This document shows, in pieces, positions 1 to 64,000 of a stretch of 64,000 nucleotides of DNA. Numbering within the stretch: the stretch's first letter is position 1; each line of letters starts with the position of its first letter. Source of the stretch: Thermococcus chitonophagus (GTDB taxonomy: Archaea; Methanobacteriota_B; Thermococci; Thermococcales; Thermococcaceae). The stretch lies in NCBI RefSeq assembly GCF_002214605.1, contig NZ_CP015193.1, positions 310,001 through 374,000 of the forward strand, in the 5' to 3' direction. The position numbers and the translations under genes were made by a program. Below the pieces are notes generated by a model. That model ran no database searches, was not told the origin of the DNA, and saw only the letters and a program-made list of their open reading frames with translations.

Positions 1-286
1 CTTCGTGCCTCAGGACCTCCCTTAGCGTTCCTCCATCACCTCCTCCTATTACAAGGATCCTCCTGGGATTAGGATGGGCAAGCATTACAGGATGAACGAG
101 AGGTTCATGATAGCTTTTCTCTCCCTCTGTAACAAGCTGAACGGTTCCATCTAAAGCTAATAGCTTTCCAAATCCCTCAGTCTCGTACACTTCAATTTTC
201 TGATACTGGGATTGTTCTTCCAGTATCTTCCTTTTTACTCTAAACGCGACACCATACCCCCTGGGGTACCATTCGATGAACTCCAT
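1..286 (-). CDS. speE: Spermidine synthase / polyamine aminopropyltransferase, N-terminal part
   Basis: Read on the minus strand from ATG at 286 the frame is open to the window edge, so only about the first 95 residues are present and the C-terminus lies outside. The visible part begins [10 protein letters not shown], has the small N-terminal beta domain of the family, and then the IGGGDGG glycine loop that binds decarboxylated S-adenosylmethionine. The family transfers an aminopropyl group to putrescine, agmatine or related acceptors in the cytoplasm to make long polyamines; substrate cannot be told from this fragment. It is divergent from the AAA+ gene at 360. Family call is secure, acceptor specificity is not. 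Confidence 0.9.
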
Positions 287-307
287 GATTGCCACCTGCC
301 TCTCAGT

Positions 308-320
308 TGGTATATAAAGT
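308..320 (+). promoter_or_regulatory. TATA box for the AAA+ ATPase gene
   Basis: An AT-rich TATATAAAG core lies about 25 bp upstream of the expected transcription start near 335-340. This places the ATG at 330 at or upstream of the start of the mRNA and argues for translation from the ATG at 360, which has GGAGGG seven bases before it. Position is inferred from archaeal TATA spacing. Confidence 0.55.
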
Positions 321-359
321 TTTATAAGAATGCCGCAATATCCAATTGGAGGGACGGCA

Positions 360-1544
360 ATGGAAGGTGCACTTCGCGTTTACGCTTCTCCTTCCTACGA
401 AGTATATGGTCTTTCGAGAAATCCATTCATAGAGTTGGCGAGCGAGGGAATAGAGGATATAGAATCCATTCACGTTTACCAAGAGATTGACATGAAAATT
501 TCCTCTTTACTATCTGATGTCATCGGGAACAAAAGCTCAATAACGTTTTCAATTGTTGGCCCACTAGGAATGGGGAAGACCCAGAGGCTGAAAAGCGTGG
601 CTAGGGTCATAGAAGAAAAAGGGGGCAAGGTGATATACGTTAAAGTTGATACAACAGATATTCTGAAGATAACTAGGGATATTTTTAGTGCACTGAAGCC
701 ACCGAAAAACAGAACAAACATATTCCTGGAGAACTTATCTAGGAAACTTGGCTTTATAAATAGGCTTGAGAAAATGCTATCTTCCATAAACGAGTATAAG
801 AGCAGGGATATAGCTGAAATGCTAACACAAGAGCTTTCTAAATACCCCTACTCCGCTCTGCTATTGGACGAACTTGAGAATATGCAAGGTGCAAATGAAA
901 AAGAAAAAATCCTGTTTTTTGAAATGCTGAGGCACTTTATCAGTAACATGCCCCCAGGGAGTGTTTTTGCCTTTGCTTGCATACCTGAAGCCTATGAGGA
1001 ATACTCAAACTTATTCCCTGCATTCTTCATGAGACTCCACTATGAGTTCAAACTGCGCCCAATGAGCTATGAGGAGGTAGTAGAGCTAGTTAAGAAGAGA
1101 CTTGCAAAAGTCAGAATAAGGGACACTGCCGATCCAATATATCCTTTTACTGAAGACGCAATAAGATTAATTCATGAGCTAGGCAAAGGAAATCCAAGAC
1201 AAATCCTTAGATTGCTTAACTATGTGCTTAGTGAGGCAGTTAAGCACAAGTTTGATCCGATAAATGAGTATGTTGTAACGACAATATTAGAAGAACCAAA
1301 GTCACTAGAAGAATACCTAACGAGGATACCAACTGAATTTAAGCCCCTCGTTGAAGTCATAGTAAACAAATTCAAAGGTGGGCCTGTAAGCTACATAGAG
1401 GTTGCAAAGGAACTTAAAATACCTGGAACTGAGGCTTACGAAAAGCTTGAGCACCTAGTAAGCTTGGGCTTTTTAGTAGGGGATCCAAGAGGCAACTACA
1501 AGGTTCCAGACTATGTGAGGAAATTCATGGAGGAGGAGAAATGA
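360..1544 (+). CDS. Orc1/Cdc6-like AAA+ ATPase with C-terminal winged helix
   Basis: A 394-residue P-loop ATPase: Walker A GPLGMGKT at about residues 67-74, Walker B LLLDE at about 167-171, and a sensor-2-like GNPRQILRL segment, followed by a C-terminal region (about 330-394) that reads as a winged helix. This layout resembles archaeal Orc1/Cdc6 and related AAA+ proteins, but the sequence is divergent and there is no origin-like repeat cluster next to it, so a replication-initiator role is not claimed; a DNA-associated regulatory ATPase is the alternative. The ATG at 360 is preferred over 330 because of the TATA position and the GGAGGG ribosome site. Its stop overlaps the next gene by ATGA, suggesting translational coupling. 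Confidence 0.75.
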
Positions 1545-2056
1545 ATTATGAGGAGCATGTCCTGGCAGGGTTAATAACTTATCCTCTCTTTGTTGCCCTT
1601 CTTTATTACCTGAAGGATACATTCCACATTAGTCTCACGTTCCTTTCCCTTGCTTTGGGATATGCATTTTACGTCTTGGGAAGCGACCTCCCAGATATTG
1701 ATCATCCGGACTCATTGATCCATAGGGGAGTCAAGCCCATATTCTCCGTAATTTTTGGTAGTATTGTTGCCTATAGAATCCATAACTTTCTCCCTGGAGA
1801 GTACTCCTTGATCTACGCTTGGGGAATTGGTGCCATAGCTGCCGTCGTTGGTTGGTATCTATTCACTCTAATAATGCCAAGGCACAGGGGAATAGTTCAC
1901 TCAATATTCTTTGCCCTCCTATATGCCCTTATATCGTTCCTTGGTGTAAGGTATGGTCTGTCTCTTTCAACAGGTGAAAGTTATGTAATTGGTTTAGCGG
2001 CATTTTTTGGTTATCTTCTTCATCTTATCCTTGACCGGAGCATTAAGATCCTCTGA
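1541..2056 (+). CDS. Membrane-bound metal-dependent hydrolase, YdjM/DUF457 family
   Basis: A 171-residue protein with about four to five hydrophobic helices. Conserved polar motifs lie at membrane edges: [12 protein letters not shown] (about residues 47-58), RHRGIVHS (about 114-121) and HLILD near the C-terminus. This His/Asp pattern is typical of the YdjM/DUF457 'LexA-binding, inner membrane-associated hydrolase' family, whose substrate is generally unknown. It starts inside the stop codon of the AAA+ ATPase gene (ATGA overlap), so the two are almost certainly co-transcribed. Its 3' end overlaps the convergent MarC gene by 14 bp. Confidence 0.75.
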
Positions 2057-2651
2057 GAATCCCAACCAAAATTCCTCCAGCCCCAGCAATCATCATCTGT
2101 GCTCCTATTGCCATTATGAACAAGCCTATTATTCTAATTGTAACGCTTAGTACCGTTTTGTTCACATTCTTCATAGCGTAAAGGGCTATCATCATAAGAA
2201 TTGCCGTTACTGCTATTGCGATTGTTATCGCAATTACTGAGATATGAATGCCATATTCAGCAGTTAAAGTTATTGCTGCCGTTATCGCTGCGGGTCCCGC
2301 TATTAGAGGTGTGGCCACTGGAACTGCCGCTAGGGCAAGGATATTTTTTTCCTTCTTTATCGTTACCATCCCTCCACTTTCAAGGGCCTCCAGTCCTATC
2401 TTAAAAAGCACGAAACCTCCCGCAACCCTCAGGGCATCTAATTCTATATGGAAGATGTCCTGAAGAATTATCTTCCCCGCAACTGCGAAAAGCAGAAGGA
2501 GAATCCATCCAATTAAGTTTGCCCTTATTATCAAACTTTTTACATCTTCTATATGGAAGTCCTCCCTTAGTAGGCTAACCAGAAGTATTTTGTCACTGGG
2601 ATCTATCATTATGAGCATCAGCAAGGCAGAGCTTAGCATTTCCTCGAGCAT
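2043..2651 (-). CDS. MarC/UPF0056 family integral membrane protein
   Basis: A 202-residue protein with about six membrane helices. It carries the family's IDPSDKI segment near the start of helix 1 and the [17 protein letters not shown] segment in the middle, the two best conserved MarC-type stretches. MarC proteins are of uncertain function (no longer believed to mediate multiple antibiotic resistance). It is convergent with the hydrolase gene (14 bp overlap) and divergent from the LEA14-like gene, sharing the AT-rich region 2652-2717. Confidence 0.85.
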
Positions 2652-2671
2652 AGTTTTGATGACTCGGCTAA

Positions 2672-2682
2672 CCTATAAATAC
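2672..2682 (+). promoter_or_regulatory. TATA box for the LEA14-like gene
   Basis: CCTATAAATA lies in the divergent gap between marC and the LEA14-like gene. The expected start about 25 bp downstream (about 2703) falls just before the GGTGGTGG ribosome site and the ATG at 2718, supporting the shorter start. Confidence 0.5.
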
Positions 2683-2717
2683 CTTAGTACCCTGAGTAGG
2701 ATTTGGTGGTGGACAAC

Positions 2718-3611
2718 ATGGGAAAAGTTGGGACTGCAATAGCTGTTATATTCCTCGTTTGGATAATTTACACTGGGTATTTTGCACTGAACTTTCATCC
2801 AAAAGTTTCAGCTCAGTGGGGTGCCATAGAGGGGGATGAGGTAGAGGTCGACTTTAAAGTTGACCTTGGTAATCCCTCGCCTCTCCCACTTACCCTTGAG
2901 AACATGACCCTAAAGCTAGCTAACGTCTCTGTGGCTAGAGTTGAAGACGTGAAGATAGGCTTCCTGTCTCAGAGAGTTACAATACGATCAACAATAAACC
3001 TCGACAGGTTAATTGATGCAATAATCGCCCACATAAAGAATAAGGAGGTTAGTAAAGTTGAGATCTCGGGAACGGCTAAGATACTCAATGTTATCCCCTA
3101 CAACTTTGCCCACTCTACGGAATTTAGGACGGATATCCTTTCCTATCTCCAGAACATTAAGGAGGAGCCAAAAACCTACACAATTGGTGGAGTGCTCCCT
3201 ATAAAGACACCAGGAATAGAAGGAATAGACGCTAGATGGGGCAGTGTTTCTGAGGAAGGAATAGAAGTTATTGGGAAAATAAAGCTTTACAATCCAAATA
3301 ACTTTCCCCTTCCAATAACCAACTTACGTGCAGATATATTCATGAACAATATTAGAATAGGAAAGGGAGAAATAGTAGAAGGTGGGATAATACCAGCTAA
3401 GGGCTATGGGACTGTCGTAGCTAAGGTTATTATCTTGCCAACACCATTTAAGGAGGCTATAAAGGAACACGTTCTAAATGGTGAAGTTAGTTCCGTTAGG
3501 GTTGACCTGTATTTCTCAATAAAAATCGGTGGAGAAGAAGTGGTAATACCTGTCAAGGACATTGAGACTGAAGTGAGGACGAACATTTTGAACTCCTTAA
3601 ATCTTAACTAA
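2718..3611 (+). CDS. LEA14-like (WHy-domain) protein, membrane-anchored
   Basis: About 297 residues: an N-terminal hydrophobic segment (about 5-22) that should act as anchor or signal, then two similar beta-rich domains. Both contain the WHy/LEA14 hallmark of an N-P-(S/N)-x-(F/L)-P-L-P stretch: LGNPSPLPL in the first and LYNPNNFPLPI in the second. LEA14-like proteins are linked to water stress and protein protection in plants; in archaea the role is unknown and probably extracytoplasmic. ATG 2718 is chosen because it follows GGTGGTGG; the frame is also open from TTG 2703. It is the last gene before the rRNA leader. Confidence 0.75.
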   Translation: MGKVGTAIAVIFLVWIIYTGYFALNFHPKVSAQWGAIEGDEVEVDFKVDLGNPSPLPLTLENMTLKLANVSVARVEDVKIGFLSQRVTIRSTINLDRLIDAIIAHIKNKEVSKVEISGTAKILNVIPYNFAHSTEFRTDILSYLQNIKEEPKTYTIGGVLPIKTPGIEGIDARWGSVSEEGIEVIGKIKLYNPNNFPLPITNLRADIFMNNIRIGKGEIVEGGIIPAKGYGTVVAKVIILPTPFKEAIKEHVLNGEVSSVRVDLYFSIKIGGEEVVIPVKDIETEVRTNILNSLNLN

Positions 3612-3961
3612 ATTTTGTTAATTTCTCTATCAATTCTCTTTTATATTTGGCATTTTTCATGTCTATATCTAAACCTGTGCAAAAATTTTTCATTATAGGG
3701 GTTCGGGGCTATTGGGTGGAGCCCCCGAATAAGGGGGCGAAAACCCAGGGGTCAAGACGGCGGCGTCGGGGGGATTGGGGGCAAAGCCCCCGGCATGAAC
3801 CCCGCCCTCCTCCCCTGGGTATAGCAAGATGCGCTCCCGAGGAAAACCCCCGAAATGGGGGGACCCCTCGGGGGCAAGGCAGGCCCGACACCCCGGTCAA
3901 ACCCCCGGACGGGGAATTGGTACTCCCCCGCGTGGGGAGTTCCACCGGCCGTACTCCCTTA
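3612..3961 (+). promoter_or_regulatory. rRNA operon promoter region and transcribed 5' leader
   Basis: The first ~85 bases are AT-rich and hold TATA-like tracts (TTTATATTT about 3640; AAAAATTTTT 3681-3690). Composition switches sharply to GC-rich at about 3698, suggesting the transcript starts close to 3700. The rest is a structured leader with G/C runs, and 3876-3914 is the 5' strand of the 16S processing stem. The open reading frame through this leader is not a gene. Which TATA tract is used cannot be decided by eye. Confidence 0.6.
3876..3914 (+). other. 16S processing stem, 5' strand (bulge-helix-bulge)
   Basis: This strand pairs with 5469-5506. The outer helix is AAGGCAGGCCCGACACCCC with GGGGTGTCGGGCCTGCCTT, 19 bp without mismatch; the inner helix is CCCCGGACGGGG with CCCCGTCCGGGG. 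Between them a short GGUC/GACU helix is flanked by AAA on each strand, which is the bulge-helix-bulge recognised by archaeal splicing endonuclease. The 5' side has one extra C compared with the ideal 3-4-3 form. Confidence 0.85.
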
Positions 3962-5457
<1,496 letters not shown>

Positions 5458-5468
5458 ATCGCCGGGAA

Positions 5469-5506
5469 CCCCGTCCGGGGGACTAAAGGGGTGTCGGGCC
5501 TGCCTT
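5469..5506 (+). other. 16S processing stem, 3' strand (bulge-helix-bulge)
   Basis: Complement of 3876-3914, placed just after the 16S 3' end and just before tRNA-Ala. Cleavage in the two AAA bulges would release pre-16S, probably as a circular intermediate as known in other archaea. The stem ends in a T-run, then tRNA-Ala begins at 5515. Confidence 0.85.
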
Positions 5507-5514
5507 TTTCTGGT

Positions 5515-5592
<78 letters not shown>

Positions 5593-5663
5593 CGAAGAGA
5601 TGCACGTCCCGAGCAAACGCTCGGGGCGGAAGGGCCCAAGGCCCCCTAATAGGGGGCGACGAT

Positions 5664-5710
5664 GAGGGCCGCGCATAGGCGGGTGGCCCAAGAAGTGCCT
5701 GGCCCCTCCG
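5664..5710 (+). other. 23S processing stem, 5' strand (canonical bulge-helix-bulge)
   Basis: Pairs with 8767-8812. The outer 25 bp (from GAGGGCCGCGC to GGGTGGCC) match perfectly. Next come a 4-bp CAAG/CTTG helix, a 3-nt bulge AAG on this strand, a 3-nt bulge ACA on the other strand, and an inner stem TGCCTGGCCCCTCC. This is an exact 3-4-3 bulge-helix-bulge. Confidence 0.9.
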
Positions 5711-5714
5711 GTAG

Positions 5715-8760
<3,046 letters not shown>

Positions 8761-8766
8761 CCCGAA

Positions 8767-8812
8767 GGAGGGGCCAGGCACTTGACAGGCCACCCGCCTA
8801 TGCGCGGCCCTC
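8767..8812 (+). other. 23S processing stem, 3' strand (canonical bulge-helix-bulge)
   Basis: Complement of 5664-5710, ending the GC-rich transcribed region. After it the sequence becomes AT-rich, and no 5S rRNA or tRNA follows before the next protein gene at 8854. Confidence 0.9.
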
Positions 8813-8853
8813 AAGTTCTTAAGTACCTATTCTGATACACTTTTGGTGATAAG

Positions 8854-10326
8854 ATGATTCTTGAGAAACTTGAAAGATACCCTCCAAGATATGGTCCAGA
8901 ATGGGGAAGCGGAGGAATTTTTGGCTTAAGATATCACAACGAGACCCTGTATTTTACACTAGCCTTTGAGGGAGAAGCTCACTTCGTAACTCAGGATTCC
9001 CACAAGGTTTACGAGTTCGAACTTGTCGGTCCAAGGCCTACTTCTGGAGGAGATACATATAACGCTGTGGAGATCGTTGATGAATTTATATACTTCGGTG
9101 GCTGGGTTCATGCTCCCGCAAAGTTCAGAGGAAAAGCCCAGGGAAATGCAATTATAGACTTCTCCCACAAGCACTCCCATGTCCACGAGTACGACACTTC
9201 CAACGGAAAGATAAGGCTGGTATGGAAGGAAAGCCTTCACCATCCAGAAAGGTGGGTCGGCGAGATCAGTGAAATCCTTTACAACCCCTATACTGACGAG
9301 CTTTTATTATGCAGAGAAGATGGCCACGAAAACCTTGGTGTTTATTCTTTAAATAGGCGTACTGGAAAAATAAGAAGGCTAAATGATAGACCAAGCCCAA
9401 AGGCAACCCAGGTTCACGATGTTGCTTTCTTTGGCATAGGCAAAAACTACACGAAGGGCTTGGAGGAGATCCATGCCCTTGACATGGTTACCGAGAAGTG
9501 GGAGAGATTTTCCCTAGGGAGCAGTGTGGATGGTGAAAAATACTTGGAACCACATCTTGGTGCTATGGCCTCGATAAACAACAGGGCCTTTGCATTCGTT
9601 AGGGGTGGTATTTTTGTTGGCAATCCCTTCAACGAGGAAGAGTTCAGATTCATGAGGCTGTTTGACTTCTATACCTTCTACGCTCCCTTCAGGGTCAATG
9701 CGCTTCCTTTTGGCGGTGGAGTGTTAATAGGCTTCAACGCTCACCACGATGCATATTACAAACCTAGGAGCGAGGAGGAGTTGAGGTACTACACGTTCAC
9801 GAACACTATAGTCGGGCCAAGCGTTTTGGTTTATATAACTCCTCCAATGGTCAAGATTGTGGGGGTCTTCGGGGCGAGAATTACATCGCTTGAGAAGGTT
9901 GGAGATAAGATAATCGTCGCTACAAGCAACACGCCAAACACTGGGGCATTAGATGCTACGCCCTTTGACACGGGTCATAGGGATTTCGTAGTCCTTGATC
10001 ACGGTGTTATAAAGGAATCTCCTCCAGTTAGGTTCACCGTTCCATTAAGGTTCCCCTCTGAGGCAATGAAGCTTGATGCTGGAACTTTTGGCGGAATTCC
10101 TCTAGATGGCTACAGGAGTCCGAGGCTCATCATAAATGCTAGTAGGGATAACAAGCTTAGAATATATGAGTACGATCTTGTCTTGCCGTTAAACGATGCT
10201 ACCTATGACGAGTTTGATATTAATAAGGGTAGGAACGTTATAGACTTGAGCTCCTTCTCTGGAATAGTTTCCTTCAAGCTTGATAGGGAGGACTTCAAGG
10301 GCCTGGCTAAGGTAGAGCTGAGGTGA
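8854..10326 (+). CDS. DUF2139 family archaeal protein
   Basis: A 490-residue, soluble, beta-rich protein with no signal peptide. Repeated short segments of the type 'YFGGWVHAP', 'FVRGGIFVGNPF' and 'IIVATSNTPN' read like blades of a beta-propeller. I recognise it as the archaeal DUF2139 family; function is unknown. Noticeable His-rich stretches (HKHSHVHEYD at about residues 109-118; NAHHDAY at about 298-304) could bind metal, which is inference. It is the first gene after the rRNA operon, 41 bp beyond the 23S processing stem, and is followed after 4 bp by the DUF366 gene, so the two are probably one operon. Start ATG follows GGTGATAAG. Confidence 0.75.
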   Translation: MILEKLERYPPRYGPEWGSGGIFGLRYHNETLYFTLAFEGEAHFVTQDSHKVYEFELVGPRPTSGGDTYNAVEIVDEFIYFGGWVHAPAKFRGKAQGNAIIDFSHKHSHVHEYDTSNGKIRLVWKESLHHPERWVGEISEILYNPYTDELLLCREDGHENLGVYSLNRRTGKIRRLNDRPSPKATQVHDVAFFGIGKNYTKGLEEIHALDMVTEKWERFSLGSSVDGEKYLEPHLGAMASINNRAFAFVRGGIFVGNPFNEEEFRFMRLFDFYTFYAPFRVNALPFGGGVLIGFNAHHDAYYKPRSEEELRYYTFTNTIVGPSVLVYITPPMVKIVGVFGARITSLEKVGDKIIVATSNTPNTGALDATPFDTGHRDFVVLDHGVIKESPPVRFTVPLRFPSEAMKLDAGTFGGIPLDGYRSPRLIINASRDNKLRIYEYDLVLPLNDATYDEFDINKGRNVIDLSSFSGIVSFKLDREDFKGLAKVELR

Positions 10327-10330
10327 TCGC

Positions 10331-10894
10331 ATGGAGCTCCTCGTAATTAAGGACAAAAGAATTGACTACGATGGCTCGGCAATAAGGAGCCACTGGGCCT
10401 ACAGGAACTTCGGCATTCTAGGAGATTCTTTGGTGGTATTTAGAGGAAGGTGTGACGTTAAGGTCGAGGAAATGGTCGATATAGAGGATTTGAGGCAGAG
10501 GAAGGAGATAAAGAGCGATGATATGATCCACTACATAATCGAGGTCTTCTGGCATCCCGACGTTTTGCTTGCCTCGGTGTTGCAGAAGCTGTTCATAGCT
10601 AGGCTCTGCGAGTTGTTCTCAGAGAGAGGAGTTAAGGTGGAGAGAAGGGGAGATGATATATACGTTGGCGATAAGAAGCTGAGCATCTCGATTGCCACTG
10701 TGTCTCCGGTGAGCATCAAGATTCACATTGGGATAAACGTGACATCTAGGGGAGTTCCCCAGGATGTTAAGGCTATTGGCCTTCAAGAGCTGGGCATAGA
10801 TCCTGAGGAGTTCATGGAGGAGAGTGGGAGGATTTTAGTCGAGGAGTTCCTTAAGGTGAGGAAGGATTCCATGAAGGTCCGGTGGGTTCTCTAG
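10331..10894 (+). CDS. DUF366 family protein
   Basis: A 187-residue soluble protein I recognise as DUF366, for which a Pyrococcus horikoshii crystal structure exists without a known function. It has an alternating alpha/beta pattern, with conserved-looking segments RSHWAYRNFGI (about 19-29) and IHYIIEVFWHPDVL (about 67-80). The fold has been loosely compared to nucleotidyl-enzyme folds, but no catalytic motif can be assigned here. ATG 10331 follows GAGGTGATCGC from the end of the preceding gene, with only 4 bp between them, so the pair should be co-transcribed. Confidence 0.75.
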   Translation: MELLVIKDKRIDYDGSAIRSHWAYRNFGILGDSLVVFRGRCDVKVEEMVDIEDLRQRKEIKSDDMIHYIIEVFWHPDVLLASVLQKLFIARLCELFSERGVKVERRGDDIYVGDKKLSISIATVSPVSIKIHIGINVTSRGVPQDVKAIGLQELGIDPEEFMEESGRILVEEFLKVRKDSMKVRWVL

Positions 10895-10906
10895 TTTTTG
10901 TTCTTT

Positions 10907-11509
10907 TTACAGGATTAGACTTAAAACTCCCCCCGCTAGTGGCACCGCTAGGTTGTCATCTAGCCATGGCTGATACTCCGCTAGTGTAAGTACTAGGGCC
11001 CAAGCTATTTTGGCTATTGACGTTACCTCAAGGAACGCTACTGCTATTATCAGCGAAGCCAAGAAGAAGCCTAAGCTGCCTGTCCAGTGCTTTCTCAGCT
11101 TGACGTTAAAGCCCTTTTTCCTAAAGTAGAAGAACCTTATCACCCCAGTTACGCCATCGCTTATGGCCATAACTAATAAGAGTGCCGTAGCGTATTTTTG
11201 GTCGAGGAGCAGAGCTATTGCACCAGCCGAAAATGCGAAGAAAACTTCTCCATAGTTCCCCGGGATTTGAAACCATTCGAATTCCTTCCTTAGCACGTGG
11301 AAAGAGAGCTGTCCAACTGCGAATGTGAAAGCAAACGTCGAGAAAATCTTGGCCTCTATAAGCCCGAGGTACATCATGAGGATTGCAGGAACTATTGAGA
11401 AGTGGATTATTTTCCTGTTCACCCAAGCGTACTCCTCTCCGAGATTTTTCGTTATGGTTATTGCAATGAGTATCGATGCTAGGGCTATTCCAACGTGAAC
11501 CCAGGACAT
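10907..11509 (-). CDS. Dolichol kinase / phosphatidate cytidylyltransferase-like membrane protein
   Basis: A 200-residue protein with about six to seven membrane helices. Motifs resembling CTP-dependent lipid kinases (SEC59, VTE5 type) are present: WVNRKIIHFS near the N-terminus, AISDGVTGVIR in the middle, KHWTGSLGFF, and DDNLAVPLAGG at the C-terminus. In archaea such proteins are candidates for phosphorylating polyprenol or geranylgeraniol for membrane-lipid or glycosylation carriers; the substrate is not established. Start at ATG 11509 (GGGGAG upstream) is preferred over 11554, because the TATA-like CTTTTAAGG at about 11530-11540 lies inside the longer frame. Divergent from lysS. Confidence 0.7.
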   Translation of the reverse strand: MSWVHVGIALASILIAITITKNLGEEYAWVNRKIIHFSIVPAILMMYLGLIEAKIFSTFAFTFAVGQLSFHVLRKEFEWFQIPGNYGEVFFAFSAGAIALLLDQKYATALLLVMAISDGVTGVIRFFYFRKKGFNVKLRKHWTGSLGFFLASLIIAVAFLEVTSIAKIAWALVLTLAEYQPWLDDNLAVPLAGGVLSLIL

Positions 11510-11568
11510 GATCTTAACTCCCCGCAAATCCTTAAAAGCTAACCTCCCATTCACGGAGGGTGGTGTAA

Positions 11569-13140
11569 ATGGTTCACTGGGCCGATCACATGGCCGAGAA
11601 GATAATCAGGGAGAGAGGAGAGAAGGAGCTTTACGTCGTTGAGAGTGGAATAACGCCGAGCGGTTACGTTCACATAGGGAACTTCAGGGAGCTCTTTACT
11701 GCTTACATAGTTGGTCACGCCCTGAGGGATAGGGGCTACAAGGTCAGACACATCCACATGTGGGATGATTACGATAGATTCAGGAAAGTTCCAAAGAACG
11801 TCCCCCAGGAATGGAAGGAGTACTTGGGAATGCCCGTTAGGGAAGTTCCAGATCCCTGGGGCTGTCATGACAGCTATGCGGAGCACTTCATGGATTTGTT
11901 TGAGAGCGAGGTGGAAAAGCTGGGGATGGAAGTTGACTTCCTTTATGCGAGTGAGCTCTACAAGAAAGGTGAGTATTCAGAGGAAATTAGGAAAGCCTTT
12001 GAGAACAGGGGGAAAATTATGGCTATCCTTAACAAGTACAGGGAGATAGCTAAGCAACCTCCTCTGCCCGAGAACTGGTGGCCGGCAATGGTTTACTGTC
12101 CGGAGCACAGGAAAGAGTCCGAAATAATTGAATGGGATGGGGAGTGGAAGGTCAAGTTCAGGTGCCCAGAGGGTCACGAGGGCTGGACTGATATAAGGGA
12201 TGGGAACGTTAAGCTGAGGTGGAGGGTAGACTGGCCAATGCGCTGGGCCCACTTTGGGGTTGACTTTGAACCAGCTGGAAAGGATCATTTGGCTGCTGGC
12301 TCAAGCTATGATACTGGTAAGGACATAATAAAGAAAGTGTATGGAAAGGAGGCTCCTCTAACTCTAATGTACGAGTTCGTTGGTATCAAGGGGCAAAAGG
12401 GCAAGATGAGCGGAAGTAAGGGCAACGTCATTCTCTTGAGTGACCTATATGAGGTTCTCGAGCCGGGTCTCGTCAGGTTCATCTACGCAAGGCACAGGCC
12501 AAATAAGGAGATCAAGATTGACCTTGGTCTTGGCTTACTCAACTTATATGATGAATTTGATAAGGTCGAGAGAATATACTTTGGAGTTGAGAAGGGAAAG
12601 GGTGATGTCGAAGAGCTTAAGAGGACTTATGAGCTTTCAATGCCAAAGAAGCCCGAGAGGTTAATAGCTCAGGCTCCCTTCAGATTCTTGGCCGTTCTTG
12701 TTCAGCTACCCCATATGACGGAGGAAAAGATAATATCAACTTTAATCTCCCAGGGGCACGTTCCTAAGGCTCTGGACTACCAGGACTTGGAGAGGATTAA
12801 GCTCAGGATAAAGCTGGCCAAGAATTGGGTGGAAAAGTACGCGCCCGATGATGTGAAGTTTGTAATACTTGACAAGCCTCCCGAAATTGAAATTCCAGAG
12901 GAGATAAGGGAGGCTATGCTTGAGGTTGCCCAGTGGTTGGAGGGTCGTGAAGCGTTTACTATCGATGAGCTAAACAACGTCCTATACGATGTTGCGAAGA
13001 AGAGGGGGATACCGAGCAAGAGTTGGTTCTCGACCCTCTACAAGGTGTTCATTGGAAGGGAGAGGGGTCCAAGGCTCGCCAGCTTCTTAGCATCACTTGA
13101 CAGAAAGTTCGTGATTAGGAGGCTTAGGTTGGAGGCTTAA
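11569..13140 (+). CDS. lysS: Lysyl-tRNA synthetase, class I
   Basis: A 523-residue class I synthetase that charges tRNA-Lys in the cytoplasm. The HIGH-type motif is PSGYVHIGN (about residues 31-39) and the KMSKS-type loop is KMSGSKGN (about 283-290). A CPEH...CPEGH set of cysteines and histidines (about 179-206) looks like a zinc-binding insertion. Archaea, including Pyrococcus, commonly use this class I enzyme rather than the class II form. ATG 11569 is preceded by GGAGGGTGGTG. The C-terminal third is helical and is the alpha-helix-cage anticodon-binding domain of the family. The gene stands alone and is divergent from the dolichol-kinase-like gene. Confidence 0.95.
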
Positions 13141-13172
13141 CTTTTTATTTTCTCCTTGTCAATTTAACAACA

Positions 13173-14075
13173 ATGATAGGAGTTGGAGGAATAAACGTTA
13201 AGTTTGAAGGGGAGCTTGATGATGGTTTTGAGGAAGGTTTCCTAACTTCTTTTGCTAGAAGGTACCTTCCTGATGTTTTTCCGAGGAATGGAGATCCTCA
13301 TGTGGTAGTCAAGAGGGTTAAGGGCGAGGGATTTAGGGTCTTGAACTACCTCTACGACTATAATGGGGTAGATGAGTATCTCGTGGAGTCTCAGGTTCCA
13401 GAGGCATATGAGAATGAGGCTCCCGTTTTCTTCCTTCTTCAAGCTGTTGCAAGAGCTGGGGCTAAGACCGGGAGGATATTCATTACAGACTCGGTGGCAG
13501 TTTCGGACGGGAGGAAGGGGATCCTCTTTGTTGGCTACCCGCACACTGGAAAGAGCACGATCTCTACCCTTTCCCTCTCCTATGGACTTACGGTATTAAG
13601 CACGGAGAATACTGTTGTCGATGCAAAGAGCCTGAGAATAGTTGGCGGAACTACCGTCCTGATTTATGATCCCAGGATAGAGGATCTGTACAATGTGAGG
13701 TTATCCTATGATTCTCTCACGAGAAGTGGGTACAGGGTCAAAGAGATAGATTCGGAGGATAGACGTAAAATCCTTGGAAGGGTTAGAATTAACGTAATCA
13801 TAATCCTTCACTCTGCCTTCAACTGTAAAGGGGCGAGCTTTTCACCCGTCAAAGGAAGAAAGGTCAAGAAGAGCCTGTGGTACTTTTCTACCGCTTTAAT
13901 AAAGGGAGTGGACTACTACGAGCCTCAGCCGTTAAACATGCCTGTAAATGAGGCTATGATGAAGAACCTTGGAGAGTTCCTTGATAGAGCTTCGAGGGTT
14001 AAGATGTACGAGGCCTTTGGAAATCATCTTGATGTATTCAAGAAGTCACTTGAGCTGATAGACTATGAGGTATGA
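13173..14075 (+). CDS. HPr kinase-like P-loop protein
   Basis: A 300-residue soluble protein. The P-loop VGYPHTGKST lies at about residues 120-129, followed by a segment (LSTENTVVD) and strand pattern reminiscent of the HPr kinase/phosphorylase C-terminal domain and its distant serine-kinase relatives. Pyrococcus has no classical PTS HPr, so protein-HPr phosphorylation is not implied; an ATP-dependent kinase or peptide-maturation role is possible. Promoter-like CTTTTTATTTTC lies just upstream at about 13140 and leaves almost no leader. Its 3' end overlaps the convergent methyltransferase by 30 bp. Confidence 0.6.
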   Translation: MIGVGGINVKFEGELDDGFEEGFLTSFARRYLPDVFPRNGDPHVVVKRVKGEGFRVLNYLYDYNGVDEYLVESQVPEAYENEAPVFFLLQAVARAGAKTGRIFITDSVAVSDGRKGILFVGYPHTGKSTISTLSLSYGLTVLSTENTVVDAKSLRIVGGTTVLIYDPRIEDLYNVRLSYDSLTRSGYRVKEIDSEDRRKILGRVRINVIIILHSAFNCKGASFSPVKGRKVKKSLWYFSTALIKGVDYYEPQPLNMPVNEAMMKNLGEFLDRASRVKMYEAFGNHLDVFKKSLELIDYEV

Positions 14076-14729
14076 GTAGTCGTTTATTTTCTCCTGGGCT
14101 TCCTTCCTGAAGTACAGCTTGCCGAGTAGTTCCACCGCAGTTTTGCCCCAAATGTTAAACCTTACCCTGAAGGAGTTATTCTCGCTCTGGAACTCTAGTA
14201 CAACGGTTTTTTCTTCTTGATCTGGAATTATCTTGCTTATCCAATACTCCTGTCCGACTACGAGACTTTCCTTTAGTCTTGGAAGGAGCTCCCTTAAGTC
14301 AGTGAACTGGATTATGAACTTTCCATCGGGCTTAAGGACTCTCCTTACCTCTTTAAAGACTTGATTGAGCTCTAAGGGTGTGAAGTGGACTAGGCTGTCT
14401 ATAAATATGACGTAGTCAAAATCTCTATCATTGAAGGGCAAGTTTTTAGCGTCTCCGAGGATGAACTCAACTTTGGACTCCCGCTCTTGGGCGTACCTTT
14501 TGGCTCTCGCTATCATGTCCTCGCTTATGTCAATACCTACTACCTCAAATCCATGATCTTCGAGGAGAAACGAGAACCCTCCGACACCACAGGCTAAGTC
14601 TAGAACCTTTCCCTTCCTTTTCATGTATTTAATTAAAAGTGGTTCGAGGTCGTCTAACCTCTTTCTATATTCTTGGGATTTTAAATCAGTATAGGTGGGA
14701 AATGCTCGATAGTATTCTTCAAACCCCAT
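14046..14729 (-). CDS. SAM-dependent class I methyltransferase
   Basis: A 227-residue Rossmann methyltransferase. Motif I LDLACGVGG is at about residues 43-51, acidic motif II VVGIDIS follows at about 63-69, motif III GDAKNLPF, and motif IV DYVIFIDSLVHF where substrate contacts usually begin. It resembles the UbiE/COQ5-like group by pattern, and a Pyrococcus homologue has been crystallised with S-adenosylmethionine as I recall; the methyl acceptor is unknown. ATG 14729 is preferred over the upstream TTG 14750. Convergent overlap with the HprK-like gene; divergent from the beta-RFAP-synthase-like gene. Confidence 0.8.
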   Translation of the reverse strand: MGFEEYYRAFPTYTDLKSQEYRKRLDDLEPLLIKYMKRKGKVLDLACGVGGFSFLLEDHGFEVVGIDISEDMIARAKRYAQERESKVEFILGDAKNLPFNDRDFDYVIFIDSLVHFTPLELNQVFKEVRRVLKPDGKFIIQFTDLRELLPRLKESLVVGQEYWISKIIPDQEEKTVVLEFQSENNSFRVRFNIWGKTAVELLGKLYFRKEAQEKINDYSYLIVYQLK

Positions 14730-14810
14730 GTGAGAAAGTTTGATTTTCAATTGTATTAATCTTTCGCTATACCTTTAAATTACCATGTGTAACATGGATG
14801 GGGATGTTTA

Positions 14811-15764
14811 ATGGTGATAAAAGTTAGGGCCCCTGCTCATCTTCACACGGGAAATCCCGATTTAAGCGGCGATATGGGGAGGCTATTTGGGACACTTGGC
14901 TTTGCGATAGAGTACCCTTACCTGGAAATAGAGGTCAGGGAGGCAGGGAAGGATAAAACGAACGATGAAGATGCTTTAAAGTTCCTTGAGAGGTTGAGAG
15001 AGAAGTACGAGTTCCCTCCAGTTGAAATAGAGGTTAAGCATTACATTCCAAAGTGGGTCGGGGTAGGCTTTCACACAACCTTGGCCTTAAGCTTGGGAAA
15101 GGCCGTCAGCGAGCTCTTCGGTCTAAACTTATCATGGGAGGATATCGCGCTAACGGTGAGGAGAGGTTTGATAACTGCCCTCGGCCTCTACGCTGTAAAG
15201 GTTGGTGGGTTTATAGTTGAAGGGGGTTTTCCAGTTGATAAGAGAGAGAAGGTAGTTCCCCCCCTAATATTTAGGGGAGAAGTTCCCGAGAACTGGCTCT
15301 TTGTAGTTGCCATTCCTGAAACCCCTCGAAAAGTTCTGGCGGAGGTGAGAAAGAGGGAGGATGAGATACTTGAAAACCTGAAGAAGATGCCTCCGGAACT
15401 AGCTGATAGGCTTTCAAGAATAGTTCTGATGAAGATCCTCCCGGCGTTCGTTGATAAGGACATCAGAACTTTTGGAGAGGGTCTCTACCAGTTCAACCAC
15501 CTCTTAGGTGAGTTCTGGAGTGACTATCAGGAGAACGTTTACTGTTGCGATCTCGTTAACGAGGGGATAAAGATAATGCTTGAAGACCTTTATTGTGCAT
15601 GTCAAACCAGCTGGGGTCCAACCTTTTACGGGCTAACGGATAGTAGAAAGAAAGCTGAGGAATGCGTGGGTAAATTGAAGGCATTTTTGGAAGAGAATGG
15701 GGACGGCGGTGAAGTTTTCATAACTAAAGCGGATAATGGTGGTGCAAGATGGTTAAGGCTGTAG
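14811..15764 (+). CDS. Beta-RFAP synthase-like protein (GHMP-kinase superfamily)
   Basis: A 317-residue protein that matches the beta-ribofuranosylaminobenzene 5'-phosphate synthase family, the first committed step of methanopterin biosynthesis (4-hydroxy- or 4-aminobenzoate plus PRPP). Visible hallmarks are VRAPAHLHTGNPDLSGDMGRL at the start, the glycine-rich GVGFHTTLALSLGKA (about residues 81-95) and TSWGPTFYG near the C-terminus. Pyrococcus is not a methanogen, so the product is either a modified pterin or something else. ATG 14811 follows GGGGATG. It overlaps the DUF1464 gene by 16 bp, so the two proteins are probably made together. Confidence 0.75.
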   Translation: MVIKVRAPAHLHTGNPDLSGDMGRLFGTLGFAIEYPYLEIEVREAGKDKTNDEDALKFLERLREKYEFPPVEIEVKHYIPKWVGVGFHTTLALSLGKAVSELFGLNLSWEDIALTVRRGLITALGLYAVKVGGFIVEGGFPVDKREKVVPPLIFRGEVPENWLFVVAIPETPRKVLAEVRKREDEILENLKKMPPELADRLSRIVLMKILPAFVDKDIRTFGEGLYQFNHLLGEFWSDYQENVYCCDLVNEGIKIMLEDLYCACQTSWGPTFYGLTDSRKKAEECVGKLKAFLEENGDGGEVFITKADNGGARWLRL

Positions 15765-16900
15765 GTATAGATTCTGGAACCAAGAGCATGGACATATTCG
15801 GGTTCGATGATGAAACGAACGAGGTCATAATTGATGTTGCCGTGGACAGGAACGAGGTAACGAGGAACCCCAGGATAATAATTGACATCCTTAGGCAGGT
15901 TCAAGAGGAGCATGGAAAGATAGATGCCATCGTTGGTCCCTGCGGTTATGGAATCCCTCTAAAGCCTGCAAGGGAGGCAACAGATGAAGAGATAGCCTTG
16001 GCGACGTTCATAACGAGAGCTGACGTTGAGAGGAGGCTCAAGATAGTTGGCTTAAGGGAGCTAATGGTTCTCATGAGGGAGGCTCAAGATCTAAACATAT
16101 ACTTCACTCCTGGGGTCATTCATCTCCCTACGGTTCCGGAGTGGAGGAAGGCCAACAGAATTGACCTTGGAACCGCTGATAAGGTTTTCACAGTGGCGCT
16201 TTCAATAGTTAGGCACTCAGAGAAGGAAGGGGTTCCCTACAATAGGGTTAACCTGATAGCGGTTGAGATAGGCTTTGCTTACACATCGGCGATGGCCGTT
16301 AAGAACGGGCAAATAGTTGATGCAATGGCTGGAACCGCGGGCTTTCCGGGCTACTTGGGCATGGGCTTCATGGACTCTGAGCTTGCCTATGCATTAGCTA
16401 ATGCTTTAGATGACTTCGGCAAGCTAATATTGTTTGAAGGAGGCTCGGCTTACATAGCTGGCATCGATCCCTTCACAATAACTCCAGAAGAGTTTGTTAA
16501 GCTTGCTAAAACCGATGAGAGGGTGGCTAAAGGCTACAACGCAATGGTAGAGGCCATAGTTAAGGATGTCTTCACTTTGCTCCCTTCAGTAAAACCGGAG
16601 GCAATATACCTGAGCGGTAGATTCTCGAGAATTCCGGAATTCTTCAAGGACGTTAAGGATGTACTGGAGGATGCATTCTCCAAGTACGGCTTTAGTGTTG
16701 AGGTGAGGAAGCTAGAGAGCAGGGCTAAGGCCAAAGAAGCCGCAGAGGGTAGTGCAATAATAGCAAACGGCATTGCTGGAGGGGTGTACAAAGAGCTAGT
16801 TGATGTCCTGAGGCTTAGGGAGAGCTCTGGAAGCATCTTCGACTGGGTTTATCTAAAGGAGAAGGATAAGCTTAAGATCTTTGAGAGGCTTGAGCTTTAA
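15749..16900 (+). CDS. DUF1464 family ASKHA-fold protein (predicted kinase)
   Basis: A 383-residue protein with actin/sugar-kinase fold signatures. An N-terminal phosphate loop VGIDSGTKSMDIFGFD lies at about residues 5-20, a second phosphate-binding region is near MAGTAGFPGYLG, and an adenosine-type motif IYLSGRFSRIPEF is at about 289-301. I recognise it as the archaeal DUF1464 family, which has been suggested to be a carboxylate (butyrate-like) kinase; this has not been shown to my knowledge. The start lies inside the 3' end of the beta-RFAP-synthase-like gene (16 bp overlap), pointing to a shared task. Confidence 0.7.
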   Translation: MVKAVGIDSGTKSMDIFGFDDETNEVIIDVAVDRNEVTRNPRIIIDILRQVQEEHGKIDAIVGPCGYGIPLKPAREATDEEIALATFITRADVERRLKIVGLRELMVLMREAQDLNIYFTPGVIHLPTVPEWRKANRIDLGTADKVFTVALSIVRHSEKEGVPYNRVNLIAVEIGFAYTSAMAVKNGQIVDAMAGTAGFPGYLGMGFMDSELAYALANALDDFGKLILFEGGSAYIAGIDPFTITPEEFVKLAKTDERVAKGYNAMVEAIVKDVFTLLPSVKPEAIYLSGRFSRIPEFFKDVKDVLEDAFSKYGFSVEVRKLESRAKAKEAAEGSAIIANGIAGGVYKELVDVLRLRESSGSIFDWVYLKEKDKLKIFERLEL

Positions 16901-16940
16901 CTTTATATTTTACATTTGCCAAGTATTTTTGGTGAGTGAA

Positions 16941-17531
16941 ATGGAGTTCAACTTGATTATAGCTGGGGTTGGCGGTCAAGGAGGTTTGACGCTCTCGAGG
17001 ATAATAGGGAACGCGGCGATGGTCGAGGGCTACAGGGTTAGAATTGGTGAAACTTTGGGAATGAGTCAGCGTTATGGTAGCGTCCTCAGCTATTTAAGAT
17101 TTGGCGAGAATGTTTACTCTCCCCTGATAGAGGAGGGAAAGGCCAACTTGATGCTTGCCCTTGAGCCTGTGGAGGCTCTAAGAAACGCAAGGTTCCTGGG
17201 TAGAGATAGTTATGCTATAATAAATGCCTACCCAATCCACACGGCAACTACCTTAGTCGGGAAAGAGAAGTATCCTGAGCTCGACGAAATTAAGAGTGCA
17301 ATCGCGAAGATATGCAAGGTTGACATGATGAACTTTCAGGCCGAGGCAGATAAGATAAACCCCAGGACCCTCGGGGTAGTCATGCTTGGCTATGCCTATG
17401 GTAAGGGCTTATTGCCTTTAAAGAAGGAGAGCTTGATTGAGGGCATAAAACTTACGCTGAGGGAGAAGCTCTGGGAGATAAACTTCAAGGCTTTGGAAAG
17501 GGGAATTGAGCTCAGTCGTTATGCCGAATGA
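16941..17531 (+). CDS. Indolepyruvate:ferredoxin oxidoreductase beta subunit-like protein
   Basis: A 196-residue protein of the 2-oxoacid:ferredoxin oxidoreductase gamma/beta fold. It has GVGGQGGLTLSRIIG (about residues 9-23) and GETLGMSQRYGSV (about 38-50), the two strongest signatures of IorB. IorB normally works with the large ThDP and 4Fe-4S subunit IorA to oxidise aryl pyruvates; no iorA is adjacent, so this may be a paralogue with another partner. ATG 16941 (GGTGAGTGAA upstream; TATA CTTTATATTTT at 16900-16911) is preferred over the longer frame from 16881. The 3' end overlaps the convergent MFS gene by 20 bp. Confidence 0.75.
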   Translation: MEFNLIIAGVGGQGGLTLSRIIGNAAMVEGYRVRIGETLGMSQRYGSVLSYLRFGENVYSPLIEEGKANLMLALEPVEALRNARFLGRDSYAIINAYPIHTATTLVGKEKYPELDEIKSAIAKICKVDMMNFQAEADKINPRTLGVVMLGYAYGKGLLPLKKESLIEGIKLTLREKLWEINFKALERGIELSRYAE

Positions 17532-18669
17532 AGAACGCGTAGAACATGGCCGTTGCAAGGATGTACAGAATTGCTGTTGCATAGAAGGGGTAGGCTAAGG
17601 ACACAGCAAACAGGACACCACCGGTATAGTTGCCTAAGGCCCTCATAAACGTTGAAAATGCTCTCCTTATTCCTGCTGCTGTTGCTTTTTCTTCCGTTGA
17701 GAAGAATCCCATCATGAATGAGTCGTTTACCGGCCACACTATATTCATCAATATTGAGCGAATCACGTAAACGATCGCTGCCAGAAGGAAAGTTGGTAGG
17801 GAGGGGAAGATAAGGAAGAGGAATGCCGCGCTCCACTGGAAGTATGTAATGACCTTAACGGGGCCTATTCTATTGACGAGCTTTGGAAGGAGGAATGAGC
17901 CAAGTCCCATGACGAGTTGCTGGCCAAAGAACACCCAGCTTATGTCTCTAATGTTCCTTCCAAAGCGCATGTTGAAGTAGATGCTCATGAAAGGTATCGT
18001 TATCCCTGCCCCAAGACCTATTATGGCGCTTGGCAGGGAGAATTTGAGGATCTTAACTATCAAATCTCTTCTCCACTTAATCTTCTGCTCTCTTACGGGA
18101 ACGTCCTTTATTATGGCCAACGCGGGAAGGACAATTGCAAACTGAATAAGGGCTAGAGATAATATGACCCTGTATGCAATTTCTTTGGGCATGCCGTTGC
18201 TCATGAGGTATCCCGGCAAATATCCCGCAACAAGAACCCCAAGGGCATTTGCAAGGGTTCCGAGGCCGAAGGAGTACGAGAATAACTTGTGTCTCTCTTC
18301 TTCACTTGAAACTTTCTCACTTAAAAGGGCTGAATAATTTGGATCCCTCAGCCCCATATTTATGCCTACTAAAAAGAATCCCGCGATGAGCGTTAGGAAG
18401 TTGAATGCTAGAATTTGAAGTACTCTCCCAAGTGCCCCCAGGATAGCTGCCACTATCAATGTTTTCTTGTATCCGATCCTTAATGATATCTGACCTGCAA
18501 GGAGAAAGAAAAGTCCCCCCGTTAGGGTTTGAATTGAGAAGAGGATACCCATTTTATCCATTCCGTAGCCTAATGCTTTGAGGTAGAAGGGCATTATGAA
18601 CCAGGAAAACTGGAGGAAGAGCTGGCCTACGGCGGTTGCAATGACCAGCACTGGGACGTCCTTCTCCAT
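17512..18669 (-). CDS. MFS transporter
   Basis: A 385-residue permease with about twelve membrane helices. The loop after helix 2 carries the degenerate MFS motif GQISLRIGYKKTL, and the middle of the protein has a basic cytoplasmic stretch (KDVPVREQKIKWRRD) linking the two six-helix halves. The substrate cannot be read from sequence. The TATA-like TTTATAAG at about 18691-18700 is only ~25 bp from ATG 18669, so this start is preferred over ATG 18687, which would be at the promoter. Divergent from the AbrB-PhoU regulator. Confidence 0.75.
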   Translation of the reverse strand: MEKDVPVLVIATAVGQLFLQFSWFIMPFYLKALGYGMDKMGILFSIQTLTGGLFFLLAGQISLRIGYKKTLIVAAILGALGRVLQILAFNFLTLIAGFFLVGINMGLRDPNYSALLSEKVSSEEERHKLFSYSFGLGTLANALGVLVAGYLPGYLMSNGMPKEIAYRVILSLALIQFAIVLPALAIIKDVPVREQKIKWRRDLIVKILKFSLPSAIIGLGAGITIPFMSIYFNMRFGRNIRDISWVFFGQQLVMGLGSFLLPKLVNRIGPVKVITYFQWSAAFLFLIFPSLPTFLLAAIVYVIRSILMNIVWPVNDSFMMGFFSTEEKATAAGIRRAFSTFMRALGNYTGGVLFAVSLAYPFYATAILYILATAMFYAFFIRHND

Positions 18670-18756
18670 GTTTGTAACGAATGTCATAGCGTTTATAAGA
18701 TTATCGAAGTGAACTATTTATTGATTATGGTATCTAAATATACTATGGTGAAATCT

Positions 18757-19671
18757 ATGGAGTTTAGAAAAATACAGTTCACTGGCAGGAGTTCGTATAT
18801 AGTCTCCCTCCCGAAGTCGTGGGTTAAAGAGCATGGACTAAAGCAGGGAGACATTGTTTCTCTTACAGTGAATCCCGATGGCAGTATAACGATTTTTCCG
18901 GGGAAACCAAAAGATCATGGACTTAAGAAGACCCTTAAAATATGCAAGAAGTTCTCCCCTGATATGGCTGTTAGGCTTGTCATATCAGCATATATTCAGG
19001 GGTATGATACTATAGAGATTATCCTCAGAGATGAAATGCCTCTATATAAAGTCGCAGTTAGGAAGACATTGCAGAGCCTTCCTGGGGTTGAGATAATACT
19101 TGATGAGCCTCAGAAGATAGTTGCTAAAAGCTTACTGGATGAAGATGAGATAAACCTTGCCGAATTACTTGGTAGAATGGAGTCAATAGTTAAGTCGATG
19201 TTTGGTGATCTTGAGCTAATAATCCAAGATCCAAAGAATAAGGAGTTGCTAAGGGACATAAATGATCTGGAGAACGAGCTTGACAGGTTCTACTTCCTTA
19301 TAATTAGGGCCGTAAACAGGTTATTATCTAAGAGGGGGGTCAGCGAGGAAAGTGGTATAATAAGGAGGACGTTTGATTTGATAGGTGTTCTCTTGATAGC
19401 GAGGAACATTGAGAGGATAGGTGATCACATAATAAGGATAGCCGAAAATCCAAGCGATATTAACGTTCCTTATCTCATAGAGAAATTTACCGAAATGTTG
19501 TCTCAAGTGGAAACAAGAGATTTGGAGAAAGTTGACAAATTAATGCTCGAGCTTAGTGAAGAGGCTAAGAAAATAGATTACAGGGCTTCTATAGCAATGG
19601 ATAGCTACAGAAGGATTCTTGAGTACCTGGAGAACATAGGTGAAACGATAATCAATATGGCAATAAGTTAG
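18757..19671 (+). CDS. AbrB/SpoVT-PhoU domain regulator
   Basis: A 304-residue two-part protein. Residues about 1-50 form an AbrB/SpoVT swapped-hairpin DNA-binding domain: MEFRKIQFTGRSSYIVSLPKSW and LKQGDIVSLTVN are typical. The remainder has PhoU-like three-helix repeats with acidic metal-cluster motifs such as ENELDRFYFLIIRAV and ARNIERIGDHIIRIAE. Archaeal proteins of this build are annotated as phosphate-uptake regulators. No pst genes are adjacent here, so the target is unknown; the divergent MFS permease is one candidate. ATG 18757 follows GGTGAAATCT and is chosen over the longer frame from 18709. Confidence 0.8.
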   Translation: MEFRKIQFTGRSSYIVSLPKSWVKEHGLKQGDIVSLTVNPDGSITIFPGKPKDHGLKKTLKICKKFSPDMAVRLVISAYIQGYDTIEIILRDEMPLYKVAVRKTLQSLPGVEIILDEPQKIVAKSLLDEDEINLAELLGRMESIVKSMFGDLELIIQDPKNKELLRDINDLENELDRFYFLIIRAVNRLLSKRGVSEESGIIRRTFDLIGVLLIARNIERIGDHIIRIAENPSDINVPYLIEKFTEMLSQVETRDLEKVDKLMLELSEEAKKIDYRASIAMDSYRRILEYLENIGETIINMAIS

Positions 19672-19722
19672 CGTTTCCATAATTCTTTTAACCTTTCGAT
19701 ATTGTTAAATGTAGGGATAAAG

Positions 19723-20640
19723 ATGGTCGCGATAATCGTTCATGGGGGAGCTGGTACTATAAGAAAGGAAGGCAGAATACCTAAAGTCATTGAAGGAGTC
19801 AAGAAGGCCGTTTTAGCCGGATGGAGGGAATTAAAGAAGGGTTCTGCCTTAGATGCGGTTGAGGAGGCCGTGAAGGTTCTCGAAGATAACCCCCTCTTTA
19901 ACGCAGGAACGGGCAGTGTTCTTACCATAGATGGAAAAGTGGAAATGGATGCTGCCATAATGCGAGGTAAGACGCTTGAGGCTGGTGCAGTTGCTGGCAT
20001 ATGGGGGGTTAAGAATCCAATAAGCGTGGCGAGGAAGGTTATGGAGAAAACCGATCACGTTCTCTTAATTGGTGAGGGTGCCGTTAAGTTCGCGAGGCTA
20101 ATGGGTTTTCCAGAGTATGATCCGATAACCGAGGAGAGAAAGAAGCAGTGGGCTGAGCTTAAAGAAAAGCTCTTAAAAGGTGAGGTTAGGCACTGGAAGA
20201 AACTTGGAGAGCTTATACGGGAATATCCTGAGGTGTTAAGGAGCACAGTTGGGGCTGTAGCTTTCGACGGCGAGGAGGTTGTGGCGGGAACTTCTACTGG
20301 AGGAGTATTCCTGAAGATGTTTGGAAGGGTTGGAGACACGCCAATAATTGGCGCTGGAACTTATGCAAATGAAGTTGCCGGGGCCTCGTGCACTGGACTT
20401 GGAGAGGTTGCGATAAGACTAGTCCTAGCCAAGACTGCTACTGATTTTGTTCGTTTAGGAATGGACGCTCAGACTGCAAGTGATGCCGCGATAAGCCTTG
20501 CGACCAAGTACTTCGGCAAGGATACGATGGGGATAATAATGGTGGACTCCCAGGGAAATGTAGGTTTTGCCAAGAACACTAAGCATATGAGCTACGCCTA
20601 CATGAAGGAGGGCATGGAAGAGCCGGAGGCTGGTGTTTAG
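19723..20640 (+). CDS. Plant-type L-asparaginase / isoaspartyl peptidase (Ntn hydrolase)
   Basis: A 305-residue precursor of the Ntn family. It starts VHGGAGT, has the NAGTGS loop (about residues 60-65), and the autocleavage/nucleophile motif RSTVGAVAFD, with Thr at about residue 175 becoming the N-terminal nucleophile of the beta chain after self-processing. TSTGG (about 190-194) follows as in the family. It hydrolyses L-asparagine or removes isoaspartyl residues, which is useful at high temperature where protein isoaspartate forms quickly. ATG 19723 replaces the TTG at 19702. The stop codon TAG overlaps the GTG of the following MFS gene by one base, so the two are co-translated. Confidence 0.9.
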   Translation: MVAIIVHGGAGTIRKEGRIPKVIEGVKKAVLAGWRELKKGSALDAVEEAVKVLEDNPLFNAGTGSVLTIDGKVEMDAAIMRGKTLEAGAVAGIWGVKNPISVARKVMEKTDHVLLIGEGAVKFARLMGFPEYDPITEERKKQWAELKEKLLKGEVRHWKKLGELIREYPEVLRSTVGAVAFDGEEVVAGTSTGGVFLKMFGRVGDTPIIGAGTYANEVAGASCTGLGEVAIRLVLAKTATDFVRLGMDAQTASDAAISLATKYFGKDTMGIIMVDSQGNVGFAKNTKHMSYAYMKEGMEEPEAGV

Positions 20641-21809
20641 TGGGAAGTTTTAAGTATCTATGGTTCCTTAACTTCTCAACGTTCTTCTTTTTCCTGGGAA
20701 TAAGCCTCCTTAATCCCCTGATTTCCCCTTATGCGATAACCTTGGGAGCTCAGCCCTTCCTCGTTGGGTTAGTTGCGGGAGTTGCAAGCGGTGTCTCCCT
20801 TGTGTCTAAGCTGTTTGGTGGCTACGTGGGGGATAAGGGATACAGGTTTCATGCGATGTTCCTTGGCAATGTCCTGGGTATAGTAGCTGGTTTTTTGTAC
20901 ATATTCTCGGGTCTTTCTGGAAGTATAACGGTCTTTGCAGTGGGGAGAGCAATTCATGGTTTTGCTATGGGTATTTTCTTCCCTTCATCTCTCTCCTCTG
21001 CTGTAGATCTGGCACCTAGGGGCAGGGTTGGTGAAGCTCTTGGTTGGAGGGGTATGATGTTTTCCCTGGGGAACATTGTGGGACCTGCAATTGGAGGCTT
21101 CGTATCGGATAAGTTTGGCTTTACATTTGCTTTCGCTTTAACGATCTCGTTTTCTATACTTGGCGCGCTTTTCGTGCTCTTTGTGTGGAGAGAGATCGGG
21201 GAGATCCATATAGATAAGCATGAAGAGAATGTGGGCTATAGAAAGCTCTTAAGGCCCTTCTTTGTTTCAGCTTCCCTTGCACTCTTTTTCATATCGATGG
21301 CTTACTCAGGCGTAGTTACCTTTTTACCAGCTCTGTACAAAGTTTCGGGGTTGGGTCAGAGTGTTTTTGGCTTCTATATGATGTTGATGGGCTTTTCATC
21401 GTTTCTTACAAGAATAGTTGGCGGCAAGAGTGCTGATAAGATTGGACCAATTCCCGTTGCGAGGTTTGGAATCTTCATAATCTTCTTGGGGTATCTTTCT
21501 CTGCTCAAGTTTAAGTTCCCCCCTTACTCTTATGTTCCTGCGGTTGTGTCTGGGCTTGGTTTTGGGCTTTCTCTTCCAGCCCTCCAGTTCATGGCTTTGG
21601 CGAGGCTACCCCAAAAGATAAGGACGATGGGGTCAAGCATATATACGATGTTCTTTGATTTGGGAATGCTCTCGGGCCAGGTTGTACTGGGCTATGTCGC
21701 CCAACTTAGGGGATATGAGGGAGTGTTCCCTGTTATAGCTTTCCTTCCGCTAATTTCAATAATTTTGGTAAATGTTCCTCTCTTGTGGAGGGATAAGAAT
21801 GAAGGTTAG
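20640..21809 (+). CDS. MFS transporter
   Basis: A 389-residue permease with about twelve helices and a motif-A-like loop GGYVGDKGYRF after helix 2, repeated as GGKSADKIGPI in the second half. GTG at 20640 starts one base inside the asparaginase stop codon, suggesting an asparaginase-MFS operon; uptake of an asparagine-containing peptide or export of a product is possible, but that is speculation. Its 3' end overlaps the radical SAM-like gene by 11 bp. Confidence 0.75.
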   Translation: MGSFKYLWFLNFSTFFFFLGISLLNPLISPYAITLGAQPFLVGLVAGVASGVSLVSKLFGGYVGDKGYRFHAMFLGNVLGIVAGFLYIFSGLSGSITVFAVGRAIHGFAMGIFFPSSLSSAVDLAPRGRVGEALGWRGMMFSLGNIVGPAIGGFVSDKFGFTFAFALTISFSILGALFVLFVWREIGEIHIDKHEENVGYRKLLRPFFVSASLALFFISMAYSGVVTFLPALYKVSGLGQSVFGFYMMLMGFSSFLTRIVGGKSADKIGPIPVARFGIFIIFLGYLSLLKFKFPPYSYVPAVVSGLGFGLSLPALQFMALARLPQKIRTMGSSIYTMFFDLGMLSGQVVLGYVAQLRGYEGVFPVIAFLPLISIILVNVPLLWRDKNEG

Positions 21810-22368
21810 GGTATCTTACGGAACTGCAATTGCTATGGGTCTGATAAAAGCTAAACTCCTTGCGAGGCCGACTACGGCCTATTTAATGACATACTATGAG
21901 GGTAAATGCTTGAACGATTGTAAGTTCTGCCCCCAGGCGAGATCAAGCAGAGCAAGTGCCGATAAGCTCTCAAGGGTCACGTGGCCAGCGTTTGATTTGT
22001 CCCAAGTCGTTGAGAATATAGCTGAGGTGTACGAGAGAGGAGGTATTGTGTCCCTATTTGCGTTTACACCAATCAAGGGGACTCCACTTGAGAATCACGC
22101 ATCTCCCCCCGTAAAGAGGTACCGCCGGATTCAGTGGGCTCACTATCTCATAAAGACAGGAAAAGCAACTTTAGAGGATTTTGAGTTCGATGAAGATGGT
22201 AACTTAGTGGGATTTCCCAGGGATATAGTTAATCCAATGGCCTTCGTAACCCAGGGATGTCCCTGGTGCAACAGGCCTTACTATAACGAGAGACCTGGCA
22301 AAGAGCCTTACAACTTTCCGAGTTCTGAGATGGTTGAGCTTGAAAATATTAAGAGAGAGCTATTCTAG
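21799..22368 (+). CDS. Radical SAM-like protein with internal deletion
   Basis: A 189-residue frame with the radical SAM cluster motif CLNDCKFC (Cys 37, 41, 44) near the N-terminus and a C-terminal GCPWCNRPYYNERPG segment (Cys 154, 157). Biotin-synthase-like radical SAM proteins need about 280-330 residues to build the six-strand half barrel. Here the early strand region (VVENIAEVY, to residue ~79) runs straight into a late-strand motif GGIVSLFAFTPIKGTP (about 81-96). About 100 or more residues, including most SAM-contacting strands, seem to be missing, yet the frame is intact. It is probably inactive as a radical enzyme, or a remnant under decay. It follows the MFS gene in an apparent operon and converges with the PhoU-TrkA_C pair. 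Confidence 0.65.
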   Translation: MKVRVSYGTAIAMGLIKAKLLARPTTAYLMTYYEGKCLNDCKFCPQARSSRASADKLSRVTWPAFDLSQVVENIAEVYERGGIVSLFAFTPIKGTPLENHASPPVKRYRRIQWAHYLIKTGKATLEDFEFDEDGNLVGFPRDIVNPMAFVTQGCPWCNRPYYNERPGKEPYNFPSSEMVELENIKRELF

Positions 22369-22947
22369 CTCTTCTTCCTCCTCTGACTTCTCATTTGAAA
22401 GCTCTCTAAGCTTATCTATCCCCGCTCCAACCGCTATTAAGACGTCTCCCTCTTTTATTGTTTCATCGCTAGAGGGATTGTATATGTATCTGTTCCCTCT
22501 CTTGATTGCTATCAGCCTCACTCCAATCTTTGAGGGCAGTTTTAACTGTTTAAGGGTTTGTCCGATTAATATTGAGCCTGCATGAACCTTAACTCTTCCA
22601 ATCTCTTCCTCAACATCATGCATTATCTTTCTTATTATTGGGTGAGGCTCGACATCTCTCAGTACTATATCTGCAATTTCGTAAGCGGAATCACTTATCT
22701 GCTCGTTTATCGTGGCCATTTCTATAACACTTAGCATGCTTTCGGGATCATCCAGGTTTTTTGCTGCCCTTAATGCTAACTTTTTCACTTTTAGCGTTAG
22801 CTCATCAATTTTCTCCTCAAGAAGATAAACTTCCTCCGCTATCTCCTCGCTATTGTACATAACGGAGGAAAGCGCTAAGTCCACCATTAGAGAGGAAAGA
22901 TTCTTCATTTCGATTAAACAGTCCTTAATCTCTTCTAACTCTTTCAT
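22360..22947 (-). CDS. PhoU-TrkA_C (RCK_C) domain protein, copy 2
   Basis: A 195-residue soluble protein. The N-terminal ~100 residues are a PhoU-like helical bundle (EEIAEEVYLLEEKIDELTLKVKK is typical), and the C-terminal part is a TrkA_C/RCK_C ligand-binding domain with VHAGSILIGQTLKQLKLPSKIGVRLIAIKRG-type strands and an EGDVLIAVG end. It is paralogous to the adjacent gene at 22925-23551 and starts inside it (23 bp overlap). No channel gene adjoins, so they may regulate a cation transporter in trans or act as a heteromer. The very acidic EKSEEEEELE tail is unusual. Confidence 0.75.
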   Translation of the reverse strand: MKELEEIKDCLIEMKNLSSLMVDLALSSVMYNSEEIAEEVYLLEEKIDELTLKVKKLALRAAKNLDDPESMLSVIEMATINEQISDSAYEIADIVLRDVEPHPIIRKIMHDVEEEIGRVKVHAGSILIGQTLKQLKLPSKIGVRLIAIKRGNRYIYNPSSDETIKEGDVLIAVGAGIDKLRELSNEKSEEEEELE

Positions 22948-23551
22948 TTCCTATCACCCTGATTACCCCTCTTGCAATTTCCTTCAGTTGATCTATTGAT
23001 GTCCTAGTTCCTCTACCTATGAGTATATCTCCTGCTCTTATCTTAAACTCCTTATCAGGTCCAAATATCCATCTCTTTCCTCTCCTGACAGCTATAATCC
23101 AAACTCCTGTGTTGCTGGCAAGTTCAAGTTCTCCTAGTGTTCTTCCAACTAGTATAGAGTCTGGGGAGACAACTATTCTCCCAATTACTTCTTCTCCCTC
23201 CAAAATAGTTTCCTTTATTATTGGGTGTAGCTCAACTCCCTCAAGAACCATCTTTGCTAAGTCACCTGCAGCATTTGATATGTCCTCTATTGCATTTGCC
23301 ATCTGGAGTATGGTAGTTGCTTGTTCTGCCTCTTTAACATTCCTCGCTGCAAGAACTGTATGGGTCATTAGCTGATAGTTCAGTAAATCCATTCTTTCTT
23401 CGAGTTCTAGAACTTCTTCTGCTATCTCTTTGTCTCCAAAGAGTATTGAGGCATATGCAAGGTCAATCATGAGCTCGACAGTGTTCTTCATTTCTATGAA
23501 TATCTCTTTTACACTCTTAGGTTCGTACCTAAACTCTTCGATATCTTCCAT
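22925..23551 (-). CDS. PhoU-TrkA_C (RCK_C) domain protein, copy 1
   Basis: A 208-residue paralogue of the following gene with the same order: a PhoU-like bundle (EEVLELEERMDLLNYQLM) and then TrkA_C (VSPDSILVGRTLGELELASNTGVWIIAVRRGKRW, ending IRAGDILIGRGT). A related Pyrococcus protein has been structurally studied as I recall, without a settled function. It is first in the two-gene operon. RCK_C domains typically bind nucleotides or divalent cations and control K+ or Mg2+ transport; the ligand here is unknown. Confidence 0.75.
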   Translation of the reverse strand: MEDIEEFRYEPKSVKEIFIEMKNTVELMIDLAYASILFGDKEIAEEVLELEERMDLLNYQLMTHTVLAARNVKEAEQATTILQMANAIEDISNAAGDLAKMVLEGVELHPIIKETILEGEEVIGRIVVSPDSILVGRTLGELELASNTGVWIIAVRRGKRWIFGPDKEFKIRAGDILIGRGTRTSIDQLKEIARGVIRVIGNERVRRD

Positions 23552-23603
23552 CTTTCCTTAACCCCTCCAGGCTATGTAAAGTTAAAAATAATTAAAAGTT
23601 AAC

Positions 23604-24395
23604 TCAGAATACCGAGTTTAACCTCCCACCGTCGACAGGTATCATTGCACCGTTTATATAGGATCCAAGATCACTCGCTAGGAACGCTACGAGATAACCT
23701 ATCTCCTCCGGCTTTCCTAGCCTTCCAAGTGGAATTGGGCTTGCATAGTCTTTTAGGGCTTCCTCGAGAGTTTTACCCTCTCTCTCAGCTTTGTCCTTTG
23801 CGAGCTGTATCACTCTGTCTGTTTCTATTATCCCAGGCATTATCCCATTAACGGTTATTCCTTTAGGCCCAAGCTCCTTTGCCAGCGTCCTCACGAGACC
23901 TGCTAGTGAAATCCTAACCACATTACTCAGTGCGATGTTTGGAATTGGCTCCTTAATTGCAACGCTCGTTAGGTAGATTATTCTGCCGAACTTCTTTCTT
24001 TCCATTCCTGGGACGAGCTCTTTTGTCATGTAAACCGCTGGATATAGGAGAAGATCAACGGCATTCTCCCAGTCTTCCATAGTCATCTCCATGAAGTACC
24101 CCGGCTTTGGCCCTCCAGTAGAATAGAAGAAGATATCTGGATCGCCAATGTCCTTGACCTCTCTAACTGCTCTTGCGAGATCCTCCCTCTTGGTTAAATC
24201 GGCTACTATGTATGAAACGTTAACGTTTGCGACCTCCTTAATTTTTTCTTTGGCCTTCTCTAAGTTATCCTTATTTCTCGAGAGAAGTATCACGTCAGCC
24301 CCCGCAATTGCCAGAACTTTTGCCACTCCAAACCCTATCCCCTTGCTTGATGCCGTTGTAAATGCAAGCCTTCCACTGAGATCTATCTTTATCAT
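23604..24395 (-). CDS. Short-chain dehydrogenase/reductase with atypical active site
   Basis: A 263-residue SDR with Rossmann motif TTASSKGIGFG (about residues 12-22) and the C-terminal IPVDGGRLNSV. The usual YxxxK catalytic pair is absent: the expected place reads PNIALSNVVRISLAGLVRT. This matches an SDR subgroup with a similar ALSN-x-x-R segment, so it is not necessarily dead, but the catalytic mechanism is unclear. The oxidoreductase substrate is unknown. ATG 24395 has GGTGGTC upstream and is preferred over TTG 24413. It is divergent from the membrane coiled-coil gene at 24457. Confidence 0.75.
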   Translation of the reverse strand: MIKIDLSGRLAFTTASSKGIGFGVAKVLAIAGADVILLSRNKDNLEKAKEKIKEVANVNVSYIVADLTKREDLARAVREVKDIGDPDIFFYSTGGPKPGYFMEMTMEDWENAVDLLLYPAVYMTKELVPGMERKKFGRIIYLTSVAIKEPIPNIALSNVVRISLAGLVRTLAKELGPKGITVNGIMPGIIETDRVIQLAKDKAEREGKTLEEALKDYASPIPLGRLGKPEEIGYLVAFLASDLGSYINGAMIPVDGGRLNSVF

Positions 24396-24456
24396 CCTAG
24401 ACCACCATTCCAAGTTGCGCGGTAATGTTTAATATCACCTTCGCTAATGTAGGTTG

Positions 24457-25140
24457 ATGGTAATCAAGGAACTTGAGATTGAGGCCAAAAAGTTCGAAGA
24501 GAGGGCAAAAGTTTTGGAGGATGTGCTGGAGAGGCAGGCATCTTCCCTTTCCTCGAAGTATGGATCTAGACTTAGCAGGAACAGGGAGGGTTACATTTAC
24601 ATCCTTTTCATAGTCATGCTTCTCCTGGAGATTCTTGTGTTGGCATTCTTCAGAGCTCGCTTCAAGGTACTCGGTATAAACATTGAGAGTATCATGTACC
24701 TTCTCTTGGCGTTCTTGGCCCTCCTGATACTCATGCTCTTCTTTGGGAGGAGAAAGGGAGAGGAGGGAACTGGAGATATTAGAGAGAAAATCGATGAATA
24801 TAGGAAAGTCAGTAAGTTCTACTCCAGACTCAAAGAAGCCATAGAGAAAGGAAGTAGGGAGGATATAACTAAGCTTGCGGATGAAGTTCTTAAGGATCCC
24901 CTGTTATCTAAGGCATTGGAAAACTCTGGCGTTGGCGATCCTAAGGTTATAGCGTACTCCCTCTATCTCTATGCTAACAGGGATAAGGTTGATAACTCTG
25001 AAGTGGAGGAAGTTAAGAGAATGCTTGGATATCCCTTGAGAAAGTTGTTTGAAGGTGAAGCTGATGAGAGTCGAAGTTCCATCGAGAGAGTACATGAACG
25101 AGCTTTCGAGGGTTTTGAGCAAGGCAGGGATAATGAATAA
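24457..25140 (+). CDS. Unknown two-helix membrane protein with coiled coils
   Basis: I do not recognise this 227-residue protein. An N-terminal heptad-rich helix (about 1-45) precedes two closely spaced membrane segments (about 47-65 and 79-96) and a charged, helical cytoplasmic-type tail with REKIDEYRKVSKFYSRLKEAIEK. The topology would put both ends in the cytoplasm. The 3' end overlaps the next frame by 77 bp in another reading frame, indicating coupled translation. It may be a membrane scaffold for the following soluble acidic protein, which is inference. Confidence 0.6.
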   Translation: MVIKELEIEAKKFEERAKVLEDVLERQASSLSSKYGSRLSRNREGYIYILFIVMLLLEILVLAFFRARFKVLGINIESIMYLLLAFLALLILMLFFGRRKGEEGTGDIREKIDEYRKVSKFYSRLKEAIEKGSREDITKLADEVLKDPLLSKALENSGVGDPKVIAYSLYLYANRDKVDNSEVEEVKRMLGYPLRKLFEGEADESRSSIERVHERAFEGFEQGRDNE

Positions 25141-25864
25141 GACGAAGGAGGAGTTAGGTTGGGAGATATCTCATGTGGTTAGTATAAAAAAGAAATTCTC
25201 CGAATTTGGTGGAATAAGCGTTGAGGAGGTTAGAACTAGACTTGAAGAAATTGAAAGTGTATTTAATTCGCTCATGGAGAAACTTAAGGAGCGTGAACTT
25301 TCATTTGAAGAGCTGATAGATGATCCAACTGTTGTGGAGGTTCTTGAGGCGCTTGAGAAAGCTGGGGCAATAGAAATTACTGGGGATGAAAAGATAAAGC
25401 TGGTGAAGGAAGTCCCTTTGGAAGAACTTGAAATTGAAGTTGATTTGCCGATAGAGGAAGTCTGGGACAAAATAGAGGAGCTCGAAGAGGCTGGAGGTAA
25501 ATTAGTTACAGAAGTAAAGCTCGTAAAGCGGTACTATGTAGAGATAATGGAAGTCGAGCTTGAGGCAATTCAAAAAGCTTTGGAGATAGCAGAGGAGTAC
25601 ACCGATGAGGAGTCTCTCCTTGAGTCCACCATTTCGGGGGTCGCCAAGAGTGCACTGGCTCAGGTAATACTTGCCCTTGTGAAGGAAATAAGGAGAAAGG
25701 ATGAACTTTTGGATGTTCTCCTGTCTATGGAGCCAATCAACTTTGAGGGGGACAAGGCAACAATGAGGATATACTTCGACGAAGATGCCATTGAAGACTT
25801 ACTCAAGGAGTTGCAGACATTGGGTTATCTAAAAGTAAAGGGGAACAGGATATGGTTCTACTAA
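25064..25864 (+). CDS. Unknown acidic helical protein
   Basis: I do not recognise the family. The 266-residue protein is strongly acidic with long heptad-type helices, several of the pattern 'EELEIEVDLPIEEVWDKIEELEEAGG', and an LKELQTLGYLKVKGNRIWFY ending that resembles the wing of a winged-helix domain. Similar 'LEKAGAIEITGDEKIKL' segments at about residues 95-112 could be a second winged helix. ATG 25064 follows GGTGAAGCTG and is preferred over the longer frame from 25049. It overlaps the membrane protein gene upstream and converges on the AIM24-like gene (4 bp overlap). Confidence 0.6.
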   Translation: MRVEVPSREYMNELSRVLSKAGIMNKTKEELGWEISHVVSIKKKFSEFGGISVEEVRTRLEEIESVFNSLMEKLKERELSFEELIDDPTVVEVLEALEKAGAIEITGDEKIKLVKEVPLEELEIEVDLPIEEVWDKIEELEEAGGKLVTEVKLVKRYYVEIMEVELEAIQKALEIAEEYTDEESLLESTISGVAKSALAQVILALVKEIRRKDELLDVLLSMEPINFEGDKATMRIYFDEDAIEDLLKELQTLGYLKVKGNRIWFY

Positions 25865-26517
25865 GATTTCGGAAGATATGGCAGTATCCAGCTTAAGAAT
25901 CCATCTAAGCTCCTAGTCTGTATGTAAACATCCCCAGTACCTCTGAACTCAAACACTAGACCTTCACCGCTAAAGAGGGTGCTTTTAAGCCCTCCAACTC
26001 TTTTTATCGTGAAGTCTATTCCTTCTGTAAATGCCACCATGTGTCCTGTGTCTACGATAAGGCTTTCTCCATTGAGCGAGATCTTTTGAATTGCTCCATA
26101 GCTTGATAGGAACACCATCCCTCTACCCCTCATCTCCAAGAGAAATACTCCTTCCCTTCCGATGAAGGTTGTGGCTCCACCAAACTTAACATCTATATCT
26201 ATGTTTTCTGAAGCAGCTATGAATGCTCCGCTCTGTGCGTACAGCTTTCCATCTATCTCGAGCCCTATTATATCCCCAGGATACCCCGGGGCAAATCCAA
26301 CTTTTCCTGGGCCCCTGAAAACGTTAACGAAGAAGCTCTCTCCACCAAGGATTGACCTTTTAAGTGCTCCGAATATTCCTCCCCTTGCTTTGGTCTCTAA
26401 AGAAACCGTTGGATCCATATAAACCATTGCTCCAGCTTCAGCTTGGACAGCCTCTCCAGGGCCGAGTTGAATCTCTAAAAGGGAGAAACTTGGCCTGTGT
26501 TCTATCTTGTACTCCAT
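25861..26517 (-). CDS. TIGR00266/AIM24 family protein
   Basis: A 218-residue all-beta protein of the AIM24/TIGR00266 family. The pattern LGPGEAVQAEAGAMVYMDPTV, then GGIFGALKRSILGGESFFVNVF and GFAPGYPGDI, is characteristic of the trimeric double-stranded beta-helix fold. The biochemical function is unknown in prokaryotes; the yeast mitochondrial homologue supports inner-membrane organisation. It is a single gene, convergent with the acidic protein gene. Confidence 0.8.
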   Translation of the reverse strand: MEYKIEHRPSFSLLEIQLGPGEAVQAEAGAMVYMDPTVSLETKARGGIFGALKRSILGGESFFVNVFRGPGKVGFAPGYPGDIIGLEIDGKLYAQSGAFIAASENIDIDVKFGGATTFIGREGVFLLEMRGRGMVFLSSYGAIQKISLNGESLIVDTGHMVAFTEGIDFTIKRVGGLKSTLFSGEGLVFEFRGTGDVYIQTRSLDGFLSWILPYLPKS

Positions 26518-26559
26518 GGTATCACCGAAATTAATTGGGAAAGGAGGTAATAAACTTTC

Positions 26560-27267
26560 TCAGAAAGTTGGTGCTTCCTCGCCTGTGAGCCTCTTATAGA
26601 GTTCCCTGTACGCCTCGATTAGGTCTCCCTTATCGAACCTGAATACGTCTTTGTCTAAGCTCTTCTTAGTTTCGGCATCCCAGAACCTGCACGTGTCTGG
26701 GCTTATCTCGTCGGCCAGTACTATTTCACCTTTCTTGTTCTTTCCGAACTCGAGCTTGAAGTCCACGAGTATTATTCCTCTCTCAGCGAAGTACCTTTTC
26801 AATATTTCATTAACCTTAAGGGCTATTCTTTCCATCTCTTTAATCTCTTCCTCGCTGACGCCTAGAATCTTTGCGTGGTAGTAATTTATCATTGGATCAT
26901 GGAGCTCATCGCTCTTATAATACAGCTCGACGATAGGTTCTGGCAACTCGTAACCTTCTGGCAGGGGGAGCCTTTTCTTTAAGCTTCCTGCGACAACGTT
27001 TCTCACTACAACTTCGATTGGGTACATCTTGAGCCTCTCAACTATCAGCCTGTTATCTCCAGCAACACCTATGAAATGGGTCTTTATACCGTGCTCCTCA
27101 AGGAGTTTAAATAATCTCGCGGAAATTTGGGCATTCAGCCATCCCTTTCCCTTGAATTTGGCTTTTTTAACTCCATCAAATGCCGTTGCATCATCCTTAA
27201 ACTCCATGATGAATTTGTCCTCGTCAATTGGTATCATTTTCTTTGCCTTTCCCTCGTATATGTCCAT
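26560..27267 (-). CDS. purC: SAICAR synthetase
   Basis: A 235-residue enzyme for step 7 of inosinate synthesis: ATP-dependent joining of CAIR and aspartate. It starts [15 protein letters not shown], the family's nucleotide-binding loop, has [19 protein letters not shown] (about residues 94-112) for substrate phosphate binding, and [31 protein letters not shown] (about 180-210), with catalytic acidic residues. ATG 27267 after GGTGAAAATT is preferred over 27279. It is divergent from purF with about 84 bp between, so both purine genes likely share a regulatory region. Confidence 0.95.
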
Positions 27268-27351
27268 AATTTTCACCATGTTTATGTAAAAATCATAATC
27301 CTTTTAAGAGTTTTTAAACATATAGTTGGCAAAACAGGGAGAGGTGAAATA
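27268..27351. promoter_or_regulatory. Divergent purC/purF promoter region
   Basis: AT-rich intergenic DNA with two nearby TTTAAAAA/TTTTTAAAC TATA-like tracts (about 27300-27320) that could serve both directions. The purF ribosome site GAGAGGTGA (27340-27348) is clear. A short TTTACATAAA palindrome (about 27279-27290) sits on the purC side; whether it is an operator is unknown. Confidence 0.45.
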
Positions 27352-28680
27352 ATGAGAGAAAAGTGCGGGATATTTGGGGCGTTAACCCAGGAAGCCCCTA
27401 AAAAGGCATATTTCGCTCTCATCGCACTTCAGCATAGGGGTCAGGAGGGGGCGGGGATCAGCTTTTGGAATGGTGGGATTAAGACCGTTAAGGGCCACGG
27501 GTTAGTTTCTGAAGTCTTCAAAGAGAACTCCCTAAATGGTGCTAAGTCCAGGCTTGCAATAGGTCATGTGAGGTACTCAACATCCGGATCGCTGAGCGAG
27601 GTTCAGCCCCTTGAGGTTGAGTGTTGCGGTTATAGACTTGCAATAGTTCATAACGGCACCCTGACTAATTTCCTCCCCGTGAGGAGAAGGTATGAGGAGG
27701 AGGGCTTTAGGTTTAGATCTTCCGTTGATACCGAGCTCATTGGTGTCTCTTTTCTGAGGCACTACAGCGAGCTTAAGGATGAGTTCGAAGCAATGAGAAA
27801 GGTTTTCAACGAAGTTAGAGGGGCTTACTCAATCGTCATGCTCTTTAATGGGAAGCTAATAGTTGCGAGAGATCCAGTTGGTTTTAGGCCTTTAAGCTAT
27901 GGCATTGGTGATGGCCATTATTTTGCCTCTGAGGACTCTGCCCTTAAGATGTTCGGGCTTGAAACAAGAGACGTTGAGCCTGGGGAAGTTTTTGTTGTTG
28001 AAGAGGGTGACGCTTATAGCAAAGTTATTGCAAAGGCTGAGAGAAGGCACTGTGTCTTTGAGTACATATACTTTGCAAGGCCCGACAGCATTATTGACGG
28101 GATAAGCGTTTACTGTGCCCGCTACAGGATGGGCGTTGAGCTCGCCAGGGAGAGCCCTGCTGACGGTGACGTCGTTATTGCTGTCCCCGACTCGGGAAGA
28201 ACCGCCGCATTAGGGTTCGCCCATGAGAGCGGAATTCCATACATGGAAGGATTGATAAAGAACCGTTACATTGGGAGGACTTTTATAATGCCTGCGGGTA
28301 GGGGCTTGAAGGTAAAACTGAAGCTTTCGCCAGTTAAGGAAGTTGTAGATGGGAGGAGGGTAGTGCTTGTTGACGATTCCATAGTTAGGGGCACAACCAT
28401 GACGAGAATAGTGAAAATGCTAAGGGATGCTGGGGCTAAGGAGGTGCACGTTAGGATAGCCTCTCCGCCAATAAGGTATCCCTGCTACATGGGGATTGAC
28501 ATTCCAACGAGGTATGAGCTTATTGCAGCGTGGAGGAGCATTGATGATATAAAGAGAGAGATAGGGGCTGATTCTTTAGCTTACTTGAGCGTTGAAGGAT
28601 TAAAGAGGGCTGTTGGTACCGACAAGCTCTGCATGGCATGTTTAACTGGGGAGTATCCAAAATGGGCGTTTGATTTCTAA
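27352..28680 (+). CDS. purF: Amidophosphoribosyltransferase
   Basis: A 442-residue class II glutamine amidotransferase that makes phosphoribosylamine from PRPP and glutamine, the first step of purine synthesis. The true start is ATG 27352, giving MREKCGIFG, so a four-residue propeptide precedes the catalytic N-terminal Cys. RYSTSGS and the VHNGTLTN loop follow in the glutaminase domain. The PRPP motif [13 protein letters not shown] lies at about residues 339-351. Cys in [14 protein letters not shown], in YPCYMGID and in KLCMACLTG fit the 4Fe-4S site of the long PurF type. A longer open frame upstream to 27127 runs over purC and is not coding. Confidence 0.95.
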
Positions 28681-28692
28681 ACGTTTATATCC

Positions 28693-29675
28693 ATGGAATT
28701 TAATGTTACATTTTTCTCTCGAAAGTCTCGTCCTTCAGGCCGGGGAGGAAGTCATGACGGGGAATATGAGCTCGAATCCATAAAGGAGTTCATCAAAAAA
28801 AGATTAGATTTATTGCGATTTTCGGCATCAGAAGGCCTGGAAAGAGCTCATTGATCAACGTCGCATTAAATGAAACTAAATATTCAAGTGTTAAGATTGA
28901 TGCTGCCAAGATATATTCTGAGTTTGGTGAAATTCCAAAAGAAGAAGTAGTCAGGGAGATCCTCAGCGAATTGGTTAAATATTCACCTTCCGAAAAAGTT
29001 CGAGAGATCTTGAGGAGCATAAAAGGTGTAAAAGTTCTTGGAGTGGAGTTTGAGGTAACCCATGAGGTAAGTCTCTCCGAAATCCTTGAGAGGTTGAACT
29101 CTATGGGCAGATTTGGCATAAGCTATTGAAGTGATGAAGCTCAGTACCTTAGGTTCTCAAGAACAGGGTATGATATGCTAATTTCTTGGGCTATAGATGG
29201 GCTTGAAAACGTAACCTTCATCCTAACGGGATCTGAGGTGGGATTGCTTGAGGACTTTCTCAGGCTACATTGATCCAGAATCACCCCTTTTGGAAGGCCC
29301 TATGCCGAAATCAGGCGGAGAGTTATGATTCCTTAAGGAAGGGATTTGAGGAGTTAAACCTCGAAGTTCCAGAAGAAGAGATAAGAGAGGCCGTTGAGGA
29401 GCTTGATGGTATTGTTGGATGGTTAACGCTCTACGGGTACAATTAGGTATCTCGGCTATTTATCAAAGAGGTATGAACTCATAATGAAGATAGTTGCCCA
29501 GGGAACTCATAGGTAGAGTGAAATAGAGGAAAAGCTTGAACTAATAAGCGGGAAAATCGATGACAAAAGATTTTCCGACTTGCTCAAGAATTTAGTTCGT
29601 TACGGCTATCTCGAAAAGAGAGACGGTGGGTACTTCATTCCCGATCCTCTAGTTGAAGTTGTCTTCAGACGTTGA
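28693..29675 (+). pseudogene. Decayed archaeal AAA ATPase (ATPase_2 / DUF234-like)
   Basis: Pieces of one protein lie in shifting frames: EYELESIKEFIKK (from 28762), FGIRRPGKSSLINVALNE (Walker A with Val changed to Pro, about 28821), DEAQYLRFSRTGYDMLISWAIDGLENVTFILTGSE (Walker B, about 29132), DPESPL then GRPYAEIRRRV, SYDSLRKGFEELNLEVPEEEIREAV, and a winged-helix end RFSDLLKNLVRYGYLEKRDGGYF, stopping at 29673-29675. At least four frameshifts and internal stops separate them; one is explained by a missing A in the A7 tract at 28796-28802. Intact members are about 350-400 residues. The open frame at 28851-29129 is only one fragment. The 5' end carries an IS605-like motif. Confidence 0.85.
28725..28756 (+). 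mobile_element. Possible IS200/IS605 right-end relic
   Basis: The string CGTCCTTCAGGCCGGGGAGG with GTCA closely following resembles the conserved 3' end found after tnpB in many archaeal IS200/IS605 elements, the part that becomes the omegaRNA scaffold. The hairpin around TTCA retains five of six pairs. No tnpA, tnpB or left end is present, so this would be a solo relic. The call rests on remembered consensus only. Confidence 0.35.
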
Positions 29676-29710
29676 CAATATTTTTAAGGGTAGTTCGTGA
29701 ATTCTAATTC

Positions 29711-30076
29711 ATGAAAATTGGAAAGACTTTGCAGGTAATTGGGGTCATTGTGGGGGTTTTGTTCTTTGCGCTGGCTTATCTAAAAGTTGGTGGGTGGGTT
29801 TATTTTCTAGCTCTGGCTTCAATTGGGCTGATATACTTTGGGACTGTTTTAGACGCCTTTGAGAACTACAGCGGAAACGCTAGAAAGTTCAGGATACTTG
29901 AGGTAACGATGATCTTGCTCTGTGCGCTCTCCTTTGCGTTTGTGAGTGACTACACTCACTCAACGGCCCTTGGAATCGCTGTGAGTGCTCCTTTTTTAGT
30001 TCTAGCAGGTTACTTCGGAAATAAAGTTAAGGAAAAGAAAACCATTGAGGTCACAATTCTCATGGGTAAATTCTAG
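29711..30076 (+). CDS. Small four-helix membrane protein, unknown
   Basis: A 121-residue protein with about four hydrophobic segments (about residues 8-24, 28-46, 62-78, 84-103) and a basic C-terminal tail. I do not recognise a family. TATA-like TATTTTTAAGG at about 29678-29688 places the transcription start near the ATG, so the mRNA may be leaderless. The end overlaps the AsnRS gene on the other strand by 17 bp. Confidence 0.65.
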   Translation: MKIGKTLQVIGVIVGVLFFALAYLKVGGWVYFLALASIGLIYFGTVLDAFENYSGNARKFRILEVTMILLCALSFAFVSDYTHSTALGIAVSAPFLVLAGYFGNKVKEKKTIEVTILMGKF

Positions 30077-31364
30077 CCGGAGTCCTTGGGAAGAGGGTGG
30101 CCCACCTTATGTGGTCAAGCTTCAGAACCCACGCAACCAGCCTCTCAACGCCTAAACCAAAGCCGCTGTGCGGCACTGAGCCGTACTTCCTCAGGTCAAG
30201 GTACCACTCGTAGTCTTTGGGATCCATTCCTTCCTCTATTATCCTCTGAACGAGCTTATCGTAGTTGTCTTCCCTCTCCGATCCTCCGATTATCTCTCCG
30301 TAGCCTTCCGGAGCTAGCATGTCTGCAGCTAACACTTTCCTGGGATCCTGGGGATCTTCCTTCATGTAGAAGGCCTTAATGTGCTTTGGATAGCCGTAAA
30401 CGAAAAACGGCCTGTCAAACTCCTCCGTAAGAACTCTCTCTTCATCTGCTCCCATGTCATCTCCCCACTCAATATTCACGCCTTTGCTCTGAAGGATCTC
30501 TATGGCCTCATCGTAGCTTATCCTCGGGAACGGTGGCTCTGTGTTTTTCAGCGTTGTTAAATCGTCCCTAAACATCTCTATCTCCTTTTTTCTAAGCTCG
30601 AGCGTTCTCTGAACCATGTAGCTCACTAGTTCCTCCTCAACTTTCATTATGTCCCAGAGATCCATCCAGGCCCCTTCAAGCTCCAGGTGCCAGAACTCGG
30701 TTAGGTGCCTTCTGGTCCTGCTCTTCTCTGCCCTAAAGCTTGGAGTTAGTGACCAGACCTTCTCGAGGCCGAAGATTGCAGCCTCCAAATATAGTTGAGC
30801 GGATTGGCTTAGATAGGCGTACTTGTCGAAGTACTTGAGTTTGAACAGGGTTGCTCCTCCTTCTACAGCCCCAGTTACTAGTATTGGTGGGAATACTTCA
30901 TGCCATCCGTTCTTCAGGAGCCAATCTCTCGCCGCCATAATCAGGGTTTCCTTGACCTTCATTATAGCTGAGACCTTGGGTGTTCTTATGTGGAGGTGCC
31001 TATAGTCGAGCAACAACTCGGGACTTGCCTGCTCTGGGTTCTCAGGGATTGGAAACTCACTCACAGCCTGTATTACCTCAAGCTTTTCAACGTGGACTTC
31101 TGCCCCTCCTGGGGCCCTCTCGTCGGCTTTAACTATTCCCTCCACTATAACGCTTGACTCTCTCCCGAGCTTCTTGGCCTTTTCGAAAACCTCATCTCCA
31201 ACTACGTTTTTGGCAATTACAGTCTGAACTATTCCAGTTGAGTCCCTAATCCACAGGAATATCTTCTTGCCTACCCTCATGTTGCTGTATACCCATCCCG
31301 CGAGCCTGACCTTTTGGCCGTCGAGTTCTGGTTTTACCTCTTCACAGTATGTCTTCTCGATCAT
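30060..31364 (-). CDS. asnS: Asparaginyl-tRNA synthetase (AsnRS, class IIb)
   Basis: A 434-residue class IIb synthetase. An OB-fold anticodon-binding domain (about residues 1-105; VRLAGWVYSNMRVGKKIFLWIRDSTG) is followed by the catalytic core with motif 2 FRAEKSRTRRHLTEFWHLE and motif 3 GFGLGVERLVAWVL. By overall resemblance to known Pyrococcus enzymes I call it AsnRS; AspRS is the closest alternative. ATG 31364 has GGTGATGCTC upstream. The TATA box CTTATATAG (minus strand) lies at about 31402-31410. Convergent with the small membrane protein gene. Confidence 0.88.
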   Translation of the reverse strand: MIEKTYCEEVKPELDGQKVRLAGWVYSNMRVGKKIFLWIRDSTGIVQTVIAKNVVGDEVFEKAKKLGRESSVIVEGIVKADERAPGGAEVHVEKLEVIQAVSEFPIPENPEQASPELLLDYRHLHIRTPKVSAIMKVKETLIMAARDWLLKNGWHEVFPPILVTGAVEGGATLFKLKYFDKYAYLSQSAQLYLEAAIFGLEKVWSLTPSFRAEKSRTRRHLTEFWHLELEGAWMDLWDIMKVEEELVSYMVQRTLELRKKEIEMFRDDLTTLKNTEPPFPRISYDEAIEILQSKGVNIEWGDDMGADEERVLTEEFDRPFFVYGYPKHIKAFYMKEDPQDPRKVLAADMLAPEGYGEIIGGSEREDNYDKLVQRIIEEGMDPKDYEWYLDLRKYGSVPHSGFGLGVERLVAWVLKLDHIRWATLFPRTPARIYP

Positions 31365-31399
31365 GAGCATCACCTTAACTGGGCCTTCTTCTTGACCCT

Positions 31400-31412
31400 T
31401 CTATATAAGCCC
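31400..31412 (-). promoter_or_regulatory. TATA box for asnS
   Basis: On the minus strand GGGCTTATATAGAAGG gives a strong TATA core. The predicted start about 25 bp downstream (about 31380) leaves a leader of about 15-20 nt before the ATG at 31364, which contains the GGTGATG ribosome site. Confidence 0.6.
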
Positions 31413-31450
31413 TTCGGTTATTTGTTCAAAATTTTCCAAGAATATTTGTC

Positions 31451-31578
31451 AAAAAAGCAGGTCAGCGAAGGGCGTGGTCATCATCTTCTCAGCAAAGCAA
31501 AAGCTCTTCATCCCCTGTAGGCCCGGCCGGAACCCCCGGTTCACGATTCCCCGGAGAGGGCGGGAGCCGGGCCCATGC
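31451..31578 (-). ncRNA. Composite H/ACA - C/D box guide RNA
   Basis: A GC-rich island in AT-rich DNA, read on the minus strand. First an H/ACA hairpin (31574-31516): lower stem GGGCCCGGC/GCCGGGCCU (9 bp), pocket arms UCCCGCCC and UUCCG, upper stem UCUCCGG/CCGGGGG, a GGAAUCGUGAA loop that could be a K-loop, then ACA at 31518-31516. The pocket fits 16S GGAA-UU-GGCGGGG, predicting pseudouridine at 4840. Directly adjoining is a C/D RNA: C box GGAUGA (one change), 15-nt guide, D' CUGA (31492-31489), C' AUGAUGA (31484-31478), 12-nt guide CCACGCCCUUCG, D CUGA (31465-31462), and a CAGG/CCUG terminal stem. The two guides pair with 23S 5925-5935 and 5766-5777, predicting methylation at G5928 and G5770. 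A T6 run ends it. Confidence 0.85.
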
Positions 31579-31595
31579 TTAGCTTTTACCTTTGG

Positions 31596-31610
31596 AAATA
31601 TAAAACTTTG
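31596..31610 (-). promoter_or_regulatory. TATA box for the composite guide RNA
   Basis: On the minus strand AAAGTTTTATATTT is a strong archaeal BRE/TATA-like element. Its spacing places the transcription start at about 31578, exactly where the GC-rich guide RNA begins, supporting a dedicated promoter. Confidence 0.6.
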
Positions 31611-31682
31611 CGAAATCTGTATAAACTTCAAATGCTTAGAAATTTTTAAGGCTCCTCTTCTGGGGCCTTGGAGGTGTTAAGT

Positions 31683-32684
31683 TTGAAAAAATTTGTTGTA
31701 TTGTTGGCCCTTGCAGTCGCTGTTCTAACGATCAGCGGCTGTATTGGGGGTAACGTTCCTACCAAAATACCTACGGAATCAGAAGTTCAGGAGACAACGA
31801 CCCAGGAAGAGAGTACCCAGTCAGAAACCCAGGAAGATTATGGGTCTTGGGCTTCTCCTTGGGATGTTTCCAAGCCCGTAGAACTTGACGGTAAAAAGTA
31901 CTACATAACTTCCCTGAAGTACGAGTACAGGATTAGGTATCCGGGATCTGGGGAAGTTAAGGAGTACACGGTAATAAAGGAGAGGAAAAAGACGAAAATA
32001 GAAGTTTATGGTTCCAACTTCAACTCCGAGAGTGGTGAGATTGAGAAAGTTAGGGTTGGGGAGTATGAGGTCTACGAATACTACACGAAACTCATCCCCA
32101 AGAGCGGGGATGTACTTGAGGTTTACGTTTGGACGAACGGTGAGTCCGACGTTATGGACATGTACTTCACTTTCCCCGTTCCGGCCACAATGATATTTGC
32201 AGGTCAGAACTTCGTTGCTATAAGACTCGTCAGCGGAGACAAAATTTATGAGATGTACAATCCTGCCGGCGTTGGAAATTACAATTACATGCCTTATGAA
32301 AATGGGGATCTTGGCTGGTTTGCCAATTCGGAGGAAGTTGAAAACTTATATGGGAGCTTTTTCGCAGTGTATCAGTTTCCGTTTTGGTCGGCTTTGGAAG
32401 AGGAGAACCTTTACACACCTGCTGAAGAGTCGTTCTCTTACATGGGCATATCTTACAACTACAGGATAACTCCCCAGGGTACAGTTGTAGTTGCCGGCCA
32501 TAAATTCAGGACTTCAAAAGTTGAGTGGACGTACTCCTTTACTGGTCAGGGTAGTGCGAAAGGTTATGCTGTGCTCACTTCATCTCTTCCGATTCCATTG
32601 CAGCTTGAGGGAGTATTTGTTCTTCAAGATAAAGCTTGGTATGCCTATATGAAGCTCCTTGATATTGGCCTTAAAGAGGCCTGA
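31683..32684 (+). CDS. Putative exported lipoprotein, unknown function
   Basis: A 333-residue protein starting at TTG 31683, six bases after GGAGGTG. It has a short basic N-terminus, a hydrophobic segment and a lipobox LTISGC, with Cys at about residue 18 as the likely lipidated residue. Then comes a Thr/Ser/Gln/Glu-rich linker (about residues 25-55), typical of archaeal surface lipoproteins, and a beta-rich C-terminal domain with many Tyr residues. I do not recognise the family. TATA-like AAATTTTTAAGG lies at about 31638-31649. Convergent with aglB across the C/D sRNA at 32710-32775. Confidence 0.75.
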   Translation: MKKFVVLLALAVAVLTISGCIGGNVPTKIPTESEVQETTTQEESTQSETQEDYGSWASPWDVSKPVELDGKKYYITSLKYEYRIRYPGSGEVKEYTVIKERKKTKIEVYGSNFNSESGEIEKVRVGEYEVYEYYTKLIPKSGDVLEVYVWTNGESDVMDMYFTFPVPATMIFAGQNFVAIRLVSGDKIYEMYNPAGVGNYNYMPYENGDLGWFANSEEVENLYGSFFAVYQFPFWSALEEENLYTPAEESFSYMGISYNYRITPQGTVVVAGHKFRTSKVEWTYSFTGQGSAKGYAVLTSSLPIPLQLEGVFVLQDKAWYAYMKLLDIGLKEA

Positions 32685-32709
32685 ATATTTTTAAATTTTT
32701 AAAAGTAAA

Positions 32710-32775
32710 GGAGAAGGGGATGATGAATTTTTCCCTCACTCTGAGCTGTGATGAGGAGCCGATGCTCTGACCTCT
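32710..32775 (+). ncRNA. C/D box sRNA guiding two 23S methylations
   Basis: Boxes are nearly ideal: C AUGATGA (32720-32726), D' CTGA (32741-32744), a 3-nt spacer, C' GTGATGA (32748-32754), D CTGA (32767-32770). The D guide GGAGCCGATGCT pairs with 23S 6164-6175 over 12 bp including one G-U, predicting methylation of U6168 by the box-D-plus-five rule. The D' guide ATTTTTCCCTCACT pairs with 23S 6217-6226 over 10 bp, predicting A6220. The two targets are 52 nt apart. A TATA-like ATATTTTTAAATTTTT at 32687-32702 would start transcription at about 32712. The RNA lies antisense to the last codons of aglB, which ends at 32736. Confidence 0.88.
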
Positions 32776-35651
32776 CCTAGTATGTACTGCTTCTCTGCTA
32801 TAAATACTGGTTCAACTCTGATTCCCCTTATTATCAATTTGTCTCCGTACTTCTTCTTGAGTTCATCTTTGTAATTGGAGATTATGCCCTCGGGCATTTT
32901 CGCATTTGCAATGATGATGTTGTCATCTCCCTTGTGTAGCTCTACTCCAGACTTAACCTTTGTAGCGAAGAATACATCCATGTGTGGTTCGAATGCAGCG
33001 TTGTAATCGTCGTTGCTCTTGCCACCCTCCCTCACGAGGTATATGAAGGTGACTCTTAAGTACAAGTCAGCTTTGTAGTCTTTGTGTACTCCGACTTTCA
33101 ATTCGAGCTTCCCTGACTGTCCCTCGTTTAGTATCCTTATTGGATTGGCTATTTCTCCATTCACTTTTGGGGGTCCGGTAAGAACTCCGACTGGGCCTTT
33201 CTGAACGAGTATGAACCTGTACTTCTCTGCTTGCGGTAGCGTGACGTTAACTACTATGGGGGTCTCGTGTAAGTGGTTCATGTATTCGATTCTTCCTATT
33301 TCAATCCTTTTGACGTTAGTACCGTTTACAGCCTCCACATAGAGCGTTGCATTCCTAATGTCCCTTCCGAAGGCTGAGATGTAGAGTTTTAGCGTATGAG
33401 TACCTGGGGTTAGACTAGTTATTGTCTTCCACGTGCCATTAACGAGCTCCTGAATCTTATATATTGCAAATGGGGTAAACTTATACACAATGACGTTTCC
33501 ATACTGGTAGACTGGTCTGAAGTTTGAAAATAGCTTCTCGGTAAATTCGGGCTCTTTTGACGCGGGGATACCGTAAGCGAGTTTTAGGAAGTTGCTTGTG
33601 GCAACTTTGTAGTAAGTCATGATCGCCATGTTTGGCAAGATGTAGACGATGTACGGGAAGCTACCTCCGTTATCACAGGCCCCTGTCCCTTTAAGCTTTT
33701 GATTTCCTGGGATGAAAACCGTTAGCATGGGACTACACTCTGCGGATCCTATCCTAACCCTGACCGAAGTATTCAAAATCTGGATAGAAATTCTCATGTA
33801 TGGATTTATGTACGCCTCACCGAACTTTGGAACTGGTATAATTGTTGAAACCTGGCCTCTCCCTTCTTCATCCCCCTGGTATTCTTTCCTTGTTATTGCG
33901 CCGCCGAGGTAGCTTATTGCATTGAACTTCACCCAATCGTTGAGGTATATTAGGAAATAGTTGAGCTCCCAGCTTTCAAAGTCCACCTCGCTAATGTTGC
34001 CATCTCTCGCTAAGAATAATGCGAGGATATGATCTCTATCTCTTGCGTGTCCTCCATCTGCACTGGCCCTTCTGTTTCCTAGTAGGCTCGACTCTATCCA
34101 ATATCCATAATCCCACCATGACGTTGCTGTGGAGTACTTTGGTGTATTGTCCCTCAGCCACTTTAGCACTTGTTCCCATCCTGTCGTTTCGACCTCTGTC
34201 TTGCTGATGGCCTTAGCTGATCTTGCAAGAACAGGGCCATTTGTTAAGGGGATTAGGAGAACCATTATTGAGACAACTATTGCAAATGCAGCTTTTATCC
34301 CTATATTCTCTTTCATCTTCTCAACGATTTCGAGGGCATATCCTATTGAAGCTCCCGCAAATATCGCGATCGCATAGCTTGCAAGGAATAGGAATCTAAC
34401 CGCTAGGGACATTAGGTATAGGGACATTATGTAGAATATTATTCCGAGGAGCTCTTTATGCTGGCTTTCCCCTCTTTTCCAGAGTCCGACTATATACGCT
34501 ATGGCCATTGCCAGGAATCCTGGGATGCTGAGGAAGAATATCAGTCCATTCCCCTTCTCTACTCCATAATACGCTTTTACATCGCTCATCCTAGTCTTAG
34601 CGAGTTCCTGAACTGTCTGGTAAACTTGAGTTGATTGATATGCACCACCCATCAATCTGAAGAGCTTTGGACCAACGTAGGCGTATGCCCCTGCAAATCC
34701 TATAAGGACTATGATAGCAACAACTGCAAATCTGTGCTTTTTATCTGAGTAGTTGAGGTACTTCCCGCCGTAGAGCATCACTACTGCGAGGAATATCAGT
34801 CCTAGGTAAACTTCAAATGCAAACCTAACAAACCCCTGTATCCTTGATATTCCTGGGATTGTGAGGAGATACGCAACGATTAAGATGGCCAAATATGCTG
34901 GATAAAATTCTTTGACAAACTTTTTTACCTCCTCAATCTTTCCAAAGATAAAGAGTGCGATTGTCTGTAGGGAGGCAAACCCAATGAGGACCATAAGTCC
35001 AAAGGGAGATCCGTTCCATGCGGCAGTTGAAAGTGATGCTAGGCCAACAAAGAGTACTCCCCACACAATTTTCTTCCTTGTGCTGGTCTCATATAGGTAG
35101 TACAGCAGTGCCACTAGGGAGAAGGTGAATATCATCATGAAAGGCCCATCACCTCTTGCGTTTCCTGAGAACGTTCTTGAGAAGTTCGCGGTTGAAACTG
35201 CCAAGATTGCCGCTGCCCACAGTCCGGTCCAGTCGTTGACTAATTTTCTTCCAAGCAGATAAACTCCCAGGATACTTAGGAAGCCTACAAAGGGTGGCCA
35301 TAGGAGAAATGCCTGGAATTCATTATATCCAAATACCGAGATGATCTTGTAAAATGTCGCGGGAAGAAGGTAAAGACCAAGGGGTTCTGCAATTAGACTC
35401 CCAAACGGTGCATCAGAGAGCGGATAATATTTAGGCAGACCTTCTTTCAATACTAACTTGTAAATTTCAAAGTGATAGAAGGTGTCAGGATCTGGGAAGT
35501 ACTTTCCGGCTGTTAGATGCCTTATATGGAATCCATACCACGCAAATATAAGTGTCAGGATAAGAGTAATTCCAGCTTTTAGTGTTGGATATTTAGCTAT
35601 AAGCTTTGATGTCTTTTGTTTCTCTTCTTCTTTTTCTTTAACCTTAACCAC
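32736..35651 (-). CDS. aglB: Oligosaccharyltransferase AglB (STT3 family)
   Basis: A 971-residue membrane enzyme that moves a lipid-linked oligosaccharide to Asn in N-x-S/T sites at the outer face. About 13 membrane helices fill residues 1-475. A metal-binding DPD motif is at about 54-56 and a GDGP-type acidic loop is near 167. The soluble domain has WWDYG (512-516), the signature of sequon binding, and the DK-type motif D572-x-x-K575-x-x-x-I579, which marks the archaeal/eukaryotic form. GTG 35651 has GGAGGTG five bases upstream. It begins 12 bp after glmS ends, so both are one operon. Its 3' end lies under the C/D sRNA on the other strand. Confidence 0.95.
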   Translation of the reverse strand: MVKVKEKEEEKQKTSKLIAKYPTLKAGITLILTLIFAWYGFHIRHLTAGKYFPDPDTFYHFEIYKLVLKEGLPKYYPLSDAPFGSLIAEPLGLYLLPATFYKIISVFGYNEFQAFLLWPPFVGFLSILGVYLLGRKLVNDWTGLWAAAILAVSTANFSRTFSGNARGDGPFMMIFTFSLVALLYYLYETSTRKKIVWGVLFVGLASLSTAAWNGSPFGLMVLIGFASLQTIALFIFGKIEEVKKFVKEFYPAYLAILIVAYLLTIPGISRIQGFVRFAFEVYLGLIFLAVVMLYGGKYLNYSDKKHRFAVVAIIVLIGFAGAYAYVGPKLFRLMGGAYQSTQVYQTVQELAKTRMSDVKAYYGVEKGNGLIFFLSIPGFLAMAIAYIVGLWKRGESQHKELLGIIFYIMSLYLMSLAVRFLFLASYAIAIFAGASIGYALEIVEKMKENIGIKAAFAIVVSIMVLLIPLTNGPVLARSAKAISKTEVETTGWEQVLKWLRDNTPKYSTATSWWDYGYWIESSLLGNRRASADGGHARDRDHILALFLARDGNISEVDFESWELNYFLIYLNDWVKFNAISYLGGAITRKEYQGDEEGRGQVSTIIPVPKFGEAYINPYMRISIQILNTSVRVRIGSAECSPMLTVFIPGNQKLKGTGACDNGGSFPYIVYILPNMAIMTYYKVATSNFLKLAYGIPASKEPEFTEKLFSNFRPVYQYGNVIVYKFTPFAIYKIQELVNGTWKTITSLTPGTHTLKLYISAFGRDIRNATLYVEAVNGTNVKRIEIGRIEYMNHLHETPIVVNVTLPQAEKYRFILVQKGPVGVLTGPPKVNGEIANPIRILNEGQSGKLELKVGVHKDYKADLYLRVTFIYLVREGGKSNDDYNAAFEPHMDVFFATKVKSGVELHKGDDNIIIANAKMPEGIISNYKDELKKKYGDKLIIRGIRVEPVFIAEKQYILGEVRASAPHHSSE

Positions 35652-35663
35652 ATTACCACCTCC

Positions 35664-37460
35664 TTATTCGACAGTCACTGACTTTGCCAAGTTCCGAGGC
35701 CTATCGGGATTATGTCCCTTTAGGACAGATAGGTGATATGCTAATAACTGTAACGGAACTACATACACTATTGGTGATACTTCTTCGGGAACCCTCGGCA
35801 TCCGTATGAAAACGTCACTTACCTCTTGTAACCTTATATCGTCTCCTAGTGAAATTATCAGTCCGCCCCTAGCTTTTGCCTCTTCAATGTTTGAGAGCAT
35901 TTTCTCAAACGTTTTCCCCGTAGGAGCAATGGCTACTACTGGAACCCCAACTTCAATTAAGGCAAGGGGTCCATGCTTTAGCTCTCCGGCTGACAGGCCC
36001 TCAGCGTGTACGTAGGCTATCTCTTTTATCTTCAGGGCCCCTTCGAGTGCAGTTGGGTAGCTAATTCCCCTACCTATGTAGAAATAATCCCTTTTTTCTT
36101 GAAGCCTTTTTGCAAGTTCTTGTAACTTTTCATTGTACTTCAGAACAGAGTCAACTATTTCGGGAAGTCTTGGTAGAGTATTTTCTATGTATGTTGTATC
36201 TACACCATGGAGCTTTCCCAGGGATATGCCCAGTAACGTGAGAACTGTGAGTTGGGTTGTGTAGGTTTTCGTTGCAGCCACCCCTATTTCTGGGCCTGCG
36301 TGCGTGTACAACGTTACATCGGCTATTCTGGTGGCCAAACTACCTACGACGTTTACTATTCCAACTACTTTTGCTCCAGACTTCTTTGCGAGCTTCATTG
36401 CAGCTACGGTGTCGGCAGTTTCTCCACTCTGCGTTATTGCGAGGACGAGGGATTTTTCATCCAGAAGGCCTTCATATTCATATCTAAACTCGCTAGCTTC
36501 TTCAACGATTACGGGAATTCTTCCAAATCTCTGGATAAGATATTTGCCCACAAGAGCCGCATGGTAAGAGGTTCCCATTCCAGTCACGATTATCTTATCG
36601 GCTTTAAGGACCTCTTCGGCAACTCTACTAATTCCCTCGATATTTCCATAAATGGCATCTTTAATGGCCCTCGGCTGTTCAAAAATCTCTTTTAGCATAA
36701 AGTGCTCGTAACCACCCTTTTCGGCCATTTCTAGTGTCCATGTTATTTCTTTAATCTGCTTAACTTTGATATTTCCTATTACTATATCTTTGACCGAGAA
36801 TCCATCCCTTGATATTATTCCATATTCTCCATCATCTAAAAACACGGCTTTTCTAGTATGTGCTAAGAATGCTGGGATGTCGCTTGCAACGAACATCTCA
36901 CCATTTCCTATACCAATTATGAGTGGACTATCTTTTCTTGCCACATACAATCTCTCAGGATCATCCGCAAATAACACAACTAGGGCGTAGGATCCTCTTA
37001 ATCTAAGAAGGGTTATCCTGAATGCATCTTCAAAATTCTTTACGACTCTCAGATTTTCCTCTATGAGATGGGCTATAACCTCAGTATCAGTGTCACTCCT
37101 AAAGACGTGCCCTCTGCGTAGTAGCTCTTCCTTAAGCTCTTGGAAGTTTTCGATAATTCCATTGTGCACAACTGCTATTTTACCAGTGCAATCTGTGTGG
37201 GGGTGTGCATTTATATCGTTAGGAACTCCATGTGTGGCCCATCTTGTGTGCCCTATTCCGATGTTCCCAGGTAGCTCATTAAACTTTAGTTTCTTTACTA
37301 GTTCATCTACTTTCCCAGCCCCTTTCTTTATGAAGATCTTTCCTTCATGACAAGTCGCTATTCCCGCTGAGTCATAGCCCCTATACTCAAGCCTTTTAAG
37401 CCCCTCAACTATAATTGGTGATGCCTTCTTTGGGCCTATGTACCCTATTATACCGCACAC
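35664..37460 (-). CDS. glmS: Glucosamine-fructose-6-phosphate aminotransferase (isomerising)
   Basis: A 598-residue enzyme that makes glucosamine 6-phosphate from fructose 6-phosphate and glutamine, the entry to UDP-GlcNAc. GTG 37460 directly before the Cys codon gives the expected MCGIIGYIG start with an N-terminal catalytic Cys; GGTGG lies upstream. The glutaminase domain contains GHTRWATHG and VHNGIIENF. Two SIS isomerase domains follow with [26 protein letters not shown] and [14 protein letters not shown], ending [10 protein letters not shown] as in the family. First gene of the glmS-aglB operon; this placement suggests supply of amino sugar for the N-glycan, an inference from context. 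Confidence 0.95.
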
Positions 37461-37497
37461 GATTTCCACCTTGGGGGATAATATTTTATGAGCTTAA

Positions 37498-37558
37498 AAG
37501 TGTGATGATGAGCTGGATCCGAGCTGAATTATGATGAGGGAGGTTTAAACTGAGCAAC
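37498..37558 (+). ncRNA. C/D box sRNA, target unresolved
   Basis: Canonical boxes on the plus strand: C GTGATGA (37502-37508), D' CTGA (37524-37527), 3-nt spacer, C' ATGATGA (37531-37537), D CTGA (37550-37553), with guides TGAGCTGGATCCGAG and GGGAGGTTTAAA. I could find no rRNA match as long as for the other two RNAs. The best by eye are 8 bp of the D' guide to 16S about 5223-5230 and 8 bp of the D guide to 23S TTTAGACC near 8410, both weak. A tRNA target elsewhere is possible. AT-rich ATAATATTTTAT at 37478-37489 could be its TATA region. It overlaps the 3' end of the metallopeptidase gene in antisense. Confidence 0.82.
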
Positions 37559-38578
37559 CATCTCGACTGTTGAGTTCATTCTTTCTATTTTATATTTGGC
37601 AATTTTCTGACCCTGGGCTAGACTTTTTAGTGCTTTTTCAAACAAGGATGCAAGTTCTTTGTTCTCAAACTTTATTTTCCAGATGACTTTATTGTTCCTC
37701 GTTAGGACAATCCTATCGCCTGCCCATCCTCGGGCTATCTCCATAGCCGTACCCCAGTCGTATATCTCCCAGGATATCAGGAAGACATAATATGCCCCCA
37801 GGGTATCTTCAAGAATCCCCTTTTCGTTTACTGTAACATTTTCGGGCTTCCATCCTTTTAGATACAACTCTGGAAACATGACAACTTTTGTTGATGTTGG
37901 TGGATTTTTGTATGCTTGGTTTACTAGCTTCCACCCTCCTTTCTCGTATAAGAACCTAACGAATCGGTCTCCAAAAACGTAAGGGAATACGTTTAGGCTC
38001 CAATATGTGTATTTTCGGCTTATGTTGGTTATTTTCACGATTTTTATCCCATTTTTCTTGCAAAACATATCTGCAACTAGATCCGCATCCCCTTCAACTA
38101 GTGCCCTTATCGCAAGTGTCTCATCTAAAGTTCTTCCGCTGTAAGTTGCATTCAGATCTCTCTGGAGAATATGCGTGAGCTCATGAGCCGTTGCCCTCAA
38201 CGCCACATCTCCTGATTCCAAAAAGTTTTCCCTTATAATGTAGATTTTATCTCCTACTGTTGCTGCTATCCAGTTTGCCGTGTCTTCCTTTTCCTCTTTA
38301 AACAAACTTGCTTCTGGGGGTAGGATGAAGGTAACCTTGTAAATTATCTCCCAAAGTTTCATTTCTTTCGTTGGCCTAGGAGGCGAGAATAGAAGTTTGG
38401 CATCTTCCCTTGTTATTATAATAATTTTTGGCTTTTCCTCAAATTTTAACCCTCGTATTTGTTCGACTTCCTTTTCTATGAACTCTATTTTCTTTAGGAT
38501 GGCATCTGGAGGGGATATCGAGGAAAGGGTCTGAAATATTAGCAGAAAAATTAAGAGTGTTGCTACGGTTGTTTTCAT
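37529..38578 (-). CDS. Secreted gluzincin-type metallopeptidase
   Basis: A 349-residue protein with a hydrophobic signal segment (about residues 4-20). The zinc motif HELTH is at about residues 132-136, and a downstream EGDADLVAD about 27 residues later supplies the third ligand Glu, the gluzincin arrangement. Sequons NAT, NIS, NVT and NST suggest it is a surface protein glycosylated by AglB. I cannot assign it to a named peptidase family. It lies 13 bp after psmB in the same direction, so they are probably co-transcribed even though one acts outside and one inside the cell. Confidence 0.75.
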   Translation of the reverse strand: MKTTVATLLIFLLIFQTLSSISPPDAILKKIEFIEKEVEQIRGLKFEEKPKIIIITREDAKLLFSPPRPTKEMKLWEIIYKVTFILPPEASLFKEEKEDTANWIAATVGDKIYIIRENFLESGDVALRATAHELTHILQRDLNATYSGRTLDETLAIRALVEGDADLVADMFCKKNGIKIVKITNISRKYTYWSLNVFPYVFGDRFVRFLYEKGGWKLVNQAYKNPPTSTKVVMFPELYLKGWKPENVTVNEKGILEDTLGAYYVFLISWEIYDWGTAMEIARGWAGDRIVLTRNNKVIWKIKFENKELASLFEKALKSLAQGQKIAKYKIERMNSTVEMVAQFKPPSS

Positions 38579-38591
38579 GATTTCAGGCCCC

Positions 38592-39185
38592 TTATGTAGT
38601 TACGAATTCTTCTTTCATCCCCTCCTTTGTTATTGTAACCACTTGAACTTTTTTGCTCCCTGTATAAACGTCCCTTCTTCCGGCAGCTCTTACGGCCTTA
38701 ATTGCCAGCTCCTTTGCTCTTTCTATGCTGAGGTTCTTTCTGTACCCATCCTCTAGAACCGCTATTGCGAAGGGTGTTCCGGAGCCTGTTGCCGTATAAT
38801 CGTCAAATATTAATCCTCCAAATGGGTCAAGGTTTGCTATGGTCGGTTCATCCACATAGCCACCTATGATTATCTGAACTAAGTAAGGGAACCATTTGTG
38901 CTCATTCAGTAAGTTACTTAGTAAGTTGGCCATTGCCTTTGTCGTCATAGGTCTACCCCATGTAAAGTAGTAGTACCTTGCTTCTGCTTCCAAAATTCTT
39001 GCGAGCATTTGGACGTCTCCAACGCTTCCAGCTGTTGTGATTGCTATCTTATCGGTTATTGGGATTATCTTCCTAATGTTTAGGGTTTCAACCATGTGGT
39101 CGAGGGAAGCTTGAGTATCAGCGGCGAGTACGACTCCATCCTTAACTTTAATCCCCACGGTAGTTGTTCCTGTTTTCTTCTCCAC
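38592..39185 (-). CDS. psmB: 20S proteasome beta subunit
   Basis: A 197-residue Ntn hydrolase. The short propeptide MEKKTG is followed by [21 protein letters not shown], so the processed N-terminal Thr is residue 7. Conserved Asp/Lys of the catalytic centre (VLAADTQ; LNIRKI) and the GSGTPFA loop are present. It forms the inner rings of the 20S core with alpha subunits encoded elsewhere; Pyrococcus usually has two beta genes, and which one this is cannot be said with certainty. GTG 39185 six bases after GGAGGTG is preferred over the GTG at 39194, which lies inside the ribosome site. Divergent from tldD. Confidence 0.93.
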
Positions 39186-39260
39186 TATACACACCTCCTA
39201 CTTTCATGTGTCTCCCTTAGATTTTTAACATATTTGGTGAGTGGTGTGGTGGGGTAGGAG

Positions 39261-40628
39261 ATGGAAATTGAAAAAATGCTGAGGCTTATCCAGGAATACT
39301 CGGAGAAATATGGAGCAAAGTTCATAGATGTGAGAATTGAGGAAACACAGTTCGTAAGCATTGCAGTTGAAAACGGTAAAGTTGAAGAATTCGAAGCTAA
39401 TCAGGATTTTAGCATAGGGGTGAGGGCTTTAATAAATGGGTGGGGATTTTCCTCGACTACAGATGCTAGAAACTTTGAGGAAACGTTGAAAGTTGCAATA
39501 AAGCTTGCCAAGGTATCGAGAGCTGATACTTCTGTTTATACTGCTGATCCTGTTCACGATAGCGTTAGAATTAAAGAAAAAATTCCAATAAGTGATGTAA
39601 GTCTCGAGGAGAAGCTGGAATTCTCCCTTTCAGTTAACAAGATGCTTGAGGAAGAGAATATAAAAACGAGAAAGACCTTTTATTCTGACTCAATCGTTAG
39701 GAAGGTGTATCTGAGCTCTGAGGGTAGCCTCATAGAAACAGTAACTCCTAGAGTCATGGTGGGTATTTCCGTTATTGCCAAATCCAATGGCATTATGCAG
39801 AATTACTGGAAGTACTTTGGAGGGACCCAGGGCTGGGAACTTATTAATTCTGTAGATTTTGGATACTGGACTGACAGGGTAGTCAAGAAAGCGAGGGAGT
39901 TACTATCTGCGAAGTCGCCACCCTCTGGTAAGTTGCCCGTAATAATGGATCCAGAACTGACAGGTGTTTTTATACACGAAGCACTTGGGCATGCTGTGGA
40001 AGCTGATTCTGTGAAAAGCGGGGAAAGCATACTTGCCGGAATGCTGGGGAAAAAGATTGCCGTAGATACTCTAACAGTTATAGATGATCCAACGATACCC
40101 GGAAAGTTTGGGAGCTATGTGTATGACGATGAAGGTATCAGAGGAAGGAAAGTTGAGATAATAAAAGATGGAGTGCTCATGAACTACCTCAATGATAGGG
40201 AAACATCCGCAGTTTTGGGTCTCGAGCCCAATGGTCACGGGCGGGCCCAGAATGCAAGCCATGTTCCTCTGGTAAGGATGTCAAACACATACGTCGCTCC
40301 TTCTGACTGGACGTTTGAGGAAATGTTAGAAGAGGTTAAATTTGGAGTTTATATGATAGGAGACAAGGGGGGACAGGTGGATATAACGAATGGAAGTTTT
40401 ATGTTTGGTGCCAAGGAAGGATATATTATCAGGAACGGTGAAATTGTGGAGATGGTGAGGGATGTTGCCCTGTCAGGAAGTATACTCGAGACTCTAAAGG
40501 CGATTAAGGCTATTGGAAATGACCTTAGGGTTGAGTTTCCAGGCTTCTGTGGAAAGGGGCAATGGGTTCCAGTAGATGACGGAGGGCCTCATGTTTTAAC
40601 GGAGGCAGTTGTGGGGGGTCTAGAATGA
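39261..40628 (+). CDS. tldD: TldD family metallopeptidase
   Basis: A 455-residue peptidase U62 family protein. The HEALGHAVEAD motif at about residues 236-246 provides the zinc site of TldD, the catalytic partner of the TldD/TldE heterodimer, which degrades unfolded peptides through a narrow tunnel. The N-terminal domain has the typical DVRIEETQFVSIAVENGKVEEFE start. The next gene overlaps by ATGA and encodes TldE. ATG 39261 follows GGTAGGAG. Confidence 0.92.
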   Translation: MEIEKMLRLIQEYSEKYGAKFIDVRIEETQFVSIAVENGKVEEFEANQDFSIGVRALINGWGFSSTTDARNFEETLKVAIKLAKVSRADTSVYTADPVHDSVRIKEKIPISDVSLEEKLEFSLSVNKMLEEENIKTRKTFYSDSIVRKVYLSSEGSLIETVTPRVMVGISVIAKSNGIMQNYWKYFGGTQGWELINSVDFGYWTDRVVKKARELLSAKSPPSGKLPVIMDPELTGVFIHEALGHAVEADSVKSGESILAGMLGKKIAVDTLTVIDDPTIPGKFGSYVYDDEGIRGRKVEIIKDGVLMNYLNDRETSAVLGLEPNGHGRAQNASHVPLVRMSNTYVAPSDWTFEEMLEEVKFGVYMIGDKGGQVDITNGSFMFGAKEGYIIRNGEIVEMVRDVALSGSILETLKAIKAIGNDLRVEFPGFCGKGQWVPVDDGGPHVLTEAVVGGLE

Positions 40629-41890
40629 TTGACAAACTGGTTGAGATTCTTGAAAGGATGAACTTTGAATGGGAGATCTATTGGTCGAAATCCAAGGTGT
40701 CGTCAATAAAGCTCAGAAAAACTAGGGATATTGAAGTTGAACGGGCCACTTACAGAACAATTGGAGGAGTTGGGGTTAGGATTAGAGTCGATGGTTATGT
40801 GGGCTTCTCCTACATGAGTGGGTTTAGCGATAAACTGGAAAAACTCGAGAGTTTAGTGAAGAGGGCCTATAAGATAGCAAAGCTGGGGAGGAGTGAGCAT
40901 CCGGGTTTTCCCACACCCAAGCGATATCCAAATGTGAGTGGGCTCTATGATAGTAGAATAGAGGAGTTAACGGTTGATACTCTAATCTCCTGGGGGACTG
41001 CTCTTTTAGACGCTCCTCAGAATGGAGAGGCGTCTATAGGCTTTGAAGTTCGAGAAAGAGAGGTTTTGAATTCAAACGGCGTTGAGGCTCGGGATAAGTC
41101 GACGGAATTTGCTATATCCCTCTACGTTTATGAAAAGGGAAGGGGAACTGGGAGTCATTTTGGAGTATATAGGAGCCTTCCTGATGTTGATAGAGAGATA
41201 GAGGGGATTAAGGAAAAGGCCTTATGGGAGTTCGAACTTAGTTCGAAAGCAAAGAAAATTGATAACTTTACGGGGGAGGTTGTTATAGAACCAAAAGCTT
41301 TAGTGTCTATCCTATCCGTTTTCCTGCCAAATGTTTCGGCTAAAAACGTGTACCTTGGCAAGAGCAGATTTTCGAAGACTGGAGAAGAAGTTGCATCTGA
41401 AATTTTCACGTTGGTGGATGATCCAACGGTTGATGGAGGGCCTGGAAGTTACGCTTTTGATGGGGAGGGAAACCCTGGGAAGAGAAAGGCTGTAATAGAC
41501 AAGGGTGTTTTAAAATCCTTCCTGGCGGATGAAAAATATGGGAGATTATTGGGTATTGAGGGAGGCAACGCCTCTAGATCGTATAGTTCTCCTCCAGAAA
41601 TAGCCTCCTCTAATATAATAGTGCCCCCAGGAGACTCGAAAATTGAGGAGGGTGTTTTTATTAGGAGTGTATATGGTGAGCACACGGCTAACTCGATTAC
41701 GGGAGACTTCTCTTTAAACATTGAGCTCGGTTATATCCTTAAAGGTAGGGATGTTGTTCCGTTCAAGGGTAATATGTTGTCGGGAAATGTATTCGAAATG
41801 TTAAGGAACATATGTGAAGTTGGTAAAGATGTTGAGACTATAGGTGGATTCATGGCACCAAAAGTTGTCACATATTCAAAGATAGTGTAA
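40625..41890 (+). CDS. tldE: TldE/PmbA family protein
   Basis: A 421-residue partner of TldD. It shares the U62 fold (EVERATYRTIGGVGVRIRVDGYVGFSY; GEHTANSITGDFSLNIELGY) but lacks the HExxxH zinc motif, as normal for TldE/PmbA. It overlaps tldD by four bases, giving coupled synthesis of the heterodimer. Confidence 0.9.
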   Translation: MIDKLVEILERMNFEWEIYWSKSKVSSIKLRKTRDIEVERATYRTIGGVGVRIRVDGYVGFSYMSGFSDKLEKLESLVKRAYKIAKLGRSEHPGFPTPKRYPNVSGLYDSRIEELTVDTLISWGTALLDAPQNGEASIGFEVREREVLNSNGVEARDKSTEFAISLYVYEKGRGTGSHFGVYRSLPDVDREIEGIKEKALWEFELSSKAKKIDNFTGEVVIEPKALVSILSVFLPNVSAKNVYLGKSRFSKTGEEVASEIFTLVDDPTVDGGPGSYAFDGEGNPGKRKAVIDKGVLKSFLADEKYGRLLGIEGGNASRSYSSPPEIASSNIIVPPGDSKIEEGVFIRSVYGEHTANSITGDFSLNIELGYILKGRDVVPFKGNMLSGNVFEMLRNICEVGKDVETIGGFMAPKVVTYSKIV

Positions 41891-41969
41891 GGCTCTAGAG
41901 GATGAGAGCATGAATACGCGCTAAAGCTTAAAAGTATTAGGCGCTAATGTATTCTGGAGGTACGCAGTC

Positions 41970-42584
41970 ATGGACTTCGAAGAATTTTTATCAACTTTCA
42001 AGCTCGGTGAAACAGTCTTAGTTGAATATTCGGCATACTCAAGGCCCGAGATACTTTTCTATGACATTGTCACATATTCAAAATTACCAATAGTCGTAGA
42101 TGACATAATGGACACTTTGCGTGAGTATTACATAAGACTTGAGTTAAGTGGAATTGACGTTGGCAGGTTGGAGAGTCTTAAAGTTATAAAAACAGGTGGG
42201 TCTAGGAGCATTGGTAACGTCCTAGGGAAGCTAGAACTGGGAAAATATATAATGAACATTGGTGAATATACAAAAATAATGGAAAAGGCAGGAGAACCTC
42301 CATTTACTAATCCTGTTCTTGGAATTCACAAGTTGATATTCCTTGGAAATATGTTAGAAAATATGAAGCTATTAAAGATGTTATCTGATTATGTGGGCAA
42401 TGAAAGTAGAGTGGCATTTTACTTCCTCAACAGAGATGCGACAGAAAAATTCTCTCCTGCGATTCTTGCAATGATGGAAGAAATATCTACGTCGGTGGTT
42501 CTCCTGGAAGGTGAAACTATAATAGTGAAAAAAGCAATAGATGAAGATTTGCTTGGGGAGAAAATTCCTCTACTGAAGCCTTGA
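41970..42584 (+). CDS. DUF257 family protein
   Basis: A 204-residue soluble protein I recognise as DUF257, a family seen mainly in Thermococcales with several copies per genome. It reads as an alpha/beta fold (FKLGETVLVEYSAYSRPEILFYDIV; LPIVVDDIMDTLREYY) resembling a RecA-like ATPase core without an intact P-loop. Function unknown. ATG 41970 has GGAGGTACGCAGTC upstream, and a TATA-like GCTTAAAAGT lies at about 41925-41935. Convergent with the ECF gene (15 bp overlap). Confidence 0.75.
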   Translation: MDFEEFLSTFKLGETVLVEYSAYSRPEILFYDIVTYSKLPIVVDDIMDTLREYYIRLELSGIDVGRLESLKVIKTGGSRSIGNVLGKLELGKYIMNIGEYTKIMEKAGEPPFTNPVLGIHKLIFLGNMLENMKLLKMLSDYVGNESRVAFYFLNRDATEKFSPAILAMMEEISTSVVLLEGETIIVKKAIDEDLLGEKIPLLKP

Positions 42585-43142
42585 AGCCTTTCTAGCTATG
42601 GGTAGTGCAACGAAGATATCTACGGCAGTTTGAATAGTGTTTGGTAGGGCTATTGCGAGCCAGAAGGGTGTTTTTGTCATCTCCTCTACTATTTTGATGA
42701 CTTCAGTTCTTGAGGTTATATTATATCCCATCATCTTCAGGTAGAGTGGCAGAGCGAAGTAATAATTGAGGACTATCATCAGTATATCTCTTATTATAGC
42801 CGAAATTAGGAAGGCCATAGTTATGTAGAGGAGTCCCTTATCCTTAACAAGGTATTCGGTAACTTTTAGTCCGAGGATTACCGAGAGCGTTGCAAAGAAC
42901 TTCATAATCGGTCCTATCCCCATTGTGTGAGGGCCCGAGATTATAAACAAGCCTATTGTCATCACGATAAGGCCAAAGACTGATGCTTGAAATCCTAAGA
43001 TAAAGTACAGTGTGATTATTGGAACTGCAACTAGATCTATGCTCATGCCCCAAGGAGTCCTTACCTTCAAGGGGAGCACCTGTAGGATTAAACTCAGCGC
43101 TGCCATTAGTGCTGAGAAGGCAATGACTTTAGCGTTCCTCAT
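42570..43142 (-). CDS. ECF transporter S component-like membrane protein
   Basis: A 190-residue protein with about five to six membrane helices. The start MRNAKVIAFSALMAALSLILQVLPLKVRTPWGMSIDLVAVP closely resembles substrate-binding S components of energy-coupling factor vitamin transporters, with the AxxxA-type helix that meets EcfT. The vitamin cannot be identified. ATG 43142 (GGGTGATAAA upstream; TATA TTTAAATAC at about 43173-43181) is preferred over the longer frame from 43217. No EcfA/T genes adjoin, so it would be a solitary S component of a shared system. Divergent from sufS. Confidence 0.75.
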   Translation of the reverse strand: MRNAKVIAFSALMAALSLILQVLPLKVRTPWGMSIDLVAVPIITLYFILGFQASVFGLIVMTIGLFIISGPHTMGIGPIMKFFATLSVILGLKVTEYLVKDKGLLYITMAFLISAIIRDILMIVLNYYFALPLYLKMMGYNITSRTEVIKIVEEMTKTPFWLAIALPNTIQTAVDIFVALPIARKASRLQ

Positions 43143-43270
43143 TTTATCACCCAAAGTCCAGATTCTGAAACAAGTATTTAAATTATACGTTCCATAAATG
43201 TAACATAAAATGGGCAAAATCGTCCAGAAACCCCTATAAGATCCTTGAAAAAGTGTTCATAGGTGGTACC

Positions 43271-44473
43271 ATGAAGATTCCGGATGACGTTAGAAAGGAT
43301 ATTCCCCTCACCCAAGAGGTGATATATTTTGACAATACCGCGACTTCCTTAACTCCTAAGCCCGTAATAGAAGCAATGGATGAGTACTACCTTAAGTACA
43401 GGGCTAACGTTCACAGGGGAGTTCACAGGCTTTCCCAGCTTGCTACACACAAATACGAAGAGAGCAGGAAGGTTGTTGCGGACTTTATAAATGCAAAGTT
43501 TGAGGAGATAGTTTTTACTAAAAATACGAGCGAAAGCTTAAACTTGGTGGCTCTTGGACTGGAGCACATCTTCAAAAGAGGAGATAAGATAGTAACGACC
43601 CCCTATGAGCACCACTCAAACTTACTCCCATGGCAGAGGTTGGCTAGAAAGCTTGGCCTCAAGCTTGAGTTCATAGAAGGTGATGATGAGGGAAATCTCG
43701 ACTTAAGCGATGCGGAGAAGAAAATTAAGGATGCAAAGCTTGTGGCAATTCAGCACGTCTCTAACGCCCTGGGGGTTATCCATGAGGTTGAGGAGTTAGG
43801 TAAGATGGCCAAAGAACAGGGGGCAATCTTTGTCGTGGATGCTGCTCAAAGCGTTGGGCACATGGAGGTTGATGTGAAAAAGCTAAAGGCTGATTTCTTG
43901 GCGTTCTCCGGCCATAAGGGGCCAATGGGGCCCACGGGAATTGGTGTTCTCTACATAAATGAGGAGTTCTTTGACGTGTTTGAGCCTCCCCTCATAGGTG
44001 GCGGGACTATAGAAGATGTCTCCCTTGACGAGTACAAGCTAACTGAGCCTCCTGAGCGTTTTGAGGCAGGGACACCTAACATAGGTGGGGCAATAGGTTT
44101 AGCAGCAGGAATAAGGTATATCGAAAGGATAGGCCTTGACAAGATAGAGAAGCAGGAACACAAGCTAGTTAGGAGGACTACTGAAGGCTTGGATGAGCTT
44201 GAGGTTCCGTGGTATGGCCCAAGAAATTTAAAGAAGCATGCTGGAGTTGTAAGTTTTAACGTTCCACCACTGCATCCGCACGATGTCGCTTCAGTGCTGG
44301 ATGAGCACAAAATAATGGTGAGGAGTGGCCACCACTGTGCTCTTCCTGTAATGAAAAGGCTAAAGATTAACGGAACAGTTAGGGCGTCATTCCACGTTTA
44401 CAACAGCCTTGAGGAAGTTGAAACGTTCCTTGGGGTGATAGAGGATCTTGTGAGAAAGTTAAGGGCTCAGTGA
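43271..44473 (+). CDS. sufS: Cysteine desulfurase (SufS/CsdA-like)
   Basis: A 400-residue PLP enzyme that moves sulfur from cysteine onto an active-site cysteine for Fe-S clusters or other uses. [18 protein letters not shown] near the start, [16 protein letters not shown], the PLP-lysine motif [17 protein letters not shown] (about residues 217-233) and the [12 protein letters not shown] cysteine loop (about 356-367) mark group II SufS-type enzymes. ATG 43271 follows GGTGGTACC; the in-frame GTG at 43253 is less likely. No sufB, sufC or sufD neighbours here. Overlaps the convergent HAD gene by 15 bp. Confidence 0.92.
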
Positions 44474-45154
44474 ATTTAGAACCTCGAGCAGGCCTTTAAC
44501 GCTTGGAACCTCAAATCCCCTCTCCTCTAGCTTTTTGATTTCTCTTCCTTCGTGATTTATCCATACTGCCCACATTCCGGCGTTTCTTGCTCCTTGATAA
44601 TCTTCGGCGTAGGTGTCTCCTATATGCAGGGCTTCCTCAGGTCTTACGCCAAAGGCTTCAAGGGCTTTCTGAAACATCTCCTTCCTGGGTTTATACGTTA
44701 AAACTTCATCCGCAAAGAAGCTTGCATCTATGAACTCCATGAGCCCAAACTTCTCCAGGAGAAGTCTCGTGTATGATCCTGGCCAGAACATGACATTTCC
44801 AAGGACTGCGGTGTTAATTCCTCTCGCCTTAACCTCCCTGAGTGTTTCCTCCGCTCCATCAAGTACCAGCCTTTCATCAATGGAAAGAACAGCCCTAGCT
44901 CCTGCTCTTCTTACGAGTTCAATGGGTATTCCAAGCTTCTCAGCCAGCATTCTCTGGCTACCTGTTAGAACTTCCCTGGGATCTTCACTTTCCTTTGCTC
45001 TCATCTTCTTCAGGTCATCCCTAACATCTATAACCGCCTGAACGACGTCGGCAACGCACAACCCTGCCAGCTTTGCCAGCTGGAAGGAGAATTCGTCAAG
45101 CATTAAATTAAGGTCGAGAAGTGTATTCCAGACGTCAAACGTTATCAGCTTCAT
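44459..45154 (-). CDS. HAD superfamily hydrolase
   Basis: A 231-residue phosphatase-like protein. Motif [10 protein letters not shown] is at about residues 5-13 (nucleophile Asp 6; the second position has Trp where many have Asp), motif II VLGNV, motif III lysine in TYKPRKEMF, and motif [15 protein letters not shown] (about 178-190). The large helical cap between motifs I and II fits subclass I. The substrate is unknown. It is the last gene in a three-gene minus-strand series with the SLOG-like and site-2 protease genes; it overlaps the SLOG gene by 20 bp. Confidence 0.85.
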
Positions 45155-45662
45155 TCCTTCTCCCCCCTATTTCCACTGCAAGTTTTGCTGCCTCCCTGGG
45201 GTCATCTGTGAAAATAATTTTAACTATTTTCTTGTGATCAAAGTAGCCATCTTTTGCCAATTCTTCCAATCTATCGCTTGCATAGCCTGTTCCTGTAACT
45301 ACTATCATGGGAACTCCTAGGTTGTAGGCCATTAGGGCCTCTATCATGGTTCCAACTCCGCCTCCGAGCACAACCAAGACGTCAGCGGACTCTATGAGGA
45401 TGCCACTCCTCTCTACAGGGTTTAGACCCGTCTTTATCCTTATGGTGTTGAACTCATTTCCCTGATCGCTGTAGGGCAAAATCCCTACAACAATCCCTCC
45501 CCTTTTCGTGAACTCCTCGGCGACGATCTTCATTATTCCGCCCCTGCCTCCCGTGAGAATGATTACATCTGTGGGGAGGGCCCTTGCAAATTCTCTCGCC
45601 TTTCTCTCTGCCTCTCCTAGTGGCGTTTGATCGCTTGAGCCAGCTATTGCAACTTGAATCAT
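45135..45662 (-). CDS. TIGR00725/SLOG (LOG-like) Rossmann protein
   Basis: A 175-residue protein of the LOG/SLOG nucleotide-binding superfamily: [16 protein letters not shown] (about residues 35-50), [19 protein letters not shown] (about 95-113). The strict LOG PGGxGTxxE motif is replaced by GGGVGTMIE, so cytokinin-type phosphoribohydrolase activity is uncertain; a nucleotide-binding or lysine-decarboxylase-like annotation is common but unproved. It starts inside the 3' end of the site-2 protease gene (ATGA-type overlap). Confidence 0.8.
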
Positions 45663-46783
45663 CCTATCAGCCCCCTAATCGAGGGGATGATGTTTATTAT
45701 GAGCAGTATCAGGGAGAGTATAGCAACTGAATAACCTATGGGTCTTCCGATCCTTGGGAACTTCTCCGTTAGTGTGTCCATAAGCATTCTACCACCATCT
45801 AGGGGGTATAGTGGTAGGAGGTTCATTAGGCCTATTCCCACATTGAGAACGTATATCCAGTAGAAAGTGAAGAATAGATCCATCAAAGCCCTCGTGAATC
45901 CTATCTTTGATTTCAAATATTGGGTTGGATATATCCCTATGAACCCTTTTCCCGGTCTCTCTGGATGCTCTCCAAGGGTTATCTTGACGGTCTTAATCTC
46001 CCCGTCTCTTACGATTGTCATCGTTATCGTCTGGTTTGGCCTCGTAGTGTTCATGATCTTGATGAACTCTTCTATGGTCGTGAAGTTCTGACCGTTTATC
46101 CCAATTATAACGTCCCCAGGTTGGAGAACTCCATCGGCGGGACTTCCCTTAATTACTCCATTAACCTCTACTCCGGCCGGCTCAAAGGCCAATCCAATTC
46201 CGTTGATGATTAAAAGAGCTATTAGGGCTACTATTATATTCGCAAGGCTTCCTGCCCCAAAAACCCTAAGTCTACTCCTTAAGGGGGCCTTGTTTAATGC
46301 CTCTTCGTCGGGCTCAACGAAAGCCCCAGGAATTACGAAAAATAGCACAATTCCAACGGACTTCAGGGGAATCTTCTCAGCCCTAGCCACGAATCCGTGG
46401 CTCAACTCGTGCACGACTAAGAGGACAGCCAACGCTATTAGTCCATACACTAGGGGTATCGTAACGCCTGGGATCACGAGCTGGGCCCCAGGGGCTACGG
46501 GTCCCTGTGGATGCAGTATTCTATAAGCCTGCCGGGCCAGATAGTACAGAACAATTCCCATCCCTATGAAGCCAACTACTATTCCAGCATCTCCATATAT
46601 CCTCCAAAACCTCTCATGCCTTCTCCCTATCCTATCTATAAAGTTCAGGAATTTCTTGGTTCTCCATATGATTTGGAAGAGAGATATCTCAACACTCTCG
46701 CTCTCTTTAAACACTGTTACGCCTAGAAGGGTTACAAATGCCCAGAACCCGAGGATTCCTAGTAGAATTTCCACTAGACTCAA
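45659..46783 (-). CDS. Site-2 protease family (M50) membrane metallopeptidase with PDZ
   Basis: A 374-residue intramembrane zinc protease. HELSHG (about residues 125-130) in a membrane helix gives the zinc ligands, a PDZ domain follows (EVNGVIKGSPADGVLQPGDVIIGINGQ, about 205-235), and NLLPLYPLDGGRM (about 321-333) carries the second catalytic element. Such enzymes cleave transmembrane anchors or anti-sigma-like regulators; targets in archaea are unknown. TTG 46783 after GGTGGGAGAGA is the best start. It heads the series with the SLOG and HAD genes. Confidence 0.88.
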   Translation of the reverse strand: MSLVEILLGILGFWAFVTLLGVTVFKESESVEISLFQIIWRTKKFLNFIDRIGRRHERFWRIYGDAGIVVGFIGMGIVLYYLARQAYRILHPQGPVAPGAQLVIPGVTIPLVYGLIALAVLLVVHELSHGFVARAEKIPLKSVGIVLFFVIPGAFVEPDEEALNKAPLRSRLRVFGAGSLANIIVALIALLIINGIGLAFEPAGVEVNGVIKGSPADGVLQPGDVIIGINGQNFTTIEEFIKIMNTTRPNQTITMTIVRDGEIKTVKITLGEHPERPGKGFIGIYPTQYLKSKIGFTRALMDLFFTFYWIYVLNVGIGLMNLLPLYPLDGGRMLMDTLTEKFPRIGRPIGYSVAILSLILLIINIIPSIRGLIG

Positions 46784-46854
46784 TCTCTCCCACCGGGCTT
46801 ATAGTGAGTTTGGCAATTAAAAAGTTTTAAGGGGATGAATTCGAAACCCAAGTG

Positions 46855-47355
46855 ATGATCAGGGAAGTGCACGAATTACTGAACAAGATGTGGGAAGGGA
46901 TTTTTGAGCTTAGGGAGGAGCTTAGACAGGAACTCGAGGATTTTGAAGTCGAAGAGGTTGGTGAGGTTTTCAACGCTTACCTCTACATAGATAGTAGATG
47001 GGAGGAGATGAAGTACCCTCACCCTGCTTTTACCATAAGGCCCGCAGGGGAAGTTGGTGCGACTCCCCAGGGCTTTTACTTTGTCTTCGCATTTCCGAAG
47101 GAGGAAATAACGGAGGATTTTGTAAGGGAATTTATAGAGGGTTTTGGGAGAGCTTTTATATACGGAATGGAGAACTTCCTAGACGACTTCTACAATTACG
47201 AGAGGCCAATTTCTCCGGCCGATGTCTGGAGGAAGATTAGGGAGAGCGATGAGGAAATGATAAATTTCGAGGTCGATTTCTCGTTCGATAAGGAAGAGGT
47301 TAAAAGAGATCTTCTAAAGTTTATTGAGCTTGCGAGGAGGTTTAATTTACTATGA
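46855..47355 (+). CDS. Conserved unknown acidic protein
   Basis: A 166-residue, acidic, soluble protein, mainly helical at both ends with a central beta segment (PHPAFTIRPAGEVGATPQGFYFVFAFP, about 55-81). I do not recognise the family with confidence. TATA-like AAAAGTTTTAAGG at about 46819-46831 places the transcription start close to 46850, so the ATG at 46855 (or GTG 46852) is probably on a leaderless message. It overlaps the m5C methyltransferase gene by four bases, suggesting a link to RNA modification, which is context only. Confidence 0.65.
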   Translation: MIREVHELLNKMWEGIFELREELRQELEDFEVEEVGEVFNAYLYIDSRWEEMKYPHPAFTIRPAGEVGATPQGFYFVFAFPKEEITEDFVREFIEGFGRAFIYGMENFLDDFYNYERPISPADVWRKIRESDEEMINFEVDFSFDKEEVKRDLLKFIELARRFNLL

Positions 47356-48509
47356 CGTACTTGGAGGCATTCCCTCCAGAGTTGCAGGAATATTATAGGC
47401 GATTGTTCGGGGAAGAGGCGGAGGAGCTCATGAGAAAGCTCAGAGAGCCGGTAGAGCACTACTACATAAGGGTCAACACGCTGAAGATAAGCAGGGATAA
47501 GCTGATTGATGAACTCAGGAAGGAGGGACTGAAACCCCGAAGGAGTCCGTATTTGCCCGAGGGGCTTTACTTCATAAGGGAAGGACCCAATTTTCCCGAT
47601 GACTACAATCCGAACCTGCCGACGGTTGTCGTCAATAAGTTTGCGGCCGAAAGCGTTTATCAAGGGGCAATGCTCTATGCACCTGGTGTTTTAAAAGCTG
47701 ATAAGGGGATAAGGGAGGGGGATGAAGTCCAAATTAGGGATCCTAGAGGTCTCCTTGTTGGTATAGGGATAGCTAGGATGGATTACAGGGAGATGGTGGA
47801 GGCAACGAGAGGGTTAGCTGTTGAGGTTACGATGCCGAAGTTTAAGTTGCCCAGCTTGAGTGAGCTTAAGGCCTTTGAGAAGGGCTATTTCTATCCTCAA
47901 AGCCTACCTTCTATGGTCACCGCTAGAGTTCTGGAACCCCAAGAGGAGGATATAATAATTGACATGGCCGCTGCTCCCGGTGGTAAAACAACCCATATTG
48001 CCCAGCTTCTCCAGAATAGGGGTGAAATAATTGCGATTGATAAATCCAAGAATAGACTGAAAAAGATGGAGGAGAACTTGAAAAGATTGGGCGTTAAGAA
48101 CGTCAAGCTAGTGCAGATGGACGCGAGAAACCTTCCGGAGCTGGGAATTAAGGCTGACAAGATACTTCTTGACGCCCCATGCACTGCTTTAGGAGTTAGA
48201 CCTAAGCTCTGGGAGGAGAGGACGCCCAAGCATATAGAGGCCACTGCTAGGTATCAGAGGGCATTCATATGGGCGGCGATCAAGAGTTTAAGGAAGGGAG
48301 GAATTTTGGTTTACTCCACCTGCACGCTCAGCTATGAGGAGAACGAGGGGAATGTCAAGTTCATGCTGAAGAAGGGCATGAGGCTTGAAGAGCAGTCCAT
48401 CTTCATAGGTTCTCCTGGGATAGGGATTGATAGAGTGCAGAGGTTTTATCCCCACAAGCACCTGACCCAGGGCTTCTTTATAGCCAAGCTCAGGAAGGTG
48501 AGCGAGTGA
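47352..48509 (+). CDS. tRNA/rRNA cytosine-C5 methyltransferase (NSUN6-like, with PUA domain)
   Basis: A 385-residue RNA m5C methyltransferase. Residues about 93-170 form a PUA RNA-binding domain (VVVNKFAAESVYQGAMLYAPGVLKADKGIREGDEVQIRDP). The catalytic half has SAM motif I IDMAAAPGGKTTHIAQ, and the two cysteines of the family in DAPCTALGVR and STCTLSYEENE. The PUA arrangement resembles NSUN6, which in Pyrococcus methylates tRNA near the acceptor end; the target here is inferred. It begins four bases inside the upstream gene and ends against the flippase-like gene. Confidence 0.9.
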   Translation: MTYLEAFPPELQEYYRRLFGEEAEELMRKLREPVEHYYIRVNTLKISRDKLIDELRKEGLKPRRSPYLPEGLYFIREGPNFPDDYNPNLPTVVVNKFAAESVYQGAMLYAPGVLKADKGIREGDEVQIRDPRGLLVGIGIARMDYREMVEATRGLAVEVTMPKFKLPSLSELKAFEKGYFYPQSLPSMVTARVLEPQEEDIIIDMAAAPGGKTTHIAQLLQNRGEIIAIDKSKNRLKKMEENLKRLGVKNVKLVQMDARNLPELGIKADKILLDAPCTALGVRPKLWEERTPKHIEATARYQRAFIWAAIKSLRKGGILVYSTCTLSYEENEGNVKFMLKKGMRLEEQSIFIGSPGIGIDRVQRFYPHKHLTQGFFIAKLRKVSE

Positions 48510-49483
48510 TGAACGTCAAGAAGTACGTAACCTTGGTCATTGGGGTCTTGATAATCCTTCTCTTGCTCTGGTGGGCGGGCCTTAGGGAAACTATAATGTT
48601 AATGCTTCGGGCTGATCTAAGGTATTTACTTCTGGCAGTTATGATGTACTGCATAACGGTTCTATCTTGGGCTATAAGATGGAGGATATTCCTAAATGGT
48701 GTAGGTGTTAAGGCTTCCTTCGTGAGGATACTTGAGGGTGTTTTTGTCGGGATATTCTTAAACAATTTAACTCCTGGGGCTAGAACTGGGGGAGAAGCCA
48801 TTAAAGCTCTCTATATAGCCAAATCCTCAAATGGTACATATCCCAGGGTATTTGCTACTGTAATGGCAGACAGGATATTAGATGTAGTCCCGGTAATTAT
48901 TTTCATGACAATAGCATTTGTATATGCTGTTGGACATGGAATTACAATCCTTATCTGGGTTCTCGCACTGTCTACTATTCTCTTGGTGCTTGTTGTTCTA
49001 CTTACGCTCTTGTTCTCCATTCGAGAGAAATATGCTTTAGGCTTGGTTATGAGGTTGTTTGGACTATTCAAACGCTTATTCCCTGGGAGGCTTTCTAAAT
49101 ATGAGGGAAAAATTGAAGGTAAACTTAGAGGTGCCTTGGGCGAATTTAAGTCTACTCTCGTTTTGATAGCCAAGAGAAAACGGGACGTTATGGTCAGCAT
49201 GTTCTGGTCATTTGTGCTTTGGATGGCTGATGTAGTTAGAATGTACTTTGTATTCCTAAGCCTTGGGAAGAAAGTTTCGGTAATTCAGGTTCTCTTAGTT
49301 AAAATGGCATCAATGGCCGTTGCTATGGTAAGTGTCATCCCAGGGGGTGTTGGGATTAGTGAGACTGTTCAATCGGCTCTATTTCTAGCTGTTGGGGTGG
49401 AAAAGGCTCTTGCCGTTTCTGCGACAGTGTTAGATAGATTGATATCCTTCTGGGCTCCAACGCTCATTGGGGGTATCTTGGTG

Positions 49484-51219
<1,736 letters not shown>

Positions 51220-51291
51220 TTAAGCCTTACCTCAATTGGCACCAAAAGTGATTTATTGTTGGGGTTTAATTTGGTGTCCAGAGGTGATAGC

Positions 51292-52167
51292 GTGATCAAA
51301 GAAAAGTTGAAAGTACTGGTTGAAATGGAGCCAAGAAAGATGATCATGTATCCCCTCATAGTTTTTGCCCTTGCCTTGATAATAATACTTGCGAACTACG
51401 TAATGACTGGTAGCATAGTTAAAGAAGGAATAGAGCTCCGTGGTGGTTCTGTTATAACGCTCCAAGGGATAAACGCAGATCCGGATATTGTTGCCGAAAA
51501 AATAAGGAAGGAAACTGGGATCAACGTAAATGTTGAGAAGTTCACAAGCATTACTGGAGGTGGAGGGATAAGGGTCTACGTTCCTGCTGGTAATGACGTG
51601 AATAGAGTTCGAGAAGTACTAAAGCAAATGTTTCCAAATGTAGAGCCTCAAACAACGGTCATAGGGCCTACCTTTGGTCGGATGGTAAAAGAGCAGGGAA
51701 TAAAGGCCATAACGTACGCATTTATAGGTATGGCGATTGTTGTGTTCCTCTTCTTTAGGGTCCCCGTGCCTTCGCTGACTGTTGTTTTCTCGGCGTTTTC
51801 TGACATGGTAATTGCGGTTGCCTTGATGGACTTATTTGGAATAGAACTAAGCCAAGCTACCATTGCCGCCCTCCTAATGCTAATAGGATACTCTGTTGAC
51901 AGCAACATCCTCCTAACGACGAGGCTACTAAAGAGGAAGGAATTTACAGTTGAGGAAGCGTATTATTCTTCCTTAAAGACTGGTTTCACCATGAGTACCA
52001 CGACTTTAGGGGCTTTAGCATCTTTGTGGTTGTTCTCTACAGCCCAGGTGATAGATGATATAGCCTCGGTTCTCATCTTTGGTCTGTTAGCAGACTTCAT
52101 GAACACATGGATATTGAACGCAGGAGTTTTGAGAACGTACATAGCCAAGAGGGAGGGTAAAAAATGA
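51292..52167 (+). CDS. secF: Protein-export membrane protein SecF
   Basis: A 291-residue RND-type membrane protein with about six helices. It has a helix 1, a small periplasm-equivalent P1-like domain with the [10 protein letters not shown] motif (the DxxGG-type sequence), and helices 4-6 with [12 protein letters not shown] and [20 protein letters not shown] 51292 after AGAGGTGATAGC is the start; the frame upstream to 51157 runs over kae1 and is not coding. The gene order secF-secD with a 4-bp overlap is the archaeal one. It uses the proton gradient to help late steps of Sec export. Confidence 0.93.
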
Positions 52168-53690
52168 AAAAGTGGAAAAAGCTCCTTTTCAACGGTAGGG
52201 TCATCCTTCTCACATTCTTCCTTATAATATCGGTTGTCTCATTAGCAACCAGAGGGTTAACCTTTGGGCTGGATATAAGCGGGGGTATCTCAATCACGGT
52301 TAAGCTTGAAAAGCCTGTTGACCAGCAGACCATGGAACAGGTAAGAATTGCCTTGGATCAGAGGCTTAATGCCTTGGGAGTTAAGGACATAACGATTGAA
52401 CCCTGGGGTAATCAGTTCGTCATTGTAAAAGTTGCAAATGTGAGTGAAGAAGAAGCTGATCAGCTTGTTAAAACGATTGAGCGGCAGGGAGTTTTCTATG
52501 CCGAATTTGAGGGCGTTATATTCGCTACTGGAAAAGACATTCTCAGCGTAGGTAGCGTTAATTACGACCCCAGGCAAGGCGCATGGGTAGTTCCCTTCAG
52601 GATATCGAAGGAAGCCGCCGAAAGGTTCGCAGAGCTAGCAAAAGGGAAGGCTGGCTATCCCGTTGACATGTTTCTAGATCCTCCAGTAAACTCAACGCTT
52701 GTTGTATCAAAGGAGTTCTACCAGGCCTTAACCTCTCCTGAGTTCATGATGGGGGGTGACATGACCCTCGCTCAGAGAATTGAAAAAGCATTCAACATAA
52801 AGATAATTGTCTATACGAACCAAACTGCCAAGGAGATAGCGAAGATTGCAAAAGGCTCTGAAAAAGTTATTCTTGTTGACGTAGATGGCAAGCTAGCAGA
52901 AGAACTCAAAGCTATGGGATTAAATGTTGAGGTTAGAACTAGGGAAAAGAATGAGCCCATGGATGACTTTGTACGTAGGGTGCTGAGGCTTTACGGTCCG
53001 TACAGGGTGGGAGAAGGATTAGCAACTGGTCAGCCTCAGACTGAAGTTATGATATCAATTGGAGGCTCACAGAACGATATTAAGGCTAGAAATGATGCAC
53101 AAATTGTTGCAGTGGTTTTGAGAAGTGGCTCTTTGCCTGTGAAGCTTTCAATAGAGAGAATTGACTACATCTCTCCAAAACTTGGGGAGAACTTCAAAAG
53201 GCAGGTTTTAATTGCAGGTATCGCGGCATTACTCGTCGTAGGGGCAATAGTGTATCTCCACTACAGGAGACTCAAAATAGCAATTCCCGTGATGTTCACT
53301 AGCTTCAGTGAAGTGCTGATAATCCTCGGAATTGCTTCAATAATAAGATGGAATCTTGATCTACCAAGTATAGCTGGAATAATAGCGGCCATAGGTACGG
53401 GAGTTGATCAGCAGATAGTGATAACAGATGAACTGCTGGGAGAGGCAATGAGTGGCAAGAGGCGGATAGTAAAGAGGAGTGGTGTGCTGAAGAGAATGGG
53501 AAGGGCGTTCTTCATAATCCTAGCCTCGGCTACGACAACAATTGTGGCAATGAGCTTCCTGTTCAAGTTCTTTGTAGGTGGTTTGAGAGGATTTGCATTC
53601 ACGACGATCCTAGGAGTTCTCATTGGAATACTAGTGACAAGGCCAGCATACGGGGAGATAGCCAAGGTTCTGATAGGAGAAGGGAGGTGA
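52164..53690 (+). CDS. secD: Protein-export membrane protein SecD
   Basis: A 508-residue partner of SecF. An N-terminal helix is followed by [15 protein letters not shown], a long extracytoplasmic domain (about residues 45-340, with repeats typical of P1), and five C-terminal helices including [18 protein letters not shown] (about 410-427). ATG 52164 overlaps the secF stop by four bases. The downstream trkA is only 4 bp away. Confidence 0.93.
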
Positions 53691-53694
53691 TTCC

Positions 53695-54381
53695 ATGTAC
53701 ATAATCATCATGGGGGCTGGGAGAATAGGGACACTAGTGGCTAGGATGCTTGAAAATGCAGGGCACGATGTTGCAATAATCGAAATGAACAAGGAAAGAG
53801 CTAAGGAAATCTCGGAGCACATAACTGGGCTTGTAATAGAAGGTGATGCGACAGATCAGAAAGTTCTTGAGGAAGCCAATATCAAAAAGGCGGATGCATT
53901 TGCTGCACTAACTGGAAGGGATGACGCTAACATTTTAGCCTGCATATTAGCTAAGCACATTAATCCGAATCTAATGACGATATTGAGAATAACAGACCCA
54001 AATAAAAAACAGGTCTTTGAGGAAGTCAAAGAGCTAAAGACGTACTTTGACATTGTCGTATCGCCAGAGGATATTGCCGCAAATTACATTTTTAGAACCC
54101 TTGTGACTCCTGGATTTGATAGGGTGTTACTTCCCAGGGAGGGAGCGGAAATAATTCAATTCCAAATTACAGAGGATAGCGCAATAGCTGGTAAACCCGT
54201 TAGAGAGCTTGGTCTTCCTAAAGATTCCCTAATCATAGCTATTTATGACGAAAAGGGGAATTTAGTGATACCTTCAGGTGATACAGTCCTTCCAACTAAA
54301 GGACAAGTTGTCATCTTTGCAAAAAGTTCTGCACTTCAAGACGTGAAGAAAATTATGGAGGCAAAGAAAAAGGAAGAATAA
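53695..54381 (+). CDS. trkA: TrkA-type potassium uptake regulator
   Basis: A 228-residue RCK protein. TrkA_N Rossmann domain: MYIIIMGAGRIGTLVARML at the start and DATDQKVLEEA, binding NAD(H) or adenine nucleotide. TrkA_C is at about residues 140-220 (IIQFQITEDSAIAGKPVRELGLPKDSLIIAIYDEKGNLVIPSGDTVL). It would gate a TrkH-type K+ transporter encoded elsewhere. It directly follows secD in one operon; sodium and proton use by SecDF and ATPase may tie these together, which is conjecture. Confidence 0.9.
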   Translation: MYIIIMGAGRIGTLVARMLENAGHDVAIIEMNKERAKEISEHITGLVIEGDATDQKVLEEANIKKADAFAALTGRDDANILACILAKHINPNLMTILRITDPNKKQVFEEVKELKTYFDIVVSPEDIAANYIFRTLVTPGFDRVLLPREGAEIIQFQITEDSAIAGKPVRELGLPKDSLIIAIYDEKGNLVIPSGDTVLPTKGQVVIFAKSSALQDVKKIMEAKKKEE

Positions 54382-54435
54382 ATTGAATAAACTTCATCTA
54401 ATGTATACTTCTGTTGCAATTTTTCAATCATTTTT

Positions 54436-54453
54436 CGAAAATATTTATAAATT
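54436..54453 (+). promoter_or_regulatory. Promoter (BRE/TATA) of the A/V-ATPase operon
   Basis: CGAAAATATTTATAAATTC is the strongest BRE-TATA element seen in this window. A start about 25 bp downstream (about 54470) leaves a leader of about 35 nt to the first gene. The 115-bp gap 54382-54496 holds no other recognisable feature. Confidence 0.7.
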
Positions 54454-54505
54454 CGTCCCCATATTTGCTCGTGTGTTTTCACATTCATAAAAGGGGATGA
54501 TGCTC

Positions 54506-54817
54506 ATGGAGGACATCCTCAGGGAGATCGTTAAGGCTGAAAGACTTGCTGAGGAGAGAATTGAAAAAGCTAAGGTTCAAGCAAAGGAAATAGTAAAAAA
54601 CGCAAAAAGTGAAGCTCGTAAAATTGAGGAAGAGATTATCAAGGAGGCACAAGCTAAAGCGGATGAAATAATTAAAGAAAAGAAAAGGCAGGGGGAGGAA
54701 GAGGCAAAGAAAATTCTTTCTGAAGGGGAAAAAGAAATTGAAGAATTAAAGACTAGGGCGAGAGATAAATTCGAAGAAGCTGTTTCTGAGTGTCTAAAAA
54801 TAATAAGAGGGATGTAG
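54506..54817 (+). CDS. atpH: A/V-type ATPase subunit H (peripheral stalk)
   Basis: A 103-residue, nearly all-helical protein with continuous right-handed coiled-coil pattern (EDILREIVKAERLAEERIEKAKV...). It forms the peripheral stalk with subunit E and holds the catalytic head against rotation. ATG 54506 is preferred because GGGGATGATGCTC lies upstream; the frame is also open from ATG 54497. First gene of the nine-gene operon. Confidence 0.88.
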   Translation: MEDILREIVKAERLAEERIEKAKVQAKEIVKNAKSEARKIEEEIIKEAQAKADEIIKEKKRQGEEEAKKILSEGEKEIEELKTRARDKFEEAVSECLKIIRGM

Positions 54818-54819
54818 GC

Positions 54820-57289
<2,470 letters not shown>

Positions 57290-57317
57290 TCCTTTACCCT
57301 TTTAGGAGGACACAAAA

Positions 57318-57914
57318 ATGTCTGGAGCTGAACTAATAATCCAGGAGATCAACAGGGAGGCAGAGCAGAAGATAAAGTACATTTTAGAAGAGGCACAGAA
57401 GGAAGCTGAGAAGATAAAGGAAGAGGCTAGGAGAAAAGCTGAAGCTAGGGCCGAATGGATGCTAAGAAAGGCAAAAACTCAGGCCGAGCTAGAAAAACAG
57501 AGAATAATAGCAAATGCAAGACTTGAAGTAAGAAGGAAAAAGCTTGCCGTACAGGAAGAGCTAATTCAAGAGGTCATTGAGGAAGTGAAAAAGAGGCTTA
57601 AGGAACTATCCCAGGAAGAGTACTTTGAGACAATAAAAGTCCTGTTGAAGTCAGCTATCCAGGAACTTGGAGAAAAGAAGGTTAGGGTTTATTCGAATGA
57701 GGCAACGCTCTCCTTGATAGCTTCGCGGATTGATGAGTTGAGGGCTGAACTTGGGGATGTCTCAATAGAGATAGGTGAGGCAATAGACACCATTGGAGGA
57801 GTTGTAGTCGAAAATGAGGCTGGAGACATAAAGATAGACAACACCTTCGAGGCAAGGATGGAGAGAATGGAGAGTGAGATTAGGTCTAGGATAGCAAAAG
57901 TTCTCTTCGGGTGA
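57318..57914 (+). CDS. atpE: A/V-type ATPase subunit E
   Basis: A 198-residue peripheral-stalk protein: a long charged helix (about 1-105) pairs with subunit H, and a C-terminal alpha/beta domain (about 110-198; DIKIDNTFEARMERMESEIRSRIAKVLFG) binds the catalytic head. GGAGGACAC precedes the ATG. Fourth gene of the operon. Confidence 0.93.
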   Translation: MSGAELIIQEINREAEQKIKYILEEAQKEAEKIKEEARRKAEARAEWMLRKAKTQAELEKQRIIANARLEVRRKKLAVQEELIQEVIEEVKKRLKELSQEEYFETIKVLLKSAIQELGEKKVRVYSNEATLSLIASRIDELRAELGDVSIEIGEAIDTIGGVVVENEAGDIKIDNTFEARMERMESEIRSRIAKVLFG

Positions 57915-57919
57915 ACCAA

Positions 57920-59032
57920 ATGGAAGTCTCAACGATAACCGCAATACTCGACACAACATTGGCAGTAGTCTTTACATGGGTAGCATATAAGACCGGTCAG
58001 ATAATCTGGAAGTATACACCCTACTCGTATCCCAATGCTAGGATTAAGGCAATGGAGGCTAGATTGCTCTCAGACCAGAGGATACTTGAGCTTTCGGAAA
58101 GTAGAACACTGCAGAACTTCGTTGTTAACCTTGAAGATTCCGATTACGGTTCAAGGCTTACGAGCATTGAAAACGTGAACTTAAGGAACGTTGAGATGGC
58201 ATTAGAGCTTTCGCTTGTTGATTTGCTTGAACTGATGGTAAAAATAATGCCTAAGAGGGTAAAGGGGTTCTTTGAGCTACTTGAAGAGGGCATTGATGTT
58301 AGGAACATCTCTAACGTCATAAAAGCAAAGCTTAATGGTTTACCTGCTCAGGATTACATAATACCTGCTGGCAAGATGCTGCCAAAGGTTAAAGCAATAA
58401 TTGAGGCAAAAACTATGGAGGAAATACTGGTAATACTAGAAGGGACCGAGTACGAAGAACCTCTCAGGAAGCTCTTACTTAAAGAGATAACCGTTCAGGA
58501 GTTTGAACTCGAACTGTACAGGAACTACTATACAAAGCTATTTAGGTACGCAAGCTCAAGGAAGGGCGAAGAGAAAGTGATCCTTCTTGAATTCGTTAGA
58601 ATGCTCATAGATGAGAGGAACATCTCAACAATACTCAGGGCAAAGATGGCCGGAATGCCCCCAGAAGATCTAAAGAAGCTGATAATTGAGGGGGGAAGCC
58701 TTTCCAAAGCAACTCTTGATGCCATGGTGAACGCTGAGGATCATGTAATGGCAATAGGGGAGCTTGAGGGAACTAAGTATGGTCAAGTTATAAGGGATGT
58801 AAGGGAGGAACTTGAGAGCGGCAATATTGAGGCAATTGAGAGAGCCATAAGGAAGTACAGGCTAACTAGAATGAAGGAATTAGCTCAGTTTTACCCATTG
58901 AGCGTTGGCGTTGCTCTAACGTATATCCTGGAGAGGGAAATGGAAGTTAGGAAGCTTAGGGCAATTGCAAAGCTTATTGTTGACGGTGTAAAGCCCGAAA
59001 AGATCAAGGAGCTCGTTGGTGAGGTAGCATGA
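57920..59032 (+). CDS. atpC: A/V-type ATPase subunit C (d-type, central stalk adaptor)
   Basis: A 370-residue helical protein with three repeated bundles that sits on the c-ring and takes the central axle. The N-terminal ~30 residues ([22 protein letters not shown]) are hydrophobic, which is unusual compared with many bacterial homologues and could contact the membrane. ATG 57920 (GGGTGAACCAA upstream) is preferred over GTG 57911. Overlaps the following atpF by four bases. Confidence 0.92.
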
Positions 59033-59340
59033 AAATAGTTGTTATGGGGGACGAAGACACGATAGTTGGATTCAAGCTTGCTGGGGTTCATGAGGCTTAT
59101 GAGTTTGATTTATCTGATCTATCAGTTGAGAGGGCTAGAAATAAGCTGAAGGAACTAGTTGAGAGGGATGATATTGGGGTTATCCTTATCACCGAAAGGC
59201 TTGCCCAGAAAATAGGGGAACTGCCTGAGGTTAACCTTCCAATCATCCTCCAAATCCCCGACAAGTTTGGCTCCCTTTATGGTGAAGAGTTGCTAAAGGA
59301 GATAGTTAGAAGGGCGATAGGTGTTGAGATAAAGAGGTGA
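59029..59340 (+). CDS. atpF: A/V-type ATPase subunit F
   Basis: A 103-residue alpha/beta protein of the central stalk: [20 protein letters not shown] is typical, followed by [14 protein letters not shown] and [14 protein letters not shown]. It regulates coupling in the rotor with subunit D. ATGA overlap with atpC; its last codons carry the GAGGTGA ribosome site of atpA. Confidence 0.95.
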
Positions 59341-59345
59341 AGAAA

Positions 59346-61112
59346 ATGCCAGCCAAGGGAAGGATAATTAGGGTTACGGGTCCTCTCGTAGTTGCCGATG
59401 GGATGAAAGGGGCAAAGATGTATGAGGTCGTTAGAGTTGGTGAGCTCGGTCTCATAGGGGAAATTATCAGGCTTGAAGGTGACAAGGCGGTAATCCAGGT
59501 TTACGAGGAAACGGCTGGACTTAGGCCTGGTGAGCCCGTTGTTGGAACTGGGTCATCGTTAAGTGTGGAGCTCGGTCCTGGGCTTCTGACATCGATATAT
59601 GATGGTATTCAGAGACCTCTTGAAGTCCTTAGGGAGAAAAGTGGTGACTTTATAGCTAGAGGAATTACCGCTCCTGCCCTCCCCAGGGACAAGAAGTGGC
59701 ACTTCACTCCAAAGGTCAAGGTTGGAGACAAGGTCGTTGGGGGAGATATTATCGGGGAAGTGCCTGAAACCAGTATTATTGTCCACAAGATAATGGTACC
59801 CCCAGGAATAGAGGGAGAGATCGTTGAGATTGCCGATGAGGGAGAGTACACTATTGAAGAAGTCGTCGCGAAAGTTAAGACGCCAAGTGGGGAGATTAAG
59901 GAATTAAAGATGTATCAGAGGTGGCCTGTCAGAGTAAAGAGACCGTACAAGGAAAAGCTTCCTCCAGAAATTCCGCTCATTACAGGGCAGAGAGTTATTG
60001 ATACGTTCTTCCCACAGGCCAAAGGAGGGACTGCGGCGATTCCAGGACCCTTCGGATCGGGAAAGACAGTCACTCAGCACCAATTGGCAAAATGGAGCGA
60101 TGCACAGGTCGTAATTTACATTGGATGTGGTGAGAGAGGAAACGAGATGACCGATGTTCTCGAGGAGTTTCCAAAGCTTACCGATCCCAACACGGGTAAG
60201 CCACTTATGGAGAGAACAGTTTTGATTGCAAACACCTCTAACATGCCTGTTGCAGCGAGAGAGGCCTCAATTTACACTGGAATTACAATTGCAGAGTACT
60301 TCAGGGACATGGGGTATGACGTTGCTTTGATGGCAGATTCAACGTCAAGATGGGCCGAGGCATTGAGAGAGATTTCGGGAAGACTTGAGGAGATGCCCGG
60401 TGAGGAAGGTTATCCTGCCTACCTTGCATCAAAGCTTGCTGAATTCTATGAGAGGGCAGGAAGAGTTGTAACCCTGGGTAGCGACTACAGGGTGGGTAGC
60501 GTCAGTGTAATTGGAGCAGTTTCGCCTCCGGGCGGTGACTTCTCTGAGCCTGTGGTTCAGAACACCCTAAGAGTTGTGAAGGTCTTCTGGGCCCTCGATG
60601 CTGACCTAGCAAGAAGAAGGCACTTCCCAGCAATTAACTGGCTGACGAGCTACTCCCTTTATGTAGATGCAATTCAGGGCTGGTGGCACAAGAACGTTGA
60701 CCCAGAGTGGAGAAAAATGAGAGACAAGGCAATGGAGCTACTGCAGAAGGAAGCTGAGCTGCAGGAGATTGTTAGAATTGTAGGTCCCGATGCCCTTCCA
60801 GAGAGGGAGAGGGCTATCCTGCTGGTTGCGAGGATGCTCAGAGAGGACTACCTACAGCAGGACGCCTTCGATGAAGTCGATACCTACTGTCCACCTCAGA
60901 AGCAGGTAACAATGATGAGGGTCCTCCTCAACTTCTACGAGAAGACGATGGAGGCAATAAGCAGGGGAGTTCCACTTGAGGAGATAGCAAAGTTACCAGT
61001 TAGGGAAGAGATCGGTAGAATGAAGTTTGAACCGGATGTTGAGAAGATCAAGGTTCTAATTGATAAGACCAATGAGCAGTTTGAGGAGCTCTTCAAGAAA
61101 TATGGGGAGTGA
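59346..61112 (+). CDS. atpA: A/V-type ATPase catalytic subunit A
   Basis: A 588-residue catalytic subunit. The P-loop GPFGSGKT is at about residues 234-241, preceded by the family's large 'non-homologous' insert (about 115-190). The catalytic Glu/Arg region [15 protein letters not shown] follows. ATG 59346 is preceded by GAGGTGA. The P-loop is uninterrupted: some Pyrococcus relatives carry an intein at this site, but this copy does not. With subunit B it forms the A3B3 head that makes or uses ATP. Confidence 0.97.
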
Positions 61113-61117
61113 TGATC

Positions 61118-62506
61118 ATGAGCAAGGAGTACTCAACGATAAGCAAGATCTACGGTCCCTTGATGATAGTTGAAGGTGTAAAGGGAGTAGCTTACGGTGA
61201 GGTCGTTGAGATAGAGACTGAGACAGGTGAGAAGAGGAAAGGTCAGGTTTTAGATGCTAGGGAGAACCTGGCTATAGTTCAGGTCTTCGAGGGGACGAGA
61301 GATCTTGACATCAAAACCACTAGCGTTCGCTTTACCGGAGAGACATTGAAAGTTCCAGTTTCAATGGACATGCTTGGAAGGATATTCAACGGTATCGGTA
61401 AGCCCATTGACGGCGGGCCCGAGATAATTCCAGAGGACAGAAGAGACGTTCACGGTGCTCCCCTTAATCCTGTTGCTAGAGCTTATCCGAGGGACTTTAT
61501 CCAGACTGGAATCTCGGCAATAGATGGAATGAACACCCTTGTTAGAGGCCAAAAGTTGCCAATCTTTAGTGGTTCAGGTCTGCCTCACAACAAACTCGCA
61601 GCCCAAATAGCTAGACAGGCTAAGGTTCTCGGAGAAGAGGAAAGCTTCGCTGTAGTCTTTGCGGCAATGGGTATAACCTACGAGGAGGCAAACTTCTTCA
61701 AGAAGAGTTTTGAAGAGACTGGAGCAATTGAGAGGGCTGTGTTATTCTTAAACTTGGCTGATGATCCAGCAATTGAGAGAATTATAACCCCAAGAATGGC
61801 ATTAACAGTAGCGGAGTACTTGGCCTTTGACTACGATATGCAGGTTCTCGTAATTCTCACGGACATGACCAACTACTGTGAGGCCTTGAGAGAAATTTCA
61901 GCTGCAAGAGAAGAGGTTCCAGGAAGAAGAGGTTACCCAGGTTACATGTACACTGACTTGGCTACCATCTATGAACGTGCCGGCCGTGTAAGGGGAAGGA
62001 AGGGATCGATAACCCAGATGCCCATCCTTACGATGCCAGACGATGACATAACCCATCCAATTCCGGACTTGACAGGTTACATCACCGAGGGCCAGATAGT
62101 CCTAAGCAGAGAGCTTCACAGGAAGGGTATCTATCCGCCAATTGATGTCCTACCTTCGCTCTCAAGACTGATGAAGGATGGTATAGGCAAGGGCAGAACA
62201 AGGGAAGATCACCCACAGCTTGCCCAGCAGTTATACGCTGCATACGCAGAGGGCAGGAGCTTAAGAGATTTAGTTGCTGTAGTTGGAGAAGAGGCACTAA
62301 GTGAGACCGATAAGAAGTACTTGGAGTTCGCTGACAGGTTCGAGAGAGAGTTCGTTGCACAGGGCTATGATGAGGACAGAAGCATCGAAGAAACTCTTGA
62401 TCTTGGTTGGGAGCTTCTCTCGATACTGCCAGAGAGTGAGCTGAAGAGGGTAAAGAAGGAAATGATCATGAAATACCATCCAAAGTACAGGAAGCGCTCC
62501 TCTTAA
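61118..62506 (+). CDS. atpB: A/V-type ATPase subunit B
   Basis: A 462-residue regulatory/non-catalytic head subunit. It lacks the P-loop: the matching place reads [12 protein letters not shown]. The arginine-finger region and [31 protein letters not shown] end are as in the family. ATG 61118 is preceded by GGGGAGTGATGATC; in-frame GTG 61109 and ATG 61112 are less likely. Confidence 0.97.
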
Positions 62507-62528
62507 CCACTTTTTAAGGTGACAGAGA

Positions 62529-63173
62529 ATGCCAGAGATCCTCAAGGTCAAACCCACAAGAATGGAGCTACTTAAGCTCAAGAGAAGAGTTAAGCTAGCT
62601 GAGAGAGGGCATAAGCTACTCAAGGAGAAGCAGGATGCACTTATAATGGAGTTCTTTACGATATACGATGAGGCTTTGAATCTCAGGAAGGAGCTTATTC
62701 AGAAGATGGGGGAGGCTTTTGAAGCTTTAAGGAAAGCCCAGATTGATGTTGGTTCACTAAGGCTTAAGGAGATTGCCATAGGTGTTAGTCCAAACAGGGA
62801 AATTAAAGTGAGGACAAGGAACGTAATGGGAGTTAGAGTTCCTCTAATTGAGATACCTGAAATGAGAAGGAAGAGTGGTGATAGAGGTTATTCGTTCATA
62901 GCAACAACATCTACCGTGGATGCTGCAGCGGAAAAGTTTGAAGAGGTTCTCGAGCTCGCCGTAAGGTTAGCTGAGGTTGAGGAAGCCCTTAAGAGACTAG
63001 GAAGAGAAATAGAGAAGACTAAGAGAAGAGTTAACGCTCTCGAATACATAATAATTCCAAGGATGAGGAACACGATAAAGTTCATTGAGCAACACCTAGA
63101 TGAGATGGAGAGGGAGAACTTCTTCAGGCTTAAGAGAGTTAAAGCATTAATTGAAGCTAGGTCTCAGAGATAG
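62529..63173 (+). CDS. atpD: A/V-type ATPase subunit D (rotor axle)
   Basis: A 214-residue coiled-coil protein. The two long helices (about 1-75 and 125-205; [28 protein letters not shown]) form the axle turning inside A3B3. A short beta segment in between binds subunit F. Last gene of the operon; ATG 62529 follows AAGGTGACAGAG. Thereafter 72 bp with a TATA box lead to the next gene. Confidence 0.95.
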
Positions 63174-63199
63174 TGTTTGTGTAGGTTGTTATGTAGGCA

Positions 63200-63213
63200 A
63201 ATCGCTTAAATAT
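63200..63213 (+). promoter_or_regulatory. TATA box for the metallo-beta-lactamase-fold gene
   Basis: TCGCTTAAATATC lies 35-45 bp upstream of the GTG at 63246, with GGTGGG between (63235-63240). This supports a separate transcription unit after atpD. Confidence 0.5.
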
Positions 63214-63245
63214 CTTCTTTTCTATCTTTCTTTTGGTGGGAAACG

Positions 63246-64000
63246 GTGGGAGAGTACTTTATTACTCCGGACTTGGATCCCAGAAAAGATCAAGTCCTTT
63301 ACAAGGACGATGAGCACATGGTTGTCTATTTGGGAACTCAAGAGGGAGGGCAAGACGTTGACGTTAACAGCTATCTTATTGTAAGCAGGGGTAGAGGGAT
63401 ACTCATAGATCCCGGAGGGTACAAGATATTCTCAAAAGTTCTCGCGAACATATCAAAGTATATTGACCCCAGGAATATTGAGTATATCTACATGTGCCAT
63501 CAGGACCCAGATGTTGCGGGGAGTATCCCATTGTGGAGAGAAATTAGTGATGCAAAAATCTTAGTCCACTGGTTATGGGTAAGGTTCTTGCCTCATTTTG
63601 GATTTGAGAGCATAGGTAGCTATGCTCATGAGCTACAGGATGAGGGAGAGGTTCTGGAGTTTGGAGCTACAACATTAGAATTCATTCCGGCTCATTTCCT
63701 CCATAGTCCTGGGCACTTCACTATTTATGACCACAGAAGCAAGTTCTTATTCACAGGTGACATTGGAATAGCATTCCCTGATGAGGGTTATTTAGTTGTC
63801 GAAGATTTTGAAAAGCACGTCCAGTATATGAAACCTCTCCATGAAAGGCTGATGGCTAGCAATAAAGCTTTGAAAGTCTGGGTAAGCAAGGTTAGATACC
63901 TCGACATAGAAGCTATCCTTCCCCAGCACGGTGCGATAATTCCAAAGAGATACGTCAAGAAGTTCCTTGACTGGCTTGAGAACCTAAAGGTTGGTGTTGA
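63246..64000 (+). CDS. Flavodiiron/ODP-type metallo-beta-lactamase-fold protein, N-terminal part
   Basis: The frame is open from GTG 63246 (GGTGGG five bases upstream) to the window edge, about 251 residues, so the end is missing. It begins [28 protein letters not shown] and has IDPGGYKIF, the diiron-type motif CHQDPDVAG (about residues 83-91; HxDxD form of HxExDH), [13 protein letters not shown] (about 148-160), LFTGDIG and LPQHG near the cut, which together give the ligands of a diiron site. Similar proteins are the beta-lactamase half of flavodiiron proteins or stand-alone oxygen-binding diiron proteins. Whether a flavodoxin domain follows cannot be seen. Confidence 0.8.

Follow-up and report, generated by a model that had tools for sequence, protein, structure and literature searches.

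The composite guide RNA snoR9 of Thermococcus chitonophagus and its distribution in Thermococcales

A GC-rich island of the Thermococcus chitonophagus genome is flanked by asnS (30060-31373, minus strand) and by a lipoprotein-like gene that is read divergently (31668-32684, plus strand). Does this island encode one RNA that carries both an H/ACA and a C/D guide module, as the original prediction proposed, and is such an RNA already known? A cmscan search of the window (the whole 64,000-nt stretch of DNA analysed) returns a full-length match to the Rfam family RF00065, snoR9, at 150.6 bits (E 8e-36, model positions 1-128 of 128), which exceeds the Rfam gathering score of 90 bits. The predicted boundaries agree with the match to within a few bases (Table 1). 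snoR9 is single-copy across the 1.96-Mb genome. The locus is almost certainly orthologous to snoR9, the composite guide already known from Thermococcales and composed of the C/D RNA sR9 and the H/ACA RNA Pab21, with three rRNA targets.

The prediction had left it undecided whether the RNA was already described. It was: snoR9 is catalogued as RF00065 and was described in Pyrococcus years earlier (PMC2241582 and PMC4652768). The 2015 report equates Pab21 with RF00065 and places it at 230,449-575(-) in P. abyssi (PMC4652768); the orthologue that we located in one genome (G004:C1:230449-230575(-)) has identical coordinates. Reconstitution of Pab21 with L7Ae, Cbf5 and Nop10 gave an RNP with pseudouridine synthase activity (PMC3726423, 2013), which was low in vitro (<50% of substrate; PMC3726423). 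The P1 strand of published Pab21, GGGCCCGGC, is identical to that of the window, and the published substrate has a U after the target U, in agreement with 16S 4840-4841 (PMC3726423). Module order, boxes and guides are the same as in the Pyrococcus and Thermococcus members of RF00065, with ordinary species-level changes only. It is the P. abyssi copy that diverges in the C/D stem and box C, more than the T. chitonophagus copy does from other relatives. The locus is thus an ordinary gene, correctly recognised: a reader with sequence only was able to recover a true composite guide RNA plus its three targets. What the present analysis adds is the comparative distribution.

Table 1. Features of the snoR9 locus and its rRNA targets, in window coordinates
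Feature	Position	Strand	Basis
TATA-like promoter element TTTTATAT, ~27 nt upstream of RNA 5' end	31599..31606	-	sequence
Composite guide RNA snoR9 / sR9-Pab21 (RF00065), full length	31448..31574	-	cmscan
H/ACA module (Pab21), 59 nt	31516..31574	-	covariation; own model R1, 85.4 bits
H/ACA P1 (9 bp)	31566-31574 with 31519-31527	-	covariation
H/ACA 5' guide UCCCGCC, pairs 16S 4842-4848	31559..31565	-	complementarity
H/ACA P2	31551-31556 with 31534-31539	-	covariation
H/ACA K-loop	31540-31550	-	
H/ACA 3' guide UUCC, pairs 16S 4836-4839	31529..31532	-	complementarity
ACA	31516-31518	-	
Box C AUGAAGA (relatives: AUGAUGA or AUGACGA)	31505..31511	-	alignment
D' guide GCUUUUGCUUU, pairs 23S 5925-5935	31494..31504	-	complementarity
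Box D' CUGA	31489..31492	-	pairing analysis, alignment
Box C' AUGAUGA	31478..31484	-	pairing analysis, alignment
D guide CCACGCCCUUCG, pairs 23S 5766-5777	31466..31477	-	complementarity
Box D CUGA	31462..31465	-	pairing analysis, alignment
T6 tract after C/D stem, possible terminator, poorly conserved	31451..31456	-	sequence
16S target GGAAUUGGCGGGG, predicted pseudouridine U4840	4836..4848	+	complementarity; invariant in 50 genomes
23S site paired by D guide, G5770 predicted to be 2'-O-methylated	5766..5777	+	core GAAGGGCGUGG kept in 50/50 genomes
23S target of D' guide, predicted 2'-O-methyl G5928	5925..5935	+	invariant in 50 genomes

In the transcript sense, the H/ACA hairpin comes 5', and its ACA runs directly into the terminal stem of the C/D module. 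The hairpin has the anatomy of an archaeal H/ACA guide, namely a 9-bp P1, a pocket, a GA stem with a K-loop, and an ACA 14 nt from the stem base. The spacing given for archaeal H/ACA sRNAs is 14–15 nt from the GA stem (PMC4652768). The two strands of the pocket flank the unpaired UU of 16S GGAA-UU-GGCGGGG through 4 + 7 pairs, one of them G-U, with the first U at 4840, as the original prediction had it. This pairing is not significant by itself and was rejected as proof, because 101 of 2000 shuffled guides (~5%) equal the 11-pair match; the assignment of U4840 as the predicted pseudouridine is carried by the invariance of the target and by the literature.

The C/D module contains boxes C, D', C' and D and a terminal stem, together with two guides of at least 10 nt that obey the fifth-base rule. 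Specifically, the D guide forms 12 contiguous Watson-Crick pairs with 23S rRNA and places its fifth base from box D opposite G5770, while the D' guide forms 11 contiguous pairs, skips one base beside box D', and places its fifth base opposite G5928. Both pairings are as originally claimed, and both nucleotides would be 2'-O-methylated in T. chitonophagus. Among k-mers drawn from the window outside the rRNA operon, a perfect sense match in mature rRNA occurs for 0.024% of 12-mers and 0.091% of 11-mers. Across 50 Thermococcales rRNA operons, all three target sites are essentially unchanged; what varies is confined to the margin of the D site and a single base outside the H/ACA site. In several g3 genomes (L053 in G028, L054 in G040, L057 in G033, L058 in G039, L059 in G044, L049 in G038, L050 in G025 and L175/L176 in G054 and G064), the normally short D'-C' linker of sR9 is ~11–18 nt longer; in many cases it is GC-rich and contains an inverted repeat (e.g. 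ACCGCGCTTCGCGCGGCGTCG). It looks as if the internal K-loop had turned into a stem-bearing K-turn. The Rfam scores of these loci are lower because of the longer linker.

The alignment of 49 composite orthologues (44 distinct sequences) supports the fold. Over the 44 distinct Thermococcales sequences, 97.5% of the cells in P1, P2 and the C/D stems hold standard pairs, a figure that falls to ~60% when partners are slid by one column. Two-sided changes occur in 10 of 19 pairs, compared with 4.5 ± 1.2 in shuffled alignments (0 of 500 as high). Roughly half of the species have C-G in P2 where the others have G-C. This alignment had been suggested as a check for compensatory changes, and together with the full-length RF00065 match and the guide pairings it bears out the composite guide. 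The folding energy of the single sequence was discarded as evidence, being uninformative at such GC content (z = 0.22 against shuffles).

One detail of the proposed fold holds less widely. The C/D module was said to be closed by a CAGG/CCUG stem that borrows from the ACA. Such a stem is possible in the T. chitonophagus copy; as a general feature it fails, with C59-G121 pairing in 6 of 44 sequences, A60-U120 in 9 of 44, and 18% of cells paired for these two ACA-borrowing pairs. The usual closing stem is GGG(G) with CC(C/U)(C), which is paired in 98.1% of cells. The ACA-sharing CAGG/CCUG stem is therefore lineage-limited at best. In genus g5, the final A of the ACA adjoins the G-rich strand and could form the third stem pair, and the alignment suggests that partial sharing between ACA and C/D stem may be real in some lineages.

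Both modules probably leave the locus in one transcript. The TATA-like element lies at the right distance from the RNA start, as predicted, and a crude consensus scan finds such an element, centred between −24 and −32, in 44 of the 56 composite orthologues. The predicted T6 end is present in the window and is not conserved in most relatives. In G054, the C/D box immediately follows a stop codon, a layout that many archaeal C/D genes are reported to have (PMC7994747). For P. abyssi, the 2015 annotation documents one RNA that covers both modules (PMC4652768), in line with the single transcript that had been proposed. A short RNA would run from the start of the H/ACA hairpin to just past the C/D stem. 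The hairpin would load Cbf5-Nop10-Gar1-L7Ae and direct pseudouridylation of 16S U4840, while the C/D part would load L7Ae-Nop5-fibrillarin and direct 2'-O-methylation of 23S G5770 and G5928.

Located 5' of asnS in the same orientation, the island also overlaps an open frame of 60 aa, as would be expected of a protein-coding remnant or of an asnS terminator or regulatory element with no guide RNA at all. Covariation and the conservation of guides and targets refute this explanation, and the RNA is kept while the neighbouring genes vary among relatives; we regard it as having virtually no chance of being correct. Alternatively, two guide RNAs with their own promoters might merely be adjacent, as the C/D part stands alone in many Thermococcales and archaeal C/D RNAs are often matured out of whatever transcript contains them (PMC7994747). 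However, box C lies only a few bases past the ACA in all composite orthologues, which leaves no room for a second promoter, and most of these orthologues have the TATA-like element ahead of the H/ACA part; with the P. abyssi transcript spanning both parts, two independent genes are very improbable.

A less distant alternative is that the single transcript is cut, giving a Pab21 H/ACA RNP and a C/D RNP (possibly circular), each acting on its own. The modules have been lost and kept independently in evolution, and the short distance between the ACA and the C/D stem may cause crowding between the two RNPs. Against this, the annotated P. abyssi RNA includes both modules (PMC4652768), and no evidence of processing was found. 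We lean against cleavage while granting it a substantial chance.

The two modules differ in their distribution. The RF00065 score is above the Rfam cut-off in 59 of 94 Thermococcales genomes. In the loci read, the C/D half is near-universal in Thermococcales, with both guides nearly unchanged, while every g1 genome and most genomes of both g3 and g5 carry the H/ACA half. At the locus, this half is missing from the g2, g4 and g6 genomes read and from G041, G054, G064 and G067 of g3. G066 (g3) retains only a 3' fragment. In two g5 genomes (L056 in G091 and L062 in G092), the 5' half of the hairpin (GGCCCAGCTCCCGCCCTCTCCGCGGAACAGTGAAG) remains next to an intact C/D module and the 3' half is missing or broken; this remnant is a relic of decay, an H/ACA pseudogene inside a live C/D gene. 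A pattern search allowing two mismatches found neither half in G034 (g3), a complete 1.5-Mb genome with intact 16S and 23S target sites. No match came from the further genomes of the phylum that we searched.

The H/ACA half thus occurs in the g1+g3+g5 clade, where it has undergone loss or decay on several occasions. Genomes that lack the fusion yielded no free-standing Pab21: the weak off-locus matches that were fetched and classified all belong to Pab40, Pab35, Pab91 or Pab105. A loose DNA pattern for another guide with the Pab21 pocket gave background only, equal to its reversed control. In a tree of the 16S-23S region, g2+g4 (C/D only) separate from g1+g3+g5, and the remaining losses are dispersed within the latter group; being midpoint-rooted, the tree is compatible with both gain and ancestral presence of the H/ACA half. 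We tentatively propose, at slightly less than even chance, that the fusion was a lineage-specific gain in which a Pab21 unit joined the older, near-universal sR9 in the ancestor of g1+g3+g5, followed by repeated loss or decay with no free-standing copy, and that a base common to the ACA and the C/D stem in some members of the clade may link the two RNPs. If the H/ACA half was gained in this way and repeatedly lost with no free-standing copy, some Thermococcales would have both methylations without the pseudouridine. The C/D-only genomes, the decaying H/ACA remnant and the genome with neither half are natural 'knock-outs' that make the need for the 16S pseudouridine testable. In the outgroup g6, locus L157 (G093:C6) carries an HgcE/Pab105 RNA; the upstream hairpin of this RNA reaches 40 bits with the Pab21 model, has CUCGCCCU on its pocket side, and might be the source of the Pab21 hairpin or related to it.

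U85, a composite scaRNA of eukaryotes, has its H/ACA part placed within the C/D stem. snoR9 is built differently, in tandem, with H/ACA followed by C/D. CAB motifs direct U85 to Cajal bodies, and its target is snRNA, whereas the guides of snoR9 match rRNA in archaea, which have no Cajal bodies and are not known to have spliceosomal snRNAs. A comparison of the two gives no sign of common descent. What they have in common is that methylation and pseudouridylation guide domains are joined in one RNA (PMC4041459). Among archaeal guides, Pab40/HgcG, Pab35/HgcF, Pab105/HgcE, Pab91 and Pab19 likewise consist of a single-hairpin unit with K-loop and ACA; they differ from Pab21 in pocket and target, and joining to a C/D RNA is not recorded for them in the literature surveyed.

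One of these, Pab19 (RF02794, 114.8 bits), is also encoded in the window, at 3721-3823(+), just upstream of the 16S rRNA and probably within the rRNA leader. snoRNA Tko-19 is reported to occupy the equivalent place in T. kodakarensis (PMC4247193). The window contains two further C/D guide RNAs (snoPyro_CD, sR49), at 32716-32773(+) and 37501-37555(+), the former overlapping the 3' end of a minus-strand gene (32736-35651).
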